In this document: one piece after another, positions 1-64,000 of the stretch
How positions within the stretch are numbered: the stretch's first letter is position 1
How the letters are laid out: each line of letters opens with the position of its first letter
NCBI RefSeq assembly: GCF_009928685.1
Contig: NZ_WWEO01000043.1
Coordinates: forward strand, 372,001-436,000
Direction of reading: 5' to 3'
Source: Mucilaginibacter agri
GTDB lineage: Bacteria > Bacteroidota > Bacteroidia > Sphingobacteriales > Sphingobacteriaceae
DNA: 64,000 bases
Notes under the pieces: generated by a model
Databases searched by the model: none
Seen by the model: only the letters and a program-made list of their open reading frames with translations
Told to the model about the DNA's origin: nothing
Made by a program: the position numbers and the translations under genes

Positions 1-555
1 GACATCATTCCACGGATTTTTATAGTAGAGGTTGCTATTATAAAATGACAGATCGGCAAGCGGTGGGTTTCTAGGAATGGCATTTCCGGTTGCCAATACC
101 ACGTAGTCGGCTACTATGGGTGCCGAGTTTTGCAGTTCTAAATTTAAAACCTCGCCATCACGGGTTACATTGGTTACTTCATCTTCAATAAGCTGTAAGC
201 CCACCTGCTGATGTTTGCTTGTCAAAGCCTCTTTCCAAATAGTGTTCAGATATCGGGCAAATACTTTACGCGGCGCGAAAGTGTCTTTAAGAGTTTGGAG
301 CGGGATGCTTTTAAAATCATCCTGTAATTGTATCCAGTTTAAGAAATGGTCACTCTGTTCGGGCAGCGCGCTAATGCTCTCAACAGGTACGTTCAATAAG
401 TGGCCGTTATAATTTGTTGAATAGGCGATGCCTTTTATCAGCGGGAAATGAGTATTAATGATGATAATCTGAAGGGGATTCGTTACCCTTTTCATTAAAT
501 GAACTGCTGTCATGGTGCCGCAAAAGCCGCCGCCAATAATGGCAATAGTGCGCAT
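1..555 (-). CDS. FAD/NAD(P)-binding oxidoreductase-like protein (N-terminal part)
   Basis: The first 185 codons of a gene that runs off the left edge of the window. Residues 5-13 form a Rossmann dinucleotide-binding loop (AIIGGGFCGT). It is followed by GIAYST (42-47) and HLLNVPV (52-58), and by a second nucleotide-contact motif, VVLATGN, near 152-158. This order is typical of the NAD_binding_9 / FAD-NAD(P)-binding family, often annotated as hydroxyacylglutathione hydrolase-like or HI0933-like. The substrate cannot be told from this part. The start is the ATG at 555. The 166 bp upstream hold an AT-rich repeat related to those in the ribosomal operon and no other gene. Confidence 0.75.
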   Translation of the reverse strand, partial: MRTIAIIGGGFCGTMTAVHLMKRVTNPLQIIIINTHFPLIKGIAYSTNYNGHLLNVPVESISALPEQSDHFLNWIQLQDDFKSIPLQTLKDTFAPRKVFARYLNTIWKEALTSKHQQVGLQLIEDEVTNVTRDGEVLNLELQNSAPIVADYVVLATGNAIPRNPPLADLSFYNSNLYYKNPWNDV

Positions 556-721
556 AAAGTACGTATTACTAATTATGAGTTATTGTTATAGGTTATAACT
601 TGTAAGCGAAGCCATAACTCCATTTTATAACGCGATATTAGGTAATATTTCCTTTTTATGAATGTAAAAAATCCGTGTCAGTAAGAGGTAGGAAAGGTTA
701 CGGAAATAGAAGGATTTTCAG

Positions 722-991
722 TTATTCGTATTCAGCAAACTGCTCGTCTTTGTAACACCACATCCATTTTTCGCCAGGTTCTGACGAAATCACTACAGGG
801 TGGCCGGTATGATGATAATGAGCAGTCATATGCTTTAACGGCGATTGATCGCAGCATAAAGTAACACCGCAAGTTTGGCATGTACGCAGGTGTACCCAAT
901 CGCTGCCTACCTTAATGCATTCGGCGCATTCGTATTTATCGGCAGTTTTTAATTCGGTAATGTTACTCAGGTGCTCACAAAGGTTGCTCAT
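722..991 (-). CDS. UBP-type zinc finger domain protein
   Basis: An 89-aa protein made almost entirely of one zinc-binding domain. The ligand pattern (Cys5, His7, Cys22, Cys25, His34, Cys38, Cys41, Cys46, Cys47, then His54, His61 and His64) and the phrase HMTAHYHHTGHPVV match the UBP/ZnF-UBP domain (PF02148). In eukaryotes that domain binds the C-terminus of ubiquitin. Free-standing bacterial copies are common in Bacteroidota, but their role is unknown. It is the only gene of its unit and is divergent from the outer-membrane gene that starts at 1102. A perfect inverted repeat lies just upstream of its start. Confidence 0.8.
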   Translation of the reverse strand: MSNLCEHLSNITELKTADKYECAECIKVGSDWVHLRTCQTCGVTLCCDQSPLKHMTAHYHHTGHPVVISSEPGEKWMWCYKDEQFAEYE

Positions 992-999
992 AGTGGTAG

Positions 1000-1048
1000 T
1001 TATTGTGTTCTTAATAAAGATAAAAAATCTTTATTAAGAACACAATAA
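1000..1048. repeat. Perfect 22-bp inverted repeat between divergent genes
   Basis: Positions 1000-1021 and 1027-1048 are exact reverse complements around an AAAAA loop. The arms are AT-rich, beginning TTATTGTGTTC. The hairpin lies in the divergent intergenic region between 991 (-) and 1102 (+), so it may be an operator, a 5' UTR hairpin of either gene, or a mobile palindrome. The poor GC content argues against a standard terminator. Confidence 0.7.
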
Positions 1049-1101
1049 AGTGCTTTACGTACTAATAAATTAGTTATATATTGGGGGCACTAAACCACAT
1101 A

Positions 1102-3879
1102 ATGAAGATCACACTACCTACCCTGATACTGTGCTGCTTATTTTCAATTGTTACCAGGGCCCAAAGCCAATATGCTATAAAAGGCTCGGTAACGGATACA
1201 GCATCCAAACTCAAATTAACCCATACATCTGTAGTAGTTCTTAATGCTAAAGACTCAACATTAAAAGCATTTACGCGTGCCGCTCCGGATGGCTCTTTCG
1301 CTATCAATGGCTTAAGTAAAGGCAAATTTATCTTATTGCTTACCTACCCAGGTTATGCCGATTATGCAGAGAACTTTGCACTGGATTCGGTCAAAAAGGA
1401 ATACAATTTCGGCGGGGTTAACCTGTTGCTAAAGTCGAAGTTACTGGCTGATGTAATTATAAAAGGGAAAAAGGCTGCTATAAAGATCAAAGGCGATACC
1501 ACCGAATTTAATGCTTCAAGCTTTGAGATACAACCCAACTCTAAGGTAGAGGATCTGTTAAAGCAACTGCCCGGCATAACCGTAGATAAAGACGGAAAGA
1601 TTACCGCCCAGGGCCAAACTGTAACCAAGGTACTTGTTGACGGCGAAGAGTTTTTTGGCGATGACCCAACCCTGGTTACCAAAAACGTGCGTGCCGACAT
1701 GGTTGATAAAGTGCAGCTTTACGACAAGAAGAGCGATCAGGCGGCATTTACCGGTATAGACGATGGGCAGAAAACCAAGACACTCAATATCAAACTAAAA
1801 GAAGATAAAAAGAACGGCATGTTTGGTAAGGCCAACGCAGGTGTGGGTACAGATGGCTATTACGAAGGGCAGTTACTGTACAATGTATTTAAGGCGAAAA
1901 TGAAATTCTCGGCCTATGGCACGGTGTCTAACACTAGTAAAACCGGTTTAAGTTGGCAGGATAGTCAAAAGTTGGGTACAAACAACAATGTGGAGGCATT
2001 TGATGGCGGCTTTTACATAACCAATGATGACTTCAATAGCGGCGGTTATAATGGCGAGGGGATACCCAAAACTCAATCGGGTGGTTTGCATTACGATAAC
2101 AAATGGAACAGCGATAAGGAGATCATCAATACCAATTATAAGTTTAGCAATATGGATATTGAGGGGACAAAAAATGTACAAACCCAAAATAGCCTGCCAA
2201 CGGGTATCATTAATACCAATAGCAACGAGAAATTTGGCAACAATACCTGGCGTCAAAAATTGGATGCTGCTTACACTATAAAGTTAGACACCTCATCTAA
2301 CTTAAAATTCACGATAGATGGTACTACTAAACATATCGATAACAAAAGTGATTTTGATGCGACCAGTTTTAGGGGGAATAATGTTTTACTGAACAATCAA
2401 ACCAGGTCATTAACCAACGCGGGCGATCAGCAATTACTCAATGCCTCTGCTTTTTATACCCGGAAATTTAAGAAGGTTGGCCGCACTATTTCTGTGAACC
2501 TTAGCGAGGCTTATAGCAACAGCGATACTCACGGGCTCCTTAATTCGGAGATTGACTACTATAACACACTTGGCTTGCCGGATAGTACGCAAACCATAAA
2601 CCAGTTTAAAAAGAACGAAATAACAAGTTCTGTATTTACCAGTAACATCACCTATACCGAACCGCTGTCTAAAACTTTCTCGGTGATTGTAAACTATGGT
2701 ATAGGTGTAAATAATAGCAATGCAGATCGTCGGTCGTACAACCAAAATGGGGCGGGACTTTACACCGACTTAGATTCGACGCTGAGTAACCATTATAAAT
2801 TAGATCAAACCATCAATCAAGGGGGGGCTATATTCAACTACAAGAAAAAGAAAACCACGTTTAATTTCGGGACTAAGGTCGCCGCCGTTAACTTTAAACA
2901 GCTTAATGAGTACACCGGCATTAACTTCAAGCGAAACTTTGTAAACTGGTTGCCGCAAGCTTTATTTCAATATAAAATCTCTCAGCAATCTGGTATATAC
3001 CTCAACTATAACGGTCGCACCACTCAACCAACTATCGATCAAATAAACCCTCTGGTCGTAAATACCGATCCGCTGAATATTACCTTGGGTAATCCACTGC
3101 TTAAGCCATCGTTTAGGCATAGTTTAAATGCTTCTTACAATTCTTACAAAGTGCTTAGCGATCAGTACATATATATAGGGGGCCAATATTCTTTAACCAC
3201 CAATGCTATTGTAAATAATACCGTAACAGACTCGGCGGGTAAAACTACTTATCAGGCTATTAACCTGCGCAACAAGCGGCCTGCTAACTATTATTTCTAT
3301 GGTAACTACGGTCGTAATCTGTTTGCCGGCATTAATGGTGGTATTAACATCAATATCAACGGAAACGATTCTTATAACTATGTAAACAATGTGCTCAACG
3401 AGTCGAAGTCACAAACCTACGGCGTCTCGCTAAACTTACGGAAGTACAAGGAGAAGAAGTACAGTTTCTACGCATCCGCTGGGCCTAATTATACCATCAG
3501 CAAAACGTCGCTGCAAAGTCAGATCAATAATAATGGTCGGGGCTTTACATCATACGGCCAGGTGCAGTTGTTTTTACCTTTTAAATTTCAGGTTTCTTCG
3601 GATGTTAATTACGGGTTCAGGGCTAAAACACAAACCTTCAGCGATAACTACTATCGAACCCTGCTAAAGGCATCAATTGCCAAAACCTTCCTGAAGCAGG
3701 ATAATTTGAAGATTTCTATCGATGGAAATGATCTGCTGAACCAAAACACCGGTTTTAACAGATCGGCGTTTGGTAATCAGATAACCCAAACAACCTATAC
3801 CACTATTAAACGATATTTCATGTTCTCTATAACCTATGATTTTAACAAAATGGGTGGCGGCGCACCTCAAAAAAAATAA
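1102..3879 (+). CDS. TonB-dependent-receptor-like outer-membrane beta-barrel protein
   Basis: A 925-aa outer-membrane protein. A signal peptide ends near ARAQS. It is followed by a carboxypeptidase-regulatory-like beta-sandwich (about residues 25-110) and a plug-like part with GDTTEFNASSF, then VEDLLKQLPGITVDKDGKI and VLVDGEEFFGDD. A long aromatic- and Asn-rich beta-barrel of the OMP_b-brl_3 type follows and ends in an aromatic strand. Members are thought to be outer-membrane transporters or assembly partners; no substrate can be named. I chose the ATG at 1102 over an upstream in-frame TTG at 1081 because it places the signal peptide at the N-terminus. It is 1 bp from the GLPGLI gene downstream, so the two should be co-transcribed. 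Confidence 0.85.
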   Translation: MKITLPTLILCCLFSIVTRAQSQYAIKGSVTDTASKLKLTHTSVVVLNAKDSTLKAFTRAAPDGSFAINGLSKGKFILLLTYPGYADYAENFALDSVKKEYNFGGVNLLLKSKLLADVIIKGKKAAIKIKGDTTEFNASSFEIQPNSKVEDLLKQLPGITVDKDGKITAQGQTVTKVLVDGEEFFGDDPTLVTKNVRADMVDKVQLYDKKSDQAAFTGIDDGQKTKTLNIKLKEDKKNGMFGKANAGVGTDGYYEGQLLYNVFKAKMKFSAYGTVSNTSKTGLSWQDSQKLGTNNNVEAFDGGFYITNDDFNSGGYNGEGIPKTQSGGLHYDNKWNSDKEIINTNYKFSNMDIEGTKNVQTQNSLPTGIINTNSNEKFGNNTWRQKLDAAYTIKLDTSSNLKFTIDGTTKHIDNKSDFDATSFRGNNVLLNNQTRSLTNAGDQQLLNASAFYTRKFKKVGRTISVNLSEAYSNSDTHGLLNSEIDYYNTLGLPDSTQTINQFKKNEITSSVFTSNITYTEPLSKTFSVIVNYGIGVNNSNADRRSYNQNGAGLYTDLDSTLSNHYKLDQTINQGGAIFNYKKKKTTFNFGTKVAAVNFKQLNEYTGINFKRNFVNWLPQALFQYKISQQSGIYLNYNGRTTQPTIDQINPLVVNTDPLNITLGNPLLKPSFRHSLNASYNSYKVLSDQYIYIGGQYSLTTNAIVNNTVTDSAGKTTYQAINLRNKRPANYYFYGNYGRNLFAGINGGINININGNDSYNYVNNVLNESKSQTYGVSLNLRKYKEKKYSFYASAGPNYTISKTSLQSQINNNGRGFTSYGQVQLFLPFKFQVSSDVNYGFRAKTQTFSDNYYRTLLKASIAKTFLKQDNLKISIDGNDLLNQNTGFNRSAFGNQITQTTYTTIKRYFMFSITYDFNKMGGGAPQKK

Positions 3880-3880
3880 C

Positions 3881-4645
3881 ATGAAGAAACTTACATCAAC
3901 AATTATCGCCTTGCTAATAGGCCATGTTTTATTTGCACAAGGTGTGCGCTTTGCTACATCGGGTACTATTGAGTTTGAGAAGAAAGTGAACATGTACGCC
4001 ATTTTACAAAAGCGCGTAACCAAAGACAATGAAAGCTTTTATGCTGCTTATATAGACAGCTATAAAAAGAAGAACCCGCAGTTTAAAACGTTTAAAAGCA
4101 CACTGGCCTTTAGCGATAACAAAACATTATTTACCCCTGTTGAAGATGAAAACGGCCCGAACAATTTAATCGGAGGTCAGAGCGTACAGTACAATACCAT
4201 TTTTACGGATGTTTTTGCCCATGCCAGCATTACCCAAAAGCATGTATTTGAAGAAACCTTTTTGGTGAAAGACAGCACTCGCAAAATCAACTGGAAGCTT
4301 ACAAGTGAAACCCGCGAAATTGCCGGCTATACTTGCCGACGTGCTAATGCACTGGTTATGGACTCTATTTACGTGGTGGCTTTTTATACCGATCAGATCC
4401 CCGTTTCAGGTGGCCCGGAAAGCTTTATGGGGTTGCCGGGTATGATATTGGGTGTCGCACTTCCGCACGAGAATGTAACCTGGTTTGCCACCAAAGTTAC
4501 CGATGCGCCCGTTGTCGATAATGCCTTAAGGGCACCTAACAAGGGCAAGCCCGTTAACAATGCACAGTTAAAAGCAAGGCTGCAAACGGCACTTAAAAGC
4601 TGGGGCTCATACGCTAACGAAACCTTTAAGGCGCTGCTACTTTAA
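3881..4645 (+). CDS. GLPGLI family protein
   Basis: A 254-aa secreted protein. It has an N-terminal signal peptide (KKLTSTIIALLIGHVLFAQ), a central region with repeated beta-strands, and the family signature GPESFMGLPGMILGVAL near two thirds of the length. GLPGLI proteins (TIGR01200) are confined to Bacteroidota and often sit beside a TonB-type beta-barrel gene, as here. Their function is unknown; a role as periplasmic partner of the barrel is an inference from gene order. The start is the ATG at 3881, one base after the stop of the upstream gene. A longer in-frame reading from 3836 would remove the signal peptide from the N-terminus. Confidence 0.85.
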   Translation: MKKLTSTIIALLIGHVLFAQGVRFATSGTIEFEKKVNMYAILQKRVTKDNESFYAAYIDSYKKKNPQFKTFKSTLAFSDNKTLFTPVEDENGPNNLIGGQSVQYNTIFTDVFAHASITQKHVFEETFLVKDSTRKINWKLTSETREIAGYTCRRANALVMDSIYVVAFYTDQIPVSGGPESFMGLPGMILGVALPHENVTWFATKVTDAPVVDNALRAPNKGKPVNNAQLKARLQTALKSWGSYANETFKALLL

Positions 4646-5065
4646 TATTGCTGGGTTAGGTGCACAAAAGTGTGCCATTTTGGAAAATCACCCATTTCAA
4701 AATGAAAAACAGAACCGCTGGTTTGTAATGAAGATGTATAATTAAGGTGCTTATTTAACGCCAATGTCTTAATAATACGCGCCAAGGCAATTGTGGCATG
4801 TAGTTTGGCTTACGTAGTGCATGGAAGTTAATTACTTCTATAGTACACATAAAAGTTTTAGTAATGATAGCATTTTACATAGCGCTCAAAGTAAGCGCTC
4901 TGTTAGCGGTTATGATATTGCCGTTAATAGCATCCTCAAAAAAGAAACAATTACCTACCCCCGTTATGAGCACTTTAGTGGTGACCGAAAATGGTTACAT
5001 GCACTACCTGAGCAACAACTATGTTAACGATACTGTAAAATAACATTTGAGTAATTAGAATTTAT
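4646..5065. other. 420-bp intergenic region; possible 59-codon ORF at 4864-5043
   Basis: No recognisable gene. One short + strand frame, 4864-5043, starts with ATG, encodes a hydrophobic stretch (MIAFYIALKVSALLAVMILP) and ends in VTENGYMHYLSNNYVNDTVK just before a good terminator. A different frame, 4821-5027, is also open but shows no domain or signal. Overlapping open frames and lack of a clear promoter leave both weak; the stretch may hold a decayed gene. Confidence 0.25.
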
Positions 5066-5091
5066 AAGCCCCTTAACCAAAGGGGCTTTTT
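5066..5091 (+). terminator. Rho-independent terminator
   Basis: Stem AAGCCCCTT / AAGGGGCTT (5066-5074 with 5080-5088), five-base loop, then a T-run. It separates the unit upstream from the response regulator gene at 5183. Confidence 0.85.
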
Positions 5092-5182
5092 CGTTAACCG
5101 TATTATTATTAAGATATTTGCAACGCATTAAACAACCAATGCCCATTAATACATATCACACTTACCCGCCAATATACATAGC

Positions 5183-6514
5183 ATGCAACAAACAGTATTA
5201 ATAATTGACGACGAGAAAAAGCTCTGCGGGTTGCTTGCACGTATCATAGAACTGGAGGGCTATAAAGCGTTACAGGCCTACACAGGTAAAGAAGGTTTAA
5301 AAATCTTAGCTGCTGAAAATGTACAGGTTGTACTAAGCGACGTTAAGCTTCCCGACATTAACGGTGTTGACCTGGTAAAACAGATTAAAGAAAAGAGGCC
5401 CTATGTTGAGGTGATATGCCTTACCGCTTATGGAACCATACAAGACGGTGTGCTAGCCATGAAAAACGGCGCTTTTGACTATATAACCAAAGGCGACGAC
5501 AACGATAAAATACTTCCTTTATTAGCTAAGGCAACTGAAAAAGCTAACCTGCAATACAAGCTTTACCAGATAGAAAATAAGGTGATCAGTCAGCATAGTT
5601 TTGAGGGGATCATTGGTACTTCAAAGGCTATTAAGGAGGCCGTAAACCTGGCTCGAAAGGTATCGGCAACAGATACCACTGTTTTGCTATTGGGCGAAAC
5701 CGGTACAGGTAAGGAAGTTTTCGCGCAATCCATCCATTATAATAGTAACCGAAAGACTAAAAACTTTGTGGCCTTAAATTGCAGCGCATTTTCGCACGAG
5801 TTATTGGAGAGCGAATTATTCGGCCACCGGGCAGGCGCATTTACAGGTGCCATGAAGGATAAAAAAGGATTAGTTGAAGAAGCCGACGGAGGAACGCTGT
5901 TTTTAGATGAAATAGGCGAAATGAACATCGACCTGCAGGCCAAACTGTTGCGCGTGCTCGAGTCGGGCGAGTATATTAAAGTAGGCGATACCAAAACCCA
6001 GAAGATCAACGCCCGGATTATAGCTGCAACCAATCGCGGTTTGCAGGAAGAAATTACCAAAGGCCGTTTCCGGGAAGATCTGTTTTACAGGCTTTCGGTG
6101 TTCACCATTAACCTTCCCTCGCTTAACGAGCGTAAAGAAGATATAGCTCCATTGGCAGCTTATTATCTGAAAGAATACTCCGACAAAACGAACCGTAATA
6201 TCACCGGCTTCGATCACAATTTTATAGCCCGTTTAGAAACCTTTAACTGGAAAGGTAACATTCGCGAGCTGAAGAACCTGATAGAGCGCGCCGTAATTTT
6301 GTGCGATGGAGACATCCTGACTTCCGATCTGCTGCCGGCTGATCATCTGATCCAGGACGAGTCATCTGCCAACGTATTTGAAATGGCTACGGTTGAGAAA
6401 AACCATATCCGTAAGATATTGAACTATACCAAAGGCAATAAAACAGAGGCCGCCCGCCTGATGAATATCGGCCTAACCACTCTTTATCGCAAAATAGAAG
6501 AATATCAGCTATAA
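5183..6514 (+). CDS. NtrC-type sigma-54-dependent response regulator, probable regulator of kdp
   Basis: A 443-aa three-domain regulator. The receiver domain (1-120) has the acidic pair Asp9-Asp10, phospho-acceptor Asp53, Thr81 and Lys103. The AAA+ domain carries Walker A GETGTGKE (171-178), the sigma-54 contact loop GAFTGA (218-223) and Walker B near GGTLFLDEIGE (237-246). A Fis-type helix-turn-helix ends the protein (NKTEAARLMNIGLTTLYRKI). Such proteins remodel sigma-54 RNA polymerase at -24/-12 promoters. It lies directly upstream of the kdp genes on the same strand, and a histidine kinase closes the same cluster at 12445. It is therefore probably the potassium-response regulator in place of KdpE, which is an OmpR-type protein with no AAA+ domain. 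The pairing is an inference. Confidence 0.85.
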   Translation: MQQTVLIIDDEKKLCGLLARIIELEGYKALQAYTGKEGLKILAAENVQVVLSDVKLPDINGVDLVKQIKEKRPYVEVICLTAYGTIQDGVLAMKNGAFDYITKGDDNDKILPLLAKATEKANLQYKLYQIENKVISQHSFEGIIGTSKAIKEAVNLARKVSATDTTVLLLGETGTGKEVFAQSIHYNSNRKTKNFVALNCSAFSHELLESELFGHRAGAFTGAMKDKKGLVEEADGGTLFLDEIGEMNIDLQAKLLRVLESGEYIKVGDTKTQKINARIIAATNRGLQEEITKGRFREDLFYRLSVFTINLPSLNERKEDIAPLAAYYLKEYSDKTNRNITGFDHNFIARLETFNWKGNIRELKNLIERAVILCDGDILTSDLLPADHLIQDESSANVFEMATVEKNHIRKILNYTKGNKTEAARLMNIGLTTLYRKIEEYQL

Positions 6515-6535
6515 TTTATAGCCTGTTGAATTGAT

Positions 6536-6568
6536 AAAAAGACCCTACCATTTTGGTAGGGTCTTTTT
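6536..6568 (+). terminator. Rho-independent terminator after the response regulator
   Basis: A perfect 15-bp stem (6536-6550 with 6554-6568; core GACCCTACCA / TGGTAGGGTC) with a three-base loop, A-run on one side and T-run on the other. It separates the regulator transcript from the kdp structural genes, implying that these have their own promoter. Confidence 0.9.
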
Positions 6569-6647
6569 GTTTTATACCAACCCATTTTGAGATATTTTTC
6601 ATTTAAAGTACTGATAGTCAATAGATAATGGCTGATGGCAGATGGCT

Positions 6648-6663
6648 TGGTACAAGGTTTGGC
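6648..6663 (+). promoter_or_regulatory. Possible sigma-54 promoter of the kdp operon
   Basis: TGGTACAAGGTTTGGC resembles the -24/-12 consensus TGGCACG-N4-TTGCW: the GG at -24, the AC, and TTG at -12 are in register. The normally invariant C of the -12 GC is G here. A second overlapping near-match lies 12 bp upstream (6636). The predicted transcript start would be near 6674, about 14 bp before the first small ORF. The case rests partly on the sigma-54 activator encoded next door. Confidence 0.3.
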
Positions 6664-6687
6664 TAGGTGTAGGAAATTAAAAAAGAT

Positions 6688-6771
6688 ATGAACACCATTC
6701 TCTTGTTTCTGGCCATACTGCTTTGCAGCTGGTTGATTTTTAAATCTATTGATTGGTTCGAAAAAATATAA
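6688..6771 (+). CDS. 27-aa single-pass membrane peptide upstream of kdpF
   Basis: The ATG at 6688 opens a 27-codon frame, MNTILLFLAILLCSWLIFKS..., with one strongly hydrophobic helix followed by a short polar and aromatic tail ending in FEKI. It stops four bases before the start of kdpF and lies after the terminator at 6536-6568, so it would be the first product of the kdp transcript. I do not recognise the family. It resembles KdpF in size and shape but is not an obvious copy. It may be a second small subunit of the transporter, a leader peptide, or a chance ORF. Tight spacing and a clean transmembrane helix favour a real gene. Confidence 0.55.
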   Translation: MNTILLFLAILLCSWLIFKSIDWFEKI

Positions 6772-6775
6772 AGTC

Positions 6776-6853
6776 ATGATAGCCTTATTCATCGTTTCCA
6801 TCGCAGTTTTCTTATACATGGTATACGTACTGCTTAAACCCGAAAAATTTTAA
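6776..6853 (+). CDS. kdpF: KdpF, small stabilising subunit of the K+-ATPase
   Basis: A 25-aa peptide, MIALFIVSIAVFLYMVYVLL followed by KPEKF. It has the usual KdpF form: one transmembrane helix, then a Y-x-x-L-L-x-P-E-x-F tail. KdpF associates with KdpA in the membrane and stabilises the KdpFABC complex. It sits 11 bp before kdpA, its standard place. Such genes are often missed in annotation because of size. Confidence 0.85.
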   Translation: MIALFIVSIAVFLYMVYVLLKPEKF

Positions 6854-6864
6854 AGTAACCCACA

Positions 6865-8580
6865 ATGAACACTGAACTACTTGGAATTATTGCCTCGTTT
6901 GTGATCACCTTGGTGATTGCAATTCCGCTTGGCAAGTACCTCGCAAAAATGTATGCCGGCGAAAAGATCTGGACTGACTTTTTAAAACCTATCGAAACCG
7001 GGATCTTTAAACTATCCGGTATCAACCCTAAAGAACCCATGAACTGGAAACAGTTTCTGAAAGCCATGATGACTATCAACGTCCTATGGTTGGTTTACGG
7101 GTTCTTTGTTTTGATATTTCAGGATAAGCTGCCGCTTAATCCCGATGGTAACCCGGGCCAAAGCGCCGATTTGGCTTTTAACACCATTATTAGCTTTGTG
7201 GTTAACTGTAACCTGCAACACTACTCGGGGGAGACCGGTGCTACTTACCTTACCCAGCATTTCATATTTATGTTTTTGCACTTTACAAGTTGTGCTACTG
7301 GTATGGCTTGCGCGGTTGCTGTATTTAAAGCGTTTAGAGACAAAACCACTACCGACCTCGGTAACTTTTGGGAATTCTTTGTAAAATCGATTACTCGTGT
7401 CTTGTTGCCTTTATCAGTTATTATAGCAACCATATTAGCTTTTAACGGTACCCCCAGCAGTTATGCCGGTAAGGATAAATTTATATCACTGCAAGGCGAT
7501 ACTGTAAATGTATCACGTGGCCCCGCCGCGGCAATGATTGCCATTAAGCATTTAGGTACTAACGGTGGCGGGTGGTTTGGCGCAAACTCTGCCCATCCAT
7601 TAGAGAACCCTAACTACTTAACCAACATGACTGAGATTGCCGCTCAGTTTATAATCCCGGTAGCGATGATACTGGCATTTGGTTATTACATCCGTCGTAA
7701 AAAATTGGCATGGGTAATATTCGGCTTTATGATGCTGGGTGTGCTGATGCTGATGCTGCCGACAATAAGCAGCGAATTAGGTGGCAACCCGCTTATTGCC
7801 AAAATGGGCATAAGTCAAACCACCGGTGCTATGGAGGGTAAAGAAGTTCGTTTCGGCCCTGCTGCTACCGCCTATTGGAGCACGCTTACTACCGTTACCT
7901 CAACAGGTTCTGTTAACGGTATGCACGACAGTACGATGGCGCTAACCGGTATGTGGCAACTATTGGCCATGATGATTAACGGCTTCTTCGGTGGTTGTGG
8001 CGTGGGGATCCTTAACTACTTTATTTACCTAATTATAGCCGTATTTATCTCTGGTTTGATGGTTGGCCGTACACCAGAGTTTTTAGGCCATAAGGTAGAG
8101 GCCCGCGAAGTTAAGATTGCCGCTTTGATCACGTTGCTTAGTCCGTTCCTGATATTAGTCGGTACTGCAATATCAAGCTATGTATTCACCAATCATTTAG
8201 GGGGCAACTGGGCTGTTAAACCGTCAAGCTGGTTAAATAACCCCGGCTACCATGGTTTTTCCGAAATGCTGTATGAGTACACCTCATCAAACGCTAACAA
8301 CGGTTCGGGATTCGAAGGGCTCGGTGACGGCAATATCTTCTGGAATTTTACCACCGGTATTGTGCTGATCATGGGTCGTTTTTTACCAATAATTGGTCCG
8401 GTTGCTATAGCCGGTTTGCTGGCTCAGAAGAAATATATTCCCGAAAGTGCCGGTACGTTAAAGATCGATACCAAAACTTTTGGCCTCATGACCTTTGCCG
8501 TAATCCTTGTATTAAACGCGTTATCCTATTTCCCTGCACTCGCTTTAGGACCGTTGGCAGAATATTTTTCAATGAAATAA
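6865..8580 (+). CDS. kdpA: KdpA, K+-binding and translocating subunit of the K+-ATPase
   Basis: A 571-aa integral membrane protein, close to the usual length of about 560, with about ten hydrophobic helices. All four selectivity-filter loops can be seen: [12 protein letters not shown] (114-125), [19 protein letters not shown] (231-249), [11 protein letters not shown], and [12 protein letters not shown] near the C-terminus. KdpA belongs to the superfamily of K+ transporters and takes up K+ at micromolar external concentrations, driven by ATP hydrolysis on KdpB. It starts 11 bp after kdpF. An 82-bp gap holding a GC-rich intergenic repeat separates it from kdpB, which is unusual inside a kdp operon. 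Confidence 0.97.
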
Positions 8581-8583
8581 AAA

Positions 8584-8648
8584 CCCCTCCCAACCCTCCA
8601 CGAGTGGAGGCCTTTTAAGCCCGCTCCAAAGGAAAGGGTTGGGTGAGG
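8584..8648. repeat. GC-rich palindromic intergenic repeat inside the kdp operon
   Basis: The sequence begins CCCCTCCCAACCCTCC and ends AAAGGGTTGGGTGAGG, nearly complementary ends enclosing a second short hairpin. The right end AGGGTTGGGTGAGG recurs exactly at 30327-30340, where a similar double-hairpin element lies upstream of pth. It occupies nearly all of the kdpA-kdpB gap and may alter message stability or processing. Confidence 0.65.
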
Positions 8649-8662
8649 CTAAATTAACTAAG

Positions 8663-10690
8663 ATGAAATCTCAATCAAATAAATTATTTGAGCCTGCCCT
8701 GGTGCAGACTGCTTTAAAAGAATCTTTCATTAAGCTGGATCCCCGAATGATGATTCGCAACCCGGTGATGTTTACGGTGGAAATTGGTACGGTAATCATG
8801 ATCCCGGTTACGGTATACAGTTTCTCGCACCATGGTCAGGGTTCGGTGGCTTATAACTTCCTGATTCTACTTATCCTGTTTTTAACCGTATTGTTCGCCA
8901 ACTTTGCCGAAGCTATTGCGGAAGCGCGTGGTAAAGCCCAGGCAGATAGCCTCCGCAAAACTCGCGAGGAAACACCTGCTAAACTGGTTTTGGCAGATGG
9001 TACTATCGTAACCAAATCATCGAGCGAATTGCGCAAGGGAGATGTGTTCATTTGCGAAACAGGTGATACTATCCCAACAGATGGCGAGATTATTGAAGGT
9101 ATTGCTACTATAGATGAGTCAGCAATAACCGGTGAATCTGCTCCGGTTATCCGCGAGTCAGGCGGTGATAAATCGTCAGTTACCGGCGGTACAAAGGTGC
9201 TGTCAGACGAAATCAAGGTTTTGGTAACTACCCAACCGGGCGAAAGCTTTCTGGATAAAATGATTGCCCTGGTAGAAGGTGCATCGCGCCAAAAAACGCC
9301 TAATGAAATTGCCCTGACTATCCTGCTGGCAAGTTTTACCCTGGTATTCATCATTGTGTGTGTAACCTTAAAACCATTTGCAGATTACGCCAATACGCCG
9401 ATAACTATAGCCGCGCTGATCTCCCTGTTTGTGTGTTTGATTCCTACCACAATCGGCGGCTTGTTATCGGCCATTGGTATTGCGGGAATGGACAGGGCAT
9501 TGCGTGCCAACGTAATTACCAAATCCGGTAAAGCAGTTGAAACTGCAGGGGACATCGACGTGTTGCTGCTGGACAAAACCGGCACCATCACCATTGGTAA
9601 CCGTAAAGCCACTCAGTTTTGGCCAGCCAGTGCTGTTGCACCAGACGATCTGATCACAGCTTGCGTATTATCGTCATTAGCTGATGAAACACCGGAAGGT
9701 AAATCGATCATAGAACTGGCTTCTGCACACTTTAAGTTGCCCGAAGCTCCTGTTGGTTCTGAGTTTGTGAAATTTACTGCCGAAACCCGCTCAAGTGGCA
9801 TCAATACACCTCAGGGTTTGCGTATCCGTAAAGGTGCGTTCGACTCCATCCGCAACATTGCTCAAAAGGCAGGCAACCCATTTCCTGTAGAAGTGGAAGA
9901 GAGGGTGAAAACGATTTCTTCAAACGGTGGTACACCTCTGGTGGTTTCGCAAAACGAAAAGATCTTAGGCGTAATCGAATTGCAGGATATTATCAAGACC
10001 GGCATTTCCGAACGCTTTGAGCGCCTGCGCAAAATGGGTGTTAAAACCGTAATGGTAACCGGCGACAATCCGCTAACAGCCAAGTTTATTGCCGAAAAAG
10101 CTGGTGTTGACGATTTTATTGCCGAGGCTAAACCCGAAGACAAAATGAACTACATTAAGGCAGAACAGAATACCGGTAAGCTGGTAGCCATGATGGGCGA
10201 CGGAACTAACGACGCCCCCGCACTTGCCCAAGCCGATGTAGGTGTGGCGATGAATAGCGGTACCCAGGCTGCCAAAGAGGCCGGTAACATGGTGGACTTA
10301 GACAACGATCCAACTAAGCTGATTGAGATTGTAGAGATTGGTAAACAATTGCTGATTACCCGTGGTACGCTAACCACTTTTTCTATCGCTAACGACGTTG
10401 CCAAATACTTTGCCATTGTACCCGCACTGTTCGTGGCTTCTATACCAGCCCTACAAAGTATCAATATCATGAAATTGCATAGTCCCGAGTCGGCTATTTT
10501 ATCTGCAGTAATATTTAATGCTATCATTATCCCATTGCTGATTCCATTGGCATTGAAAGGTGTGGAGTACAAACCGATAGGGGCGAGTGCGCTACTTCGC
10601 CGCAACCTGATGCTGTATGGGGTGGGTGGTGTAATTGCACCGTTTATCGGCATCAAATTAATTGACCTTGCCGTAGGATTAATATTCTAA
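8663..10690 (+). CDS. kdpB: KdpB, catalytic P-type ATPase subunit
   Basis: A 675-aa P-type ATPase (type IA), close to E. coli KdpB in length. It contains the actuator-domain motif ITGES (156-160), the phosphorylation motif LLDKTGTIT with Asp304, and the hinge motif [20 protein letters not shown] near residue 505. It hydrolyses ATP and powers K+ entry through KdpA. The start is the ATG at 8663; the in-frame TTG at 8639 lies within the intergenic repeat and would add eight residues without family support. kdpC follows after 19 bp. Confidence 0.97.
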
Positions 10691-10709
10691 TCGAATTAAA
10701 ATTAAGACA

Positions 10710-11273
10710 ATGAAAACTTTCATTATACCAGCCATCAGATTAACCATCGTATTAACAATTCTGCTGTGCGTAATTTATCCTTTAAGCATTATGCTTATCG
10801 GCAAAGCTTCGAAAGGTGCCGGTAATGGCGAAACCATAAGTGTAAATGGCAAAGTGGTTGGTTATGCCAACATTGGCCAAAGCTTTACCAAGCCTCAGTA
10901 TTTCTGGGGCAGGCCATCGGCTGTGGCTTATAATGCAGCAGGCTCGGCCGGCTCAAACAAAGGCCCAAGCAACCCTGACTATTTAAAGGATGTAAGCAAC
11001 CGCATTGACACCCTGCTTAAATATCATCCCTATTTAAAACGTAGTGATATTCCAGCCGATTTAGTAACCGCTTCGGGTAGTGGGTTAGATCCTGATATCT
11101 CTCCGGATGCGGCCAAAATTCAGATTAAGCGTGTGGCCGAATATCGCAAGCTGGATGAGCAAAAGGTAGCAGCATTGTTAAATAACCAAATCGAAAAACC
11201 GCTTTTGGGCATGTTTGGCCCAAGTAAGGTTAATGTGCTTAGACTAAACATAGCACTCGATCAGTTGAAATAA
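10710..11273 (+). CDS. kdpC: KdpC subunit of the K+-ATPase
   Basis: A 187-aa protein with one N-terminal membrane helix (about 8-29) and a periplasmic domain containing the family motifs GQSFTKPQYFWGRPSA and SGSGLDPDISPDAAKIQ. KdpC is needed for assembly and ATP affinity of the KdpFABC complex. The length matches the family (about 190). It lies 17 bp before the KdpD-like gene, so structural and sensory genes share a transcript. Confidence 0.95.
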   Translation: MKTFIIPAIRLTIVLTILLCVIYPLSIMLIGKASKGAGNGETISVNGKVVGYANIGQSFTKPQYFWGRPSAVAYNAAGSAGSNKGPSNPDYLKDVSNRIDTLLKYHPYLKRSDIPADLVTASGSGLDPDISPDAAKIQIKRVAEYRKLDEQKVAALLNNQIEKPLLGMFGPSKVNVLRLNIALDQLK

Positions 11274-11290
11274 AAATAGGTAGTCCTACC

Positions 11291-12418
11291 ATGGAAGAGC
11301 GGAGCGATAACACGGTAAAAACTTTCATCGACCTTGTTAAAAAGTCGAGAAGGGGTAAGTTTAAGATCTACATTGGCATGAGCGCCGGTGTGGGTAAAAC
11401 TTACCGTATGCTGCAGGAAGCGCATGCTTTATTACGCAACGGTATCGATATCCAAATTGGATATATTGAGACGCACAACCGCGCCGAAACTCATGCCTTG
11501 CTCAACGGCATTCCACTGATACCGCGCCGAAAAGTTTTTTACAAAGGCAAGGAATTAGAAGAAATGGATCTGCACGCTATTTTAAACCGCCACCCCGAAG
11601 TAGTTATTGTAGATGAACTGGCCCACACCAATATTGAGGGAAGCAAGAACTCCAAACGCTGGCAGGATGTATTGGATATTTTAGAAGCTGGCATCAGCGT
11701 AATCTCGGCGGTAAACATTCAACACCTGGAGAGTATGAACCAGGAGATTGAAGCCATAACCGGGATTACTATCGGCGAACGTATCCCCGATAAGGTACTG
11801 GAATTGACGGATGAGATCGTTAATATCGACCTTACCGCCGATGAATTGATAGATCGCCTGAAGGATGGTAAAATTTACGATAAAAGCAAAGTAAATATCG
11901 CTCTGCAAAACTTCTTCCAACCCGATAAAATTTTGCAACTGCGCGAACTGGCTCTGAAGGAAGTTGCTCATCATGTAGAGCGAAAGATAGATATAGAAAT
12001 TCCAAAGCAAATTAAATTGCGGGGCGAAAAATTTTTGGCCTGCATGTCTTCAAATCAAGAGACCGCCAGGGTGGTAATCCGCAAAACAGCGAGACTGGCT
12101 TCGTATTACCGGTCGCCTTGGGTGGTGTTGTATGTGCAGAGCAGCAGCGAAAGTGGAGATCGCATTAAGCTTGATAAGCAACGTCACCTTATCAATAATT
12201 TAAAACTAGCCACCGAGTTGGGAGCAGAGGTTGTAAAAGTTAAAAGCGATCAGATTACCCAAACAATTATTCAGGTTGCCGACGAACGCGAAATAACAAC
12301 CATTTGTATTGGTAAACCTCATTTAAATTTATTTCAGGTGATACTCCGAACGGCGATTTTTAACCAGTTGCTCAAGCATATCGCAGCAAAAGAAACCGAC
12401 TTAGTGATCCTATCTTAA
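11291..12418 (+). CDS. KdpD-like sensor protein lacking the histidine kinase
   Basis: A 375-aa protein matching only the cytoplasmic N-terminal part of KdpD (E. coli KdpD is 894 aa). The KdpD domain holds a Walker A-like loop GMSAGVGKT (29-37) and a Walker B-like VVIVDELAHTN (104-114). A universal-stress-protein domain fills about residues 250-375. The four-helix membrane domain, GAF, HisKA and ATPase domains are absent, and the frame ends cleanly, so this looks like a stable short form rather than a truncation. In full-length KdpD this region binds ATP or cyclic-di-AMP and adjusts kinase output. Here it probably acts on the separate kinase encoded 26 bp downstream; that is an inference. Confidence 0.88.
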   Translation: MEERSDNTVKTFIDLVKKSRRGKFKIYIGMSAGVGKTYRMLQEAHALLRNGIDIQIGYIETHNRAETHALLNGIPLIPRRKVFYKGKELEEMDLHAILNRHPEVVIVDELAHTNIEGSKNSKRWQDVLDILEAGISVISAVNIQHLESMNQEIEAITGITIGERIPDKVLELTDEIVNIDLTADELIDRLKDGKIYDKSKVNIALQNFFQPDKILQLRELALKEVAHHVERKIDIEIPKQIKLRGEKFLACMSSNQETARVVIRKTARLASYYRSPWVVLYVQSSSESGDRIKLDKQRHLINNLKLATELGAEVVKVKSDQITQTIIQVADEREITTICIGKPHLNLFQVILRTAIFNQLLKHIAAKETDLVILS

Positions 12419-12444
12419 AACCAATTATATTTATCCTTTAAGCC

Positions 12445-14211
12445 ATGAAAATTAAAAATAAACTCCGCCTCGGCTTCGGCTTTTTGTTCGTCGTCGTGAT
12501 GTTCTTCGGGGCCGTATCCATATTCTACATCCACCAGATCTCAGATAATGCCAAAGTTATTCTCAAAAATAATTACGAGTCGCTAAGCTTTGCACGCGAA
12601 ATGCGCACCGTATTAGATGAGAGCAAATTGCCATTGAACGGTGATGCCCGGTCGAAATTTGCCCATCAATTGCAGCTGCAACAAGCCAATATCACCGAAA
12701 AAGGTGAGGAAGCGGCAACGGCCTTCTTAAAGGCCGATTTTAACACGCTACAATCCGCTATTTCAACGCCCATTCAGCTAGACAGTGCCCAGTTTGACGC
12801 TCGCGCCCGGTTGCGCAAAATAGAACAGTTGAACATGCAGTCTATTGTACATAAAAATGAGCGGGCGCAGGCATCGGTAAAAGAAGCTACCATGTTTTTG
12901 GGTCTTGTTGGTGGTTTCACTTTCCTGATCTTGTTTAGCTTTAGTGTAAACTTCCCGGGTTTTATCGCTAACCCATTGCGCGAATTGATTGATGGTATCC
13001 GCGAAATCAGCGCCCGAAACTACAACCAGCATCTTAACTTTAATAAGCACGATGAGTTTGCCGAAGTGGCCTCAGCTTTTAATGATATGGCCGACCGGCT
13101 TAATGAGTGGGAAAATACCAACCTGGCCAAAGTGCTGTCGGAAAAGCAACGTATTGAAACTATTATTGAGCAAATGGACGATGCTATTATCGGTTTAAAT
13201 GAAAAACAAGAGATTCTGTTTATCAATACCGTTGCATCGAACATATTAAATATCAGCGAGAAAAAAATAGTAGGCCAGCCGGCTGAAAAGTTTACCGGAA
13301 GTAACGATCTGTTTAAATCAATACTGGCGAGTAACTCGGGTATACGTTCGTTTAAAATTGCGCTGGCAGGCAAAGAATCTTACTTTCAACTAGAGAGCCG
13401 GGAGATCGTAATACCTAACCTCGAGCCGCAACCGACAGATGGAATTATTGTAGCCAGCAAATCGGCGGGTAAGGTTTATATTTTGCGTAACATCACCGAG
13501 TTTAAAGAGAGGGACGAAGCTAAGACTAACTTTATCGCCACCATTTCGCATGAGTTGAAAACGCCGATCTCGTCTATAAAAATGAGCCTAAAATTGTTGA
13601 ATGACGGCAGGGTAGGCGAAACTAATGTACAGCAACAAGAATTACTGGCACATATAAAAGACGATAGCGAACGCCTGCTCAAAATAACCAGCGAATTGCT
13701 CGACCTTTCGCAGGTAGAGACCGGGAATATCCAGCTCAACTTTGTGGTGTCTGATCCTGTAGAGATTGTGGACTATGCCTTAAACTCCGTACGATTTAAC
13801 GCCGAGCAGAAAGGGATCACATTACAGGTTATTGCCCAACCCAACCGGTCAAAAGTGCATGCCGATATGGAAAAAACAGCCTGGGTGCTGGTAAACTTCC
13901 TTTCGAATGCATTGCGTTACAGCTCCGAAAAATCGAAAGTACAGATACAGTTAGCAGAAAAAAACAAGCAGGTGATCTTCACTGTAAAAGACTTTGGTAA
14001 GGGTATAGATGAGCAGTACCAAAAACGCCTGTTCGATCGCTATTTCCAGGTACCAACCGATGGTCAGAATAAATCCGGCTCGGGTCTTGGCCTCGCTATC
14101 TCCAAAGATTTTATAGAAGCCCAACAAGGAAAAATTTGGGTGGAAAGCGCAATTGGAGAAGGTAGCAGTTTTAGTTTTTCATTGCCGGCGCACCAAGAGA
14201 AGGTGTTGTAA
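12445..14211 (+). CDS. HAMP/PAS membrane histidine kinase of the kdp cluster
   Basis: A 588-aa sensor kinase. It has two membrane helices (about 10-30 and 150-172) flanking a helical sensor, a HAMP linker (about 173-226), a PAS domain (about 235-345), and a HisKA domain with phospho-acceptor His369 in FIATISHELKTP. The ATPase domain has N-box NFLSNALRYS, G1 DFGKGID and G2 GSGLGLAIS. It has no KdpD or Usp domain; those are supplied by the preceding gene. Its cluster position suggests that it phosphorylates the NtrC-type regulator at 5183 and with the KdpD-like protein forms a split K+ sensor. It could also answer a different signal. Confidence 0.88.
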   Translation: MKIKNKLRLGFGFLFVVVMFFGAVSIFYIHQISDNAKVILKNNYESLSFAREMRTVLDESKLPLNGDARSKFAHQLQLQQANITEKGEEAATAFLKADFNTLQSAISTPIQLDSAQFDARARLRKIEQLNMQSIVHKNERAQASVKEATMFLGLVGGFTFLILFSFSVNFPGFIANPLRELIDGIREISARNYNQHLNFNKHDEFAEVASAFNDMADRLNEWENTNLAKVLSEKQRIETIIEQMDDAIIGLNEKQEILFINTVASNILNISEKKIVGQPAEKFTGSNDLFKSILASNSGIRSFKIALAGKESYFQLESREIVIPNLEPQPTDGIIVASKSAGKVYILRNITEFKERDEAKTNFIATISHELKTPISSIKMSLKLLNDGRVGETNVQQQELLAHIKDDSERLLKITSELLDLSQVETGNIQLNFVVSDPVEIVDYALNSVRFNAEQKGITLQVIAQPNRSKVHADMEKTAWVLVNFLSNALRYSSEKSKVQIQLAEKNKQVIFTVKDFGKGIDEQYQKRLFDRYFQVPTDGQNKSGSGLGLAISKDFIEAQQGKIWVESAIGEGSSFSFSLPAHQEKVL

Positions 14212-14233
14212 AGTTTAATAAACCAATCTTCGT

Positions 14234-14321
14234 TGTCGTTCTGAACGTAGTGAAGAATCTTCTGCTACAGACCTGGCGGTTGTGTATATCGAAGAAGATT
14301 CTTCGCTGGCGCTCTGAATGA
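14234..14321. repeat. Intergenic inverted-repeat element (GTCATTCTGAACG family), copy A
   Basis: An 88-bp element with imperfect terminal inverted repeats. The left end GTCGTTCTGAACGTAGTGAA and the reverse complement of the right end (GTCATTCAGAGCGCCAGCGA) match at most positions. Related ends occur at 24738-24840 and 45044-45129. It lies between the convergent kinase and phytochrome genes and may also serve as a terminator. Confidence 0.75.
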
Positions 14322-14329
14322 CAAAGGAT

Positions 14330-16576
14330 TTATCTATTAAAGAACTCCACATAAAACGTAGAGCCTTTATTCAGTTCGCTATCAACCCAAATTTTGCCAC
14401 GGTGTTTATCAATAATGCGTTTTACTATTGATAAGCCTACTCCCGAGCCTTCAATATCTCGGGCATTATCCATGCGGTTAAACAATTCGAATACTTTAGG
14501 CAGATACTGAATATCAATACCAATTCCGTTATCGCTAATACTGTATACTACTCCCGTTTCGGTAGCCGTGCCTTCAATAGTTACTTTGGGTGAACCCGAT
14601 GGTATCGAATACTTAATAGCGTTACTGATAAGGTTTGCAAATACCTGGTTTATCATTACCGGGTCGCCGTGTATGGCAGGTGTTTTACCGATCTGTATAT
14701 CAATATCGGGCGAATTATAAGCCACCAGCAAATCTTTGATCAGTTCATCTATCACAGGCGCCATATCAATCTCTACAGCCTCAATTTCCGAGCGACCTAA
14801 TTTAGAGTAGCCAAGTACCTCATTGATCATGAGGTTCATTTTATCGGCACCCACTATAATGCGTTCCATAATTTGCTGGGCTCTAGGCTCCAGGTTGCCA
14901 TTACGCGTTAATATTTGCGAATAGCTTTTGATGGTAGAAAGCGGGTTCTTTAAATCGTGCGAAATGGTGTAACTAAAAGTGTCCAGCTCTTCATAAGCCA
15001 GCTTTAACTTTTCGTTAAGGGCACGGATTTCGCCGGCTTTTTGATTTATGGCATAGGTAATTTCCTCGCGCAGGCGTGCAGCAGATTTAATTTCTTCGTT
15101 GCTCCAGTTTTTTGAAGTACCCGAAACGGTTTGTGTCCATTCGGCAAACGAGTTACGCGGAGAGATATGCGTCAGACCATTGGCATTTAGCTCAACTGGT
15201 TTTTCGGGATTTCCCGCCCATTTTATAGTTTGTATCTGCTCTGGCTTAAACCATATCACGTACTCGTTCATTTCATGCGATAGCACAGATAGCATCAAAC
15301 CACTGGCAACATCTCTATAAGCTGCTGCTTGTGGATATACGCTTGCAAGATTATTAGTGTAGTGAAACGAGTCGCCGAGGTTGCCTTTAACCCAGGTTAA
15401 CAGATCCCTTAACTCATCATCATCCGGAGTTATCCCCAATTTAATGATGCTATTCTCGTAAACAACAATTGCCCCGTCGGCATCAACAGCATCTAACACG
15501 GTAACCTCCTGCTGTGTTAAAGCATCTTCAATACTCATGCTTTTGAGCAGGTATTTAGAAATCTGATCTACAGCGGATTTATAGCGTTGTGTGGTTTGTT
15601 GATTTTCTTCATCCTGACGGAACTCTAAGGCCGACGACAGGATCTGCCCAATAAGTTTGGATGATTCCCTCGATTTAAAGTCAATAAACCGCGGCGAATA
15701 ATTATGGCAGGCAATCAACCCCCATAATTCCTTTTTATAAATGAGCGAGATGCTGAAACTCGACCCCACCTCCATGTTTTTCAGATACTGAATATGGATT
15801 GGAGATACTGCCCGTAATTGCGAAGGTGTAAGATCTAACGGCTGTCCATTATCTGCCGAAGTAATAATTTTCGATGGCGTAGTGTGTACATCGGCAATTA
15901 AACGGGTTAGGTTTAATTTATACAACTCGCGAGCTTGTTTAGGGATGTCGGATGCCGGATAGTGCAACCCCATCCACGAATCGAGGTCGGCGTTTCTGGA
16001 CTCTGCAACAACCTCGCCATGTCCGTCTTCGGCAAAACGGTATATCATCACCCTGTCGTAATCGATAATCTGCTTAATCTGAGCAGCTGTATTATCCAAC
16101 AGGCGTTGTAAATTTTTATCAGCCAGCATCTCGGATACAGATCGGCCGATTATTTTCTGCAGATCTATATTGAGATCTGAGTCCGCCGGTTCAAACTCCA
16201 GCAAAAAGAATTGCTCGGTTGGGGATATGATCAGATAAAAGGGTTTCCCCTGCAAATCAATTGAAAAGGGATTAGTTTGATCAAAACTCTTGTTATGCTT
16301 GCCAAGCGTTATGAGTTGACAGATAAGATCTTTAGAGTCATTATTGGCAGTCAGTTGTTCAATATCGTTAATATGTTCGCCAAGCAAATTGGGCTTTATG
16401 CCGGGTATAAATGACGCAATATTATCGCTATGATAAGTGATAATGCAATCCTGATTAACTACTATTAAAAAACCATGCGATTGTATCTGTCCCGGTATAT
16501 GAATGGGTTCTTTATCGCAGTTACTTAGATCAACAGGCGTGTTTATAGGCATTGCATTAATTAAGAATGTAAACAA
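14330..16576 (-). CDS. Bacteriophytochrome histidine kinase
   Basis: A 748-aa photoreceptor kinase with the order PAS_2, GAF, PHY, HisKA, HATPase_c. The biliverdin-attachment cysteine of bacterial phytochromes is present near the N-terminus in VDLSNCDKEPIHIPGQIQ (Cys20 from the first Met, Cys12 if translation starts at MPINTP, position 16552). The GAF domain has the chromophore-pocket motif YPASDIPKQARELY. The kinase core has His in SYTISHDLKNPLSTIKSYSQ, then NLISNAIKYS, DNGIGID and GSGVGLSIV. It senses red/far-red light through covalently bound biliverdin. No heme oxygenase or response regulator is adjacent, so chromophore supply and output lie elsewhere. The gene is convergent with the kdp-cluster kinase. 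Confidence 0.93.
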   Translation of the reverse strand: MFTFLINAMPINTPVDLSNCDKEPIHIPGQIQSHGFLIVVNQDCIITYHSDNIASFIPGIKPNLLGEHINDIEQLTANNDSKDLICQLITLGKHNKSFDQTNPFSIDLQGKPFYLIISPTEQFFLLEFEPADSDLNIDLQKIIGRSVSEMLADKNLQRLLDNTAAQIKQIIDYDRVMIYRFAEDGHGEVVAESRNADLDSWMGLHYPASDIPKQARELYKLNLTRLIADVHTTPSKIITSADNGQPLDLTPSQLRAVSPIHIQYLKNMEVGSSFSISLIYKKELWGLIACHNYSPRFIDFKSRESSKLIGQILSSALEFRQDEENQQTTQRYKSAVDQISKYLLKSMSIEDALTQQEVTVLDAVDADGAIVVYENSIIKLGITPDDDELRDLLTWVKGNLGDSFHYTNNLASVYPQAAAYRDVASGLMLSVLSHEMNEYVIWFKPEQIQTIKWAGNPEKPVELNANGLTHISPRNSFAEWTQTVSGTSKNWSNEEIKSAARLREEITYAINQKAGEIRALNEKLKLAYEELDTFSYTISHDLKNPLSTIKSYSQILTRNGNLEPRAQQIMERIIVGADKMNLMINEVLGYSKLGRSEIEAVEIDMAPVIDELIKDLLVAYNSPDIDIQIGKTPAIHGDPVMINQVFANLISNAIKYSIPSGSPKVTIEGTATETGVVYSISDNGIGIDIQYLPKVFELFNRMDNARDIEGSGVGLSIVKRIIDKHRGKIWVDSELNKGSTFYVEFFNR

Positions 16577-16694
16577 ATATGATAAATAATTTCAAAGTTT
16601 GTTCAATGGTTAACGTAAACTGCGTGTGTTATATTTAAAACTAACAGGAGTATTGGCCAGCTTGTTTTAGTAAAAGTTGCAAGGGAGCTTATAC

Positions 16695-16728
16695 AAAAAA
16701 TGCATCCCGGCTCTCACCCCAGGATGCA
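16695..16728 (-). terminator. Terminator for the minus-strand small lipoprotein
   Basis: Read on the minus strand, TGCATCC (16728-16722) pairs with GGATGCA (16707-16701) around a 14-base loop and is followed by a T-run. It lies about 190 bp beyond the stop of the gene at 16917-17066. The 16577-16694 interval shows nothing else, apart from being upstream of the phytochrome. Confidence 0.6.
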
Positions 16729-16916
16729 CTACAATAGTTTGATAATATCTACTGTAATCTACTAAATCTCAGATCCCATGTTTAAAAGGATCCGACTTAG
16801 TAACTACAAAACGATGGCAATATTTTATAGAATGCTATCGCGACCGGCAAATTTTAATATAGAAGCGGTTTATCAGCGATATTGTTACAAATTGACGAGC
16901 TTAATTCGCCAAAGTT

Positions 16917-17066
16917 CTAATGTCCCGGATCTTGTTTGTGCTCATCATGCGGGAAACTGCTTCCGCGGTCGCTGCTGCGGCCATGGGGATCGCGGCTTAC
17001 AAAGCAGCTGCTTAATGAGCAACTGAATAATACAAGTAGTGTCAGGGAAAAAAATCTTGTTTTCAT
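16917..17066 (-). CDS. Small lipoprotein, paralogue of the gene at 17135-17287
   Basis: A 49-aa frame starting at the ATG complementary to 17064-17066. The product is a short signal peptide with a lipobox (LFSCSLSSC), then FVSRDPHGRSSDRGSS and a His/Asp-rich tail ending HDEHKQDPGH. The same plan, with the SLSSCxVxRDxHGRxxxDRG core, is found in the neighbouring 50-aa gene, so the two arose by tandem duplication. Acylation at the lipobox cysteine and envelope location are inferred. Function unknown. A longer frame on the other strand (16778-17026) is antisense to it and shows no family features. Confidence 0.65.
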   Translation of the reverse strand: MKTRFFSLTLLVLFSCSLSSCFVSRDPHGRSSDRGSSFPHDEHKQDPGH

Positions 17067-17107
17067 AGCATGTAGTATTTGCATAAAAATAAAGAATTAT
17101 AGCCATT

Positions 17108-17130
17108 AAAAAAGGAGCTCTCGCTCCTTA
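17108..17130 (-). terminator. Terminator for small lipoprotein gene
   Basis: On the minus strand AAGGAGC (17129-17123) pairs with GCTCCTT (17118-17112), followed by a T-run. It lies 5 bp beyond the stop of the gene at 17135. Confidence 0.8.
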
Positions 17131-17134
17131 AATA

Positions 17135-17287
17135 TTAGTGGTGATATCCGTCATAATGATGGTCATCATGGTGGTCATAACCTCTATCGGGTGGGCGACG
17201 GCCATGGTGATCGCGGTTTACAACACAGCTGCTCAACGAGCCCGCTAAACTTAGTAATAATGCAATGCTGAAAATTGTCTTTTTCAT
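17135..17287 (-). CDS. Small His/Asp-rich lipoprotein
   Basis: A 50-aa product. It has an N-terminal Lys-Lys then hydrophobic segment, a lipobox LAGSLSSC, the core VVNRDHHGRRPPDRG, and a tail of alternating His, Asp and Tyr (YDHHDDHHYDGYHH). The tail suggests metal binding, but no family is recognised. It has its own terminator and a paralogue immediately downstream (16917-17066). It is divergent from the lipoprotein at 17455, sharing a 167-bp intergenic region that contains an operator-like palindrome. Confidence 0.7.
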   Translation of the reverse strand: MKKTIFSIALLLSLAGSLSSCVVNRDHHGRRPPDRGYDHHDDHHYDGYHH

Positions 17288-17383
17288 GTTTTTCGTTATT
17301 AAGTAGTATATGGTTGAACATCTAATTTTAGAAAAAGATTAAAATGTCACGCTTTCGTTACCATAAAGTTTAAATATAAAACA

Positions 17384-17408
17384 ATGTACTATGTATTGCA
17401 TAGTACAT
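17384..17408. promoter_or_regulatory. Perfect 10-bp inverted repeat overlapping a -33 box (operator candidate)
   Basis: ATGTACTATG (17384-17393) and CATAGTACAT (17399-17408) are exact reverse complements with a 5-bp centre. The centre supplies the TTG of the -33 element for the downstream gene, so a dimeric repressor bound here would block polymerase. The ATGT...ACAT ends recall PadR-family operators; this assignment is a guess. Confidence 0.6.
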
Positions 17409-17426
17409 AAAAACATTTTATATTTG
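17396..17426 (+). promoter_or_regulatory. Bacteroidota-type promoter of the lipoprotein gene
   Basis: TTG at 17396-17398, 20 bp spacer, TATATTTG at 17419-17426 matches the -33/-7 consensus of the Bacteroidota primary sigma factor. The predicted transcript start is about 20 bp before the ATG at 17455. Confidence 0.7.
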
Positions 17427-17454
17427 ATTTTAAGAAACCATAAAACTTAAAGTG

Positions 17455-17814
17455 ATGAAAAAAATGAATTTGCTATTTATTGGTATCGCAGGCATAATAA
17501 GTCTCACCGCCTGTCACAACCGGAGCCACCGTGTTATTGCTATGAGCAATAACAATACATCGGTGCGGATAGAGTACGTTGGAGACGTTTTGTTTAATAA
17601 CGAACAAACGGGCATTGCGGCCATTTCGCCACACGGTTATGTTAAATATGAACGCGACGGACGAGATTTATTTGCTGAAAATCGGAAGGGCAAAATTTAT
17701 TACGAATTTAATGGTGACGATGACAAGCTTGACCTAAATACCAGCGAAAGGCAGTTTGTATCTGAGGCAGTTAAAGACATGGTTAAATACGGGCACAATA
17801 TTAAAGGCAGGTAG
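17455..17814 (+). CDS. Putative lipoprotein, unknown function
   Basis: A 119-aa product with a lipoprotein signal (MKKMNLLFIGIAGIISLTAC). It is followed by a small beta-rich domain (VRIEYVGDVLFNNEQTGIAA, then VKYERDGRDLFAEN and GKIYYEFNGDDDKLDL) and a helical C-terminus. The repeated strand-turn pattern suggests a beta-sheet envelope domain, but I cannot assign a family. The ATG at 17455 was chosen over the GTG immediately before it. It has its own promoter, with a palindromic operator over the -33 box, so expression is probably repressed until a signal appears. Confidence 0.75.
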   Translation: MKKMNLLFIGIAGIISLTACHNRSHRVIAMSNNNTSVRIEYVGDVLFNNEQTGIAAISPHGYVKYERDGRDLFAENRKGKIYYEFNGDDDKLDLNTSERQFVSEAVKDMVKYGHNIKGR

Positions 17815-17890
17815 GCGGCGTCATACTGCAGGTAAAAGGTAACATCTTTATATAATAGCTACATCCGTTTAAAGATTTACTATTATTGCT

Positions 17891-17913
17891 TTTTAGTTAT
17901 AAAATGTTAAATC
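17891..17913 (+). promoter_or_regulatory. TTAGTTA-N4-ATGTTAAA motif upstream of the plug-domain protein
   Basis: TTTTAGTTAT followed by AAAATGTTAAATC. The same 23-bp sequence with one change lies at 30997-31019, at exactly the same distance from the next start codon (68 bp from motif end to start in both). It contains two GTTA(A) half-sites 10 bp apart. A likely binding site for a shared activator or an upstream promoter element. Confidence 0.5.
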
Positions 17914-17980
17914 GCTATGCGGAATAATAATGTTTAGCCACATTTGCCCGTTATATAAAGCGCAATAAAAATTAGAACTT

Positions 17981-20692
17981 TTGAAAAGATATACTTACCT
18001 GCTGCTGTTTTTTGTATTCGTTAGTTTAACTGCTTTTGCCCAGCGCGATAGTGTTCCGCTTAATAGCATTATAGAGAAGGCTGTTAAAACCAACAATGAT
18101 CACCCAATAGAGAAGATTTACCTGCATACAGATAAGCCTTATTATGCGGTTGGTGATACCATTTGGTTTAAAGCCTACTTAACAATGGACATTCACGCAC
18201 CCTCAGAACTTAGTAAAGTTGTTAACGTAGAAATTATTAACCCACGAGATTCTGTAATAGAGGAGTTGAAATTACCTGTTGCCAACGGTACCGCTTTTGG
18301 TAACATCACCCTAGCCGGTTTAAATTATCGCCAGGGTAACTACCGCATCAGGGCTTACACGCAATGGATGCTTAACTATAACACGTCGTACATGTTCGAT
18401 AAGATTATTACCATCGGCAGTGCGGTTGATAAAGATCTTAATACTAATGTAACTTACTCGGGAAATATCAACGATAAAAACTCGAAACTTAATGCCCGTA
18501 TATTATTCCGTGGCACCGACGGTGTAGCATTGACAAGCCGCAAGGTGGACTGGCGTGTAGAAAAAAATGGCGACGTTATCCTTAAAGGCCGGGGCAATAC
18601 AGATGCTAATGGATACTTGAGCGTATGGATAAGCCCGAACAAGCGTGAAGACATTATTGGCGGCTCATTAATTACGGCAATAGAAACCAACACCAAAAAG
18701 ACGGCTACAAGTGCTTTTACTTTAAAAAATGCTTTTAACGGTGTCGATGTTCAGTTTTTCCCAGACGGGGGTATGCTCGTTGCTAATGTGCAATCCCAAC
18801 TGGCTTTTAAAGCTATTCAAAGCAACGGGCTGGGTGTCGATATTAAAGGTAACATAGTCGACAATCAGGGCAAAGAGGTATTAACTTTTGCTTCGCAGCA
18901 CCTGGGTATGGGTAAGGTTTTGTTTACGCCACAACCAACTACTTCTTATACCGCTAATGTGCAGTTTCCAGATGGTAGCAAAGCAAGTTATAACCTTCCA
19001 CGCGTAGCTCAGGAGGGTATTAGCCTGGCTGTAAATAATGCGAATCCGCACACTATGATCCTGCAGATTTCAGCCAGCCCCAACTTCTATCAAAAGAATA
19101 AGAATAAAACATTTTACATCATCGCCAAAAATGGCGGCTTTGTAACCTTTGCAGCGCAATCTATACTTACCGACGCCGTAAATACAGCCGCTGTACCTAA
19201 AAGCAAATTTAAAACAGGTGTTGTAGAAGTGACCTTGCTGTCATCGGCAGGGGAGCCTTTGAGCGAACGCCTGGTATTTGTTAACCACGACGACATGTTG
19301 AACATCGGTTTAACTCCCGATAAGCCATCATATGCCACTCGTGGAAAAGTAAGTATAGGAGTAAGTGCTAAAATGGCCGACAAGCCAGTGGCCGGAAGTT
19401 TCTCGGTTGCGGTAATTGATGAAACCAAGGTGCCTTTTAATGAGGATGCTGAAACGACTATCTTAAGCAATATGTTGCTAACCAGCGATGTGAGTGGCTA
19501 TGTAGAACAACCCAGCTATTATTTTAATAAACCCGATATTAAAAAGAATGATGACCTGGATGTTTTGATGATGACCCAGGGTTTCAGGCAGTTTAGCATT
19601 TCCGACGTAGTTGGCGGAAAAATAGCCGGTCTTAAATTTGCTCCGGAGCAAGGTATCACCATGTCGGGCAACTTGCGTAAATTGAATGGTATGCCGGTAT
19701 TTAAAGGTGCGGTGCGCTTAATGATACCAGACAGAAATTATTCGGCCGAAACTACAACCAATGCCGATGGTGAATTTGCCTTTAAAGGAGTAGTTTTTTC
19801 AGATTCATCTAAAGTTACCATCAGCGCGCGCAATAATGTTGACTCGAAAAATATGAAGCTGACCATGGACGCAGGTTTCTACCCGGTTCTCGGCAAAACC
19901 GAAAATTATCCCGACGAGGTAGTTAATATTGACAGTACTTTGGCGCCATCAATTAAAAACAGCGAGAAGCAATACCAGTTTAACCAGGTGTTGAAGGAAG
20001 TTGTTGTAAAAGCCAGTACGATTAAAAAGGTCACCCACCAGGATTATCCGGCATTATCGGGACTAAATTCTTTTGCCGATCACGACGTAAATATGGAAAT
20101 GCTGAGCGGCTGCAACAACTTTTTAATGTGTTTAAGCACAGCCCTTGTAGGTATTACTTACCGTGATAATAATTTTTACATCACCCGTGATTATAATAAT
20201 GGTAACAAAAAGCCGGTACAGTTTTATGTAAAAGGTATGCCAGTAGATGTAAACTTTTTGGCCAGTATAACCCCAAGTGAAGTATCGTCTATTGAGATAT
20301 TTAACAGCGATGGTTTTTCGGGTATTAACAGGATGAATAATAGTAATGGTGTTGTATCTATCAATATGAAAGAAGCACCTAAAGGTACCAAAGTAAGCGC
20401 TAATGATCTGAAGCAATTATTCCCTGATCCTAACGTGATAACGTTTACGCCCAAGGGTTATGCAAGGGTGCGTCAGTTCTATTTGCCTAAATACGATGTA
20501 AGCAAAAGCGTACAAGCTGCCGACTTACGTACCACCATTTATTGGAACCCCGGAGTTATAACAGATGCCACCGGTGCCGCAACGCTTAATTTTTATAATG
20601 CTGATGGCAGGGGTACATATAAAGCAGTTATCGAAGGTATCGATGTAGATGGTAACATAGGCCGTAAGGTTGTTCGTTACACGGTTAAATAG
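17981..20692 (+). CDS. Surface protein with macroglobulin-like domain and TonB plug-like domain
   Basis: A 903-aa secreted protein. After a signal peptide (ending LTAFAQ) it has an MG2-like segment (IEKIYLHTDKPYYAVGDTIWF), several beta-sandwich repeats, a carboxypeptidase-regulatory-like domain near 550-600 (SGNLRKLNGMPVFKGAVRL), and a C-terminal plug-like region (PVQFYVKGMPVDVNFLASI, SSIEIFNSDGFSG). No beta-barrel follows, unlike a TonB receptor. The N-terminal half resembles alpha-2-macroglobulin-like proteins, but no thioester motif (CxEQ) is seen. The start is a TTG: it is the only start that keeps the signal peptide intact. A hairpin terminator follows. A role in the outer membrane together with a partner barrel is an inference. 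Confidence 0.8.
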   Translation: MKRYTYLLLFFVFVSLTAFAQRDSVPLNSIIEKAVKTNNDHPIEKIYLHTDKPYYAVGDTIWFKAYLTMDIHAPSELSKVVNVEIINPRDSVIEELKLPVANGTAFGNITLAGLNYRQGNYRIRAYTQWMLNYNTSYMFDKIITIGSAVDKDLNTNVTYSGNINDKNSKLNARILFRGTDGVALTSRKVDWRVEKNGDVILKGRGNTDANGYLSVWISPNKREDIIGGSLITAIETNTKKTATSAFTLKNAFNGVDVQFFPDGGMLVANVQSQLAFKAIQSNGLGVDIKGNIVDNQGKEVLTFASQHLGMGKVLFTPQPTTSYTANVQFPDGSKASYNLPRVAQEGISLAVNNANPHTMILQISASPNFYQKNKNKTFYIIAKNGGFVTFAAQSILTDAVNTAAVPKSKFKTGVVEVTLLSSAGEPLSERLVFVNHDDMLNIGLTPDKPSYATRGKVSIGVSAKMADKPVAGSFSVAVIDETKVPFNEDAETTILSNMLLTSDVSGYVEQPSYYFNKPDIKKNDDLDVLMMTQGFRQFSISDVVGGKIAGLKFAPEQGITMSGNLRKLNGMPVFKGAVRLMIPDRNYSAETTTNADGEFAFKGVVFSDSSKVTISARNNVDSKNMKLTMDAGFYPVLGKTENYPDEVVNIDSTLAPSIKNSEKQYQFNQVLKEVVVKASTIKKVTHQDYPALSGLNSFADHDVNMEMLSGCNNFLMCLSTALVGITYRDNNFYITRDYNNGNKKPVQFYVKGMPVDVNFLASITPSEVSSIEIFNSDGFSGINRMNNSNGVVSINMKEAPKGTKVSANDLKQLFPDPNVITFTPKGYARVRQFYLPKYDVSKSVQAADLRTTIYWNPGVITDATGAATLNFYNADGRGTYKAVIEGIDVDGNIGRKVVRYTVK

Positions 20693-20709
20693 CCTTAATA
20701 CACATATTG

Positions 20710-20740
20710 AAAAGGAGCTTAAAATCTAAGCTCCTTTTTT
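20710..20740 (+). terminator. Rho-independent terminator
   Basis: AAAGGAGCTTA (20711-20721) pairs perfectly with TAAGCTCCTTT (20727-20737) around a five-base loop, followed by T-residues. It ends the transcript of the gene at 17981. Confidence 0.9.
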
Positions 20741-20819
20741 ATGCGGTAAATATAAATGCTTAGCTATATTAGCGGCCTGCGGTGGCCAAACACCTTAATG
20801 CCTTTTTTGTTAAAAGCTT

Positions 20820-21332
20820 ATGATTAAAATACTACTCCGTTCGGCAATTCTGTTTTGTTTATTAGCTAGCGCCCAAACCTTATGGGCCCAGACCGATAGT
20901 GTGACTGTTAAACACTCTACCGTTAAAATACTCACAGATCAGCAGTATAACGCTTATTTAAGCGGCGATGATATTAACAACCTGGCCTACGTAGCAACAT
21001 TATATCGCTACCCATATCCAGATCAGGTTTTAAAATATAAAACACATTTGAAACTTTCGGCACAACAAATTACCAAGCTCAATGAGATCAACAGCACGTT
21101 GAAGATGAAGAAAACCGAAGTAGGTCTTTCTATAGTGCAAAATGAGCGGGTGATTGACAGCCTGTTCCGCACCCGCAAAATTAACGAAGCTACCATTGTG
21201 TTTTACACCAACCGTTATGGATTATACCAGGGCGAGTATCGAGGCGCGCTATTAATAGCCGGTTACAATACCCGTAAAGTGCTTAATCCGGTGCAGTTAA
21301 CGCAGTATAACGAGTTGCTAAATCATAATTGA
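20820..21332 (+). CDS. Periplasmic helical protein, CpxP/Spy-like
   Basis: A 170-aa product with a signal peptide (ending QTLWAQ). A mostly helical domain follows with two LxLSAQQ/LNPVQLTQYNEL-type segments (LKLSAQQITKLNEI near 81 and LNPVQLTQYNELL near 154). That pattern resembles LTxxQ-motif proteins such as Spy and CpxP, periplasmic chaperones or metal and stress sensors. Similarity is at motif level only. It lies alone between a terminator and accA, 47 bp before the latter, so partial co-transcription is possible. Confidence 0.6.
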   Translation: MIKILLRSAILFCLLASAQTLWAQTDSVTVKHSTVKILTDQQYNAYLSGDDINNLAYVATLYRYPYPDQVLKYKTHLKLSAQQITKLNEINSTLKMKKTEVGLSIVQNERVIDSLFRTRKINEATIVFYTNRYGLYQGEYRGALLIAGYNTRKVLNPVQLTQYNELLNHN

Positions 21333-21379
21333 TTATTGCCGATTGATTTACGTAAATTAGCCCCCCCATTTAATAGTTT

Positions 21380-22363
21380 ATGAAGATTACGTTTGACTTT
21401 GAAAAACCGCTTTCGGACCTGCAATCGCAGATTGAGAAGATACAGCAGGTTGAAGAAAAAACCAAGGTGGATATGTCGGCAACGCTGACTGAACTGGAGG
21501 AAAAATTCGAGGCTACCAAAAAAGAAATATATAGCAACTTAACCGGCTGGCAAAAAGTACAGATCTCGCGCCACGCCGAGCGCCCTTATACCCAACAGTA
21601 TCTAGAGCTAATGTGCGATGATTTTATCGAGCTACATGGCGACCGTACCGTTGGCGACGATAAGGCGATTATAGGTGGCTGGGGTTCGATAGGAGGCCAT
21701 ACGGCCATGTTCATCGGGCACCAAAAAGGCCGTAACACCAAAGAGCGCCAATACCGCAACTTCGGTATGGCTAACCCCGAAGGTTACCGCAAAGCTTTAA
21801 GGCTGATGAAAATGGCTGAGAAGTTTAATAAGCCTATCATTACCCTTATTGATACCCCGGGAGCATTCCCAGGCCTTGAAGCCGAAGAGCGTGGACAAGG
21901 TGAAGCCATTGCCCGCAACCTGCTGGAAATGTCGGTATTAAAAGTGCCGGTAATTTGTGTGGTGATTGGCGAAGGTGCATCGGGTGGTGCTATTGGTATT
22001 GGCATTGGCGATAAGGTTTACATGCTGGAGAATACCTGGTATTCGGTAATCTCGCCAGAATCATGCTCGTCTATCCTGTGGCGCAGCTGGGATTACAAAG
22101 AAAAAGCAGCAGAGGTATTGAAGCTAACCTCGGGCGAGATGTTTAAAAACAAACTCATCGACGGTATCATCAAAGAACCGCTTGGTGGTGCACATCAAGA
22201 TCCGATTGCTATGGCTTCGGTATTGAAAAAGCAGTTGATCAAAGACGTAAAAGCACTTCAGGAAAGAAACATCGACGAGCTGGTTAACGAACGAGTTGAT
22301 AAATTCTGTTCTATGGGTGTAGTGATAGAAGACGAAGCCCCAGCCTCAGAGCCGGAAGCGTAA
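21380..22363 (+). CDS. accA: Acetyl-CoA carboxylase carboxyltransferase subunit alpha
   Basis: A 327-aa protein of family length (E. coli 319). The N-terminal helical part ([18 protein letters not shown]) is followed by the crotonase-fold carboxyltransferase core with [33 protein letters not shown], and [20 protein letters not shown]. It transfers CO2 from biotin carboxyl carrier protein to acetyl-CoA, the committed step of fatty acid synthesis, in complex with AccD. No other acc gene is near, which is usual for accA. A short palindrome (21346-21357, ATTTACGTAAAT) lies upstream. A terminator follows at 22402. Confidence 0.97.
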
Positions 22364-22365
22364 TT

Positions 22366-22390
22366 GGATTTCGGAAGTTCGATTTCGGAT
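22366..22390. repeat. TTCGGATTTCGAA-type intergenic repeat
   Basis: GGATTTCGGAAGTTCGATTT and the bases after it. Related sequences lie at 28444-28473 (opposite orientation) and 59681-59720. All are just outside coding regions. Confidence 0.5.
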
Positions 22391-22401
22391 TTATAATATT
22401 T

Positions 22402-22440
22402 AACAAAGCCGCAAGTTTAACCGCTTGCGGCTTTGTTGTT
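22402..22440 (+). terminator. Rho-independent terminator of accA
   Basis: AACAAAGCCGCAAG (22402-22415) pairs with CTTGCGGCTTTGTT (22424-22437), followed by T-residues. Confidence 0.9.
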
Positions 22441-22913
22441 TTTGGGTATGTGCCAATTGCGAGTTTAAGTGGTGCAATGGTGCGTTGCACCACATGCACC
22501 ACTGTGTTCCAACTTAAAAGTCATTTTATTTGCATTTGTGCTTTAATTAATTGGTAATCAGTGTTTTTTTTCACGTGCCTTTAAGTCATAAAATGGAAGA
22601 ATGCACCACTTTAAGTACTTAAAAGTCTTTTTTCTTGGTGAAATTCTGTAGGTGGATACATAAATGATGTTACTGCGGCGTCATCGATGAAAGGGTTGGT
22701 GACAACATCAACCTTTTCTTTTGGCCGAGATCCGCGCCGGCGGCAAAGTCAAAGTTGTAGGTAGTATTTGCCATAAGCAATAGGTGTCGGGCTGAAGCCC
22801 TCGAAGCATGGTGTAGCGCCTCTGTGCGCGAAACTTCGAGAGCCTAAGCGTGACAAGCCGGTAACGAATACACTGCGGAAGTATTCAAGAAGTATTTGAA
22901 TAGATATTTCCGA
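22441..22913. other. 470-bp non-coding region with TGCACCAC repeats and a gene-end remnant
   Basis: No gene. Four copies of TGCACCAC or its complement occur between 22469 and 22616, one pair forming a perfect 9-bp inverted repeat (22469-22477 with 22485-22493). A hairpin GGTTGGTG-ACAA-CATCAACC followed by T-rich sequence lies at 22694-22720 and is repeated at 23541-23566. Near 22735-22765 the sequence GGCGGCAAAGTCAAAGTTGT closely matches the last codons of the monooxygenase gene that ends at 24517. Confidence 0.5.
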
Positions 22914-23501
22914 TCACATTAATCCAGCTTCCCGTACAGCATTCTTAAAGCGGTCGCCCCAAAAATCAAGGCCCTCAAAAAAAGTCACACACTTAGAAGA
23001 TGTATCCAATTGCTCCAAAGTTGGCAGAACGTGTTGCTCAAAATCTGTTCGCATTTCATTGATGAAGTCTTCGAGTGGTGTTGATGGGAGGATATGATAA
23101 CCAGTTTTGTTTCTATGGAATTGGCTTTTTCGAATTTCAGTAAGAAAGCTTTTCTCTCTTAATTGTATAGATGAATCGAAGAAACTGGGTTTTGAGTGAT
23201 TTTTGACATTGGGATTTAATGCTATGGCAATATTGAAGCAGAAATGCACATCGTTTTTAGTATTCCAGGAGAAGTTTTGAAGATTGATAAATGTTACCAG
23301 TTCATCTCTGCTTTTCCACCAGGTTTGTCCGTTTGTTAAATAACCATGTTGCTTAAGTATAGGTTTAAAATAGGTTTTGATAAATGTATTTTGCTTCTCT
23401 TTGGCGGTTAACATAATTTCATCTAAAGCGAGGTCTTTAACAGGGCTGCATTTATCTTGCGTTTGAACCAGGCCTTTAAGTTTACTAAACGAAAAGCTCA
23501 C
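22914..23501 (-). CDS. DUF4304 domain protein
   Basis: A 195-aa cytoplasmic protein. The segment TAKEKQNTFIKTYFKPILKQ, then GYLTNGQTWWKSRDELVTFINLQNFSWN, is characteristic of DUF4304 (PF14137), whose function is unknown. No signal peptide or membrane segment is present. It is AT-richer than its neighbours, stands alone on the minus strand, and is bracketed by two similar GGTTGGTG hairpins about 850 bp apart, which suggests an island acquired separately. The first Met is at 23501; Met31 (LDEIMLTAKEKQ) is an alternative that would fit the family start better. Confidence 0.75.
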   Translation of the reverse strand: MSFSFSKLKGLVQTQDKCSPVKDLALDEIMLTAKEKQNTFIKTYFKPILKQHGYLTNGQTWWKSRDELVTFINLQNFSWNTKNDVHFCFNIAIALNPNVKNHSKPSFFDSSIQLREKSFLTEIRKSQFHRNKTGYHILPSTPLEDFINEMRTDFEQHVLPTLEQLDTSSKCVTFFEGLDFWGDRFKNAVREAGLM

Positions 23502-23539
23502 AGCTCCAATATACGAAGTTTTCCTCCCCTGTTCAGCCT

Positions 23540-23566
23540 AAGGTTGGTGTTGTCACCAACCTTTTT
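23540..23566 (+). terminator. Hairpin with T-run, second copy of the flanking GGTTGGTG hairpin
   Basis: AAGGTTGGTG (23540-23549) pairs perfectly with CACCAACCTT (23554-23563) around TTGT, then a T-run. It looks like a + strand terminator, but no + strand gene lies just upstream, so it may belong to the DUF4304 island. Confidence 0.6.
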
Positions 23567-23686
23567 CTTCCCTGTTTGAATTCGTAACTTTCTGTTTGAT
23601 ATACATTAGTCAATAAGCTATTTATCAACCGACATTTATCTAAACATCGGTAGGTAAACCATGTTGAAGTATTAAAACAAAAACTT

Positions 23687-24085
23687 ATGGAAATAAAACG
23701 CAGCGGTTCGCAGCCATCGGGCAAAGGCCCGGCAGAATATTTTACAGGTACGGTTAGGATAGACCCGCTATTTAGTCCGCCTGAACCGGCGCGTGTAGCT
23801 ATGGCATTGGTAACTTTTGAGCCAGGTGCACGTACTGCCTGGCACACGCATCCGCTCGGGCAAACTTTAATAGTTACCGCGGGCGCCGGTTGGGTGCAAC
23901 GCGAAGGAGGGCCAATAGAGGAGATTAGCCAGGGTGATGTAGTCTTTTTTGAGCCTAACGAGAAACATTGGCACGGTGCAAGGGCAACTACAGCCATGAG
24001 TCATATTGCTATTCAGGAGAAGTTGAACGGCTCGCCGGTAGATTGGATGGAGCACGTAACTGACGAGCAATACAGCAATCAATAA
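23687..24085 (+). CDS. Cupin domain protein
   Basis: A 132-aa single-domain cupin. Motif 1 is seen as [23 protein letters not shown] (about 45-67), with the metal-binding His-x-His and Gln, and motif 2 as [16 protein letters not shown] (about 84-99) with the last His. The sequence resembles the cupin group that contains bacterial (R)-mandelonitrile lyase-like proteins and partners of carboxymuconolactone decarboxylases. A Mn or other metal centre is expected. It is followed after 15 bp by an antibiotic-biosynthesis-type monooxygenase, so the pair probably acts in small-molecule or quinone oxidation. Confidence 0.85.
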
Positions 24086-24100
24086 AAAAAACGGTTTATC

Positions 24101-24517
24101 ATGGAAAATAAAAATATAACGTTAGCATCGTTCAAAAGCCTGTTGGTACTCATTACATTCACCATGACATTATTTGCCTTCGGAAAAGCATCCGCCCAAA
24201 ACAAGGATCTGATTGTAAGGGTAGCGAAACTGCAGATTGATTCGGCGCAATTGGATAGCTATAATGCGGCCCTTAAAGAACATGCCGAAACTGCAGTTCG
24301 CGTAGAGCCCGGCGTAATTACCCTATATGCAGTTGCCGAAAAGGAGAACCCAACGCACATTATGGTGTTCGAGATCTATGCCAATGCTGCGGCCTATCAG
24401 GCGCACTTACAGGCCCCGCACTTTAAGAAATATAAAGAGGTTACCAAAAACATGGTAAAGTCGCTGCAATTGGTAGAAACGGATCCGATAGTGTTGGCGG
24501 CAAAGCCGAAGTTGTAG
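24101..24517 (+). CDS. Secreted antibiotic-biosynthesis-monooxygenase (ABM) domain protein
   Basis: A 138-aa product with an N-terminal signal peptide (ending GKASAQ). A ferredoxin-like ABM domain follows: IVRVAKLQIDSAQLDSYNAA, then VRVEPGVITLYAVAEKENP and HIMVFEIYANAAAYQAHL, ending with TPHFKKY-like APHFKKY. Cofactor-free quinol monooxygenases such as YgiN have this fold. The signal peptide makes a periplasmic or lipoprotein-free envelope location likely, which is common in Bacteroidota. It is in an operon with the cupin gene upstream. Confidence 0.82.
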   Translation: MENKNITLASFKSLLVLITFTMTLFAFGKASAQNKDLIVRVAKLQIDSAQLDSYNAALKEHAETAVRVEPGVITLYAVAEKENPTHIMVFEIYANAAAYQAHLQAPHFKKYKEVTKNMVKSLQLVETDPIVLAAKPKL

Positions 24518-24533
24518 GGGGGCTACTTTCAAT

Positions 24534-24840
24534 TTGTCATTCAGACGTGATGAAGAATGACAAAAAATACGACAACCTCCTTTTGCATATTTCTCATTCC
24601 CTTCTCGAGAGGGGTGAGGGGTGTGTTCTTACCTTGTCGTCCGAGCGGGGTCTCTTGAAAGGATCCTGCGTTACGCTCGTACAGGCTTGTCCTAAACGCA
24701 TGGTCCTCTGTCGAGAGACCCTGCGTAGACTTATTTTGTCATCCAGAGCGCTAGCGAAGGATCTTCTGCGTAAAGCGCATCCGCCAAGCAAGGCGTACAC
24801 TTGGTAATCGAAGAAGATTCTTCACTACGTTCTGAATGAT
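24534..24840. repeat. Composite intergenic repeat block, including copy B of the GTCATTCTGAACG family
   Basis: A 300-bp stretch built of palindromic pieces. The clearest, 24738-24840, begins GTCATCCAGAGCGCTAGCGA and ends with the complement of ATCATTCAGAACGTAGTGAA. A second inverted pair (GGGGTCTCTTGA near 24655 and TCGAGAGACCCT near 24710) lies inside, and a partial end, GTCATTCAGACGTGATGAAG, lies at 24537. Open frames across it have no protein-like features. Confidence 0.7.
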
Positions 24841-24853
24841 AAAGTTATTCTAC

Positions 24854-24890
24854 AAAAAAGCCGTCCCAACATCAGTCGGGACGGCTTTTT
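24854..24890. terminator. Bidirectional terminator between convergent genes
   Basis: GCCGTCCC (24860-24867) pairs with GGGACGGC (24878-24885), with an A-run before and T-run after. It serves the minus-strand DUF2723 gene ending at 24908 and anything read from the left. Confidence 0.88.
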
Positions 24891-24907
24891 AATATCCTCA
24901 AGAAAGC

Positions 24908-27900
24908 TTATTGGCCTCTCGAAAGTAATGAACCCAGTTTGCCTTCGTATTCTTTCAGCTGGGCGTTGTATTTGTTGGTAAGATCGGTCTGGTGGTAATC
25001 TTTGGTCATAGAAGCCAGTCCGCTTAGTATCGACATCGATAACTGTACATCACGCTGCTGAATACCATCGCTGTTGTTTGCCAGCAGGTCAGCATTGTAC
25101 GATAAGATGTTCAGGATGTAATCATCAATTTCGTTAGCCCATTTATTACCTAGTTTAAACTCGCCAACCTTGTAAGCGCCTTCAACAATGTAGTATTTGC
25201 GGGCTGCAACTTCGGTGTAAGGGTAAAGGTTAGGCATAACCTCGTCGTATTTCTTCAACACATTTTTAGCCAGATCTGCGTGTCCTTCCTGCACCAGGTG
25301 ATCATTCAGCATAATAAACTGTTTCAGAATGATAGGGTAGAACATCGTTAACGACTCATGATCCAGGTAACGGGCATTTTTCATATTTCCCCATTTAAAC
25401 TTGGTCATCATGTTGTTGTACATTTTCAGCGTGTTAGCGGCGTCTCCTGCAGCAACGGTAGTATCTGGTTTAAATGGCAACAAACGGTTAGCAAAACCTT
25501 CGTTGTAAAGGTATTTATCCATACCCATCAGGTTTTCGCTACCTACTGTAATAGCAAAGTACACCGGGCGTTTCCAGTTGTTGTGGGCCAGAATATCTAT
25601 CATAGCCAGGTTATCTTTAGTAACGTAGTTAGATGGATATTTCCACTCCATTGCGGGTAAAACGCGGTCTTTATCGCTTGCAGAAATAGTTCCGTTTTTA
25701 ACCAGGCTATCTGCATTTATGGTAAGCTTAAAGTTTTTGGTAGGCAGGTAGTTAGCCGTTTCGCCGCTTTGGTATTCAACTTTGGTTTCAGGGTTATCTG
25801 AAGTCATAAAGTCGAAAACCTCTTTCAATTCAACCGGAGTCGAAATGTTTTTATCATTGAAATAAAGCACATCACGTACACCAGCCTCAAATTTGTCATT
25901 TGGCATGCTGATAGGCAACGGTGCCGATTCATTCATTTTTTGCTTCATCTGGCGGATATACCAGTCGGTACCTAATAAGCTCAGGTTCACGATACGTACA
26001 TCCGGACGAACGTTTTCTACTTCTTGTGCATACCACAATGGGTAAGTATCATTATCGCCATAAGTGAACAAAATGGCGTTTGGCGCGCACGACTCGAGAT
26101 AGTTAGTAGCCATATCGCGCGGTGTGTATTTGGTAGATCGGTCGTGGTCGTTCCATTCCTGGTCGGCCATTAACACCGGTGCAGCCAGTAAACAAACACC
26201 GGTTGCAATATAGGCGCTGGTGGTAGCGTTTACCTTTTTGCTTAAAAACTGAGCGATAGCCAATACGCCCAAGCCAATCCAAATGGCAAAGGCATAGAAG
26301 GATCCGGCATAAGCATAGTCACGCTCACGCGGCTGGTTAGGATCCTGGTTTAGGTAAAGCACAATGGCTAAACCTGTCATAAAGAATAGTACGGCAACCA
26401 CCCCGGCATCGCGTTGATTGCGCTTAAAGTGGAACCACAAGCCCAGCAAACCAATAATCAAAGGCAATGCAAACAGGCGGTTATATGAGTTGCTATGCGT
26501 AACACTGTAAGGCAATTTCTTGGCTACGTTAAGGCCGCTTATCCAGTTACCATCGGTGCCGTTGCTATCGCTTTGGCCATCCATTTCATTGGTACGGCCC
26601 ACAAAGTTCCATAAGAAATAACGGGTGTACATTTGGTTAACCTGCCAGCTGAAGAAGAAGGCCAGGTTATGCACCAGCGTCGGGCTTTCCTGTTCGCCAA
26701 GGTGCAGCCATCCGCGGTAAAACTCTGGGTCGCCGCCGGCCTGGCTAAATGTGCGTGGGAAAATGGTGTTACGATCGTAGATCTGGGTGATTTTTTTACC
26801 AGCAACTTCATATTTGGTTTTACCACGACGGTAAAGGGTTTGTCCTTCAGATTGATCAACCGGTTTCGAATCAAAGTATTGGCCATACATTAAAGGCGTA
26901 TCGCCATACTGGTCGCGGTTTAAGTAGCTGTTTAATGCAAAGGCATCTTCCGGATCGCTGTTGTTAAGGTTAGTGCCTGCTTTAGCGCGGATAATGATCA
27001 TCACAAAAGAGCTGTAACCTAATAGGATAACAATAGTGCTCAATAACACCATGTTTAAGATATAGCGTTTGTTGCGGATGTGGATTACATACTCTAACAA
27101 AGCTACTAAAGCAATACCGGCAATTAAACCAATAATACCTGCGCTAATGCCTAGTAACAAGATAAAGCAAATAGCCGAAGCAATTATAATTGGGGTAGAT
27201 GGGTTGATGGTATAATAAATGCCTAATATAATGGCAGCTAAAAGCAGGATGTAGAACACAATAGCACCGCTGCCAAAGCCAAAGCCAAGGGTGTTTACAA
27301 ATAACAGATCAGAATAAGCTGCACCTTTAACAGTGTATTGGATAATGCCCCATAGTATTAAACCTAAAGCTATAACACCTAATACAAAAGACCATACCGT
27401 ACCTTTTGCTGTAACCTTATCGGCACGGCGGAAGTAAATAACCAACGCTATACATGGTATAACCAATAAGTTAAGCAAGTGTACACCGATTGATAAACCC
27501 ATTACATAGGCAATAAAGATCAACCATTTATCGGCGCCCGGCTCATCTGCATGGGCATCCCATTTCAATATAGCCCAGAAAACAATGGCAGTACATAAAG
27601 ACGACTGCGCATAAACTTCCGACTCTACAGCCGAGAACCAGAAGGTATCTGAAAAAGTATAAGCCAAAGCGCCAACTAAACCGGCGCCTACAATAAGTAT
27701 AGTATTAAGCGTGCTTACCTCTTCGCCGTATTTGGTTAATATTTTACGGGCCAACGCTGTAATACTCCAGAATAGGAATAAAATAGTGGCGCCGCTGGCC
27801 AATGCCGAACCAACGTTGGTCCAGTAGGCTACGAGGTGTATATCGCCCATAGAGAAGAGCGAAAACGCTTTACCTATCATAGTAAACAGCGGGGCACCCG

Positions 27901-28051
27901 GTTGGTGGGCTACCTGTAAGCGATAAATACAGGCAATGAATTCGCCGCAATCCCAAAAACTGGCCGAAGGCTCGAGAGTTAAAATGTAAGTTAACGAGGC
28001 TATCAGAAAGGTAATCCAGCCAAATAGGTTGTTGATCTTATTATAATTCAT
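24908..28051 (-). CDS. DUF2723 family membrane protein (GT-C-like glycosyltransferase)
   Basis: A 1047-aa protein. The first 560 residues or so hold about a dozen hydrophobic helices. The N-terminal loop has the conserved WDCGEF (33-38) and HQPGAP (49-54). The C-terminal half is soluble and carries motifs typical of the family, including DQEWNDHDRS and FTYGDNDTYPLWYAQE. DUF2723 proteins (PF11028) are restricted mainly to Bacteroidota and are placed with GT-C glycosyltransferases, probably acting in protein O-mannosylation from a polyprenyl-linked donor; that role is from family knowledge. It is a single-gene unit. A TTAGTTA-N4-ATGTTAAA motif lies 82 bp upstream of its start. Confidence 0.88.
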   Translation of the reverse strand: MNYNKINNLFGWITFLIASLTYILTLEPSASFWDCGEFIACIYRLQVAHQPGAPLFTMIGKAFSLFSMGDIHLVAYWTNVGSALASGATILFLFWSITALARKILTKYGEEVSTLNTILIVGAGLVGALAYTFSDTFWFSAVESEVYAQSSLCTAIVFWAILKWDAHADEPGADKWLIFIAYVMGLSIGVHLLNLLVIPCIALVIYFRRADKVTAKGTVWSFVLGVIALGLILWGIIQYTVKGAAYSDLLFVNTLGFGFGSGAIVFYILLLAAIILGIYYTINPSTPIIIASAICFILLLGISAGIIGLIAGIALVALLEYVIHIRNKRYILNMVLLSTIVILLGYSSFVMIIIRAKAGTNLNNSDPEDAFALNSYLNRDQYGDTPLMYGQYFDSKPVDQSEGQTLYRRGKTKYEVAGKKITQIYDRNTIFPRTFSQAGGDPEFYRGWLHLGEQESPTLVHNLAFFFSWQVNQMYTRYFLWNFVGRTNEMDGQSDSNGTDGNWISGLNVAKKLPYSVTHSNSYNRLFALPLIIGLLGLWFHFKRNQRDAGVVAVLFFMTGLAIVLYLNQDPNQPRERDYAYAGSFYAFAIWIGLGVLAIAQFLSKKVNATTSAYIATGVCLLAAPVLMADQEWNDHDRSTKYTPRDMATNYLESCAPNAILFTYGDNDTYPLWYAQEVENVRPDVRIVNLSLLGTDWYIRQMKQKMNESAPLPISMPNDKFEAGVRDVLYFNDKNISTPVELKEVFDFMTSDNPETKVEYQSGETANYLPTKNFKLTINADSLVKNGTISASDKDRVLPAMEWKYPSNYVTKDNLAMIDILAHNNWKRPVYFAITVGSENLMGMDKYLYNEGFANRLLPFKPDTTVAAGDAANTLKMYNNMMTKFKWGNMKNARYLDHESLTMFYPIILKQFIMLNDHLVQEGHADLAKNVLKKYDEVMPNLYPYTEVAARKYYIVEGAYKVGEFKLGNKWANEIDDYILNILSYNADLLANNSDGIQQRDVQLSMSILSGLASMTKDYHQTDLTNKYNAQLKEYEGKLGSLLSRGQ

Positions 28052-28132
28052 GATCGAATATACAGTATAGCTATAATTAAGCCGACGAAATTAGCAAAAC
28101 TATTACGATGTTTTTTCATCATTCATCTAATC

Positions 28133-28151
28133 TTTAACATAATTTAACTAA
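28133..28151 (-). promoter_or_regulatory. TTAGTTA-N4-ATGTTAAA motif upstream of the DUF2723 gene
   Basis: Read on the minus strand: TTAGTTAAATTATGTTAAA. It has the same two half-sites and spacing as the motifs at 17891 and 30997. Its end is 82 bp from the start codon at 28051. Confidence 0.4.
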
Positions 28152-28197
28152 GTGCGAGAGGTTTACAATTTTGATTGAAATTTTTTTTAAAAATACT

Positions 28198-28227
28198 TTT
28201 GAGTTTAAAAATATCGTCCTATATTTG
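28198..28227 (+). promoter_or_regulatory. Promoter of tRNA-Gln
   Basis: TTTG (28198-28201), 18 bp, TATATTTG (28220-28227). This fits the Bacteroidota -33/-7 consensus and would start transcription about 30 bp before the tRNA. Confidence 0.75.
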
Positions 28228-28264
28228 CATTCCATTTCGGAAACGACGTTTACGGAATAAGGAT

Positions 28265-28335
28265 TGCCTGATAGTATAATGGTAGTACGACGGTTTTTGG
28301 TACCGTTTGTCTAGGTTCGAATCCTGGTCGGGCAA
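28265..28335 (+). tRNA. tRNA-Gln (anticodon UUG)
   Basis: A full cloverleaf can be folded. The acceptor stem TGCCTGA pairs with TCGGGCA. The D-arm follows, then anticodon stem ACGGT / ACCGT around loop TTTTGGT (anticodon TTG), and the T-arm contains GGTTCGAATCC. Discriminator base A. CCA is not fully encoded. A strong promoter lies upstream, and downstream an inverted repeat (ATTCGGATTTT near 28349 and AAATCCGAAT near 28391) may end transcription. Confidence 0.95.
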
Positions 28336-28443
28336 CAAAAAATAAGATTCGGATTTTAGTTTTTCGCTTCAGTTAACTGATTGAGAAATTGAAATCCGAA
28401 TTGTTTTATCAGGGTATCTCATCGGAGATTTTTGATGAAACAA

Positions 28444-28473
28444 ATCCGAAATTGAAACTTCGAAATTCGAAAT
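28444..28473. repeat. TTCGGATTTCGAA-type intergenic repeat, reverse copy
   Basis: ATCCGAAATTGAAACTTCGA and the bases after it, the inverse of the repeats at 22366 and 59681. It sits in the 5' leader of prs. Confidence 0.5.
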
Positions 28474-28482
28474 AACAAAAGG

Positions 28483-29427
28483 ATGCCTCAACAATTTAAC
28501 CCGGTTAAACTATTCTCAGGCTCAGCTACAGTAGCGCTTGCAAACAAAATAGCAGATGCTTATGGCCGAGAATTAGGCGATGTAGTATTATCACGTTTTA
28601 GTGATGGCGAATTTCAACCGCACTTTAATGAGTCTGTAAGAGGATGTGATGTATTCCTCATCCAATCTACCGACCCCCCAACCGACAACCTGATGGAGTT
28701 ACTGATGATGGTTGATGCCGCACGTCGCGCGTCGTCACATTATGTAACCGCAGTTATCCCTTACTTCGGCCTTGCGCGTCAGGACCGTAAGGATAAGCCA
28801 AGGGTGGCAATCGGCGCAAAATTGGTGGCAAACCTGTTAGTTGCGGCGGGCATCAACCGCATTATGACCATGGACCTGCACGCAGCGCAGATTCAGGGAT
28901 TTTTCGACGTTCCGGTTGACCACCTGGATGCTTCGATCATATTTGTGCCTTATATTAAAAGCCTTGGGTTAGAAAACCTAACCATTGCTTCGCCCGATAT
29001 GGGAGGATCATACAGGGCGCGTACCTTTGCCAAGTTTTTTAACGCAGAGGTTGTAATTTGTGATAAACGCCGTAAGCGCGCCAATGAAATTGAGTCGATG
29101 ACCATTATTGGTGATGTAACCGGCCAGGATATAGTGCTGATAGATGATATATGCGATACCGCCGGAACGCTTTCTAAAGCAGCCGGTTTAATTATGGAGC
29201 GCGGTGCAAAAAGTGTTAGAGCCGTTTGTACGCACCCATTATTATCGGGCAAAGCATATGAAACGATAGAGAATTCGGCTTTAACAGAATTGATCGTAAC
29301 AGATACAATTGCGCTAAAGCAGCCAAGCGAAAAGATTCGCGTGTTATCAACAGCAGATTTGTTTGCGAGCGCTATAATGAACGTGAACGAACATGGCTCG
29401 ATAAGCCAGTTGTTTAAGGTAGATTAA
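28483..29427 (+). CDS. prs: Ribose-phosphate pyrophosphokinase
   Basis: A 314-aa enzyme of family length. It has the N-terminal half with VVLSRFSDGEFQP and the flexible-loop and ATP region YFGLARQDRKDKPR, the metal-binding DLHAAQIQGFFDVPVDHL, and the PRPP-binding P-loop IVLIDDICDTAGTLSKAA. It makes PRPP from ribose 5-phosphate and ATP for purine, pyrimidine, His, Trp and NAD synthesis. It is followed 148 bp later by the gene for L25, a common order in Bacteroidota. The leader contains the repeat at 28444. Confidence 0.97.
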   Translation: MPQQFNPVKLFSGSATVALANKIADAYGRELGDVVLSRFSDGEFQPHFNESVRGCDVFLIQSTDPPTDNLMELLMMVDAARRASSHYVTAVIPYFGLARQDRKDKPRVAIGAKLVANLLVAAGINRIMTMDLHAAQIQGFFDVPVDHLDASIIFVPYIKSLGLENLTIASPDMGGSYRARTFAKFFNAEVVICDKRRKRANEIESMTIIGDVTGQDIVLIDDICDTAGTLSKAAGLIMERGAKSVRAVCTHPLLSGKAYETIENSALTELIVTDTIALKQPSEKIRVLSTADLFASAIMNVNEHGSISQLFKVD

Positions 29428-29432
29428 TTTTA

Positions 29433-29556
29433 GTTCATAGCCTATGGCTTATAGATCATAGTAGCTACGGACCATATAACGATAATAAATTCACTGGGGA
29501 GATCAGAAGCTGGTAAGTTTGCCATGAACCATGATCTATAAACCATGAATTATTGA
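29433..29556. repeat. AT-rich inverted intergenic repeat between prs and rplY
   Basis: TAGTTCATAGCCTATGGCTT and TATAGATCATAG on the left are matched by ATGAACCATGATCTATAAAC on the right, in inverted orientation. No coding frame. Confidence 0.5.
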
Positions 29557-29575
29557 CAATTAAATAAATAAAAAA

Positions 29576-30154
29576 ATGAATTCAGTTGCTATTAGCGGTT
29601 CTCCAAGAGAGAACGTAGGGAAACGCGATGCCAAAGAGCTGCGCTACCAGGGTTTGGTACCTGCAGTACTTTACGGAGGTGCTACACAAACTCACTTTGC
29701 AGTATCTATTGCTGACATGAAGCCAGTAATCTTTACTCCGGAAGTTAACTTTATCGATATCACTGTTGGTGGTGTTACTACTTCAGCTATCATTAAAGAT
29801 CTGCAGTTCCATCCATTAACAGAACAACTTTTACACGTTGACTTCTTACAATTAGATCCTGCAAAACCAGTTACTATCGAAATTCCAATCCGTTTAACCG
29901 GTACTTCACCAGGTGTTAAAATGGGTGGTAAATTGGTACAAAAATTACGTAAGCTGCGTGTTAAAGCTTTACCTAAAGATCACATCAACAACATTGATGT
30001 TAGCATCGAAGGTTTAGAAGTTGGTAAATCAGTACGTGTTGGCGAAATTAAAGTTGCTAACCTTACTATCACCAATGCTGCTGAAGATACTATCGTATCT
30101 GTAACTACTTCACGTGCATTACGTCAGGCAGAGCAAGAAGCAAACAAAAAATAA
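29576..30154 (+). CDS. rplY: 50S ribosomal protein L25/general stress protein Ctc
   Basis: A 192-aa L25 of the long Ctc type. The N-terminal 5S rRNA-binding domain (SGSPRENVGKRDAKELRYQG, then GLVPAVLYGG) is followed by the TL5/Ctc beta domain (VDFLQLDPAKPVTIEIPIRL, EGLEVGKSVRVGEIKV). The short Lys-rich end is typical. It binds 5S rRNA in the large subunit. A terminator follows at 30199. Confidence 0.95.
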   Translation: MNSVAISGSPRENVGKRDAKELRYQGLVPAVLYGGATQTHFAVSIADMKPVIFTPEVNFIDITVGGVTTSAIIKDLQFHPLTEQLLHVDFLQLDPAKPVTIEIPIRLTGTSPGVKMGGKLVQKLRKLRVKALPKDHINNIDVSIEGLEVGKSVRVGEIKVANLTITNAAEDTIVSVTTSRALRQAEQEANKK

Positions 30155-30198
30155 TTTGATATGATTGCGCCGCTTTCGGTGTGATTACACAGATTTGG

Positions 30199-30232
30199 AA
30201 CAGCGATGAGATTTTCTTATCGCTGTTTTTTT
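30199..30232 (+). terminator. Rho-independent terminator of rplY
   Basis: AACAGCGAT (30199-30207) pairs with ATCGCTGTT, followed by a long T-run to 30232. Confidence 0.88.
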
Positions 30233-30267
30233 ATAGTTTTGGTTTCGATAAATAGTGTCATTGCGAG

Positions 30268-30342
30268 CTAGCCCCTCTAAATCTCCCCCGGAAGGGGAGA
30301 CTTTTTATAGGCCCTCTCCTCCGGAGAGGGTTGGGTGAGGCC
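30268..30342. repeat. GC-rich double-hairpin repeat, second copy
   Basis: Two adjoining hairpins: CTCCCCCGGAAGGGGAG, then CCCTCTCCTCCGGAGAGGG with the tail TTGGGTGAGGCC. The tail and second hairpin match the element at 8584-8648. A related single hairpin (CCCCCTTTAGGGGCTAGGGG) lies at 30391 just before pth. Confidence 0.7.
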
Positions 30343-30410
30343 GAAGCGTGCAATGATGATTGTGATTATAATAAGTTGACAGTTTAATTCCCCCTTTAGG
30401 GGCTAGGGGT

Positions 30411-30971
30411 ATGAAATATCTAATAGTAGGTTTAGGCAACATCGGGCCGGAGTATGCAGATACACGGCATAATATCGGCTTTATGATATTAGACGAGCTG
30501 GCTAAGCAAGAGGGTTTAAAGTTTTATAACATGCGCCATGCATACTATACAGAGTATAGTTACAAAGGGCGGATGTTGCATTTAATAAAACCTACCACGT
30601 ATATGAACCTCAGTGGCAAAGCCCTTAATCACTGGATGAAAGAGCTTAAAATTCCGCAAGAAAACGTGTTGGTTTTAGTGGATGATATCGCCCTGCCATT
30701 AGGTACCCTGCGCCTTAAACCCAAAGGCAGTGCCGCAGGCCACAATGGTTTAAAACATATTGAACAGGTGCTTGGCAATAATAACTACGCGCGCCTGCGT
30801 TTCGGCGTTAGCGATAACTACCCTAAAGGCCGCCAGGTTGATTATGTACTAAGTGGTTTTGACGATGACGAAAAACCTGAACTCCCAGCTCTGATCGACC
30901 GTTCTATCGAAATGATCAAAGCCTTTGCCACCATTGGCACCGAACTCACCATGACCAAGTTTAATAAGTAA
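30411..30971 (+). CDS. pth: Peptidyl-tRNA hydrolase
   Basis: A 186-aa enzyme. The N-terminus MKYLIVGLGNIGPEYADTRH has the conserved Asn10 and catalytic His20. TYMNLSGKAL and VLVDDIALPLGTLRLKPKGSAAGHNGLKHI hold the other active-site residues. It releases tRNA from peptidyl-tRNA that has dropped off the ribosome. The order rplY-pth is conserved in many bacteria; here 256 bp with two repeats and a terminator separate them. Confidence 0.97.
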   Translation: MKYLIVGLGNIGPEYADTRHNIGFMILDELAKQEGLKFYNMRHAYYTEYSYKGRMLHLIKPTTYMNLSGKALNHWMKELKIPQENVLVLVDDIALPLGTLRLKPKGSAAGHNGLKHIEQVLGNNNYARLRFGVSDNYPKGRQVDYVLSGFDDDEKPELPALIDRSIEMIKAFATIGTELTMTKFNK

Positions 30972-30973
30972 TT

Positions 30974-31019
30974 ATTTAACAAAACTTTAACTATTTTTTT
31001 AGTTAAAAAATGTTAAATC
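30974..31019. promoter_or_regulatory. Symmetric array of TTAAC/GTTAA half-sites before an outer-membrane receptor gene
   Basis: ATTTAAC (30974-30980) and TTTAAC (30986-30991) face GTTAAA (31002-31007) and GTTAAAT (31012-31018) across a T-rich centre. The right half matches 17891-17913 at 22 of 23 positions and lies 68 bp from the start codon, as it does there. Confidence 0.55.
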
Positions 31020-31086
31020 ATTTTAGCGTAGGGGTAAATTAGGTTATAATTGTAGTAAAGTATATCGCATTACTTAACCCAACCTA

Positions 31087-33510
31087 ATGAAAAACGTCCT
31101 GTCACTATTAGCATTGCTATGCATTGCTGCAACCAGTTATGCTCAAACCGCTACGCAAACCATAAAGGGTGTTGTTTTAGATTCGCTAAAAAAACAGCCG
31201 ATGGGGTACGTAACCGTTGCCCTACGCCATACCAAAACCAACTTGCCGGTAAAAAGCATGCTAAGCAAGGATAATGGTACTTTCGAGTTTAGCAATCTCC
31301 CATTAAAATCATATCAGTTAGTACTGGCCTCAGTTGGCTTTAAAAATAAGGTGATCGATATCGATAGCACCAAAAAGCAGATCAACCTTGGCGATATCCT
31401 GATGGCTGCTTCAACCAGCGATCTGAAAGAAGTGAGCGTAACCGCGGTTCGCCCAATTGTAAAGCAGGAAGTTGATCGCATAGCTTATGATGTACAGGCC
31501 GACCCATCGAACAAAGTGGAAACCGCGCTCGACATGATGCGCAAGGTGCCCCTAGTATCTGTAGACGCATCGGACAATATCAAACTAAAAGGTAACACCG
31601 ATTATAAGATCCTCATTAACGGTAAACCGTCATCGCTGGTGGCCAGAAATCCATCAGATGTATTGAAGGCTATGCCCGCCAGCAACATCGAAAAAATTGA
31701 AGTGATCACTACGCCACCGGCCAAATATGAGGCTGAAGGTTTGGCCGGTATCATCAATATCATCACTAAAAAGAATGCCGACCAGGGCTATAACGGTAGC
31801 TGGACAACTCGTTATAATACCGTTTGGGGCTTGGGTTCTAACTTAAATGCTACGGTTAAACAAGGTAAATTTGGTCTGAACGGTTACATAGGTTTTAACA
31901 GGCAAAACAAGCAAACCACTCAGTTTGGCAATACAACTAATACCATTATTCCGGTTGTATCTTCTTTACAACAAACAGGTACCAATTATCGCGACGGTGG
32001 CCGTAACAATTATGGCAGTGCCGAATTGAGCTATGAGATAGACACCTTGAACCTCCTTACAGGTAATATCGAATCTTATACCTATAAGTTTAATCAACAC
32101 AGCGAGCAAAACTCGGGTCAGTACGATGCCGAAGATGTTATTCAGCAAGGTTACCGTTTAGCCAATGCCAGCAGTGGTAACTATCACGGTACAGATTTGG
32201 GGCTAAACTATCAGTTGGGTTTTAAACATAATAAAGAGCAGTTACTAACCATGTCGTACAAATACTCATCAAACGGTAGTACGCAAGATGCTGCTAATAT
32301 TTTTACCGAACGTTTTAACTACGGTTTGCCTAACTATAATCAATACAATAATTCGGGTACACACGAGCATACCATGCAGGTAGATTATGTGCAACCCGTA
32401 AAAAAGGTAACCATTGAAGCAGGGGGTAAGGCTATTTTGAGAAAGAACTTCAGCGATTTTACTAGCGATACGCTAAGTTCTATCACCAACCAGTATGTTA
32501 ATAATAGCCTGCAAACCAATAATTTCGATTACCAGCAAAATGTTTATAGCGCCTACAACTCGTACCAGGTTAAATGGACAAAATGGACTTTGAAAGCCGG
32601 ATTGCGTTTAGAGCATACTAATGTAGATGCCCACTTTACTTCAATAGGCAGCGTAGCAACGCAAGACTATAATAACTTTATTCCATCGGTATCCATCCAA
32701 CGCCAGTTAAAAAGCAGCAGCATTAATTTCGGGTTCTCAAACCGTATCTCGAGGCCAAATATCTGGCAGTTAAATCCTTTTGTTGATGCATCTAACCCTA
32801 AGTACATTAATGTAGGTAACCCCGCACTACGCCCGGTTGTTAACCATAGCTTCGAGTTAAACTATAGCAATTTTGCCAAAGGCTCTATTACCGCTGGTAT
32901 CAGTTATTCATATGCTAATAATACCATTCAGAGTGTAACCACTATCAGGCCGGATACCGTGAGCGTAACTACTTACGAAAACGTTGGGCAAAATAAAAGA
33001 TTGGGCGGAAACCTTAATATTAACTATCCCATCACTAAAAAACTGAACCTTAACATCAACTCACAATTGGTTTATGTTTGGTTAAAAGGTACAGCCAACA
33101 ATATTTTCTACAGCCATAAAGGTATTCAAGGATACATCTTCGGTAACGCGGGTTATAAGTTCGAGAAAGGCTGGCGCGTTGGGGTTGATGGTGGCGTGGA
33201 TAGCCGCTACGTATTATTGCAGGGTAAGGATAATTATTGGGCAGGCGGATCTTTCAGTGCTTCTAAAGATTTCCTGAAAGAGAAGGCTAATATTGGTATC
33301 TACGTTAGCAACCCATGGAAAAAATACCGTACCAACGATAGCTATAACCGTACCAACGAATTTGAGCAAACCAGCTATAACCAAAACTACTATCGCAACA
33401 TTGGCTTTAACTTCACTTATAAGTTCGGCCGTTTGAATAGCCAGATTAAAAAGAACCAGCGTGGTATTGAAAATGACGATAGCAGTGGTAACCGTGGCGG
33501 AAATCATTAA
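31087..33510 (+). CDS. TonB-dependent-receptor-like outer-membrane protein
   Basis: A 807-aa outer-membrane protein. It has a signal peptide (ending AATSYAQ), a carboxypeptidase-regulatory-like domain (about 25-110: IKGVVLDSLKKQPMGYVTVA), then a plug-like domain (VDRIAYDVQADPSNKVETAL, LKGNTDYKILINGKPSSLV, IEKIEVITTPPAKYEAEGLA), and an OMP_b-brl_3 beta-barrel rich in Tyr and Asn. No SusD partner is adjacent, so it is not a typical polysaccharide locus. The upstream GTTAA array suggests control shared with the gene at 17981. The end is Gly/Arg-rich (RGIENDDSSGNRGGNH), after the last strand. Confidence 0.88.
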   Translation: MKNVLSLLALLCIAATSYAQTATQTIKGVVLDSLKKQPMGYVTVALRHTKTNLPVKSMLSKDNGTFEFSNLPLKSYQLVLASVGFKNKVIDIDSTKKQINLGDILMAASTSDLKEVSVTAVRPIVKQEVDRIAYDVQADPSNKVETALDMMRKVPLVSVDASDNIKLKGNTDYKILINGKPSSLVARNPSDVLKAMPASNIEKIEVITTPPAKYEAEGLAGIINIITKKNADQGYNGSWTTRYNTVWGLGSNLNATVKQGKFGLNGYIGFNRQNKQTTQFGNTTNTIIPVVSSLQQTGTNYRDGGRNNYGSAELSYEIDTLNLLTGNIESYTYKFNQHSEQNSGQYDAEDVIQQGYRLANASSGNYHGTDLGLNYQLGFKHNKEQLLTMSYKYSSNGSTQDAANIFTERFNYGLPNYNQYNNSGTHEHTMQVDYVQPVKKVTIEAGGKAILRKNFSDFTSDTLSSITNQYVNNSLQTNNFDYQQNVYSAYNSYQVKWTKWTLKAGLRLEHTNVDAHFTSIGSVATQDYNNFIPSVSIQRQLKSSSINFGFSNRISRPNIWQLNPFVDASNPKYINVGNPALRPVVNHSFELNYSNFAKGSITAGISYSYANNTIQSVTTIRPDTVSVTTYENVGQNKRLGGNLNINYPITKKLNLNINSQLVYVWLKGTANNIFYSHKGIQGYIFGNAGYKFEKGWRVGVDGGVDSRYVLLQGKDNYWAGGSFSASKDFLKEKANIGIYVSNPWKKYRTNDSYNRTNEFEQTSYNQNYYRNIGFNFTYKFGRLNSQIKKNQRGIENDDSSGNRGGNH

Positions 33511-33519
33511 TTTTGCTGC

Positions 33520-33867
33520 ATGAAAGTATACGGTATCACCAATTGCAATACAGTAAAAAAAGCGCTCGACTGGTTAAAAGCCAACAATGTAGCTTACGAG
33601 TTTCAAGACTTTAAGAAATTGGGTGTTAGTGCCGACAAACTACAAGAGTGGAACCAGAAGGTTGGCTACGAGAAGTTTTTAAATAAGCAGGGCCTTACCT
33701 GGAAGCAACTTGACACGGCGGTTAAAGAAAGCGTAAAGGGCGAAGCAGAAGCCTTGCCATTATTACAGCAAAAAACCAGCATGATTAAAAGGCCGGTAAT
33801 AGAGGATAACGGATTTTTATACTTTGGTTTTGACGAAAATGCTTATAAACAGCACTTTTTGAAATAA
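33520..33867 (+). CDS. ArsC/Spx family protein, YffB-like reductase
   Basis: A 115-aa thioredoxin-fold protein of the ArsC family (PF03960). MKVYGITNCNTVKKALDWL has a single Cys at position 9, and KRPVIEDNGFLYFGFDENAY holds the cis-Pro region. One Cys with NTVKKA is characteristic of the YffB/YfgD-like group rather than arsenate reductase proper, so arsenate resistance should not be assumed. It starts 9 bp after the receptor gene and is probably read with it. Confidence 0.9.
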   Translation: MKVYGITNCNTVKKALDWLKANNVAYEFQDFKKLGVSADKLQEWNQKVGYEKFLNKQGLTWKQLDTAVKESVKGEAEALPLLQQKTSMIKRPVIEDNGFLYFGFDENAYKQHFLK

Positions 33868-33872
33868 AGTAA

Positions 33873-33902
33873 TTTATAAAGTGGTTTTTCGTTATACTTT
33901 TG
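33873..33902 (+). promoter_or_regulatory. Promoter of the M1 peptidase gene
   Basis: TACTTTTG at 33895-33902 fits the -7 consensus; TTTA at 33873-33876, 18 bp upstream, is a weak -33 element. The start codon is 35 bp downstream. Confidence 0.5.
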
Positions 33903-33937
33903 CTTTTGGCAATTGTATAACCTGCTGACCATTTTTA

Positions 33938-35908
33938 ATGAGATATTCTTTTTTGACCGGCCTATGGCTTGTCTTTTTTTCTGGTATTACTATTTGTAGC
34001 GCTCAGCAGGTAATCAATCAGCCCGAGTTGTCGAAGTTTGACAACACCGAACTCTTTAACCCGGTATTTTACACCCATAACGGTAACGAATACCGGGCTG
34101 CCAATGGCGAACCAGGCCCGCTGTACTGGCAAAACCGCGCCGACTATCAGCTAGCTGCCCGCCTTAACGATAAAACCAACGAAATTACCGGAACAGAGGT
34201 GCTTACGTATACCAACAACAGTCCGCAAAAAATGGACTTCTTGTGGATGTATGTAGAGCAAAACCTCTATCAAAAAGGCTCGCGCGGCGAAGCAATGGAA
34301 TCGCCCATGGGCAGTCGCAACCACTCTAAAGGCGAAGCCTACGGCGGATACAACATTCAATCGGTTACTATAAATAATACGCCTGTTAAGTATCAGATTA
34401 TTGATACCCGCATGCAGGTTTTTTTGCCATCGGCATTGACGGCCAAAGGGGGAAAGGTGTCCCTTAAAGTAACTTATTCGTTTACCATTCCTTATTATGG
34501 ATCCGATCGGACCGGCATAGCTGAAACCCGTAACGGTAAAATATTTACTGTTGGGCAATGGTACCCGCGCATATGTGTGTATGACGATGTGATGGGTTGG
34601 AATACCGTCCCCTATAACGGGCCTAGTGAGTTTTACCTCGAGTACGGCGACTTTGACGTGAGCATCACCGCACCGGCAAACCACATTGTGGTAGCGTCGG
34701 GCCAATTGCAAAATCCCGAAGAAGTTTATACCCCGCTACAACAACAACGCTGGGCAGAGGCGGCTACGAGCGATAAAGCGGTAATGATCCGCACCTCGTC
34801 CGAAGTTAAAAGTGCCGCTTCAAGGCCGGCCGGAAAGCCGGAGCTTACCTGGCATTATAAGATCACTAATTCGCGCGATGCAGCCTGGGCTTCATCAGCT
34901 TCATTTATTGTTGATGCCGCCAAAATGGATTTGCCCGGTGGTAAAAAGGCTATAGCCATGTCGGCCTACCCCACAGAAAGCAAGGGTGGCAACGGGTGGG
35001 AGCGTTCTACCGAGTATGTTAAAAAGTCTATCGAATATAATTCGGCAAAATGGTTTCCTTATCCTTACCCTGTTGCGGTAGCTGTTGCCGGCGCTGTAGG
35101 TGGTATGGAGTATCCGGGTATTGTGTTTTGTGCATTTGAGGCTAAAGGCCAACCGCTTTGGGAGGTTAACGACCACGAGTTTGGCCATACCTGGTTCCCG
35201 ATGATAGTAGGATCTAACGAACGTTTATACGGCTGGATGGATGAGGGCTTTAATACTTTTATCAATGGCCTCTCAACCCGCGACTTTAATAACGGCGAAT
35301 ATAAGGAGGCCGTAAAGCCACTCGACTGGACCACTAATCAAGCAATGCACCTGCTAAATCCCGAAATGGAGCAGGTGATGAATACGCCCGATAATATCAG
35401 GGAAATAAACAACGGCACGCTTTTGTACGAAAAGCCTGCCGAAGCACTTAACATTTTGCGCAACCAGATCCTCGGCCCGGAGCGGTTTGACCTGGCTTTT
35501 AAAACTTACATAGAACGCTGGGCATACAAACACCCAACCCCCGATGATTTTTTCCGTACGATGGAAAACGTATCTGGCGAAAACCTTAACTGGTTTTGGC
35601 GCGAGTGGTTCTTAAACAACTGGCAACTGGATGTAGCGGTTACCTCAGTGCGATACGTGGATGATAATCCTGCCAAGGGCGCTTTGATCACCCTGGATAA
35701 CCTGGATAAGATGGCCTTGCCGGTAATACTGGACGTAAAAACTATGAGCGGGAAAGTAACCCGTGTAAAGCTGCCGGTGGAGATTTGGTCTACCGGAAGC
35801 AGGTGGACATTTAAGTTTCCGGGTAAGGAAGAAATAGCAACAGTAACTTACGACCCAGAGCACGTTTTCCCGGATTATAACACGGACAATAATACCTGGA
35901 AGCGATAA
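33938..35908 (+). CDS. M1 family metallopeptidase, secreted
   Basis: A 656-aa exported aminopeptidase-like protein. A signal peptide (ending TICSAQ) is followed by an N-terminal beta domain, then the catalytic domain with the zinc motif HEFGH (413-417) and third ligand Glu436 in MDEGF, at the HExxH-x18-E spacing of clan MA/M1. The upstream substrate-binding motif is GGMEYP rather than the canonical GAMEN, as in other Bacteroidota members. A paralogue of similar plan lies at 50900-52780. A periplasmic or surface role in peptide breakdown is likely. It has its own promoter. Confidence 0.92.
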
Positions 35909-36009
35909 TGTGTTTTCTTTGACAAATAAGTAACTTACAGGTGCAATTTTAACATTTTAGGCTAAAACCTTAAATGTTAAAATAAAGTTATACCTGTATA
36001 TTTACCGCT

Positions 36010-36699
36010 ATGAAGTCTATCTTATCCGCTATTTTATTTTGCTTATTCATAAGCGCATCATCATACGCACAAACCCTGCGCGGCACGGTGTCCGAAACTG
36101 GTACCAATATTAAGCTGCAGGATGTGTTTATTAAAAATACCGCCAACAAACAATTGGCGCTGTCAGAAAAAGGGGGCAAGTTTAGCATTCCTGCCCAGGT
36201 GGGTAATATTATCGTATTTTCTTCGCCAGGTTATATTTCCGATACCTTATATGTAACTGATCTGAAGACCCGAAATGTTCAATTAGCTTTGCAATCTATC
36301 GCATTGCGGGAGGTAAGTATCAAATCGACCAATAAGTTCGATCCGCATACCGAATATCCAGAGGTTTATGAACGAAGCAAAGTATATGCACTTTCGCCAA
36401 GCACCTGGTTTAGTAAAGAGGGTAAAGATGCCCGCCGACTTAAAAAATACTTTCAACACGAAGCTGAAGAACGCGCTGTCGATTCAGCATTTAATATAGC
36501 CTACGTTGGTAGCCTGGTGCCGCTTAAAGGCCAGCAACTCGAAGACTTTATGACCGTTTACCGCCCAACCTATGCTTTCTTAAGAAACAATGCCGGCGAA
36601 AGCATGGCTGTTTACGTGAACGACAGCTACAAAAAATGGATGGCCCTGCCTCCGGATCAGCGCAAAGTACAGCATTTGACAACGCCGGAATCGAATTAG
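36010..36699 (+). CDS. Carboxypeptidase-regulatory-like domain protein
   Basis: A 229-aa secreted protein. After the signal peptide (ending SSYAQ) it has one beta-sandwich of the CarboxypepD_reg-like type (LRGTVSETGTNIKLQDVFIK, then GKFSIPAQVGNIIVFSSPGY), followed by a helical C-terminal region with no recognised domain (YERSKVYALSPSTWFSKEGK). Such proteins are common in Bacteroidota; function unknown. An inverted pair of TTTTAACATTT / AAATGTTAAAA arms (35947-35957 and 35972-35982) lies just upstream and may be an operator. A terminator follows. Confidence 0.8.
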   Translation: MKSILSAILFCLFISASSYAQTLRGTVSETGTNIKLQDVFIKNTANKQLALSEKGGKFSIPAQVGNIIVFSSPGYISDTLYVTDLKTRNVQLALQSIALREVSIKSTNKFDPHTEYPEVYERSKVYALSPSTWFSKEGKDARRLKKYFQHEAEERAVDSAFNIAYVGSLVPLKGQQLEDFMTVYRPTYAFLRNNAGESMAVYVNDSYKKWMALPPDQRKVQHLTTPESN

Positions 36700-36720
36700 A
36701 ATCAAGAGGCAAGAATCAAG
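36699..36720. repeat. GAATCAAGAGACAAGAATCAAG-type intergenic repeat
   Basis: Two near-direct copies of GAATCAAG (GAATCAAGAGGCAAGAATCA). Inverse copies lie at 48553-48581 and 50871-50897, each beside a terminator. Confidence 0.5.
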
Positions 36721-36724
36721 AAAT

Positions 36725-36763
36725 ACAAATAAAGGCTGCAGAGTAATCGCAGCCTTTATTTGT
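36725..36763 (+). terminator. Rho-independent terminator
   Basis: A perfect 15-bp stem: ACAAATAAAGGCTGC (36725-36739) with its complement at 36749-36763. Confidence 0.9.
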
Positions 36764-36811
36764 TTATCAATCATTTTCTATATTTAACCATACTCTTTAA
36801 CCTCATACATT

Positions 36812-37582
36812 TTGCATTTTCCGGTAGATATCACCATAGGTAAGGCACACATTCCGGTACACTTTGTTTGCGAGACTTTGGCCTATGCAATTGGCTATCG
36901 TTATTATACCTATCTGCGTAGGCGAAGTCACGATTCTATTAGTGATAACAGCCGTATGGTTATTTTTGTGGGGGCTGCATTGGGAGGTTTTTTAGGCTCG
37001 CATATTTTAGGCGTATTAGAAAAGCCAGATATACTTAGCCAGATGGATTGGGTGTATTTTATGGGTAACACTACCATTGTAGGCGGTTTGTTAGGAGGAT
37101 TGATCGGGGTAGAATTGGTGAAGAAGCTTATCGGCGTTACAAAATCGTCTGGCGATATTATGGTTTATCCGCTCATATTAGCCATGATAATTGGGCGAAC
37201 AGGTTGCTTTTTAGCAGGTTTGCAAGACGGTACTTATGGCGTTGCCACATCTCTACCCTGGGGTGTAGATTTTGGCGACGGCATATATCGACATCCTACT
37301 AATTTATACGAAATACTATTTTGGCTCTTATTGTGGCTTATACTATTAAATACAGAACGGCGGCATCAATTTGCAGATGGATATAGGTTTAAGCTGCTTA
37401 TGATCAGCTACCTGTTGTTCCGCTTTGCAGATGAGTTTATAAAGCCCGATTATTTTTTCAATTTTGGGTTGTCATCTATTCAATTGGCCTGTATTGCCGG
37501 AATTTTGTACTATTATAAAGTATTTACCTATCCTTCAAAAATAATCACAACCCATGCCCGAACGTCCGTACATTTATTATGA
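36812..37582 (+). CDS. Lgt-like membrane protein with altered active-site residues
   Basis: A 256-aa polytopic membrane protein of the prolipoprotein diacylglyceryl transferase family (PF01790). Family landmarks are MHFPVDITIG at the start, VGGLLGGLIG (90-99), IGRTGCFLAG (127-136), and FRFADEFIKPD (203-213). Aligned by eye to E. coli Lgt, Arg143, Gly154, Arg239 and Glu243 are retained (Arg129, Gly140, Arg204, Glu208). His103, Asn146 and Glu151 are replaced by Val90, Cys132 and Leu137. It is therefore unlikely to be the housekeeping Lgt. The start is a TTG, chosen because it gives the family N-terminus. It overlaps the radical SAM gene by 29 bp, so the two are translationally linked; a lipid-related role is inferred. 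Confidence 0.82.
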   Translation: MHFPVDITIGKAHIPVHFVCETLAYAIGYRYYTYLRRRSHDSISDNSRMVIFVGAALGGFLGSHILGVLEKPDILSQMDWVYFMGNTTIVGGLLGGLIGVELVKKLIGVTKSSGDIMVYPLILAMIIGRTGCFLAGLQDGTYGVATSLPWGVDFGDGIYRHPTNLYEILFWLLLWLILLNTERRHQFADGYRFKLLMISYLLFRFADEFIKPDYFFNFGLSSIQLACIAGILYYYKVFTYPSKIITTHARTSVHLL

Positions 37583-38951
37583 TTTTACAATAAGCATTTG
37601 CTCAACTTGTTTAAGACGGGTTGATGCCAAGATTGTATTTGAAGATGGCAAAGTATATATGCTTAAAACCTGCAGGTTACACGGTTTCGAAAAGGTGCTT
37701 ATCGCCACAGATATCGAATATTATAAAAACTGCCGTAACTATGCCAAGCGCAGCGAAATGCCGTTGAAGTTTAATAAAGAAACGCATTATGGTTGCCCTT
37801 ACGATTGTGGGCTTTGCCGCGATCATGAGCAACACTCTTGTTTAACCGTAATAGAAGTTACCGATCGTTGTAATCTGGCATGCCCCACCTGTTACGCAAT
37901 GTCTTCACCCCATTACGGACGGCATAGAACATTAGAGGAGATTGAGCAAATGCTGGATGTAATTGTAGCCAACGAAGGTGAACCCGACGTAGTGCAAATA
38001 AGCGGCGGCGAACCAACAGTGCATCCCCAATTTTTTGAAATACTCGATATCGCCAAACGCAAGCCCATTAAGCACCTAATGCTAAATACTAATGGCATAC
38101 GTATAGCTAAAGACGAAGCGTTTGTAAAGCGGCTTGCATCTTACATGCCCGATTTTGAAATTTATCTTCAGTTTGATTCGTTTAAAAAAGAAGCTCTCGA
38201 ACAATTGAGGGGCGAAGATCTGCGTGAGGTAAGAATAAAAGCAATTGAAAACCTTAATAAGTATAATTTATCTACTACACTGGTAGTTACCCTCCAAAAA
38301 GGTCTTAATACAGACGAGATAGGGAAGATTATAGAATACGGGCTAAAGCAGCGTTGCGTTAGAGGTGTCACCTTGCAGCCAACGCAACAGGCAGGCCGCC
38401 TCGAAAATTTTAACCCAGAGACCGACCGCTACACTATGACGGAAGTGCGTAGCGCTATTTTAGAGCAAACCAATATTTTTACGCCCGAAGATCTGCTTCC
38501 GGTTCCTTGTAATCCGGATGCGCTGGTAATGGGATACGCTCTAAAAATAGGCAGCAAGGTTTTCCCGCTTACCCGGATGATAGATCCTAACGATCTGTTG
38601 GATAATTCACGAAATACCATTGTGTATGAACAGGATGAAACGTTGAAAATGCATTTACTGCACATGTTTAGTACTGGTAACTCCGTTGATGTTGCCAAAG
38701 AGCATCTGCACTCTATTATGTGCTGTTTGCCCGAAATTGATGCACCTGGCTTAAGCTATGACAATTTATTCAGGGTGATTATCATGAACTTTATTGATGC
38801 CCAAAACTTTGACGTACGGGCTATTAAGAAGTCGTGCGTGCATATCGTAAATAAAGACATGAGCATAATCCCATTTGAAACCATGAATATGTTTTACAGG
38901 GATGATAAAGCTGAATATTTGGAAATGCTAAGAAATGAGATTTCTATATGA
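37554..38951 (+). CDS. Radical SAM enzyme related to the tetraether lipid synthase family (COG1964)
   Basis: A 465-aa radical SAM protein. The N-terminal rubredoxin-like region has Cys16-x2-Cys19, Cys40 and His43. A Cys cluster follows at 81, 85, 88 and 96 (GCPYDCGLC). The SAM-binding [4Fe-4S] motif is CNLACPTC (Cys106, Cys110, Cys113), and the SAM-contact motif is ISGGEP (149-154). The C-terminus has further Cys residues (319, 390, 391, 428) and a family-like KKSCVHIVNKDMSIIPF. This arrangement is that of MJ0619-like proteins, one of which joins lipid tails in archaea. Whether this bacterial member couples lipid chains or does other C-C chemistry is unknown. It lies between an Lgt-like gene and a small membrane protein gene, overlapping both. 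Confidence 0.85.
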   Translation: MPERPYIYYDFTISICSTCLRRVDAKIVFEDGKVYMLKTCRLHGFEKVLIATDIEYYKNCRNYAKRSEMPLKFNKETHYGCPYDCGLCRDHEQHSCLTVIEVTDRCNLACPTCYAMSSPHYGRHRTLEEIEQMLDVIVANEGEPDVVQISGGEPTVHPQFFEILDIAKRKPIKHLMLNTNGIRIAKDEAFVKRLASYMPDFEIYLQFDSFKKEALEQLRGEDLREVRIKAIENLNKYNLSTTLVVTLQKGLNTDEIGKIIEYGLKQRCVRGVTLQPTQQAGRLENFNPETDRYTMTEVRSAILEQTNIFTPEDLLPVPCNPDALVMGYALKIGSKVFPLTRMIDPNDLLDNSRNTIVYEQDETLKMHLLHMFSTGNSVDVAKEHLHSIMCCLPEIDAPGLSYDNLFRVIIMNFIDAQNFDVRAIKKSCVHIVNKDMSIIPFETMNMFYRDDKAEYLEMLRNEISI

Positions 38952-39208
38952 GTGAACAGGAAAAATATAAAAAGCCATATAGCGAAGTAACCATATTAGG
39001 GGTTAACCTTGCAATATTTGCGTTGTACACCATATTGGGTGTATTGGGAAAGGAAGATGCACTTATCGCTTCTTTTTTTGCGGCGGTTATTCATTTTGTG
39101 ATATGTACAATTATGGCGATTGTAGCACGCAGATGGGTTTGGTTTTTAGCTGGGGTGCTGATATTGATTATTGGTTTCGGAACTTGCGTAAACACTTTAA
39201 AAATCTAA
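38948..39208 (+). CDS. Small membrane protein, third gene of the radical SAM operon
   Basis: An 86-aa protein with a polar N-terminus (MSEQEKYKKPYSEV) and three hydrophobic helices (about 16-34, 40-60, 64-82), the last interrupted by GFGTCVN. No family is recognised. Its ATG overlaps the stop of the radical SAM gene by 4 bp (ATGA type), so it is translationally coupled to it. Its constant position should be checked in relatives; it may anchor the enzyme at the membrane. A perfect palindrome follows and separates it from the convergent sulfurtransferase gene. Confidence 0.75.
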   Translation: MSEQEKYKKPYSEVTILGVNLAIFALYTILGVLGKEDALIASFFAAVIHFVICTIMAIVARRWVWFLAGVLILIIGFGTCVNTLKI

Positions 39209-39215
39209 TAAATTA

Positions 39216-39257
39216 ATACCCTTAATAGTAAATTGATCAATTTACTATTAAGGGTAT
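39216..39257. repeat. Perfect 42-bp palindrome between convergent genes
   Basis: Both 21-base halves are exact reverse complements with no spacer; the left half begins ATACCCTTAATAGT. It occupies most of the 60-bp gap between the small membrane protein (+) and the sulfurtransferase (-). It lacks a GC-rich core or T-run, but could act as a bidirectional terminator. Confidence 0.75.
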
Positions 39258-39268
39258 ACAGGCATTAT

Positions 39269-40120
39269 TTAATACCGTTCCTCTTTCCCAACCGGCAAAT
39301 CCCTGCGCGACCACTCGCTCCATGAGCCTACGTAAAGTTTGGCACCAGGTAAGCCGGCATGCTCCAGGGCAAGCAGCGTGTGGCAGGCGGTAACGCCAGA
39401 GCCGCAGTGAACGATGGTATCTTCGGGTTTAACATTACCTAATGAGTTTTTATAAGCAGCCTGTAGTTCTTCTGCCGAACGGTATTTGCCCGACGCGTCA
39501 AGATTGGAAGCAAAGGGCACATTTATAGCGCCCGGTATATGGCCGGCAACTGAATCTATCGGCTCGGTTTGGCCGAGGTAGCGTGGGTTCTCGCGTACGT
39601 CTATTACTAAACGGGCATCATCATGGGCGGCTTTGCCAACCTCGTCGATATCTACAGTGCCGCTAAATTCAAGCGGAACAGGGTAGGGTTGTGCGGCTGG
39701 TTGCGGAACAACCACATCCGTGCTCAAAGCAACGCCGTGATTTATGGCAGCTTGCAAGCCGCCATTTAATACCTGTACCTGTTGGTGCCCGATAGCTTTA
39801 AGCATCCACCATAAACGGGCAGCGCTGTTTGCACCAGCTTTATCGTCATATACTACTATATGCGTTTCGGGCGTAATGCCTAAACGGGTAAGCAGGCCAG
39901 CAAAGGCTTCGGGGCTCGGTAAGGGATGGCGGCCGCCGTTGGCTGCATTTTCGGGCACATTGGCCAGGTCGCGGTCCAGTTCTACAAAGAGGGCACCATC
40001 AAGGTGGCCTGCCAGGTAACGGTCGTAAGCCCCGGCGAAGCCGCGGGCATCGAGTATGATCAGATTGCTTTTGTCTGCCAAAAGCAGATCGTTGATTTCA
40101 ATAAGTGGAGACATAAACAA
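39269..40120 (-). CDS. sseA: Thiosulfate/3-mercaptopyruvate sulfurtransferase
   Basis: A 283-aa protein with two rhodanese domains. The N-terminal one (about 5-135) is inactive. The C-terminal one (about 155-280) carries the catalytic Cys239 in the loop CGSGVTA, the signature of 3-mercaptopyruvate sulfurtransferases rather than CRKGVTA-type rhodaneses. It transfers sulfur to cyanide or thiols. No signal peptide is present, so it is cytoplasmic. The start may be Met1 (40120) or Met3 (40114); the second, MSPLIEIND, fits better. Confidence 0.92.
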   Translation of the reverse strand: MFMSPLIEINDLLLADKSNLIILDARGFAGAYDRYLAGHLDGALFVELDRDLANVPENAANGGRHPLPSPEAFAGLLTRLGITPETHIVVYDDKAGANSAARLWWMLKAIGHQQVQVLNGGLQAAINHGVALSTDVVVPQPAAQPYPVPLEFSGTVDIDEVGKAAHDDARLVIDVRENPRYLGQTEPIDSVAGHIPGAINVPFASNLDASGKYRSAEELQAAYKNSLGNVKPEDTIVHCGSGVTACHTLLALEHAGLPGAKLYVGSWSEWSRRDLPVGKEERY

Positions 40121-40287
40121 ATATATAAATTAGTCAATAGTCATTTAACCGGATTATGTTTTACACTGCACCATCCCTCGTAGGGCGTTGCTGAGAAGTG
40201 AACGTGAAATATTTCGATCGCTTTGTCACCCGTTTTGGTTATTCCTATTTAAATGATTGTGGTTAACTTAGATACAAACTTCATTTA

Positions 40288-41166
40288 ATGAAACGCCTCA
40301 TTCTTATCGTTTTTATTGCTATAGTTCATTTTGCCCAGGCGCAGCAGCAACACCCGCGCGCCATGGTAGACTACGACTTCATTTTCGACCGGCCCTTCAC
40401 CACCTGCGAAAAGAAATGGGTGATATTCCCTAAAGCAGCTGATGCTAAAAACTATGCCTTTGGATATATTTACATGGATGAGCAAGCAGGGTTTACTTTC
40501 CGTTTGCAAGGCGCCTTTTATATAGACGAGGATAAGAACTTTATATTGGATAGCGCTGCCACGCCTAAGAATAGTATTACAAACTATCGCCTGGAGTCAA
40601 ATACAAGGTTGGTGGCATTGGTGCCGCTCATTCATTACGCCCAGCTCAAAATTACGGCCGAGCCCGAATGGGTGAAAAGCTATTATACGATCTCGCACGA
40701 TGAAGCTTATCGTGATTTCAGGAGGGGTTTTAACTTTAATGCAGCCCGCCAGTGCGACAGTGCGTTGGTTTATCTCGAAAAGGTTTATCAGAAAAATCCC
40801 AACTACAGCGGGCTTACGTTCGAGTTTGTTTACGCCTGCAATGAGCTTAATCAATACGACCGGAGCATAACGATACTGCAAGAGGCTATAAAGAACGAGC
40901 CCGATAATGGCATGTTTTACCGCGAGCTGGGTTACGCTTATCTTGGCAAAAAAGATTACGACGATGCGATTACCACCTACCAAAAAGGTATAGATGTTTT
41001 AGGCGATAAAGCCGATTCGCAGAAGAGCGAAATGGCTATTAACCTGGCACAGGTTTACAAATTTAAAGGAGAGACTGACTCATACCAGGAGTGGGGTAAA
41101 AAAGCAAAACTATGGGCGCCGCTTAATTCAGCAGTTTATAAGCATATCGTAAGTCTGGGATTTTAG
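40288..41166 (+). CDS. Secreted TPR-repeat protein
   Basis: A 292-aa protein with a signal peptide (ending FAQAQ). The N-terminal region to about 130 has no recognised domain. Three or four tetratricopeptide repeats follow from about 150: FNFNAARQCDSALVYLEKVY, then YACNELNQYDRSITILQEAI, YRELGYAYLGKKDYDDAITT and NLAQVYKFKGETDSYQEWG. TPR arrays mediate protein contacts; the partner is unknown. It lies just upstream of the ribosomal region and has no promoter match that I can see. Confidence 0.82.
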   Translation: MKRLILIVFIAIVHFAQAQQQHPRAMVDYDFIFDRPFTTCEKKWVIFPKAADAKNYAFGYIYMDEQAGFTFRLQGAFYIDEDKNFILDSAATPKNSITNYRLESNTRLVALVPLIHYAQLKITAEPEWVKSYYTISHDEAYRDFRRGFNFNAARQCDSALVYLEKVYQKNPNYSGLTFEFVYACNELNQYDRSITILQEAIKNEPDNGMFYRELGYAYLGKKDYDDAITTYQKGIDVLGDKADSQKSEMAINLAQVYKFKGETDSYQEWGKKAKLWAPLNSAVYKHIVSLGF

Positions 41167-41360
41167 TCCGAAGTTCGTTCCTGGTATAATAACGGCTATG
41201 GGGCAGCGGTGCTTAATTTCACAATAACTTAATAACACAATAACCTCCTCCTAACAAAATCATAACTACCACAGCTACTGCATAATGGCAGTTTTTTGCT
41301 TTATTGCGAGGCTAACTCGCAGTTGCTGGCCTGTTTAAGAAAAAAACTTTCACGAACCTC

Positions 41361-41391
41361 TTGAAAATCAGAAAATAAGTGCGTACTTTTG
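41361..41391 (+). promoter_or_regulatory. Promoter of the str operon (rpsL)
   Basis: TTG at 41361-41363, 20 bp, then TACTTTTG at 41384-41391. This is a near-ideal Bacteroidota promoter about 45 bp before rpsL. The 41167-41340 part upstream holds AT-rich repeats (AATAACTTAATAACACAATA) and nothing else. Confidence 0.85.
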
Positions 41392-41436
41392 CAGTCCTTA
41401 AAATAAGGATAAAACTGTAAATATTAAAAGGAAGAA

Positions 41437-41850
41437 ATGCCTACTATTCAGCAATTAGTTAGAAAAGGTAGAGTAGCTCTGGTTGACAAGAGTAAGTCAC
41501 CAGCGTTGGACAGCTGTCCACAGCGAAGAGGCGTGTGTACCCGTGTATACACCACTACCCCTAAGAAACCAAACTCAGCAATGCGTAAAGTTGCGCGTGT
41601 ACGTTTAACCAATGGTAAAGAGGTGAATGCCTACATCCCAGGTGAAGGTCACAACTTACAAGAGCACTCAATCGTGTTAATCCGCGGTGGCAGGGTTAAA
41701 GATTTACCAGGTGTACGTTACCACATCATCCGTGGTGCATTAGATACATCAGGTGTAAACGGCCGTAACCAACGTCGTTCTAAATATGGTACTAAACGTC
41801 CTAAACCAGGTCAGGCAGCTGCTGCACCTGCAAAAGGTAAAAAGAAATAA
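41437..41850 (+). CDS. rpsL: 30S ribosomal protein S12
   Basis: A 137-aa S12 with the conserved [19 protein letters not shown] and [16 protein letters not shown] loops at the decoding centre. Lys43 and Lys88, whose changes give streptomycin resistance in other bacteria, are both the wild-type residue. The Ala/Lys-rich end ([12 protein letters not shown]) is slightly longer than usual. It is first in the str operon, followed by rpsG after 19 bp. Confidence 0.98.
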
Positions 41851-41869
41851 TTAAAGGGGGATAGTAACA

Positions 41870-42337
41870 ATGAGAAAGTCAAAACCAAAAAAGAGAATCC
41901 TTCTTCCTGATCCAAAATTCAATGATGTTTTGGTAACCAGGTTCGTAAATAACATGATGTATGATGGTAAAAAATCTACCGCATACAGCATTTTCTATAA
42001 CGCTGTTGAGATAGTTGAGAAAAAAACTAACGAAAACGGTTTAGAAACTTGGAAAAAAGCATTAAACAATGTTATGCCGGCTGTTGAGGTTAAATCTCGC
42101 CGTGTGGGTGGTGCTAACTTCCAGGTTCCAACAGAAGTTCGTCCTGAGCGTAAAGTAGCTTTAGGCATGAAATGGTTAATCAGCTACTCACGTCGTCGTG
42201 GTGAAAAAACCATGATGGAGAAATTAGCTGGCGAGATCATCTCTGCTGCTAAAGGCGAGGGTGCTGCCGTTAAGAAAAAAGAAGATACGCACAAAATGGC
42301 TGAAGCCAACAAAGCGTTCTCACACTTCCGTTTCTAA
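41870..42337 (+). CDS. rpsG: 30S ribosomal protein S7
   Basis: A 155-aa S7. [19 protein letters not shown] at the start and [20 protein letters not shown] in the middle are diagnostic. It nucleates assembly of the 30S head on 16S rRNA. Its start is preceded by AAAGGGGG about 10 bp upstream, one of the few purine-rich Shine-Dalgarno-like sites here. An 88-bp gap with an inverted AT-rich repeat separates it from fusA. Confidence 0.98.
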
Positions 42338-42344
42338 GAAAAAT

Positions 42345-42418
42345 TAAGTTATAGGTTATTAAGTTATTGGGTTATCTAAGTAGCTCAATAACTTATAACT
42401 CAATAACTCAATAACAAA
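42345..42418. repeat. AGTTATTGAGTTA-type inverted repeat between rpsG and fusA
   Basis: AAGTTATAGGTTATTAAGTT and AGTTATTGGGTTAT are mirrored by ATAACTTATAACTCAATAAC on the right, giving a long imperfect hairpin. Related repeats lie between fusA and rpsJ and between rplP and rpmC. Confidence 0.6.
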
Positions 42419-42425
42419 AAAAGAC

Positions 42426-44537
42426 ATGTCAAGAGATCTTAAATATACAAGAAACATAGGTATTGCCGCTCACATTGATGCTGGTAAAACCACTACAACC
42501 GAGCGTATCCTTTACTATGCTGGTGTGAGCCACAAAATTGGTGAGGTACACGAAGGTGCTGCTACTATGGACTGGATGGCGCAGGAGCAAGAGCGTGGTA
42601 TTACCATTACCTCTGCTGCAACTACCGTATTCTGGAACTACCGTGGTAACAAATACCAGGTAAACGTAATTGACACCCCGGGCCACGTGGACTTTACCGT
42701 TGAGGTAAACCGTTCGTTACGTGTACTGGATGGTCTGGTTTTCCTTTTCTCGGCTGTTGACGGTGTTGAGCCTCAGTCAGAAACTAACTGGCGTTTGGCT
42801 AACAACTACAACGTACCTCGTATCGGTTTCGTTAACAAAATGGACCGTTCTGGTGCCGATTTCTTAAAAGTTGTTAAGCAAGTACGTGATATGCTGGGCA
42901 GCCACGCTGTACCATTGCAAATCCCTATCGGTGCTGAAGATGGCTTTAAAGGTGTGGTTGATTTGATCAACTTCCGTGGTGTGGTTTGGAATGAGCACGA
43001 TAAAGGTATGACCTTTACTGAAGTGCCTATCCCTGATGATTTGGTTGACGAAGCTAACGAGTGGAGAGAAAAATTACTTGAAGCTGTTGCTGAGTTTGAC
43101 GATACATTAATGGAGAAATTCTTTGATGATCCAACTACCATCACTGAGCGCGAAGTATTAGATGCATTACGTCAGGCTACTTTAGCAGGTAAAATCGTTC
43201 CGATGACTTGCGGTTCATCTTTCAAAAACAAAGGTGTACAAACCATGCTTGATTATGTAATGGAGTTATTGCCTTCACCTATGGATTCAAAAGGTGTTGT
43301 TGGTACTAACCCTAACACTGGCGAAGAAGTTATTGTTAAACCGGATGTTAAAGAGCCATTTGCAGCGTTAGCATTTAAAATTGCTACCGACCCATTCGTA
43401 GGTCGCTTATGCTTTATCCGTGTTTACTCTGGTAACCTGGATGCTGGTTCATATGTACACAACATGCGTTCTGACAATAAAGAGCGTATCTCTCGTATAT
43501 TCCAAATGCACGCTAACAAGCAAAACCCAATTCCTAACGTAGGTGCTGGTGATATTGCTGCGGTAGTGGGCTTTAAAGATATCAAAACTGGTGATACCCT
43601 TTGCGACGAAAAACACCCAATCGTGTTAGAGTCAATGGTATTTCCTGAGCCGGTTATCGGTTTGGCAATTGAGCCTAAAACTCAGGCCGATGTTGATAAA
43701 TTAGGTTTAGCTTTAGGTAAATTAGCTGAAGAGGATCCAACCTTCCGTGTAAACTCTGACGAAGAGACCGGCCAAACTGTAATTTCAGGTATGGGCGAGC
43801 TTCACTTAGATATCATCATGGACCGCTTAAAACGTGAGTTTAAAGTAGAGGTTAACCAAGGTGCTCCACAAGTAGCTTACAAAGAGTCTATCACCGGTAC
43901 TACTCAACACCGCGAAACTTACAAGAAACAAACTGGTGGTCGTGGTAAATTTGCTGATATCCAAATCGTTGTTTCTCCTGCTGATGAAGGTAAAGAAGGT
44001 TTACAATTCGTAAACGAAATCACTGGTGGTTCAATCCCTCGTGAGTTTATCCCATCTGTAGAGAAAGGTTTTGCAGCTTCAATGTCAAACGGTGTATTAG
44101 CTGGTTACCCATTAACTAACTTAAAAGTTAGATTAATTGATGGTTCATTCCACGCTGTCGATTCAGATGCGTTATCTTTCGAGATCGCTGCTAAATCTGC
44201 ATACCGCGAGGCATTGCCAAAATGTAAACCAGTATTGTTAGAGCCGATCATGAAAATCGAGATCCTTACCCCAGAAGAAAACATGGGTGATGTTATCGGT
44301 GACATGAACCGTCGTCGTGGCCAGCTTTTAGGTATGGACACTCGTAACGGTGCGCAGGTTATTAAAGCAACAGTGCCACTTTCAGAGATGTTTGGTTACG
44401 TAACTCAATTACGTACTATCACTTCTGGCCGTGCAACTTCAACTATGGAGTTTGATCACTATGCTGAAGCACCTCGTAACGTACAAGACGAAGTTGTTGC
44501 TAAAGCAAAAGGCAGAGTTAAAGGCGCTATTGCGTAA
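42426..44537 (+). CDS. fusA: Elongation factor G
   Basis: A 703-aa translational GTPase of full length. G1 [12 protein letters not shown] (about 15-26), G2 near [12 protein letters not shown]3 DTPGHVDF and G4 NKMD are all present, followed by domains II to V, including the [20 protein letters not shown] segment of domain V. It drives translocation of tRNA and mRNA. It sits in its conserved place between rpsG and rpsJ. tuf is not adjacent, as is usual in Bacteroidota. Confidence 0.98.
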
Positions 44538-44551
44538 TTATAAAGTTTAAG

Positions 44552-44612
44552 GTTACTGAGTTATCAGGTTATTAAGTTAATCGTAACTCAGTAACTTAAT
44601 AACTCAATAACA
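44552..44612. repeat. AGTTATTGAGTTA-type inverted repeat between fusA and rpsJ
   Basis: GTTACTGAGTTA (44552-44563) pairs perfectly with TAACTCAGTAAC (44584-44595), followed by TTAATAACTCAATAAC. A second small hairpin, CGGTAA / TTACCG, lies at 44627-44647 in the rpsJ leader. Confidence 0.65.
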
Positions 44613-44668
44613 AATAAACCAACTGTCGGTAATAAATAGCTCTTACCGGCGGTTATAAAACAAACAAA

Positions 44669-44974
44669 ATGAGCCAAAGAATCAGAATTAAACTGAAATC
44701 TTACGATTACAACCTGGTTGACAAATCAGCTGAGAAAATCGTTAAGACAGTAAAGCCAACCGGCGCTGTAGTTAGCGGTCCGCTTCCTTTACCTACTGAA
44801 AAGAAAATCTTTACAGTATTACGTTCTCCGCACGTAAACAAAAAAGCGCGTGAGCAATTTCAACTTTGCTCATACAAGCGTTTATTAGACATCTACAGTT
44901 CTAACTCTAAAACTGTTGATGCTTTAATGAAACTTGAGCTTCCAAGTGGTGTTGAAGTAGAGATCAAAGTGTGA
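44669..44974 (+). CDS. rpsJ: 30S ribosomal protein S10
   Basis: A 101-aa S10. [20 protein letters not shown] and [20 protein letters not shown] are diagnostic. Besides its ribosomal role, S10 links NusG in antitermination complexes. Normally rplC follows within a few tens of bases; here a terminator and 8.1 kb of other genes come first, so rpsJ ends the str transcript. Confidence 0.98.
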
Positions 44975-44998
44975 TAGTACCGGAAGATCCGATATTAC

Positions 44999-45034
44999 AA
45001 AGGCTGCCTTGCAAAAGGTGGCCTTTGTTGTTTT
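44999..45034 (+). terminator. Terminator after rpsJ
   Basis: AAAGGCTGCC (44999-45008) pairs with GGTGGCCTTT (45017-45026) with two central mismatches or wobbles, followed by GTTGTTTT. It would end the str transcript. Confidence 0.75.
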
Positions 45035-45043
45035 GAGCGAACT

Positions 45044-45129
45044 TGTCATTCTGAACGATATTGAAGAATCCTCTTCGATACGCATGTCTACTTGACTGAA
45101 GCAGAAAATTCCTCGTACTTCGGAATGAC
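45044..45129. repeat. Intergenic inverted-repeat element (GTCATTCTGAACG family), copy C
   Basis: The left end GTCATTCTGAACGATATTGA and the right end (complement GTCATTCCGAAGTACGAGGA) mirror one another. It lies at the point where the S10 operon is broken. Confidence 0.7.
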
Positions 45130-45158
45130 AGAATGGGAGGAAGACATTCGTGGCATCG

Positions 45159-45608
45159 TCAGTAATCCTCACCGCTATCCCTGTTCTCCAGAAAATTTAA
45201 CCATAAACCTTCCAATTCGTCAACTAACTCTGGTTTAATGGATATACCAGAAGCCTGGGGCGTCCAGGTTTGTAAGGCTAGGTTACCGGTTTTTAAAATA
45301 TCCAGGGTGAGAATCCGTTCTTCATCGGGATTAAGTAACACGTCGAGCGTTACAGCCACGCGGTAATAATGCCGGCCATTGCGGTAAGCCAGGTAAGGTT
45401 CGGAGGCTACATAGCCCGACGCAAATATGCCTTTAGGTTCAATACCAACCCTCACAATATAGGCCCTGTCGCCAATCTGTATGGTTTTATGGCTGGCTAC
45501 GCTCCAATCTTCTTCCAGCTTGCCGGTGGCTGCAAGGGTTTTAATGTCATCATTAATATCTTCCAATTTAAATTTGATGGGGTTCCACCCAAAAAGAAAG
45601 GCTTTCAT
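45159..45608 (-). CDS. EVE/PUA-like domain protein
   Basis: A 149-aa protein without signal peptide. MKAFLFGWNPIKFKLEDIND and the later IGDRAYIVRVGIEPKGIFAS and GYVASEPYL resemble the EVE/PUA-like fold, in which a WNP near the N-terminus and GDR...YR.G..PRGI strands are common. EVE domains bind modified nucleotides and often accompany restriction nucleases, but no nuclease domain is fused or adjacent here. Recognition is at motif level. It is the first gene of the insertion in the S10 operon and is encoded against the direction of the ribosomal genes. Confidence 0.55.
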   Translation of the reverse strand: MKAFLFGWNPIKFKLEDINDDIKTLAATGKLEEDWSVASHKTIQIGDRAYIVRVGIEPKGIFASGYVASEPYLAYRNGRHYYRVAVTLDVLLNPDEERILTLDILKTGNLALQTWTPQASGISIKPELVDELEGLWLNFLENRDSGEDY

Positions 45609-45834
45609 TTATTCTATAGCTGCGTTTTCAATAATAATCATTTTCTTAGCTAAAAGTTCGAGCCGACTAATTACTCACCCGTTCATCAACGAACAGCTGT
45701 TGTATCAAAACCGTACACTAGTTTCATAGACTAAACATTTAAATATTTGATTATAAGGTAATTATATATGTGGTATTGTCTTGGCTTTTAATTACTATCA
45801 TTTTAAGCGCACAATTATTTAACCTTAATAAACC

Positions 45835-48210
45835 ATGCTGAAAAATTACTTCAAAATAGCCTGGCGTAACCTTATTAAAAATAAGATTTACTCATCTATT
45901 AATATCCTGGGTTTGGCTCTAGGCATGGCCGTTGCCATTTTAATTGGATTGTGGATCTGGGATGAATTGTCTTTTGATCACTATCATCAAAATCACGACC
46001 GGGTGGGCCAGGTTATGGTTACCCAAACTTTCGACGGGCGTACCACTACGGGGCAATCGATGTCGTTACCTGTTGCTCCTGAGCTGAAAAATAAATACCC
46101 GGCAGACTTTAAATACATAAGCCATGCTTCGTGGAACGAAACCTTAATAATAGGTTCGGGTGAAAACAAAGTGTCGCAAAAGGGCATGTGGGTAGAGGCT
46201 GATTTTCCTAAAATGTTGACGCTTAAAATGGTGCAGGGAAATCTTGATGCGTTAAAAGATCCGTCATCTGTTCTGTTAACACAATCTGCTGCAAAAGCGT
46301 TGTTTGGAAATACTAACCCCATGGGGAAAACTGTGCGGCTTAATAATAAAATGGATTTGAAAGTAGCGGGTGTATATGAAAACCCACCGCGAAATTCTAC
46401 TTTCAATGATGTGGATATGTTTCTTTCGTGGGATAAACTGGTAGGTTCTGATCCCTATTTTAAAAGAGCAGAAACAAATTGGGGCGATCACAGTACACAA
46501 TTGTTCGTTCAGTTAAGCGACCATGCCGACTTTGATAAAGTAACTGCTAAAATAAGGGCTCTTTCGCACGATCATTTTAAAGAAGGTAATGAATGGCTGC
46601 TGGTGCATCCGATGGATAAATGGCACTTGTATAGCCATTTTGAAGAGGGCAAATTAGTTGGCGGGAGAATCCAGTACGTGTGGTTATTTGGTATTATAGG
46701 CGTTTTTGTATTGTTACTGGCTTGCATTAACTTCATGAACCTTAGCACAGCGCGATCAGAAAAGCGCGCCAAAGAGGTGGGCATCCGTAAAGCTATAGGG
46801 TCGGTACGCCAGCAATTGATTGCGCAGTTTTTAAGCGAATCTGTTATGATGGCATTGATCGCTTTTGTTTTCGCGATGATTATCGTAATGCTGTTTTTGC
46901 CGATGTTTAACAACCTCGCCAATAAGCAAATGATGTTTCCGTGGGAGAATGGCCCTTTTTGGCTGCTATGCCTTGCATTTTCTTTACTTACGGGGATAGT
47001 ATCAGGGAGTTACCCGGCTTTTTATTTGTCGGGTTTTAATACAGTTAAGGTATTAAAGGGGACGTTTAAAACAGGAAGATTTGCTGCCCTGCCGCGTAAG
47101 GTATTGGTGGTAATACAGTTTACGGTTTCGGTTACACTAATTATTGGGACTATTATTGTCTTTAAGCAAATTCAGTTTGCTAAAAACAGACCGGTAGGCT
47201 ATACCCGCGAAGGCCTAATTACCATTGATGTAAACACACCAGATTTGAAAGGACATTATGATGCGCTACGGGGCGACCTGCTTAAAACAGGTGCCTTAGA
47301 AAATATGTCCGAGTCATCGAGCCCGTCAACAGATATCTGGAGCAATCAGATAGGCTTTGATTGGAAAGGCAAGAATCCATCTACCAACCCCATATTTGGT
47401 ATTGTGGCCGTAACGCATGATTATGGCAAAACTATTGGCTGGCAGATTAAAGATGGTCGCGATTTTTCGAGAAGCTTTGCTACCGACACGGCCAGTTTGT
47501 TGGTAAATGAGGCTGCAGTAAAATTAATTGGTATTAAAAACCTGGTGGGCGAAACTCTTAAATGGAATGGTAAAACCTATATTGTGAGAGGGGTAATCAA
47601 GAACATGGTAGCAAATTCGCCATATGTGGAGCCTATGCCTACTATATTTACTTTAGACTATGGATGGGCAAGTAATGTTATTACCATGAAGATAAAGCCA
47701 AGCATGGCTGTTGCAACTGCCTTATCCAGAATAGAACCTGTATTTAAGAAGTATAACCCGGCAAGCCCATTTAGCTACAAGTTCATAGACGATGAGTATG
47801 CCCACAAGTTTGCAGATGAAGAACGTATCGGTAACCTGGCGACATTCTTTGCCATACTGGCCATCTTTATTTCGTCGCTTGGTCTGTTCGGTCTGGCCTC
47901 GTTTGTGGCAGAACAGCGTACTAAAGAAATAGGCGTGCGTAAGGTGCTTGGTGCATCGGTTTATAACTTATGGAGTATGCTATCGAAAGATTTCCTGGGC
48001 TTGGTTATTATATCGTGCATTATCGCCATTCCACTTGCCTGGTACTACCTCAGCGACTGGTTAAAAGCATACGATTATCGTACCGAAATATCCTGGTGGA
48101 TATTTGCAGCAGCCAGTTTTGGTGCCATGGCAATTACCTTGTTAACGGTAAGCTTCCAATCTATCAAAGCTGCTGTGGCCAACCCGGTGAAGAGTTTAAG
48201 GTCGGAGTAA
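45835..48210 (+). CDS. ABC transporter permease (MacB/FtsX type)
   Basis: A 791-aa membrane protein with two MacB_PCD-FtsX units. The first starts with MLKNYFKIAWRNLIKNKIYS and a helix at about 20-43, then a large periplasmic domain, then three helices (about 285-400). The second repeats the plan after about 420 and ends with the FtsX helices (EQRTKEIGVRKVLGASVYNL, about 690-790). Proteins of this type expel lipoproteins, peptides or antibiotics, or signal across the membrane, in complex with an ATPase. No ATPase gene is adjacent, which is common in Bacteroidota. It belongs to the insertion between rpsJ and rplC. Confidence 0.9.
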   Translation: MLKNYFKIAWRNLIKNKIYSSINILGLALGMAVAILIGLWIWDELSFDHYHQNHDRVGQVMVTQTFDGRTTTGQSMSLPVAPELKNKYPADFKYISHASWNETLIIGSGENKVSQKGMWVEADFPKMLTLKMVQGNLDALKDPSSVLLTQSAAKALFGNTNPMGKTVRLNNKMDLKVAGVYENPPRNSTFNDVDMFLSWDKLVGSDPYFKRAETNWGDHSTQLFVQLSDHADFDKVTAKIRALSHDHFKEGNEWLLVHPMDKWHLYSHFEEGKLVGGRIQYVWLFGIIGVFVLLLACINFMNLSTARSEKRAKEVGIRKAIGSVRQQLIAQFLSESVMMALIAFVFAMIIVMLFLPMFNNLANKQMMFPWENGPFWLLCLAFSLLTGIVSGSYPAFYLSGFNTVKVLKGTFKTGRFAALPRKVLVVIQFTVSVTLIIGTIIVFKQIQFAKNRPVGYTREGLITIDVNTPDLKGHYDALRGDLLKTGALENMSESSSPSTDIWSNQIGFDWKGKNPSTNPIFGIVAVTHDYGKTIGWQIKDGRDFSRSFATDTASLLVNEAAVKLIGIKNLVGETLKWNGKTYIVRGVIKNMVANSPYVEPMPTIFTLDYGWASNVITMKIKPSMAVATALSRIEPVFKKYNPASPFSYKFIDDEYAHKFADEERIGNLATFFAILAIFISSLGLFGLASFVAEQRTKEIGVRKVLGASVYNLWSMLSKDFLGLVIISCIIAIPLAWYYLSDWLKAYDYRTEISWWIFAAASFGAMAITLLTVSFQSIKAAVANPVKSLRSE

Positions 48211-48229
48211 AACTATTCCTTTCATTGAG

Positions 48230-48331
48230 CCGTCATGCCGAACTTGTTTCGGCATCCCATAAGTTAGGATAATTTGTTATGTATACTGCATACTTAGCAT
48301 GTGGGATCCTGAAACAAGTTCAGGATGACGG
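48230..48331. repeat. MITE-like inverted-repeat element, copy D (CCTGAACTTGTTTCAGGATC type)
   Basis: A 102-bp element. Left end CCGTCATGCCGAACTTGTTT and the complement of the right end, CCGTCATCCTGAACTTGTTT, agree at 17 of 20 positions, with the match continuing inward. The centre is AT-rich. No transposase is present. Confidence 0.8.
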
Positions 48332-48343
48332 TTTGAGATTTAT

Positions 48344-48496
48344 TTACTCTTCCAACAACGCCACCTGCGACACATCGAACATCTCGCGGTGATCGTCGCC
48401 GTCTATGAGGTCTACAATAATTTCGTTTTCAATAATATCATTAATGTACCCATTACCGCGTGGGGTTGATACAAAATCGCCGATTTGAAATTCCAT
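48344..48496 (-). CDS. 50-aa conserved-looking small protein
   Basis: The ATG complementary to 48494-48496 opens a 50-codon frame: MEFQIGDFVSTPRGNGYIND, then IIENEIIVDLIDGDDHREMF and DVSQVALLEE. The G-D-x-V-x-T-x-x-G-x-G-x-I pattern followed by alternating strands suggests a small SH3-like or KOW-like beta-barrel. No signal peptide. It is separated from the next minus-strand gene by a terminator, so it has its own transcript. Family not recognised; the clear strand pattern and clean frame favour a real gene. Confidence 0.6.
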   Translation of the reverse strand: MEFQIGDFVSTPRGNGYINDIIENEIIVDLIDGDDHREMFDVSQVALLEE

Positions 48497-48500
48497 AAAT

Positions 48501-48537
48501 AAAAAATGCTTTCAGGTAATAACTGAAAGCATTTTTT
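48501..48537 (-). terminator. Terminator of the gene at 48588-49385
   Basis: AAAAAATGCTTTCAG (48501-48515) is perfectly complementary to 48523-48537, with a 7-base loop. The A-run becomes a T-run on the minus strand. Confidence 0.85.
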
Positions 48538-48552
48538 ATTGTTTGAGATTAT

Positions 48553-48581
48553 CTTGATTCTCGATTCTTGTCTCTTGATTC
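48553..48581. repeat. GAATCAAGAGACAAGAATCAAG-type repeat, inverse copy
   Basis: CTTGATTCTCGATTCTTGTC and the bases after it, the complement of the repeat at 36699. A third copy is at 50871. Confidence 0.5.
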
Positions 48582-48587
48582 TAAGAA

Positions 48588-49385
48588 CTAGTATCCCGGG
48601 TTACCTGTCAGCTCTTCGAGTTTATTGCGTGCGGTTTGCAATTCGCGGGCAAGTTTCTTTTCCTTATCGTTGGCCTTGGCTTTATAAGTTTTGTATTCCT
48701 CGTCCAGATCTTCGTATAATTTAATGCGGTATTTGGCTTCGCGGCTGTAACTGCCCGAGCGGATAATGATAAATGCAGCAACTGCGCCAAAGGCAACAAC
48801 CAAGCCCCACATTAAAGTATTGTAGGCAGATTTGGTCATGTCGATTCCCAGCAAACTAATGGTATCTACCCTTTCTGTTGATAGATTGAGATGTTGCTCT
48901 TGCGATGCTAATTGTTTATACAGGGTAGCTACGCTATCGTTTAAACTGGCAACGTTGGCCTGCAAAGGTTTAATCTTTTTACGCTCGAAGGCAAGCGTGT
49001 CCGACACACTTTTATAAAAGGCAGCTACCACCGGGCGCAGGTAGCCGTAAGTTCGGTTCAGTAAAAATTGATATTGGCCGTTTATGCTGCGATCATTAGG
49101 TTCAACGGGACCCGCTGGTACATAAGTATGTGTAGCTGCAACAGGTAACGCAGTAGTTGGAGCCGGCTTGGCAGGGTAAGTACCTGCCGGATTGGTTGCT
49201 GCGGGTTTTACGCCGCTAACAGGTTGTGCAGTAGTTTGTTGGGTGTTGGTAGGCTTGGGCTTGTATACCACTGGTGACTTCGCAACGGCAGCCTTTTGAG
49301 TACTGTCTTGTGCAAAAGCAAATTGAGTGGAAACAGTGATTAGCGCTGCCGCAATTAAACCTTTAAAAAACAGCTTGTTATTCAT
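48588..49385 (-). CDS. Exported Pro/Ala-rich protein with coiled coil and membrane helix
   Basis: A 265-aa product. A signal peptide (MNNKLFFKGLIAAALITVST, ending FAFAQ) is followed by a Pro/Ala/Thr-rich low-complexity linker (about 25-95), a helical region with heptad pattern (FERKKIKPLQANVASLNDSV and onward), one membrane helix (MWGLVVAFGAVAAFIIIR, near 190-207) and a charged cytoplasmic coiled coil (DLDEEYKTYKAKANDKEKK). The layout suggests an envelope-spanning structural or scaffold protein; no family is recognised. The ATG at 49385 was preferred to one 63 bp upstream because it starts the signal peptide. Confidence 0.75.
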   Translation of the reverse strand: MNNKLFFKGLIAAALITVSTQFAFAQDSTQKAAVAKSPVVYKPKPTNTQQTTAQPVSGVKPAATNPAGTYPAKPAPTTALPVAATHTYVPAGPVEPNDRSINGQYQFLLNRTYGYLRPVVAAFYKSVSDTLAFERKKIKPLQANVASLNDSVATLYKQLASQEQHLNLSTERVDTISLLGIDMTKSAYNTLMWGLVVAFGAVAAFIIIRSGSYSREAKYRIKLYEDLDEEYKTYKAKANDKEKKLARELQTARNKLEELTGNPGY

Positions 49386-49545
49386 AGTAGGTAATTTATA
49401 AGTACTGCATTTTGTCATTCCCGTGTAAACGTAAATGGGTGTTCGCAAGTTCTACTAAGTTATTAAAACTTCTTTAATAGTACTAAAATTGTGTATTTAA
49501 TGCGGTATTGCTACTGCTTATCGCCTGGGTACTTATATTAGCGGC

Positions 49546-50805
49546 ATGAATATCGGGATTATTGGTTTGGGCGATATGGGCCGTTTGTATGCTAAAGCAT
49601 TTGCTAAAGCAGGCTACCAGGTTTGCGGTTGCGACCTGCCCCAAAATCGCCAGAAACTGGAAGAGGACCTTTCGGGTTTCCAGATCGAAATTTTGGATAA
49701 CGGGACAGAAGTCGCTGCAAAAAGCGATCTGCTTATCTATTCGGTAGAGGCGGAGAAGTTGGAGCAGGTGGTAGCGCTATCTTATCAAGCTATAAAGCCT
49801 AATGCTATTGTTGCAGGGCAAACTTCCGTTAAATCGATAGAGGTTACCACATTCGAGAAGTACCTGGCGCCGGATGTTAACATCATCACGTTCCATGCAA
49901 TGCACGGACCCGGTTTCGAGCCACGCGGACAAAAGCTGATCCTGATTCGACACCGCAGTGATGATGAGGCTTATCAACGCATGCTCGACCTGTTTACTAA
50001 ACTGGGTACCGATGTTGTAGAGCTACCCGACTATCACGAACACGACAAGATAGTAGCCGATACCCAGGCTGTAACCCATGTCGGTTTCGAAAGTATGGGT
50101 ACCGCGTGGAAGGCCGCGGGCTTTTTTCCCTGGGATAATGCATCGTATAACGGAGGTATTGATAATGTAAAAATCCTTACCACCCTGCGAATATTCAGCT
50201 ATAAGGCGCACGTTTATGCTGGTTTGGCTATCCTGAATCCGTATGCACGCCAACAGGTAAAGCGTTATGCCCTGTCCGAATCGGAGTTGTTTAAGCTGAT
50301 GATTATGGAAGAGGAGAAGACTTTCCGCGAACGCATTTACAAAGCGCGCGATTTTGTATTCCACGAAAGCCGTAAGCTTATTATGTTTAATGATCAGGTG
50401 ATGAAAGATTTCTCATTGGCGGATAGCAACATGCATCCCAAGCCAAACTCGCACCTTAGTATATTAAGTATGGTGGATGCATGGTATCACCTGGGCGTAA
50501 ACCCTTACGATAACCTCATTGCCCAAACGCCTCCATTCCGTTTGCGTTTAGGTATTGCCGAATATCTGTTTAAAAATGAGGACTTGCTCGAAGAGTCGAT
50601 AGAAACCGCTCTATATGATAAAACGATCCGTGGCGATGATCTGGAGTTTCATTCTGCAGTACGCGAATGGAGTTCTATCATAGGTTACGGCGATATGGAG
50701 GGCTACAAAAAACATTTCAACGACGTGCAAACTTTCTTTGCTGATCGATTAGAAGAAGGCAAGAAGCAGAGTGCAGAATTAATTAGAAGGTTGATGATGG
50801 ATTAA
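49546..50805 (+). CDS. tyrA: Prephenate dehydrogenase (TyrA family)
   Basis: A 419-aa protein. MNIGIIGLGDMGRLYAKAFA forms the NAD(P)-binding fold. IVAGQTSVKSIEVTTFEKYL and ITFHAMHGPGFEPRGQ match the substrate region of TyrA, and the conserved His of HAMHGP is the expected catalytic contact. It would oxidise and decarboxylate prephenate to 4-hydroxyphenylpyruvate for tyrosine synthesis. It is longer than typical bacterial TyrA (about 280) and lacks a chorismate mutase part; the length and motifs recall the fungal Tyr1 type. No other aromatic pathway gene is near. A bidirectional terminator follows. Confidence 0.82.
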   Translation: MNIGIIGLGDMGRLYAKAFAKAGYQVCGCDLPQNRQKLEEDLSGFQIEILDNGTEVAAKSDLLIYSVEAEKLEQVVALSYQAIKPNAIVAGQTSVKSIEVTTFEKYLAPDVNIITFHAMHGPGFEPRGQKLILIRHRSDDEAYQRMLDLFTKLGTDVVELPDYHEHDKIVADTQAVTHVGFESMGTAWKAAGFFPWDNASYNGGIDNVKILTTLRIFSYKAHVYAGLAILNPYARQQVKRYALSESELFKLMIMEEEKTFRERIYKARDFVFHESRKLIMFNDQVMKDFSLADSNMHPKPNSHLSILSMVDAWYHLGVNPYDNLIAQTPPFRLRLGIAEYLFKNEDLLEESIETALYDKTIRGDDLEFHSAVREWSSIIGYGDMEGYKKHFNDVQTFFADRLEEGKKQSAELIRRLMMD

Positions 50806-50817
50806 TTCCTTCGATAG

Positions 50818-50858
50818 AATAAGAAAAGCGACCCGTTAACCAGGCCGCTTTTCTTATT
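50818..50858. terminator. Bidirectional terminator between tyrA and the M1 peptidase gene
   Basis: AATAAGAAAAGCG (50818-50830) pairs with CGCTTTTCTTATT (50846-50858). Confidence 0.88.
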
Positions 50859-50870
50859 TATGCGTTGAAA

Positions 50871-50897
50871 TCTTGATTCTTGTCTCTCGATTCCTGA
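50871..50897. repeat. GAATCAAGAGACAAGAATCAAG-type repeat, third copy
   Basis: TCTTGATTCTTGTCTCTCGA and the bases after it, in the same orientation as the copy at 48553. Confidence 0.5.
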
Positions 50898-50899
50898 CT

Positions 50900-52780
50900 C
50901 TATTTCGTCCAGCTGTTGTTGCTTTCGTCGGCATCCATAAAAATACCGTTATCTAACTTAATAGCTGTGATTTCTTTGTTGCCGGTCAGGTTAATTACTA
51001 CCGCCTTTTGGTTGTGCTGCCAAACAATTGGCGTTTGGTGGAAGGCTTTGGTGCTGCCATCGGCATAGGTAACTACTACATCAAACGGAATAGCAAAACC
51101 ACCAACGTTTCTGATATCCACTTGCGCACCTTTACTCGCGTTGGTGGTTACCTTGTCGATAGCTAAATCATTATAATAATTAGTGAAGAACCAGTTGTTA
51201 AAGAACCAGTTAAGGTCTTTGCCCGATCCACTATTCATCGAGTTAAAGTAATCCCACGGGATAGGGTGTTTGCCATGCCAGTTATCCATATAAGTATGCA
51301 GGGATTTTTTAAATAACTCATCGCCAAGCATGTCTTTTAAAGCCAGGTAGCTTAATGATGGCTTGCCATATTCGTTATTGCCTAAAGCACCGCTGCCCAG
51401 TTCGCTGGTTGGGGTAATTACCGGCAAATCCTGAGCAGTGGAAGCATCATGAATCCAGCGGTTTACGCGGAAACCTTTGTATAATTTCTCCGCAGCCTCT
51501 TTACCAACCTCGGAGGTTCCGATCAGTAATTCGAAAGTAGTTGCCCAGCCTTCGTCCATATAACCATAACGGGTTTCGTTGATACCCATATAGAAGGGGA
51601 AGTAAGTATGTGCTATCTCGTGATCCTGCACAAACTGTGCGAAATGCACATCGCTTTGGTGACTGTCGTTCACCATCATTGGATATTCCATATCTGCAAA
51701 ACCTTGAAATGCAGTCATTTTAGGGAAAGGGTAGGGAATGCCCGGCCAGTTGTGCGATAACCAGCTTAAGCTGTTACGACCATGCTGAACGGAATGATGA
51801 AAATCTTCAGCGCTATTTAAAAATGCGGCCTGCATGCTGGCTCGGCGATGGGTACTTTCATCTACCACAGTGCTTGCGGCATCCCATACATAATGGTCGC
51901 TGATACCAACAGCTACATCGGTAATATTATTGGCTGTCCATACCCAGGTATTGGTAGGGTTTTGCGCGGTAATGTTTTTCTTAGCCAGATCTTCTACTGT
52001 GGCTACATGAATAGTAGAATCGCTGGTGAAAGAAGCTTCGAGGCGTTTCTGATATTCGGGTTGTAATACTTGCTTAGCATTTTGTAGTGTACCGGTTGCC
52101 CAAACTAGGTAATTTTTAGGTACGGTTACGGCTAAAGTATAGTCGTTAAAGTCGTTATAAAACTCCAAAGCATCGTTAAACGGCAGGCGGTCCCATCCGT
52201 TATAATCGTCATAAACAGAAACACGAGGGTAGAAATAAGCGAGATAATAGGTAGTAGAATCTATCATTCCTTCGCGGTTACTTTCTTTAGAGATCTGGTA
52301 ATGCCAGGCAATGTTAAGCTTAACAGAATCGTGCGGCATTAAAGGTTGTGTTAATCTAACCGATTGATTAGTAGCTGCCGCGGTTTTGTTATTCCAGGGA
52401 ATGGCGGTGTTGTTAACTTTAAAGGTATCTATCTGCATGCCAGTAGTTAAATAATCGGCAGAAGCAGGGCTCATCCTTACAGCTCCCGGGCGGTGTACGT
52501 TGATGATCAGCTTCATGTTTAAGCTTTTCAGCGTGTCGGGGCTGTTATTAATATAGGTTATGGCCTCGGTGCCTTTAATGTTACGATCGGGCGCGCTGGC
52601 GGTTACATGGATATTGTAGATGCCATGATTTTGCCAGTAATTTTTTCCGGGACGCCCATCTAATGAGCGTGTTGCATTTCTATAAGCGCGTTTTATATCA
52701 CGCGGCATATATAATGCCTGGGCCGATGCTGCAGCTACTGTAAACAACAGCACAGCATTTAAAAGAAGCTTTTTGTACAT
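50900..52780 (-). CDS. M1 family metallopeptidase, secreted (second copy)
   Basis: A 626-aa exported peptidase. Signal peptide ending AAASAQ, N-terminal beta domain, then HEIAH (387-391) with third zinc ligand Glu410 in MDEGW, giving the HExxH-x18-E spacing of M1 enzymes. The usual GAMEN motif is FADMEYP, close to the GGMEYP of the paralogue at 33938. The two share overall layout but differ enough to suggest distinct substrates. It is encoded against the ribosomal genes and forms the right part of the S10-operon insertion. Confidence 0.92.
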   Translation of the reverse strand: MYKKLLLNAVLLFTVAAASAQALYMPRDIKRAYRNATRSLDGRPGKNYWQNHGIYNIHVTASAPDRNIKGTEAITYINNSPDTLKSLNMKLIINVHRPGAVRMSPASADYLTTGMQIDTFKVNNTAIPWNNKTAAATNQSVRLTQPLMPHDSVKLNIAWHYQISKESNREGMIDSTTYYLAYFYPRVSVYDDYNGWDRLPFNDALEFYNDFNDYTLAVTVPKNYLVWATGTLQNAKQVLQPEYQKRLEASFTSDSTIHVATVEDLAKKNITAQNPTNTWVWTANNITDVAVGISDHYVWDAASTVVDESTHRRASMQAAFLNSAEDFHHSVQHGRNSLSWLSHNWPGIPYPFPKMTAFQGFADMEYPMMVNDSHQSDVHFAQFVQDHEIAHTYFPFYMGINETRYGYMDEGWATTFELLIGTSEVGKEAAEKLYKGFRVNRWIHDASTAQDLPVITPTSELGSGALGNNEYGKPSLSYLALKDMLGDELFKKSLHTYMDNWHGKHPIPWDYFNSMNSGSGKDLNWFFNNWFFTNYYNDLAIDKVTTNASKGAQVDIRNVGGFAIPFDVVVTYADGSTKAFHQTPIVWQHNQKAVVINLTGNKEITAIKLDNGIFMDADESNNSWTK

Positions 52781-52856
52781 ATGAGGGGTTAATAGTTTTT
52801 TGGCAATTTTAATAAATAACTATAGCAAATTAACGTAATAATTATACTTTTGCGCC

Positions 52857-52975
52857 CCTTGTTTAATGAAATTGCAAATGCACCTTTGCACGATGCACCT
52901 TAACCGGATTCCTAATCGGTGCTAACAATGGCGATAGCGAACCCAATGCTATTTGAGTTACAAAACGTTAGCTCT
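52857..52975. other. Non-coding stretch with possible structured RNA upstream of rplC
   Basis: GCACC...GGTGC (52895-52921) can form a stem with an inner GATT / AATC pair. GCTAAC (52920) can pair with GTTAGC (52967). A -7-like TACTTTTG lies at 52845-52852, without a clear -33. It might be a leader, a small RNA or coincidence. No tRNA or known RNA family is recognised. Confidence 0.25.
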
Positions 52976-53005
52976 AAAATTAATGAAAAAATAATTCCGT
53001 AAGTG

Positions 53006-53036
53006 TTTGAGAGTTAATTAATAATTCCTATCTTTG
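53006..53036 (+). promoter_or_regulatory. Promoter of the rplC operon
   Basis: TTTG (53006-53009), 19 bp, TATCTTTG (53029-53036): an almost exact match to the Bacteroidota consensus. Transcription would start about 70 bp before rplC. This independent promoter is needed because the operon is cut off from rpsJ. Confidence 0.85.
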
Positions 53037-53111
53037 CCGTCCCTTTAGGGGGAACTAATGCCTTGAACGAAGCCCTACTGCTTCGATGGGCAAAATAAAA
53101 ACAAAAAGAAA

Positions 53112-53729
53112 ATGTCAGGAATTATTGGTAAAAAAGTAGGGATGACCAGTATTTTCGATGAAGCCGGAAAAAACATTCCGTGTACTGTAATCGAAGCTGG
53201 TCCTTGTGTAGTAACACAAGTACGGTCTGTAGAATCAGACGGATACGCTGCAATCCAGTTGGCGTATGATGAAAAAAAGGAGAAGAACACTTCTGCTCCT
53301 TTGAAAGGTCACTTCCAAAAAGCCGGTACTACACCAAAGCGCAAGCTTGTAGAATTCAAAACATTTGAGGACGAAAAGAATTTAGGCGACACCGTTACTG
53401 TCGATATCTTCAACTCAGGTGATTTTGTTGATGTAGTAGGTACCTCAAAAGGTAAAGGTTTTCAAGGTGTTGTGAAACGCCACGGATTTGGCGGTGTGGG
53501 TATGCAAACTCACGGACAGCATAACCGTTTAAGAGCTCCAGGTTCACTGGGTGCATCTTCATGGCCTTCACGCGTATTTAAAGGTATGCGTATGGCTGGT
53601 CAAACCGGTAACGTTCGTGTAAAGGTTCAAAACCTTGAAGTTGTTAAGGTTTACCCAGAACAAAATTTGTTGGTGGTTAAGGGATCTATTCCTGGCGCTA
53701 AGGGTTCATTCGTAATCGTTGATAAATAA
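53112..53729 (+). CDS. rplC: 50S ribosomal protein L3
   Basis: A 205-aa L3. [20 protein letters not shown] and the long loop [20 protein letters not shown], which reaches the peptidyl transferase centre, are diagnostic. It initiates assembly of the large subunit. First gene of the rest of the S10 operon, with its own promoter; rplD starts one base after its stop. Confidence 0.98.
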
Positions 53730-53730
53730 G

Positions 53731-54360
53731 ATGGAAGTTAATGTATTAAATGTATCAGGTAAGCAAACAGGTGCCAAGGTGCAACTTCCTGATTCGGTAT
53801 TCGGTATCGAGCCCAACGATCACGCTATTTACCTGGATGTTAAACAATATCTGGCAAATCAGCGTCAGGGTACGCACAAATCAAAACAACGTAATGAAAT
53901 TGCTGGTTCAACCCGCAAATTACATAAACAAAAAGGTACAGGCGGTGCACGTGCCGGTAGCATCAAATCTCCATTATTTAATGGTGGTGGTCGTGTTTTC
54001 GGTCCTCAGCCTCGTGACTATAGCTTTAAATTAAACAAAAAGCTTAAATCACTGGCTCGTAAATCAGCCTTGTCATACAAAGCTCAGGATAGCAATGTAG
54101 TGGTATTGGAAGACTTTAGCTTTGACGCTGTTAAAACTAAAAGCTACATCCAATTACTTGCTGACTTAAACTTAACTAACGAAAAAACTTTGTTAGTACT
54201 GCCTGCAGCAAATAACAATGTGTATTTATCAAGCAGAAATCTGAAAAAAACCAAAGTGATCACAGCTGATCAGTTAAACACTTATGATGTGTTAAACGCT
54301 GGTAAATTGATTTTGACTTCAGGTTCTGTTAAAACTTTGGAGGAAGCTTTCGCTAAGTAA
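53731..54360 (+). CDS. rplD: 50S ribosomal protein L4
   Basis: A 209-aa L4. The extended loop [20 protein letters not shown], then [22 protein letters not shown], lines the exit tunnel. The ATG at 53731 was chosen; a TTG four codons earlier overlaps rplC. In some bacteria L4 represses the S10 operon; no such leader is recognised here. Confidence 0.98.
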
Positions 54361-54361
54361 T

Positions 54362-54652
54362 ATGGAAATTTTAAAGAAACCCTTACTTACAGAAAAAGTA
54401 GCTCAGTTAACTGAGAAACTTAATCGTTATGTTTTCAAGGTTGATCACAGAGCTAACAAGATCCAGATCAAATCTGCAATTGAAAACATGTATGGTGTTA
54501 ACGTTACAGCGGTAAATACCATGAAATATGTCGGAAAACTGAAAACCCGCAACACTAAAGCAGGCGCCGTATCTGGCCGTGCTGCTACTTATAAGAAAGC
54601 GGTTATTTCGTTGAAAGACGGAGAAACAATAGATTTTTATAGCACAATATAA
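54362..54652 (+). CDS. rplW: 50S ribosomal protein L23
   Basis: A 96-aa L23. [20 protein letters not shown] at the start and [18 protein letters not shown] are typical. It lies at the tunnel exit and docks trigger factor and SRP. Starts two bases after rplD ends. Confidence 0.97.
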
Positions 54653-54660
54653 AAAGAGAG

Positions 54661-55485
54661 ATGGCAGTTAAAAGATTTAAACCGGTTACGCCGGGTACCC
54701 GCTTCAGAGTAGGTGCCGATTATTCGGACGTAACAACCAATGTGCCTGAGAAGTCACTGGTTGTATCGCACAAAAAATCAGGTGGTCGTAACAATTCCGG
54801 TAAAATGACCATGCGTTATATCGGTGGGGGACATAAGAAATCATACCGATTGATCGACTTCAAGCGCAACAAATTTGACATTCCCGCAAATGTTGCCACT
54901 ATTGAGTACGATCCAAACCGTTCAGCACGTATCGCCCTGCTTGTTTATGCAGATGGTGAAAAACGTTACATGATCGCTCCAGAAGGATTACAAGTAGGAC
55001 AAACCGTATTATCAGGTGAGGCAGTAGCCCCTGAAGTAGGTAACACCCTGCCGTTAAAAAACATCCCTCTAGGTTCAATCATCCACAACATTGAACTTAA
55101 TCCTGGTCAGGGTGGCACAATCGCTCGCTCTGCAGGTACATACGCACAACTGTCGGCACGTGATGGCAAATATGCTATCATCAAATTGCCTTCTGGCGAA
55201 ACCCGCATGATCCTGGCTACCTGCCTTGCTACCATCGGTACTGTTTCAAATGCCGAGAAAGCAAACGAGGTGTTAGGTAAAGCTGGCCGCAAGCGCTGGT
55301 TAGGCCGCAGACCAAGAGTACGTGGTGTTGCTATGAACCCTGTCGATCACCCTATGGGTGGTGGTGAAGGCCGTTCATCAGGAGGTCACCCTCGTTCACG
55401 TAAAGGTTTATTAGCTAAAGGCTACAAAACTCGTGACAAAAAGAAAACATCGGATCGTTATATCATTGAAAGAAGGAAAAAATAA
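54661..55485 (+). CDS. rplB: 50S ribosomal protein L2
   Basis: A 274-aa L2. Conserved segments are [20 protein letters not shown] and, near the end, [20 protein letters not shown], which holds the histidine important for peptidyl transfer. Its stop overlaps the start of rpsS by one base. Confidence 0.98.
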
Positions 55486-55751
55486 TGGCTCGTTCAATTA
55501 AAAAAGGACCTTATATTGATTTCAACCTGGAAAGAAAAGTTCTTGTCCTGAATGAATCAAATAAAAAATCAGTTGTAAAAACATGGTCACGCCGTTCCAT
55601 GATTTCTCCTGACTTCGTTGGTCATACATTCGCAGTACACAACGGTAACAAGTTTATCCCTGTGTACGTAACAGAAAACATGGTGGGTCACAAGCTGGGA
55701 GAGTTTGCACCAACCCGTACATTCCGTGGTCACGCAGAAAAGAAAAAATAA
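55485..55751 (+). CDS. rpsS: 30S ribosomal protein S19
   Basis: An 88-aa S19. [20 protein letters not shown] and [20 protein letters not shown] are diagnostic. It forms part of the 30S head with S13. Start overlaps the rplB stop (TAATG). Confidence 0.98.
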
Positions 55752-55754
55752 GGC

Positions 55755-56183
55755 ATGGAAGCAACAACTAAAATCAAAAAGTCTGTATTAATCAGACAAC
55801 AGAAAGAAGCTGCAAAAGCTGTTGTAGGCGGCGCTTCTATCGCTAAACTGCAAAACTGCCCAACTTCTCCGCGCAAAATGCGCTTAGTAGTTGATTTGAT
55901 TCGCGGTATGAATGTAGAGCAAGCTTTGTATACATTAAAGTTTACTAATAAAGAAGCAGCTATACGTGTTGAGAAATTATTGTTATCAGCTATCAAAAAC
56001 TGGGAAGCAAAAAATGAAGGCAAACGTGTAGAGGATAGTGGTTTATTCGTGAAAGAAGTTTCTGTAGGCGGTGGCCGTCAGTTAAAAAGACTTCGTCCTG
56101 CTCCGCAAGGCCGTGGATACCGTATCCGCAAACGCTCAAATCACGTAACACTTATTGTGGATAGTAAAAACGAAAACAATTAA
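55755..56183 (+). CDS. rplV: 50S ribosomal protein L22
   Basis: A 142-aa L22. [20 protein letters not shown] and [20 protein letters not shown] are the conserved parts; the second lies in the tunnel-wall hairpin where macrolide resistance mutations occur. The N-terminus ([20 protein letters not shown]) is about 25 residues longer than in E. coli. Confidence 0.98.
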
Positions 56184-56189
56184 TTTAAA

Positions 56190-57080
56190 ATGGGACAAAA
56201 AGCACATCCAATAGGAAACAGATTAGGTATCATCAGAGGATGGGATTCTAATTGGTTCGGCGGTGACAACTACTCTGATAAATTAGTTGAAGACGAAAAA
56301 ATCCGCAAATATCTTTCTGTACGTATCGCAAAAGGCGGCGTATCTAAAGTAGTTATTGAGCGTACATTAAAACGTATTACCGTTACTATACATACTGCCC
56401 GTCCGGGTATCGTTATTGGCAAAGGCGGCCAGGAAGTTGATAAGATCAAAGAAGAGTTAAAGAAACTGACTAAAAAGGATGTTCAAATTAACATTTTCGA
56501 GATCAAACGTCCTGAGCTTGACGCGCAACTGGTTGCTGAAGGTATTGCTAAGCAATTAGAAGCAAGGATTTCATTCCGTCGTGCCATGAAAACTTCGATA
56601 GCTTCAACCATGAGAATGGGTGCTGAAGGTATCAAGATTATGACGTCTGGCCGTTTAGGCGGAGCAGAGATGGCCCGTACCGAGCAATATAAAGAGGGAA
56701 GGATTCCGTTACATACCTTCCGCGCTGATATTGACTATGCTTTGGCTGAAGCTTTAACTACTTATGGTAAAATAGGTATTAAAGTATGGATTTGCAAAGG
56801 CGAGGTTTACGGCAAACGTGATCTTTCTCCAAACATTGGTGCATCAAGCAGCAGCAGCGGTAAGGGCGGTCGTCCTGAAGGCGCAGCAGCATTCGGCGCA
56901 CGTGGTGACAGAGATAACCGTGGTGGTGGTGATCGCAGAGGCGGCGACCGTAGAGGTGGCCAAGGTGGCGATCGCAGAAACAGCGGAGGTCCAGGTAATA
57001 ACAACCAACGTGGTGGCGGTAATCGCCCAGGTGGTCAAAACCGTCAAGGTGGTGGCAACCGTCCAGGTGGTAATAGATAA
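56190..57080 (+). CDS. rpsC: 30S ribosomal protein S3 with a Gly/Arg-rich tail
   Basis: A 296-aa S3. Residues 1-217 are the usual protein, with the KH domain at [20 protein letters not shown] (71-90) and the conserved [20 protein letters not shown] (178-197). Residues 218-296 are an unusual extension, [20 protein letters not shown] followed by repeated D-R-R-G-G, N-R-P-G-G and N-R-Q-G-G units, like RGG boxes of RNA-binding proteins. E. coli S3 ends at 233. S3 lies at the mRNA entry channel and has helicase activity with S4 and S5, so the tail could touch incoming mRNA; this is inferred. Confidence 0.97.
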
Positions 57081-57126
57081 TCAAGTCGAGAAGACATCGT
57101 TTTAACGACATAAAAAGCTTAACATA

Positions 57127-57549
57127 ATGCTACAGCCAAAAAGAACGAAGTTCAGAAAGATGCAAAAAGGCAGGATGAAAGGTTTAGCCACCCGTGGTGC
57201 TGAGCTTTCATTCGGATCTTTCGGTGTAAAATCACTCGAGTCGGCATGGATCACCAGCCGTCAGATCGAGGCTGCACGTATTGCTGTAACACGTTTCATG
57301 AAACGTGAAGGCCAGGTGTGGATCAGGATTTTCCCTGACAAGCCTGTAACTAAAAAACCTGCAGAGGTACGTATGGGTAAAGGTAAAGGTGCTCCCGAAT
57401 ATTGGGTAGCAGTTGTACGCCCGGGACGTATCATTTTTGAGGCCGAAGGTGTGCCTTTAGAAGTTGCCAAAGAAGCTCTGCGCCTGGCAGCACAGAAACT
57501 GCCAGTACAAACTCGTTTTGTAGTGCGCAGAGATTACGCAGAGGCATAA
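57127..57549 (+). CDS. rplP: 50S ribosomal protein L16
   Basis: A 140-aa L16. [20 protein letters not shown] at the start and [20 protein letters not shown] are diagnostic. It contacts the A-site tRNA. Followed by a 92-bp gap with an AT-rich inverted repeat before rpmC, where the family order usually has almost no gap. Confidence 0.98.
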
Positions 57550-57551
57550 TT

Positions 57552-57636
57552 ATTGAGTTTTAAGTTTTAAGTTGTATGGTACATAAGTAATACTTACAAC
57601 CTACAACTTAATTCATTACAACTTACAATTAAAATA
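57552..57636. repeat. AT-rich inverted repeat between rplP and rpmC
   Basis: TTTTAAGTTTTAAGTTGTAT on the left faces TTACAACCTACAACTTAATT and ACAACTTACAATT on the right. It has the same design as the repeats after rpsG and fusA. Confidence 0.55.
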
Positions 57637-57641
57637 AAGAC

Positions 57642-57851
57642 ATGAAAAACTCAGAAATTTTAGCGCTTTCGGCTGAGGAGCTGACGGCAAGAATTGGCGA
57701 GGAAAAGAACAATCTCACTAAGTTGAAATTTGCTCACGCTGTTTCGGCAATTGAAAACCCAACCCGTATCACTAAGGTACGTAAGGATATTGCTCGTTTA
57801 AATACGGAATTAACCAAGCGCAAAGCGGCGTCAGCTTCTGAAAAAGAATAA
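57642..57851 (+). CDS. rpmC: 50S ribosomal protein L29
   Basis: A 69-aa L29 of two helices: ILALSAEELTARIGEEKNNL, then KLKFAHAVSAIENPTRITKV. It lies by L23 at the tunnel exit. Size and position are as expected. Confidence 0.96.
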   Translation: MKNSEILALSAEELTARIGEEKNNLTKLKFAHAVSAIENPTRITKVRKDIARLNTELTKRKAASASEKE

Positions 57852-57869
57852 TTAACAGCGTCGAAGACA

Positions 57870-58124
57870 ATGGAAAGAAATTTAAGAAAAACACGTACAG
57901 GGCTGGTTGTTAGCAATAAGATGGATAAATCTATTGTTGTAGCTGTGGAACGTAAGGTGAAACACCCTATTTATGGTAAATTCTTGAAAAAGACTACCAA
58001 ATTTATGGCTCACGACGAAACTAATACTTGTGGTATTGGTGATACCGTATTGATTATGGAAACACGCCCGTTGAGCAAAAGCAAAAACTGGAGATTAGTT
58101 CAAATTTTAGAGAGGGCTAAATAA
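57870..58124 (+). CDS. rpsQ: 30S ribosomal protein S17
   Basis: An 84-aa S17 with an OB fold. [20 protein letters not shown] and [20 protein letters not shown] are conserved. It binds 16S helix 11 early in assembly. It ends one base before rplN starts. Confidence 0.97.
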
Positions 58125-58125
58125 G

Positions 58126-58494
58126 ATGGTACAACAGGAATCAAGATTGAATGTAGCCGATAACAGTGGCGCTAAAGAAGTTTTAGTGATCCGTGTGTTA
58201 GGTGGTACCGGCAAGAGATATGCCTCTATAGGAGACAAGATCGTAGTTACCGTTAAAAGCGCGATACCATCAGGTAACGTTAAAAAAGGTACCGTATCTA
58301 AAGCCGTAGTGGTTAGAACCAAAAAGGAAATACGCCGCAAAGATGGTTCATATATCCGTTTCGACGATAATGCAGCCGTGTTATTAAACAACCAGGACGA
58401 ACCAAGAGGTACACGTATCTTCGGCCCAGTTGCAAGAGAGCTGCGTGAAAAACAATTTATGAAGATTGTATCATTAGCACCGGAGGTATTGTAA
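58126..58494 (+). CDS. rplN: 50S ribosomal protein L14
   Basis: A 122-aa L14. [20 protein letters not shown] and [20 protein letters not shown] are diagnostic. It forms an intersubunit bridge and binds the silencing factor RsfS. A GGAGG lies at its 3' end, 10 bp before rplX. Confidence 0.98.
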
Positions 58495-58496
58495 CA

Positions 58497-58838
58497 ATGG
58501 AAAGAAAGAAAAACGCACAACCGAAACTTAAAATCCGCAAAGGCGATTTAGTAACGGTAATAGCTGGTGACTCTAAAGGTTCACAAGGTAAAATAACTGA
58601 AATTAACTTAGCTAAGAACCGCGCTACGGTTGAAGGTGTTAACCTGGTATCTAAACATACTAAGCCAAACGCTGCAAACCCTAACGGTGGTATCGTTAAA
58701 CAAGAAGCTGCTATCCACATCTCTAACCTTGCTTTGGTTGATCCAAAAACAGGTAAAGCTACCCGTGTTGGCCGCAAAAAGAACGATGCAGGTAAATTGG
58801 TAAGAGTTGCTAAAAAATCAGGGGAGGAAATTAAGTAA
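58497..58838 (+). CDS. rplX: 50S ribosomal protein L24
   Basis: A 113-aa L24 with the KOW motif [20 protein letters not shown] (about 14-33). It is an assembly initiator of the 50S subunit. Its start has a Shine-Dalgarno-like GGAGG (58482-58486). Its stop codon overlaps the rplE start (TAATG). Confidence 0.97.
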
Positions 58839-59407
58839 TGACCTACACACCAAGATTAAAATCAAAATACAAGGAAGAGATCCGCACCGCACTGAAAGAA
58901 AAGTTTCAGTACAAAAGCGTAATGCAGGTTCCTAAGCTTGAAAAAATTGCTATCAACCAGGGTGTTGGTGCTGCCACCACTGATAAAAAACTTATTGATG
59001 TTGCCATCAACGAGTTAACAACTATCACCGGCCAGCAAGCAGTATCTTCTAAGTCTAAGAAAGATATCTCTAACTTCAAATTGCGTAAAAACATGCCGGT
59101 AGGCGTACGTGTAACTTTACGCGATAATACCATGTACGAATTTTTAGACCGTTTAATTGCTGTTGCCCTGCCACGTATCCGTGACTTCAAAGGTATCAAC
59201 GATAAAGGTTTTGACGGACGCGGTAACTATACATTAGGTATCACAGAGCAAATCATTTTCCCAGAAATTAACATTGACAAGATCAATAAAATTATGGGTA
59301 TGGATATTACCTTTGTAACCTCGGCAACAAATGATGTTGAAGCATTAGAGTTGTTGAAACAATTTGGTTTACCATTTAAAAATCAAACTCCAGTTAACAA
59401 TGGCTAA
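58838..59407 (+). CDS. rplE: 50S ribosomal protein L5
   Basis: A 189-aa L5. [20 protein letters not shown], then [20 protein letters not shown] and [14 protein letters not shown]-like [14 protein letters not shown], match the family. It binds 5S rRNA and the P-site tRNA. GGGGAGG lies 10 bp before its ATG. Its end overlaps rpsN by 8 bp. Confidence 0.98.
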
Positions 59408-59669
59408 AGAAGGTGTAAAAGCACGCGAAGTAAAACGTGCTAAGTTAGTAGCAAAATTTGCTGAGAAAAGAGCAGCCCTTAAAGCAGCAGGTGATTATAT
59501 CGCTTTAGATAAATTACCTAAAGCAGCATCACCAGTTAAATTGCACAACCGTTGCAAATTAACCGGTCGCCCAAGAGGTTATATGCGTCAGTTTGGTATT
59601 TCACGTGTAACATTCCGTGAAATGGCTTTAGCTGGCAAAATCCCGGGTGTTAAAAAAGCAAGCTGGTAA
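59400..59669 (+). CDS. rpsN: 30S ribosomal protein S14 (zinc-independent type)
   Basis: An 89-aa S14. [20 protein letters not shown], then [20 protein letters not shown]. It is the longer, C-minus form: the zinc-ribbon CxxC pairs are absent. The ATG at 59400 overlaps rplE by 8 bp; an in-frame ATG at 59364 lies within rplE and adds 12 residues not found in the family. Confidence 0.97.
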
Positions 59670-59680
59670 AAAACATATCA

Positions 59681-59720
59681 GGATTTCGGATTTCGAATGT
59701 TCAATTTCGGAATCCGATTT
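59681..59720. repeat. TTCGGATTTCGAA-type repeat between rpsN and rpsH
   Basis: GGATTTCGGATTTCGAATGT and TCAATTTCGGAATCCGATTT form an imperfect inverted repeat. Further AT-rich inverted sequences (ATTCGATATCGAGAGTCGAT) and a TTCCGG-ATAGG-CCGGAA hairpin (59786-59802) follow in the 162-bp gap, which contains no gene. Confidence 0.6.
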
Positions 59721-59831
59721 GCTCATAAAAATAAATTCGATATCGAGAGTCGATATTCGAAATACGATTAACCGATGGAAGGTCGTTCCGGATAGGCCGG
59801 AAAGGAAACCACCATCAATTTTTTATAAAAA

Positions 59832-60230
59832 ATGAATACAGATCCAATCGCAGATTATCTTACACGAGTAAGGAATGCTATTAAAGCCAACCATAGGGTT
59901 GTTGAAATTCCTGCATCTAATCTGAAGAAGGAAATCACTAAAGTGCTTTTCGACAAAGGTTACATTGCAAATTACAAATTTGAGGAAAATGGCCCTCAAG
60001 GTATTATCAAAGTTGCTTTGAAATATCACCCGGTAACCAAAATTTCGGCTATCCGCACTATTTCGCGCGTTAGTAAGCCAGGTTTAAGAAAATACGCTGG
60101 CACAGCTAATATGCCACGTGTATTAAATGGTTTGGGTATTGCCATCCTATCAACTTCAAAAGGCGTTATGACCGACAAAGAGGCACGCGCACAGAATGTA
60201 GGTGGTGAAGTTTTATGCTTCGTTTATTAA
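59832..60230 (+). CDS. rpsH: 30S ribosomal protein S8
   Basis: A 132-aa S8. MNTDPIADYLTRVRNAIKAN and GLGIAILSTSKGVMTDKEAR are diagnostic. It binds 16S helix 21; in E. coli it represses the spc operon. The 162-bp gap before it, with a hairpin, is unusual, and could hold a regulatory site, but I see no clear S8-binding structure. Confidence 0.98.
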   Translation: MNTDPIADYLTRVRNAIKANHRVVEIPASNLKKEITKVLFDKGYIANYKFEENGPQGIIKVALKYHPVTKISAIRTISRVSKPGLRKYAGTANMPRVLNGLGIAILSTSKGVMTDKEARAQNVGGEVLCFVY

Positions 60231-60249
60231 TAACAGGAGGAATTAAGCA

Positions 60250-60807
60250 ATGTCAAGAGTAGGAAAAGCACCTATAACAATCCCTGCAGGCGTTACAGTA
60301 ACAGTATCAGAAGATAACCTGGTAACTGTTAAAGGCCCTAAAGGTGAATTACAACAGGCGGTAGATGCCGATATCAAAATCGAGCAGCAAGACGGAAGCA
60401 TCGTAGTAGTACGCCCTTCTGATCAAAAACGCCATAAAGCATTACACGGTTTATACCGCGCTTTATTAAACAACATGGTAGTTGGTGTAACAACAGGTTA
60501 CAAGCTTGAACAAGAGCTTGTAGGTGTGGGTTACCGCGCTACTAACACTGGTAACACACTTGATTTAGTGTTGGGATTTTCTCACCACTACGTGTTTGAA
60601 TTACCTAAAGAAATTAAAGTATCAACTACTGCTGAAAAGGGTAAAAACCCAACTATTATTCTCGAATCAATTGATAAACAATTGATCGGTCAGGTAGCCG
60701 CTAAAATACGTTCACTACGTGCACCAGAGCCATATAAAGGTAAAGGTATCAAGTTTGTAGGTGAAGTATTAAGAAGAAAAGCAGGTAAATCAGCATCTAA
60801 AAAATAA
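60250..60807 (+). CDS. rplF: 50S ribosomal protein L6
   Basis: A 185-aa L6 with two similar domains. [20 protein letters not shown], then [20 protein letters not shown] and [21 protein letters not shown] full AGGAGG lies 9 bp before the ATG (60235-60240), rare in Bacteroidota. It binds near the sarcin-ricin loop. Confidence 0.98.
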
Positions 60808-60812
60808 TCGTC

Positions 60813-61163
60813 ATGGCAGCTAAATTATCAAGAAGAGACAGAATTAAAAAAGGGATCAGAAAGCATCTTTCAGGTTCGGTAGAGCGTCCGCGCTTATCTG
60901 TATTCAGAAGCAACAAGGGTATCTATGCCCAGATCATCGACGATGTTAACGGAAAAACACTAGTATCAGCATCATCTTTGTCAAAAGATTTTTCTGCATC
61001 AGGTACTAAAGGCGAGCAATCAGCTGCTGTAGGTAAACTGGTAGCCCAGAAAGCAATCGCTGCAGGCATCACTGCTGTAGTGTTTGACAGAAATGGTTAC
61101 TTGTATCATGGCCGTGTTAAACAACTGGCTGACGGTGCACGTGAAGGCGGTTTAAATTTTTAA
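60813..61163 (+). CDS. rplR: 50S ribosomal protein L18
   Basis: A 116-aa L18. [20 protein letters not shown] is the basic N-terminus and [20 protein letters not shown] the conserved C-terminal part. With L5 and L25 it binds 5S rRNA. Confidence 0.98.
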
Positions 61164-61176
61164 TTGAAGCAAAGAG

Positions 61177-61695
61177 ATGTCAACAATAAATGTTAAAAGA
61201 GTAAAAACCAGCGAGATTGAATTAAAAGATCGTTTGGTTAGCATACAACGTGTTGCCAAAGTAACCAAAGGTGGCCGTACTTTCAGCTTCTCAGCCATTG
61301 TGGTTGTAGGCGATGAAAATGGTGTTGTAGGTTACGGTTTAGGTAAAGCAAAAGAGGTAACTGAAGCAATTGCTAAAGGTATCGATGATGCAAAGAAAAA
61401 CCTTGTAAAGGTGCCTATCATCAATAACACTATCCCTCACGAGCAAATCGGTAAATATTCTGGTGGTTTTGTATTCTTAAAACCAGCAGCAAACGGTACC
61501 GGTGTAATCGCAGGTGGTGCAATGCGTGCAGTATTAGAATCAGCAGGTGTACATAACGTACTTGCTAAATCAAAAGGTTCATCAAACCCACACAACGTGG
61601 TTAAAGCAACAGTATACGCTTTAGCGCAAATGCGCGATGCTTATACCGTAGCTCAACACCGCGGTGTTAACTTAGGTAAAGTATTTAACGGATAA
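61177..61695 (+). CDS. rpsE: 30S ribosomal protein S5
   Basis: A 172-aa S5. [20 protein letters not shown] and [20 protein letters not shown] form the double-stranded RNA-binding domain; [20 protein letters not shown] belongs to the second domain. It affects fidelity and mRNA unwinding with S3 and S4. Confidence 0.98.
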
Positions 61696-61700
61696 TTATC

Positions 61701-61880
61701 ATGGCCAAGATCAAAATAACACAAATAAAAAGCGTTATCGACAGAAGCGAACGTCAGAAAAGAACCGTAGCCGCTTTAGGTTTGAAAAAAATCAACCACA
61801 GCGTAGAGGTTGAAGCTAATGATGCTATTATCGGCATGATTAGAAAAGTTAATCATTTGGTAGCAGTCGAAAATATTTAA
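61701..61880 (+). CDS. rpmD: 50S ribosomal protein L30
   Basis: A 59-aa L30: [20 protein letters not shown], then [20 protein letters not shown] and a helix ending VAVENI. Length and position between rpsE and rplO are standard. Six bases follow the rpsE stop; it ends two bases before rplO. Confidence 0.96.
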
Positions 61881-61882
61881 TC

Positions 61883-62329
61883 ATGAATTTAAGTAATCTG
61901 AAACCTGCAAAAGGTTCCATAAAAGATAGCAAAAGAATCGGTCGTGGTACCGGTTCTGGCAAAGGTGGCACGTCAACACGTGGTCACAAGGGTGCTGGTT
62001 CACGTTCAGGTACATCAACTAAAGTTGGTTTTGAAGGTGGTCAGATGCCATTACAACGCCGTGTGCCTAAGGTGGGCTTTAAAAACCCTAACCGCGTAGA
62101 TTACGTAAGCGTTAACCTTGATGCTTTACAACAATTAGCAGATAAACATGCTGTAAATGTTATTAATTTCGATACATTTAGAGAGCACGGTTTAGCTTCT
62201 AAAAATGACCTGATCAAAGTTTTAGGTCGTGGCGAACTGAAAGCAAAGCTTGATGTAACAGCTCATGCGTTTTCAGCTACAGCTCAAAAAGCTATTGAAG
62301 CAGCCGGTGGTTCCATCGTTAAGTTATAA
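61883..62329 (+). CDS. rplO: 50S ribosomal protein L15
   Basis: A 148-aa L15. The glycine-rich N-terminus RIGRGTGSGKGGTSTRGHKG and FEGGQMPLQRRVPKVGFKN are diagnostic. It helps late assembly of the 50S subunit. Confidence 0.98.
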   Translation: MNLSNLKPAKGSIKDSKRIGRGTGSGKGGTSTRGHKGAGSRSGTSTKVGFEGGQMPLQRRVPKVGFKNPNRVDYVSVNLDALQQLADKHAVNVINFDTFREHGLASKNDLIKVLGRGELKAKLDVTAHAFSATAQKAIEAAGGSIVKL

Positions 62330-62335
62330 TTTTCA

Positions 62336-63691
62336 ATGAAAAGATTTTTCACCACATTATCAAACATCTGGAAAATCGAAGATTTAAGAGTGCGTATTAT
62401 TAACACACTCTTATTTCTTTTAATATACCGGGTAGGATCATTTATTGTACTGCCTGGCGTTGATCCGGCTTCTTTAAACTCTTCGCGTGCTAAAGAAGGC
62501 TTGTTAGGCTTATTAAATATGTTTGCAGGGGGCTCATTCTCTCGTGCATCCATTTTTGCTTTAGGGGTAATGCCTTACATTTCTGCATCTATCGTGGTGC
62601 AGTTATTGGGTATTGCTGTGCCTTATTTTACCAAGTTGCAAAAAGAGGGCGAAAGTGGCCGCAACAAATTAAACCAGTGGACCCGCTACCTAACCATCGC
62701 TATTACTGCTGCGCAAGCTATCGGTTACATCCGTACCCAGATTGCTCCAGAAGCTATTAGCCCGGTGTTAGGTGCAACTATGTTCAATATCATTTCGGTA
62801 TTCGTATTAACTGCAGGTACATTATTTGTAATGTGGTTAGGTGAGAAAATCACTGATAAAGGTATCGGTAACGGTATATCATTAATTATCATGGTGGGTA
62901 TTATTGCTCAGCTTCCTTCGGCTATCGTAACCGAATTTAGCTCAAGGGTAACTGATACCAACAGTGGTGGTTTATTGATCTTCATTGTAGAGATCGTAGC
63001 GCTTATTGCTGTAGTAATGTTTACTATCCTTGTTGTACAAGGTACCCGTAAAATTGCTGTGCAGTATGCAAAACGTATTGTTGGTAACAAACAATATGGT
63101 GGTGTGCGCCAGTACATCCCGTTAAAGGTTAACGCTGCCGGTGTAATGCCGATCATTTTTGCGCAAGCTTTAATGTTTATCCCAACTACAATTGCTTCGT
63201 TTTTCCCTAAAATGGCATCAAGCACAGTGCTGATCCTGTTATCAAACTATACCTCATGGTTACACAACCTAGTATTTGCGATCCTGATCATCCTGTTCAC
63301 TTACTTCTATACAGCTATCACTGTAAATCCGAAACAAATGTCGGATGATATGAAGAAGAACGGCGGCTTTATACCAGGTGTTAAACCAGGCGATGCTACA
63401 GTTAGCTTTATTGATGATGTGATCTCTAAGATCACTTTACCGGGATCTATCTTTTTAGCGATGATCGCTATTATACCTGCTCTTGCTAACCTGGCACACA
63501 TTAACAGCCAGTTTGCAAGGTTCTTCGGTGGTACATCACTGATCATCCTTGTAGGTGTAGTATTGGATACATTACAACAAATTGAAAGTCACTTGCTGAT
63601 GCGCCACTATGACGGTTTGATGAAAACCGGTAGAATTAAGGGCCGCACTGCAATACCTACTGCCGCTGGCACTACGCCTCCGGCTATCTAG
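62336..63691 (+). CDS. secY: Preprotein translocase subunit SecY
   Basis: A 451-aa membrane protein with ten hydrophobic helices. RVGSFIVLPGVDPASL follows helix 1, and NMFAGGSFSRASIFALGVMP and ISASIVVQLLG form the plug and helix 2 region. The cytosolic loops ALNPKQMSDD-like TVNPKQMSDDMKKNGGFIPG are characteristic. It forms the protein-conducting channel with SecE and SecG. Starts six bases after rplO. Confidence 0.98.
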   Translation: MKRFFTTLSNIWKIEDLRVRIINTLLFLLIYRVGSFIVLPGVDPASLNSSRAKEGLLGLLNMFAGGSFSRASIFALGVMPYISASIVVQLLGIAVPYFTKLQKEGESGRNKLNQWTRYLTIAITAAQAIGYIRTQIAPEAISPVLGATMFNIISVFVLTAGTLFVMWLGEKITDKGIGNGISLIIMVGIIAQLPSAIVTEFSSRVTDTNSGGLLIFIVEIVALIAVVMFTILVVQGTRKIAVQYAKRIVGNKQYGGVRQYIPLKVNAAGVMPIIFAQALMFIPTTIASFFPKMASSTVLILLSNYTSWLHNLVFAILIILFTYFYTAITVNPKQMSDDMKKNGGFIPGVKPGDATVSFIDDVISKITLPGSIFLAMIAIIPALANLAHINSQFARFFGGTSLIILVGVVLDTLQQIESHLLMRHYDGLMKTGRIKGRTAIPTAAGTTPPAI

Positions 63692-63707
63692 TACTGAAAT
63701 ATTTAAC

Positions 63708-64000
63708 ATGGCAAAGATCCATTATAAGACTATCGAAGAGATAGAGCTCATAAGAGAAAGTTCTTTACTTGTTTCAAAAACACTTGGAGAGGTAGCTAAG
63801 GTTATCGCTCCAGGTGTTAAAACTATAGCTTTAAACAAGCTTGCCGAAGAGTTTATCCGCGACAATGGCGGTGTCCCTGCTTTCCTTAATTATCATGGCT
63901 TCCCTTATTCGTTGTGCATTTCGCCTAACGACCAGGTTGTGCATGGTTTTCCAGGCCAGCAGGAATTAAAGGAAGGCGACCTGATCTCTGTAGATTGTGG
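63708..64000 (+). CDS. map: Methionine aminopeptidase type I (N-terminal part)
   Basis: The first 97 codons of a gene cut by the right edge. MAKIHYKTIEEIELIRESSL, then GVPAFLNYHGFPYSLCISPN and QVVHGFPG followed by LKEGDLISVDCG, are diagnostic; the last Asp is the first metal ligand region. It removes the initiator Met. Its place after secY, before infA and rpmJ, is usual. Confidence 0.95.
   Translation, partial: MAKIHYKTIEEIELIRESSLLVSKTLGEVAKVIAPGVKTIALNKLAEEFIRDNGGVPAFLNYHGFPYSLCISPNDQVVHGFPGQQELKEGDLISVDC

Follow-up and report, generated by a model that had tools for sequence, protein, structure and literature searches.

Several described systems lie close to the locus reported here. In E. 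coli Lgt (PF01790; 5AZB/5AZC), roles have been described for residues R143, E202, Y235 and R239 (PMC4728403, PMC8689077), and His103 is essential and has been proposed to be catalytic; the H103Y variant is nonfunctional (PMC4728403). The radical SAM enzyme Tes, or GDGT-MAS (MJ0619), joins the tails of two lipids, both of which its solved structure binds (7TOL/7TOM; PMC9433317), and bacterial Tes homologues without known function have been remarked on by Zeng et al. (PMC8941075) and Lloyd et al. (PMC9433317). Two further systems combine a small peptide or a Cys tag with lipidation. In the MYXO-CTERM/myxosortase system, a Cys lies near a C-terminal transmembrane (TM) helix, and its authors think that this Cys is lipidated, possibly by Lgt (PMC11980579). 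In the DAG-RiPPs of Bacteroidota, a small modified peptide or protein is joined to lipoprotein-type lipidation by means of an N-terminal signal peptide, the housekeeping Lgt and an MNIO enzyme (PMC12636315).

We analysed a window of 64,000 nucleotides from Mucilaginibacter agri, which contains a cassette of three genes on the plus strand. The first gene (36812..37582, +) begins with a TTG start and encodes an integral membrane LGT paralogue of 256 aa, assigned by Pfam LGT, alignments, fold match and tree. The second (37554..38951, +) encodes a Tes/TrsS-like radical SAM protein of 465 aa, and the third (38948..39208, +) a small membrane protein of 86 aa with three predicted TM helices, which belongs to a positionally conserved family and is the proposed substrate. 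An ORF check of the window confirmed overlaps of 29 bp between the Lgt-like and radical SAM genes and of 4 bp between the radical SAM and small genes, exactly as claimed by an earlier sequence-only reading of this DNA.

The cassette is flanked by a gene with a weak CarboxypepD_reg match on one side and a convergent rhodanese gene on the other. A terminator-like hairpin, identified by pattern match only, lies upstream (36725..36763, no strand assigned), and a perfect 21-bp inverted repeat, a likely terminator, lies in the interval between the small gene and the rhodanese gene (39216..39257, no strand assigned). Both are likely cassette boundaries, suggesting that the cassette is probably a separate unit. 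Near the cassette, many Mucilaginibacter loci carry one or two Cys-rich CarboxypepD_reg proteins (N-terminus ...GRYCQSCCKTVTDFTG...; such as L011:4630-5256 and L017:3678-5058). These upstream genes were rejected as a core part, as were the TPR-like family 38, which lies downstream, and the DUF4395/ICMT genes of L122/L123, because each is present in some loci only. A defence system was rejected, the PADLOC match being that of a generic radical SAM core to viperins only, and so was a phage or viral origin, with no match among phages or in IMG/VR.

The linkage exceeds chance: it is conserved among relatives, which comprised 80 loci from Sphingobacteriales, Chitinophagales, Flavobacteriales, Cytophagales and Saprospirales. 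In 78 of the 79 assessable relatives, the radical SAM gene has the Lgt-like gene upstream of it, and the two genes overlap in 59 of the 74 that were measured. First searches of 296 Bacteroidota genomes returned strong radical SAM matches in 24 and Lgt-like matches in 25, with 24 shared. Two weak radical SAM matches, in G096 and G066, appeared at first to lack an Lgt-like gene; in G096, the radical SAM gene proved to adjoin an Lgt-like gene of divergent sequence and a gene for a Cys-tagged small protein, which brings the total for the pair to 25/296 genomes, or about 8%; of the four sampled genomes that belong to the same genus, only two are among them. The radical SAM genes of G066 and G340 stand nearer to true Tes, and no Lgt-like gene adjoins them. 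All three cassette genes are also present where they are dispersed over contigs: on three contigs in G034, and in G272 with the Lgt-like gene on its own contig and the small gene staying with the radical SAM gene. A search for the small protein in 15 genomes without a complete cassette (G017 included; G034 counted as complete) gave two weak matches and no clear one, a soft negative, since the profile detects the most divergent small proteins poorly; one of the two matches runs through stop codons.

Three-component conservation, gene order and near-perfect co-occurrence thus bear out the earlier suggestion that the products act together, and it is well supported and very probable that the Lgt-like protein, the radical SAM protein and the small protein form one functional unit. 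Pairwise distances of the Lgt-like and radical SAM proteins correlate (r = 0.93), and both enzymes of the Pedobacter copy L078 are closest to those of Chitinophagaceae, as if the cassette moves whole. G017 carries an Lgt-like gene of this group (L126:4653-5498) with neither the radical SAM gene nor the small Cys gene, which suggests an orphan or decaying copy.

The small membrane protein was given no role in the sequence-only reading. In our analysis it carries the best clue, a near-universal, lipobox-like Cys at the C-terminus that looks like a substrate site. The window protein, which is the only copy in its genome according to a genome search, has predicted helices at 13-33, 36-60 and 63-85, with Cys80 (TGC codon at 39185..39187, +) near the end of the third. 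A fold search with it returned no match. Its last TM segment, RRWVWFLAGVLILIIGFGTC (39128..39187, +), is the conserved core of the family and consists of a positive loop, a hydrophobic helix and a lipobox-like end. Small ORFs were gathered by their position downstream of the radical SAM gene and not by motif. They often form tandem arrays 3' of the radical SAM gene, the largest with about five members. With a strict filter, 77/80 loci encode a small TM protein with a C-terminal Cys after the radical SAM gene; the three misses are two contig ends and L053, in which the Cys is present and the filter failed on one Asn. A Cys was found in 112/128 C-terminal-TM ORFs downstream of the radical SAM gene versus 17/107 control ORFs from elsewhere in the same loci.

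An alignment was made of 43 small proteins; its rows were hand-picked, and a few Cys-less downstream ORFs were left out, among them gene 2 of L079/L080 and the soluble-protein gene of L053/L060/L070. Identity per column averages 23%, and no column is invariant apart from Met1 and Cys80, the latter being the proposed modification site; G76, four residues before Cys80, is nearly invariant. Among 84 non-redundant small proteins chosen by the C-terminal-Cys filter, position -4 is G (75/84), -3 is F/L, -2 is S/G and -1 is mostly T (47). The usual end is therefore G-[FL]-[SG]-[T/S/I/V]-C, which reads GFGTC in the window protein. The lipobox [LV][ASTVI][GAS]C does not match the small protein, and the -3 F/L and -2 S/G fit it loosely. 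In the same 84 proteins, position -1 is mostly T, I or V, with Gly/Ala/Ser in only about one in seven; the end is therefore a non-canonical lipobox, and cleavage by LspA is unlikely. At least one K/R directly precedes the last helix in 83/84. By the positive-inside rule, this positive loop would place the Cys at the outer face, so that the Cys would stand at the outer end of the last TM helix. A lipoprotein signal peptide is laid out in this way, though not at the C-terminus. The chain ends in His in 18 of the 84 proteins (L003-L082), well beyond chance expectation.

The Lgt-like protein belongs to the Lgt family (Pfam LGT, E 7e-22, 78 bits versus a cut-off of 24.9). It falls far under the equivalog cut-offs for functional Lgt, scoring 33 versus 118.9 bits for TIGR00544 and 60 versus 334 bits for NF000778. 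Comparison of its predicted structure (pLDDT 89), a check proposed earlier, gave E. coli Lgt 5azb as the single confident PDB fold match (E 4e-7, TM 0.55). According to the alignment, E. coli R143 corresponds to R129, Y201/E202 to Y166/E167, Y235 to Y200 and R239 to R204; E243 and the RHP..LYE stretch are kept as well, and the headgroup-pocket residues R129, Y200 and R204 are invariant across 22 relatives. The alignment also places V at H103, C (C132) at N146 and no Glu at 151, and H and E at Y26/Y30. The position of H103 is hydrophobic in the whole group (V/I/L/M), and the group has invariant polar residues of its own, including H17, E21, E70, E101 and D115. The motif residue at -1 of the small protein correlates with Lgt-like residue 103 (M with I, V with T), a correlation that is confounded by kinship. 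In the tree, the radical-SAM-linked Lgt proteins, those of mycobacteria and Bacteroidota on one side, stand apart from housekeeping Lgt with support of 100/98, unlinked paralogues being thinly sampled.

The substitutions at H103, N146 and E151, which the sequence-only reading had taken as a sign of a different activity, are real features of the alignment and not errors. We rejected the conclusion drawn from them, because the housekeeping Lgt of the window genome likewise lacks His103 (Tyr), Asn146 (Cys) and Glu151, reading LTFYGGL and GRVGCQMSGDGDWG versus MSFHGGL and GRLGNFINGELWG in E. coli. Their loss is therefore no argument for a new substrate. That housekeeping gene (C18:605808-606545) is the second Lgt whose presence the earlier reading had wished to confirm, and the only one in the genome besides the Lgt-like gene; at least one further LGT gene was found in 25/25 checked genomes that carry the Lgt-like gene. 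Tyr at His103 together with Cys at Asn146 is seen in the housekeeping Lgt here (L001:1459-2628) and in several other Bacteroidota. In the alignments, the Lgt-like group is distinguished by keeping the equivalents of R143, E202, Y235 and R239 together with a hydrophobic position 103. In sum, the Lgt-like protein resembles Lgt in fold, family score and these residues, and differs from it in position 103, its separate tree branch and its linkage to a radical SAM gene and to C-terminal-Cys proteins.

The radical SAM protein matches Tes (7tol) over residues 12-320 and at the C-terminus (E 9e-61 with a single sequence, 5e-78 with a profile), and its Cys layout agrees with the earlier placement in the Tes/MJ0619 superfamily. 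It has a rubredoxin-type site (C16-x2-C19-x20-C40-x2-H43), ligands of an N-terminal auxiliary cluster (C81/C85/C88 plus a His; C96) and the CX3CX2C core C106NLAC110PTC113, all of which are features of Tes (ligands per PMC9433317), and its C-terminal domain is homologous to that of Tes. Its C-terminal Cys set differs (C319, C390, C391 and C428): one Cys of the Tes-type CC pair is kept, PFC has become PFE, with Glu442 at a Tes Cys position, and other Cys residues are gained. Unlike Tes, this bacterial protein has an Lgt-like partner.

Assignment as genuine Tes was rejected at a score of 266 versus the 450-bit cut-off of NF045702, and assignment as genuine TrsS, the top-scoring NCBIfam family, at 309 versus the 490-bit cut-off of the TrsS radical SAM (seleno)protein model NF045646. 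TrsS is not known to have a Cys-tagged small protein, an Lgt partner or an assigned function. Judging from these scores and motifs, the protein is best called a member of a Tes-like subfamily without assigned reaction. Two Bacteroidota genomes carry radical SAM genes nearer true Tes, with a CC...PFC C-terminus and no Lgt-like neighbour (L124:4364-5821 and L161:3846-5324); these are candidates for the synthesis of bacterial membrane-spanning lipids.

Divergent versions of the cassette occur in other lineages. In three genomes whose lineage we infer to be Kapabacteria-like (G121, G156 and G384), radical SAM and Lgt-like genes are present, and beside the Lgt gene lies one for a small protein with FGAC or FGSC at its end. 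In both Kapabacteria-like genomes inspected gene by gene, DUF4395 lies beside the Lgt-like gene, and G156 also has an ICMT-family methyltransferase; between the radical SAM and Lgt-like genes, L122:3986-7588 and L123:2936-6442 contain DUF4395, and L123 a gene of the isoprenylcysteine carboxyl methyltransferase family. On a Mycobacterium avium plasmid, on an M. branderi plasmid and in Nonomuraea gerenzanensis, a divergent Lgt-like gene is accompanied by genes for one or two small proteins with SAGICTGLNP-like tails and by a radical SAM gene whose product is about 31-33% identical to that of the window. The tails in these cassettes (L145:3126-6446, L147:3256-6449 and L146:3090-6467, from Mycobacterium plasmids and Nonomuraea) resemble the pattern (S/T)AG(I/Y)CTG(L/I)NP. 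The cassette is thus patchy in Bacteroidota, is also found in some actinobacteria and is not confined to Bacteroidota. The earlier suggestion of a system undescribed in Bacteroidota holds in that the neighbourhood search found the triad across this phylum and no description of it was found, but not as regards its confinement. Our search of the literature, subscription papers being outside its scope, returned nothing relevant on a linkage of Lgt-like, radical SAM and small-protein genes, and an earlier description may exist.

The reading that we prefer, at roughly even confidence, is a dedicated modification cassette in which the Lgt-like enzyme would lipidate the Cys of the small protein and the radical SAM enzyme would alter the lipid or the conjugate. 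The small membrane protein would be the substrate, a role proposed from conservation and linkage, and its Cys is the probable target, to judge from its near-invariance. Its last TM helix would run from a positive cytoplasmic loop to the lipobox-like end at the outer membrane face. There the Lgt-like enzyme, which keeps the pocket for the phosphatidylglycerol headgroup, would probably move a diacylglyceryl or related group onto the Cys; whether the product is a lipid thioether is an evenly balanced matter. For the Tes-like radical SAM enzyme, the probable substrate is either the lipid donor or the product after lipidation, an order of steps that is our proposal; a coupling of lipid tails by this enzyme, by analogy with Tes, is doubtful. 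The lipid role itself we infer from the families, the residues and the predicted topology, whereas the sequence-only reading had inferred it from families and linkage. Several points speak against the preferred reading: the proposed catalytic His103 is replaced by a hydrophobic residue in the Lgt-like protein, the lipobox is non-canonical with mostly T/I/V at -1, and the cytosolic active site of the radical SAM enzyme and the outward Cys are predicted to lie on opposite sides of the membrane. Therefore, the radical SAM enzyme would hardly reach the Cys of the small protein itself.

The outward position predicted for the Cys also weighs on the reading in which the small protein is a RiPP-like, membrane-embedded precursor that undergoes modification by the radical SAM enzyme, while the Lgt-like protein acts on a different group or serves as a scaffold for lipid binding or docking. 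We consider this unlikely, although the tandem, fast-diverging small genes with their constant C-terminal motif adjoin the radical SAM gene, a divergent N-terminal part followed by a constant C-terminal one is typical of a precursor plus recognition signal, the small gene of G272 lies with the radical SAM gene and away from the Lgt-like gene, and the residue at the H103 position is hydrophobic. Strict conservation of the R143, Y235 and R239 equivalents is unlike a scaffold, and in the Kapabacteria-like and mycobacterial loci the small gene adjoins the Lgt-like gene. A system in which an unusual membrane lipid is made or flipped by the radical SAM and Lgt-like proteins, with the small proteins as accessories and the Cys as a structural residue or ligand, seems rather improbable. 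The radical SAM protein is related to tetraether synthase over both domains, and the patchy presence is as with speciality lipids; yet the protein falls short of the curated Tes cut-off (266 versus 450 bits), the Tes-type C-terminal Cys (CC and PFC) are partly replaced, and a single invariant Cys in otherwise unalignable small proteins would be left unexplained.

It is very unlikely that the Cys, often with a C-terminal His, forms a metal or redox site, such that the cassette builds a membrane metallo-protein or feeds electrons to the radical SAM enzyme: this enzyme needs several Fe-S centres and the terminal His recurs in 18/84 small proteins, but the His is not general, being absent from the flavobacterial, Kapabacteria-like and mycobacterial examples, and this reading leaves no role for an Lgt fold that retains its lipid-pocket residues. 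Ordinary lipoprotein handling, in which processing of the last TM helix by the housekeeping Lgt and LspA would set free a lipopeptide of 4-19 residues, is extremely improbable, because the -1 residue is mostly not Gly/Ala/Ser and a dedicated Lgt-like protein would not be needed, yet co-occurs almost perfectly, despite the signal-peptide-like layout of the helix, a housekeeping Lgt in every genome tested and the precedent of RiPPs that use the general pathway (PMC12636315).

MYXO-CTERM and the DAG-RiPPs are the nearest concepts in the literature searched, and both differ from the dedicated modification cassette that we favour. The MYXO-CTERM tag, an invariant Cys before the TM helix and an Arg-rich tail, has the inverted topology; in the small proteins, the positive charge precedes the helix and the Cys ends it. 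Moreover, the substrates of MYXO-CTERM are large and number in the dozens, and that system has a CPBP protease, whereas the proposed substrates here are small and the cassette has a dedicated Lgt paralogue and a radical SAM enzyme. The DAG-RiPPs have neither an Lgt paralogue nor a radical SAM enzyme.

With low confidence, we suggest that the cassette represents a novel class of post-translational modification, present in two or more phyla, in which a dedicated Lgt paralogue would act with a Tes-like radical SAM enzyme to build a lipid-protein conjugate, possibly with radical-coupled tails, on the C-terminal Cys of tandem small membrane proteins. The locus defines a testable substrate for an orphan Tes-like radical SAM group whose bacterial members have no assigned reaction (PMC8941075, PMC9433317), and a substrate candidate for Lgt paralogues whose usual annotation is that of an ordinary lipoprotein enzyme. 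If the proposal is true, a C-terminal form of bacterial protein lipidation would be added, and lipid radical chemistry could join protein modification. Even with other chemistry, this three-component system over Bacteroidota, with divergent counterparts in Actinomycetota, would be a new family to name.
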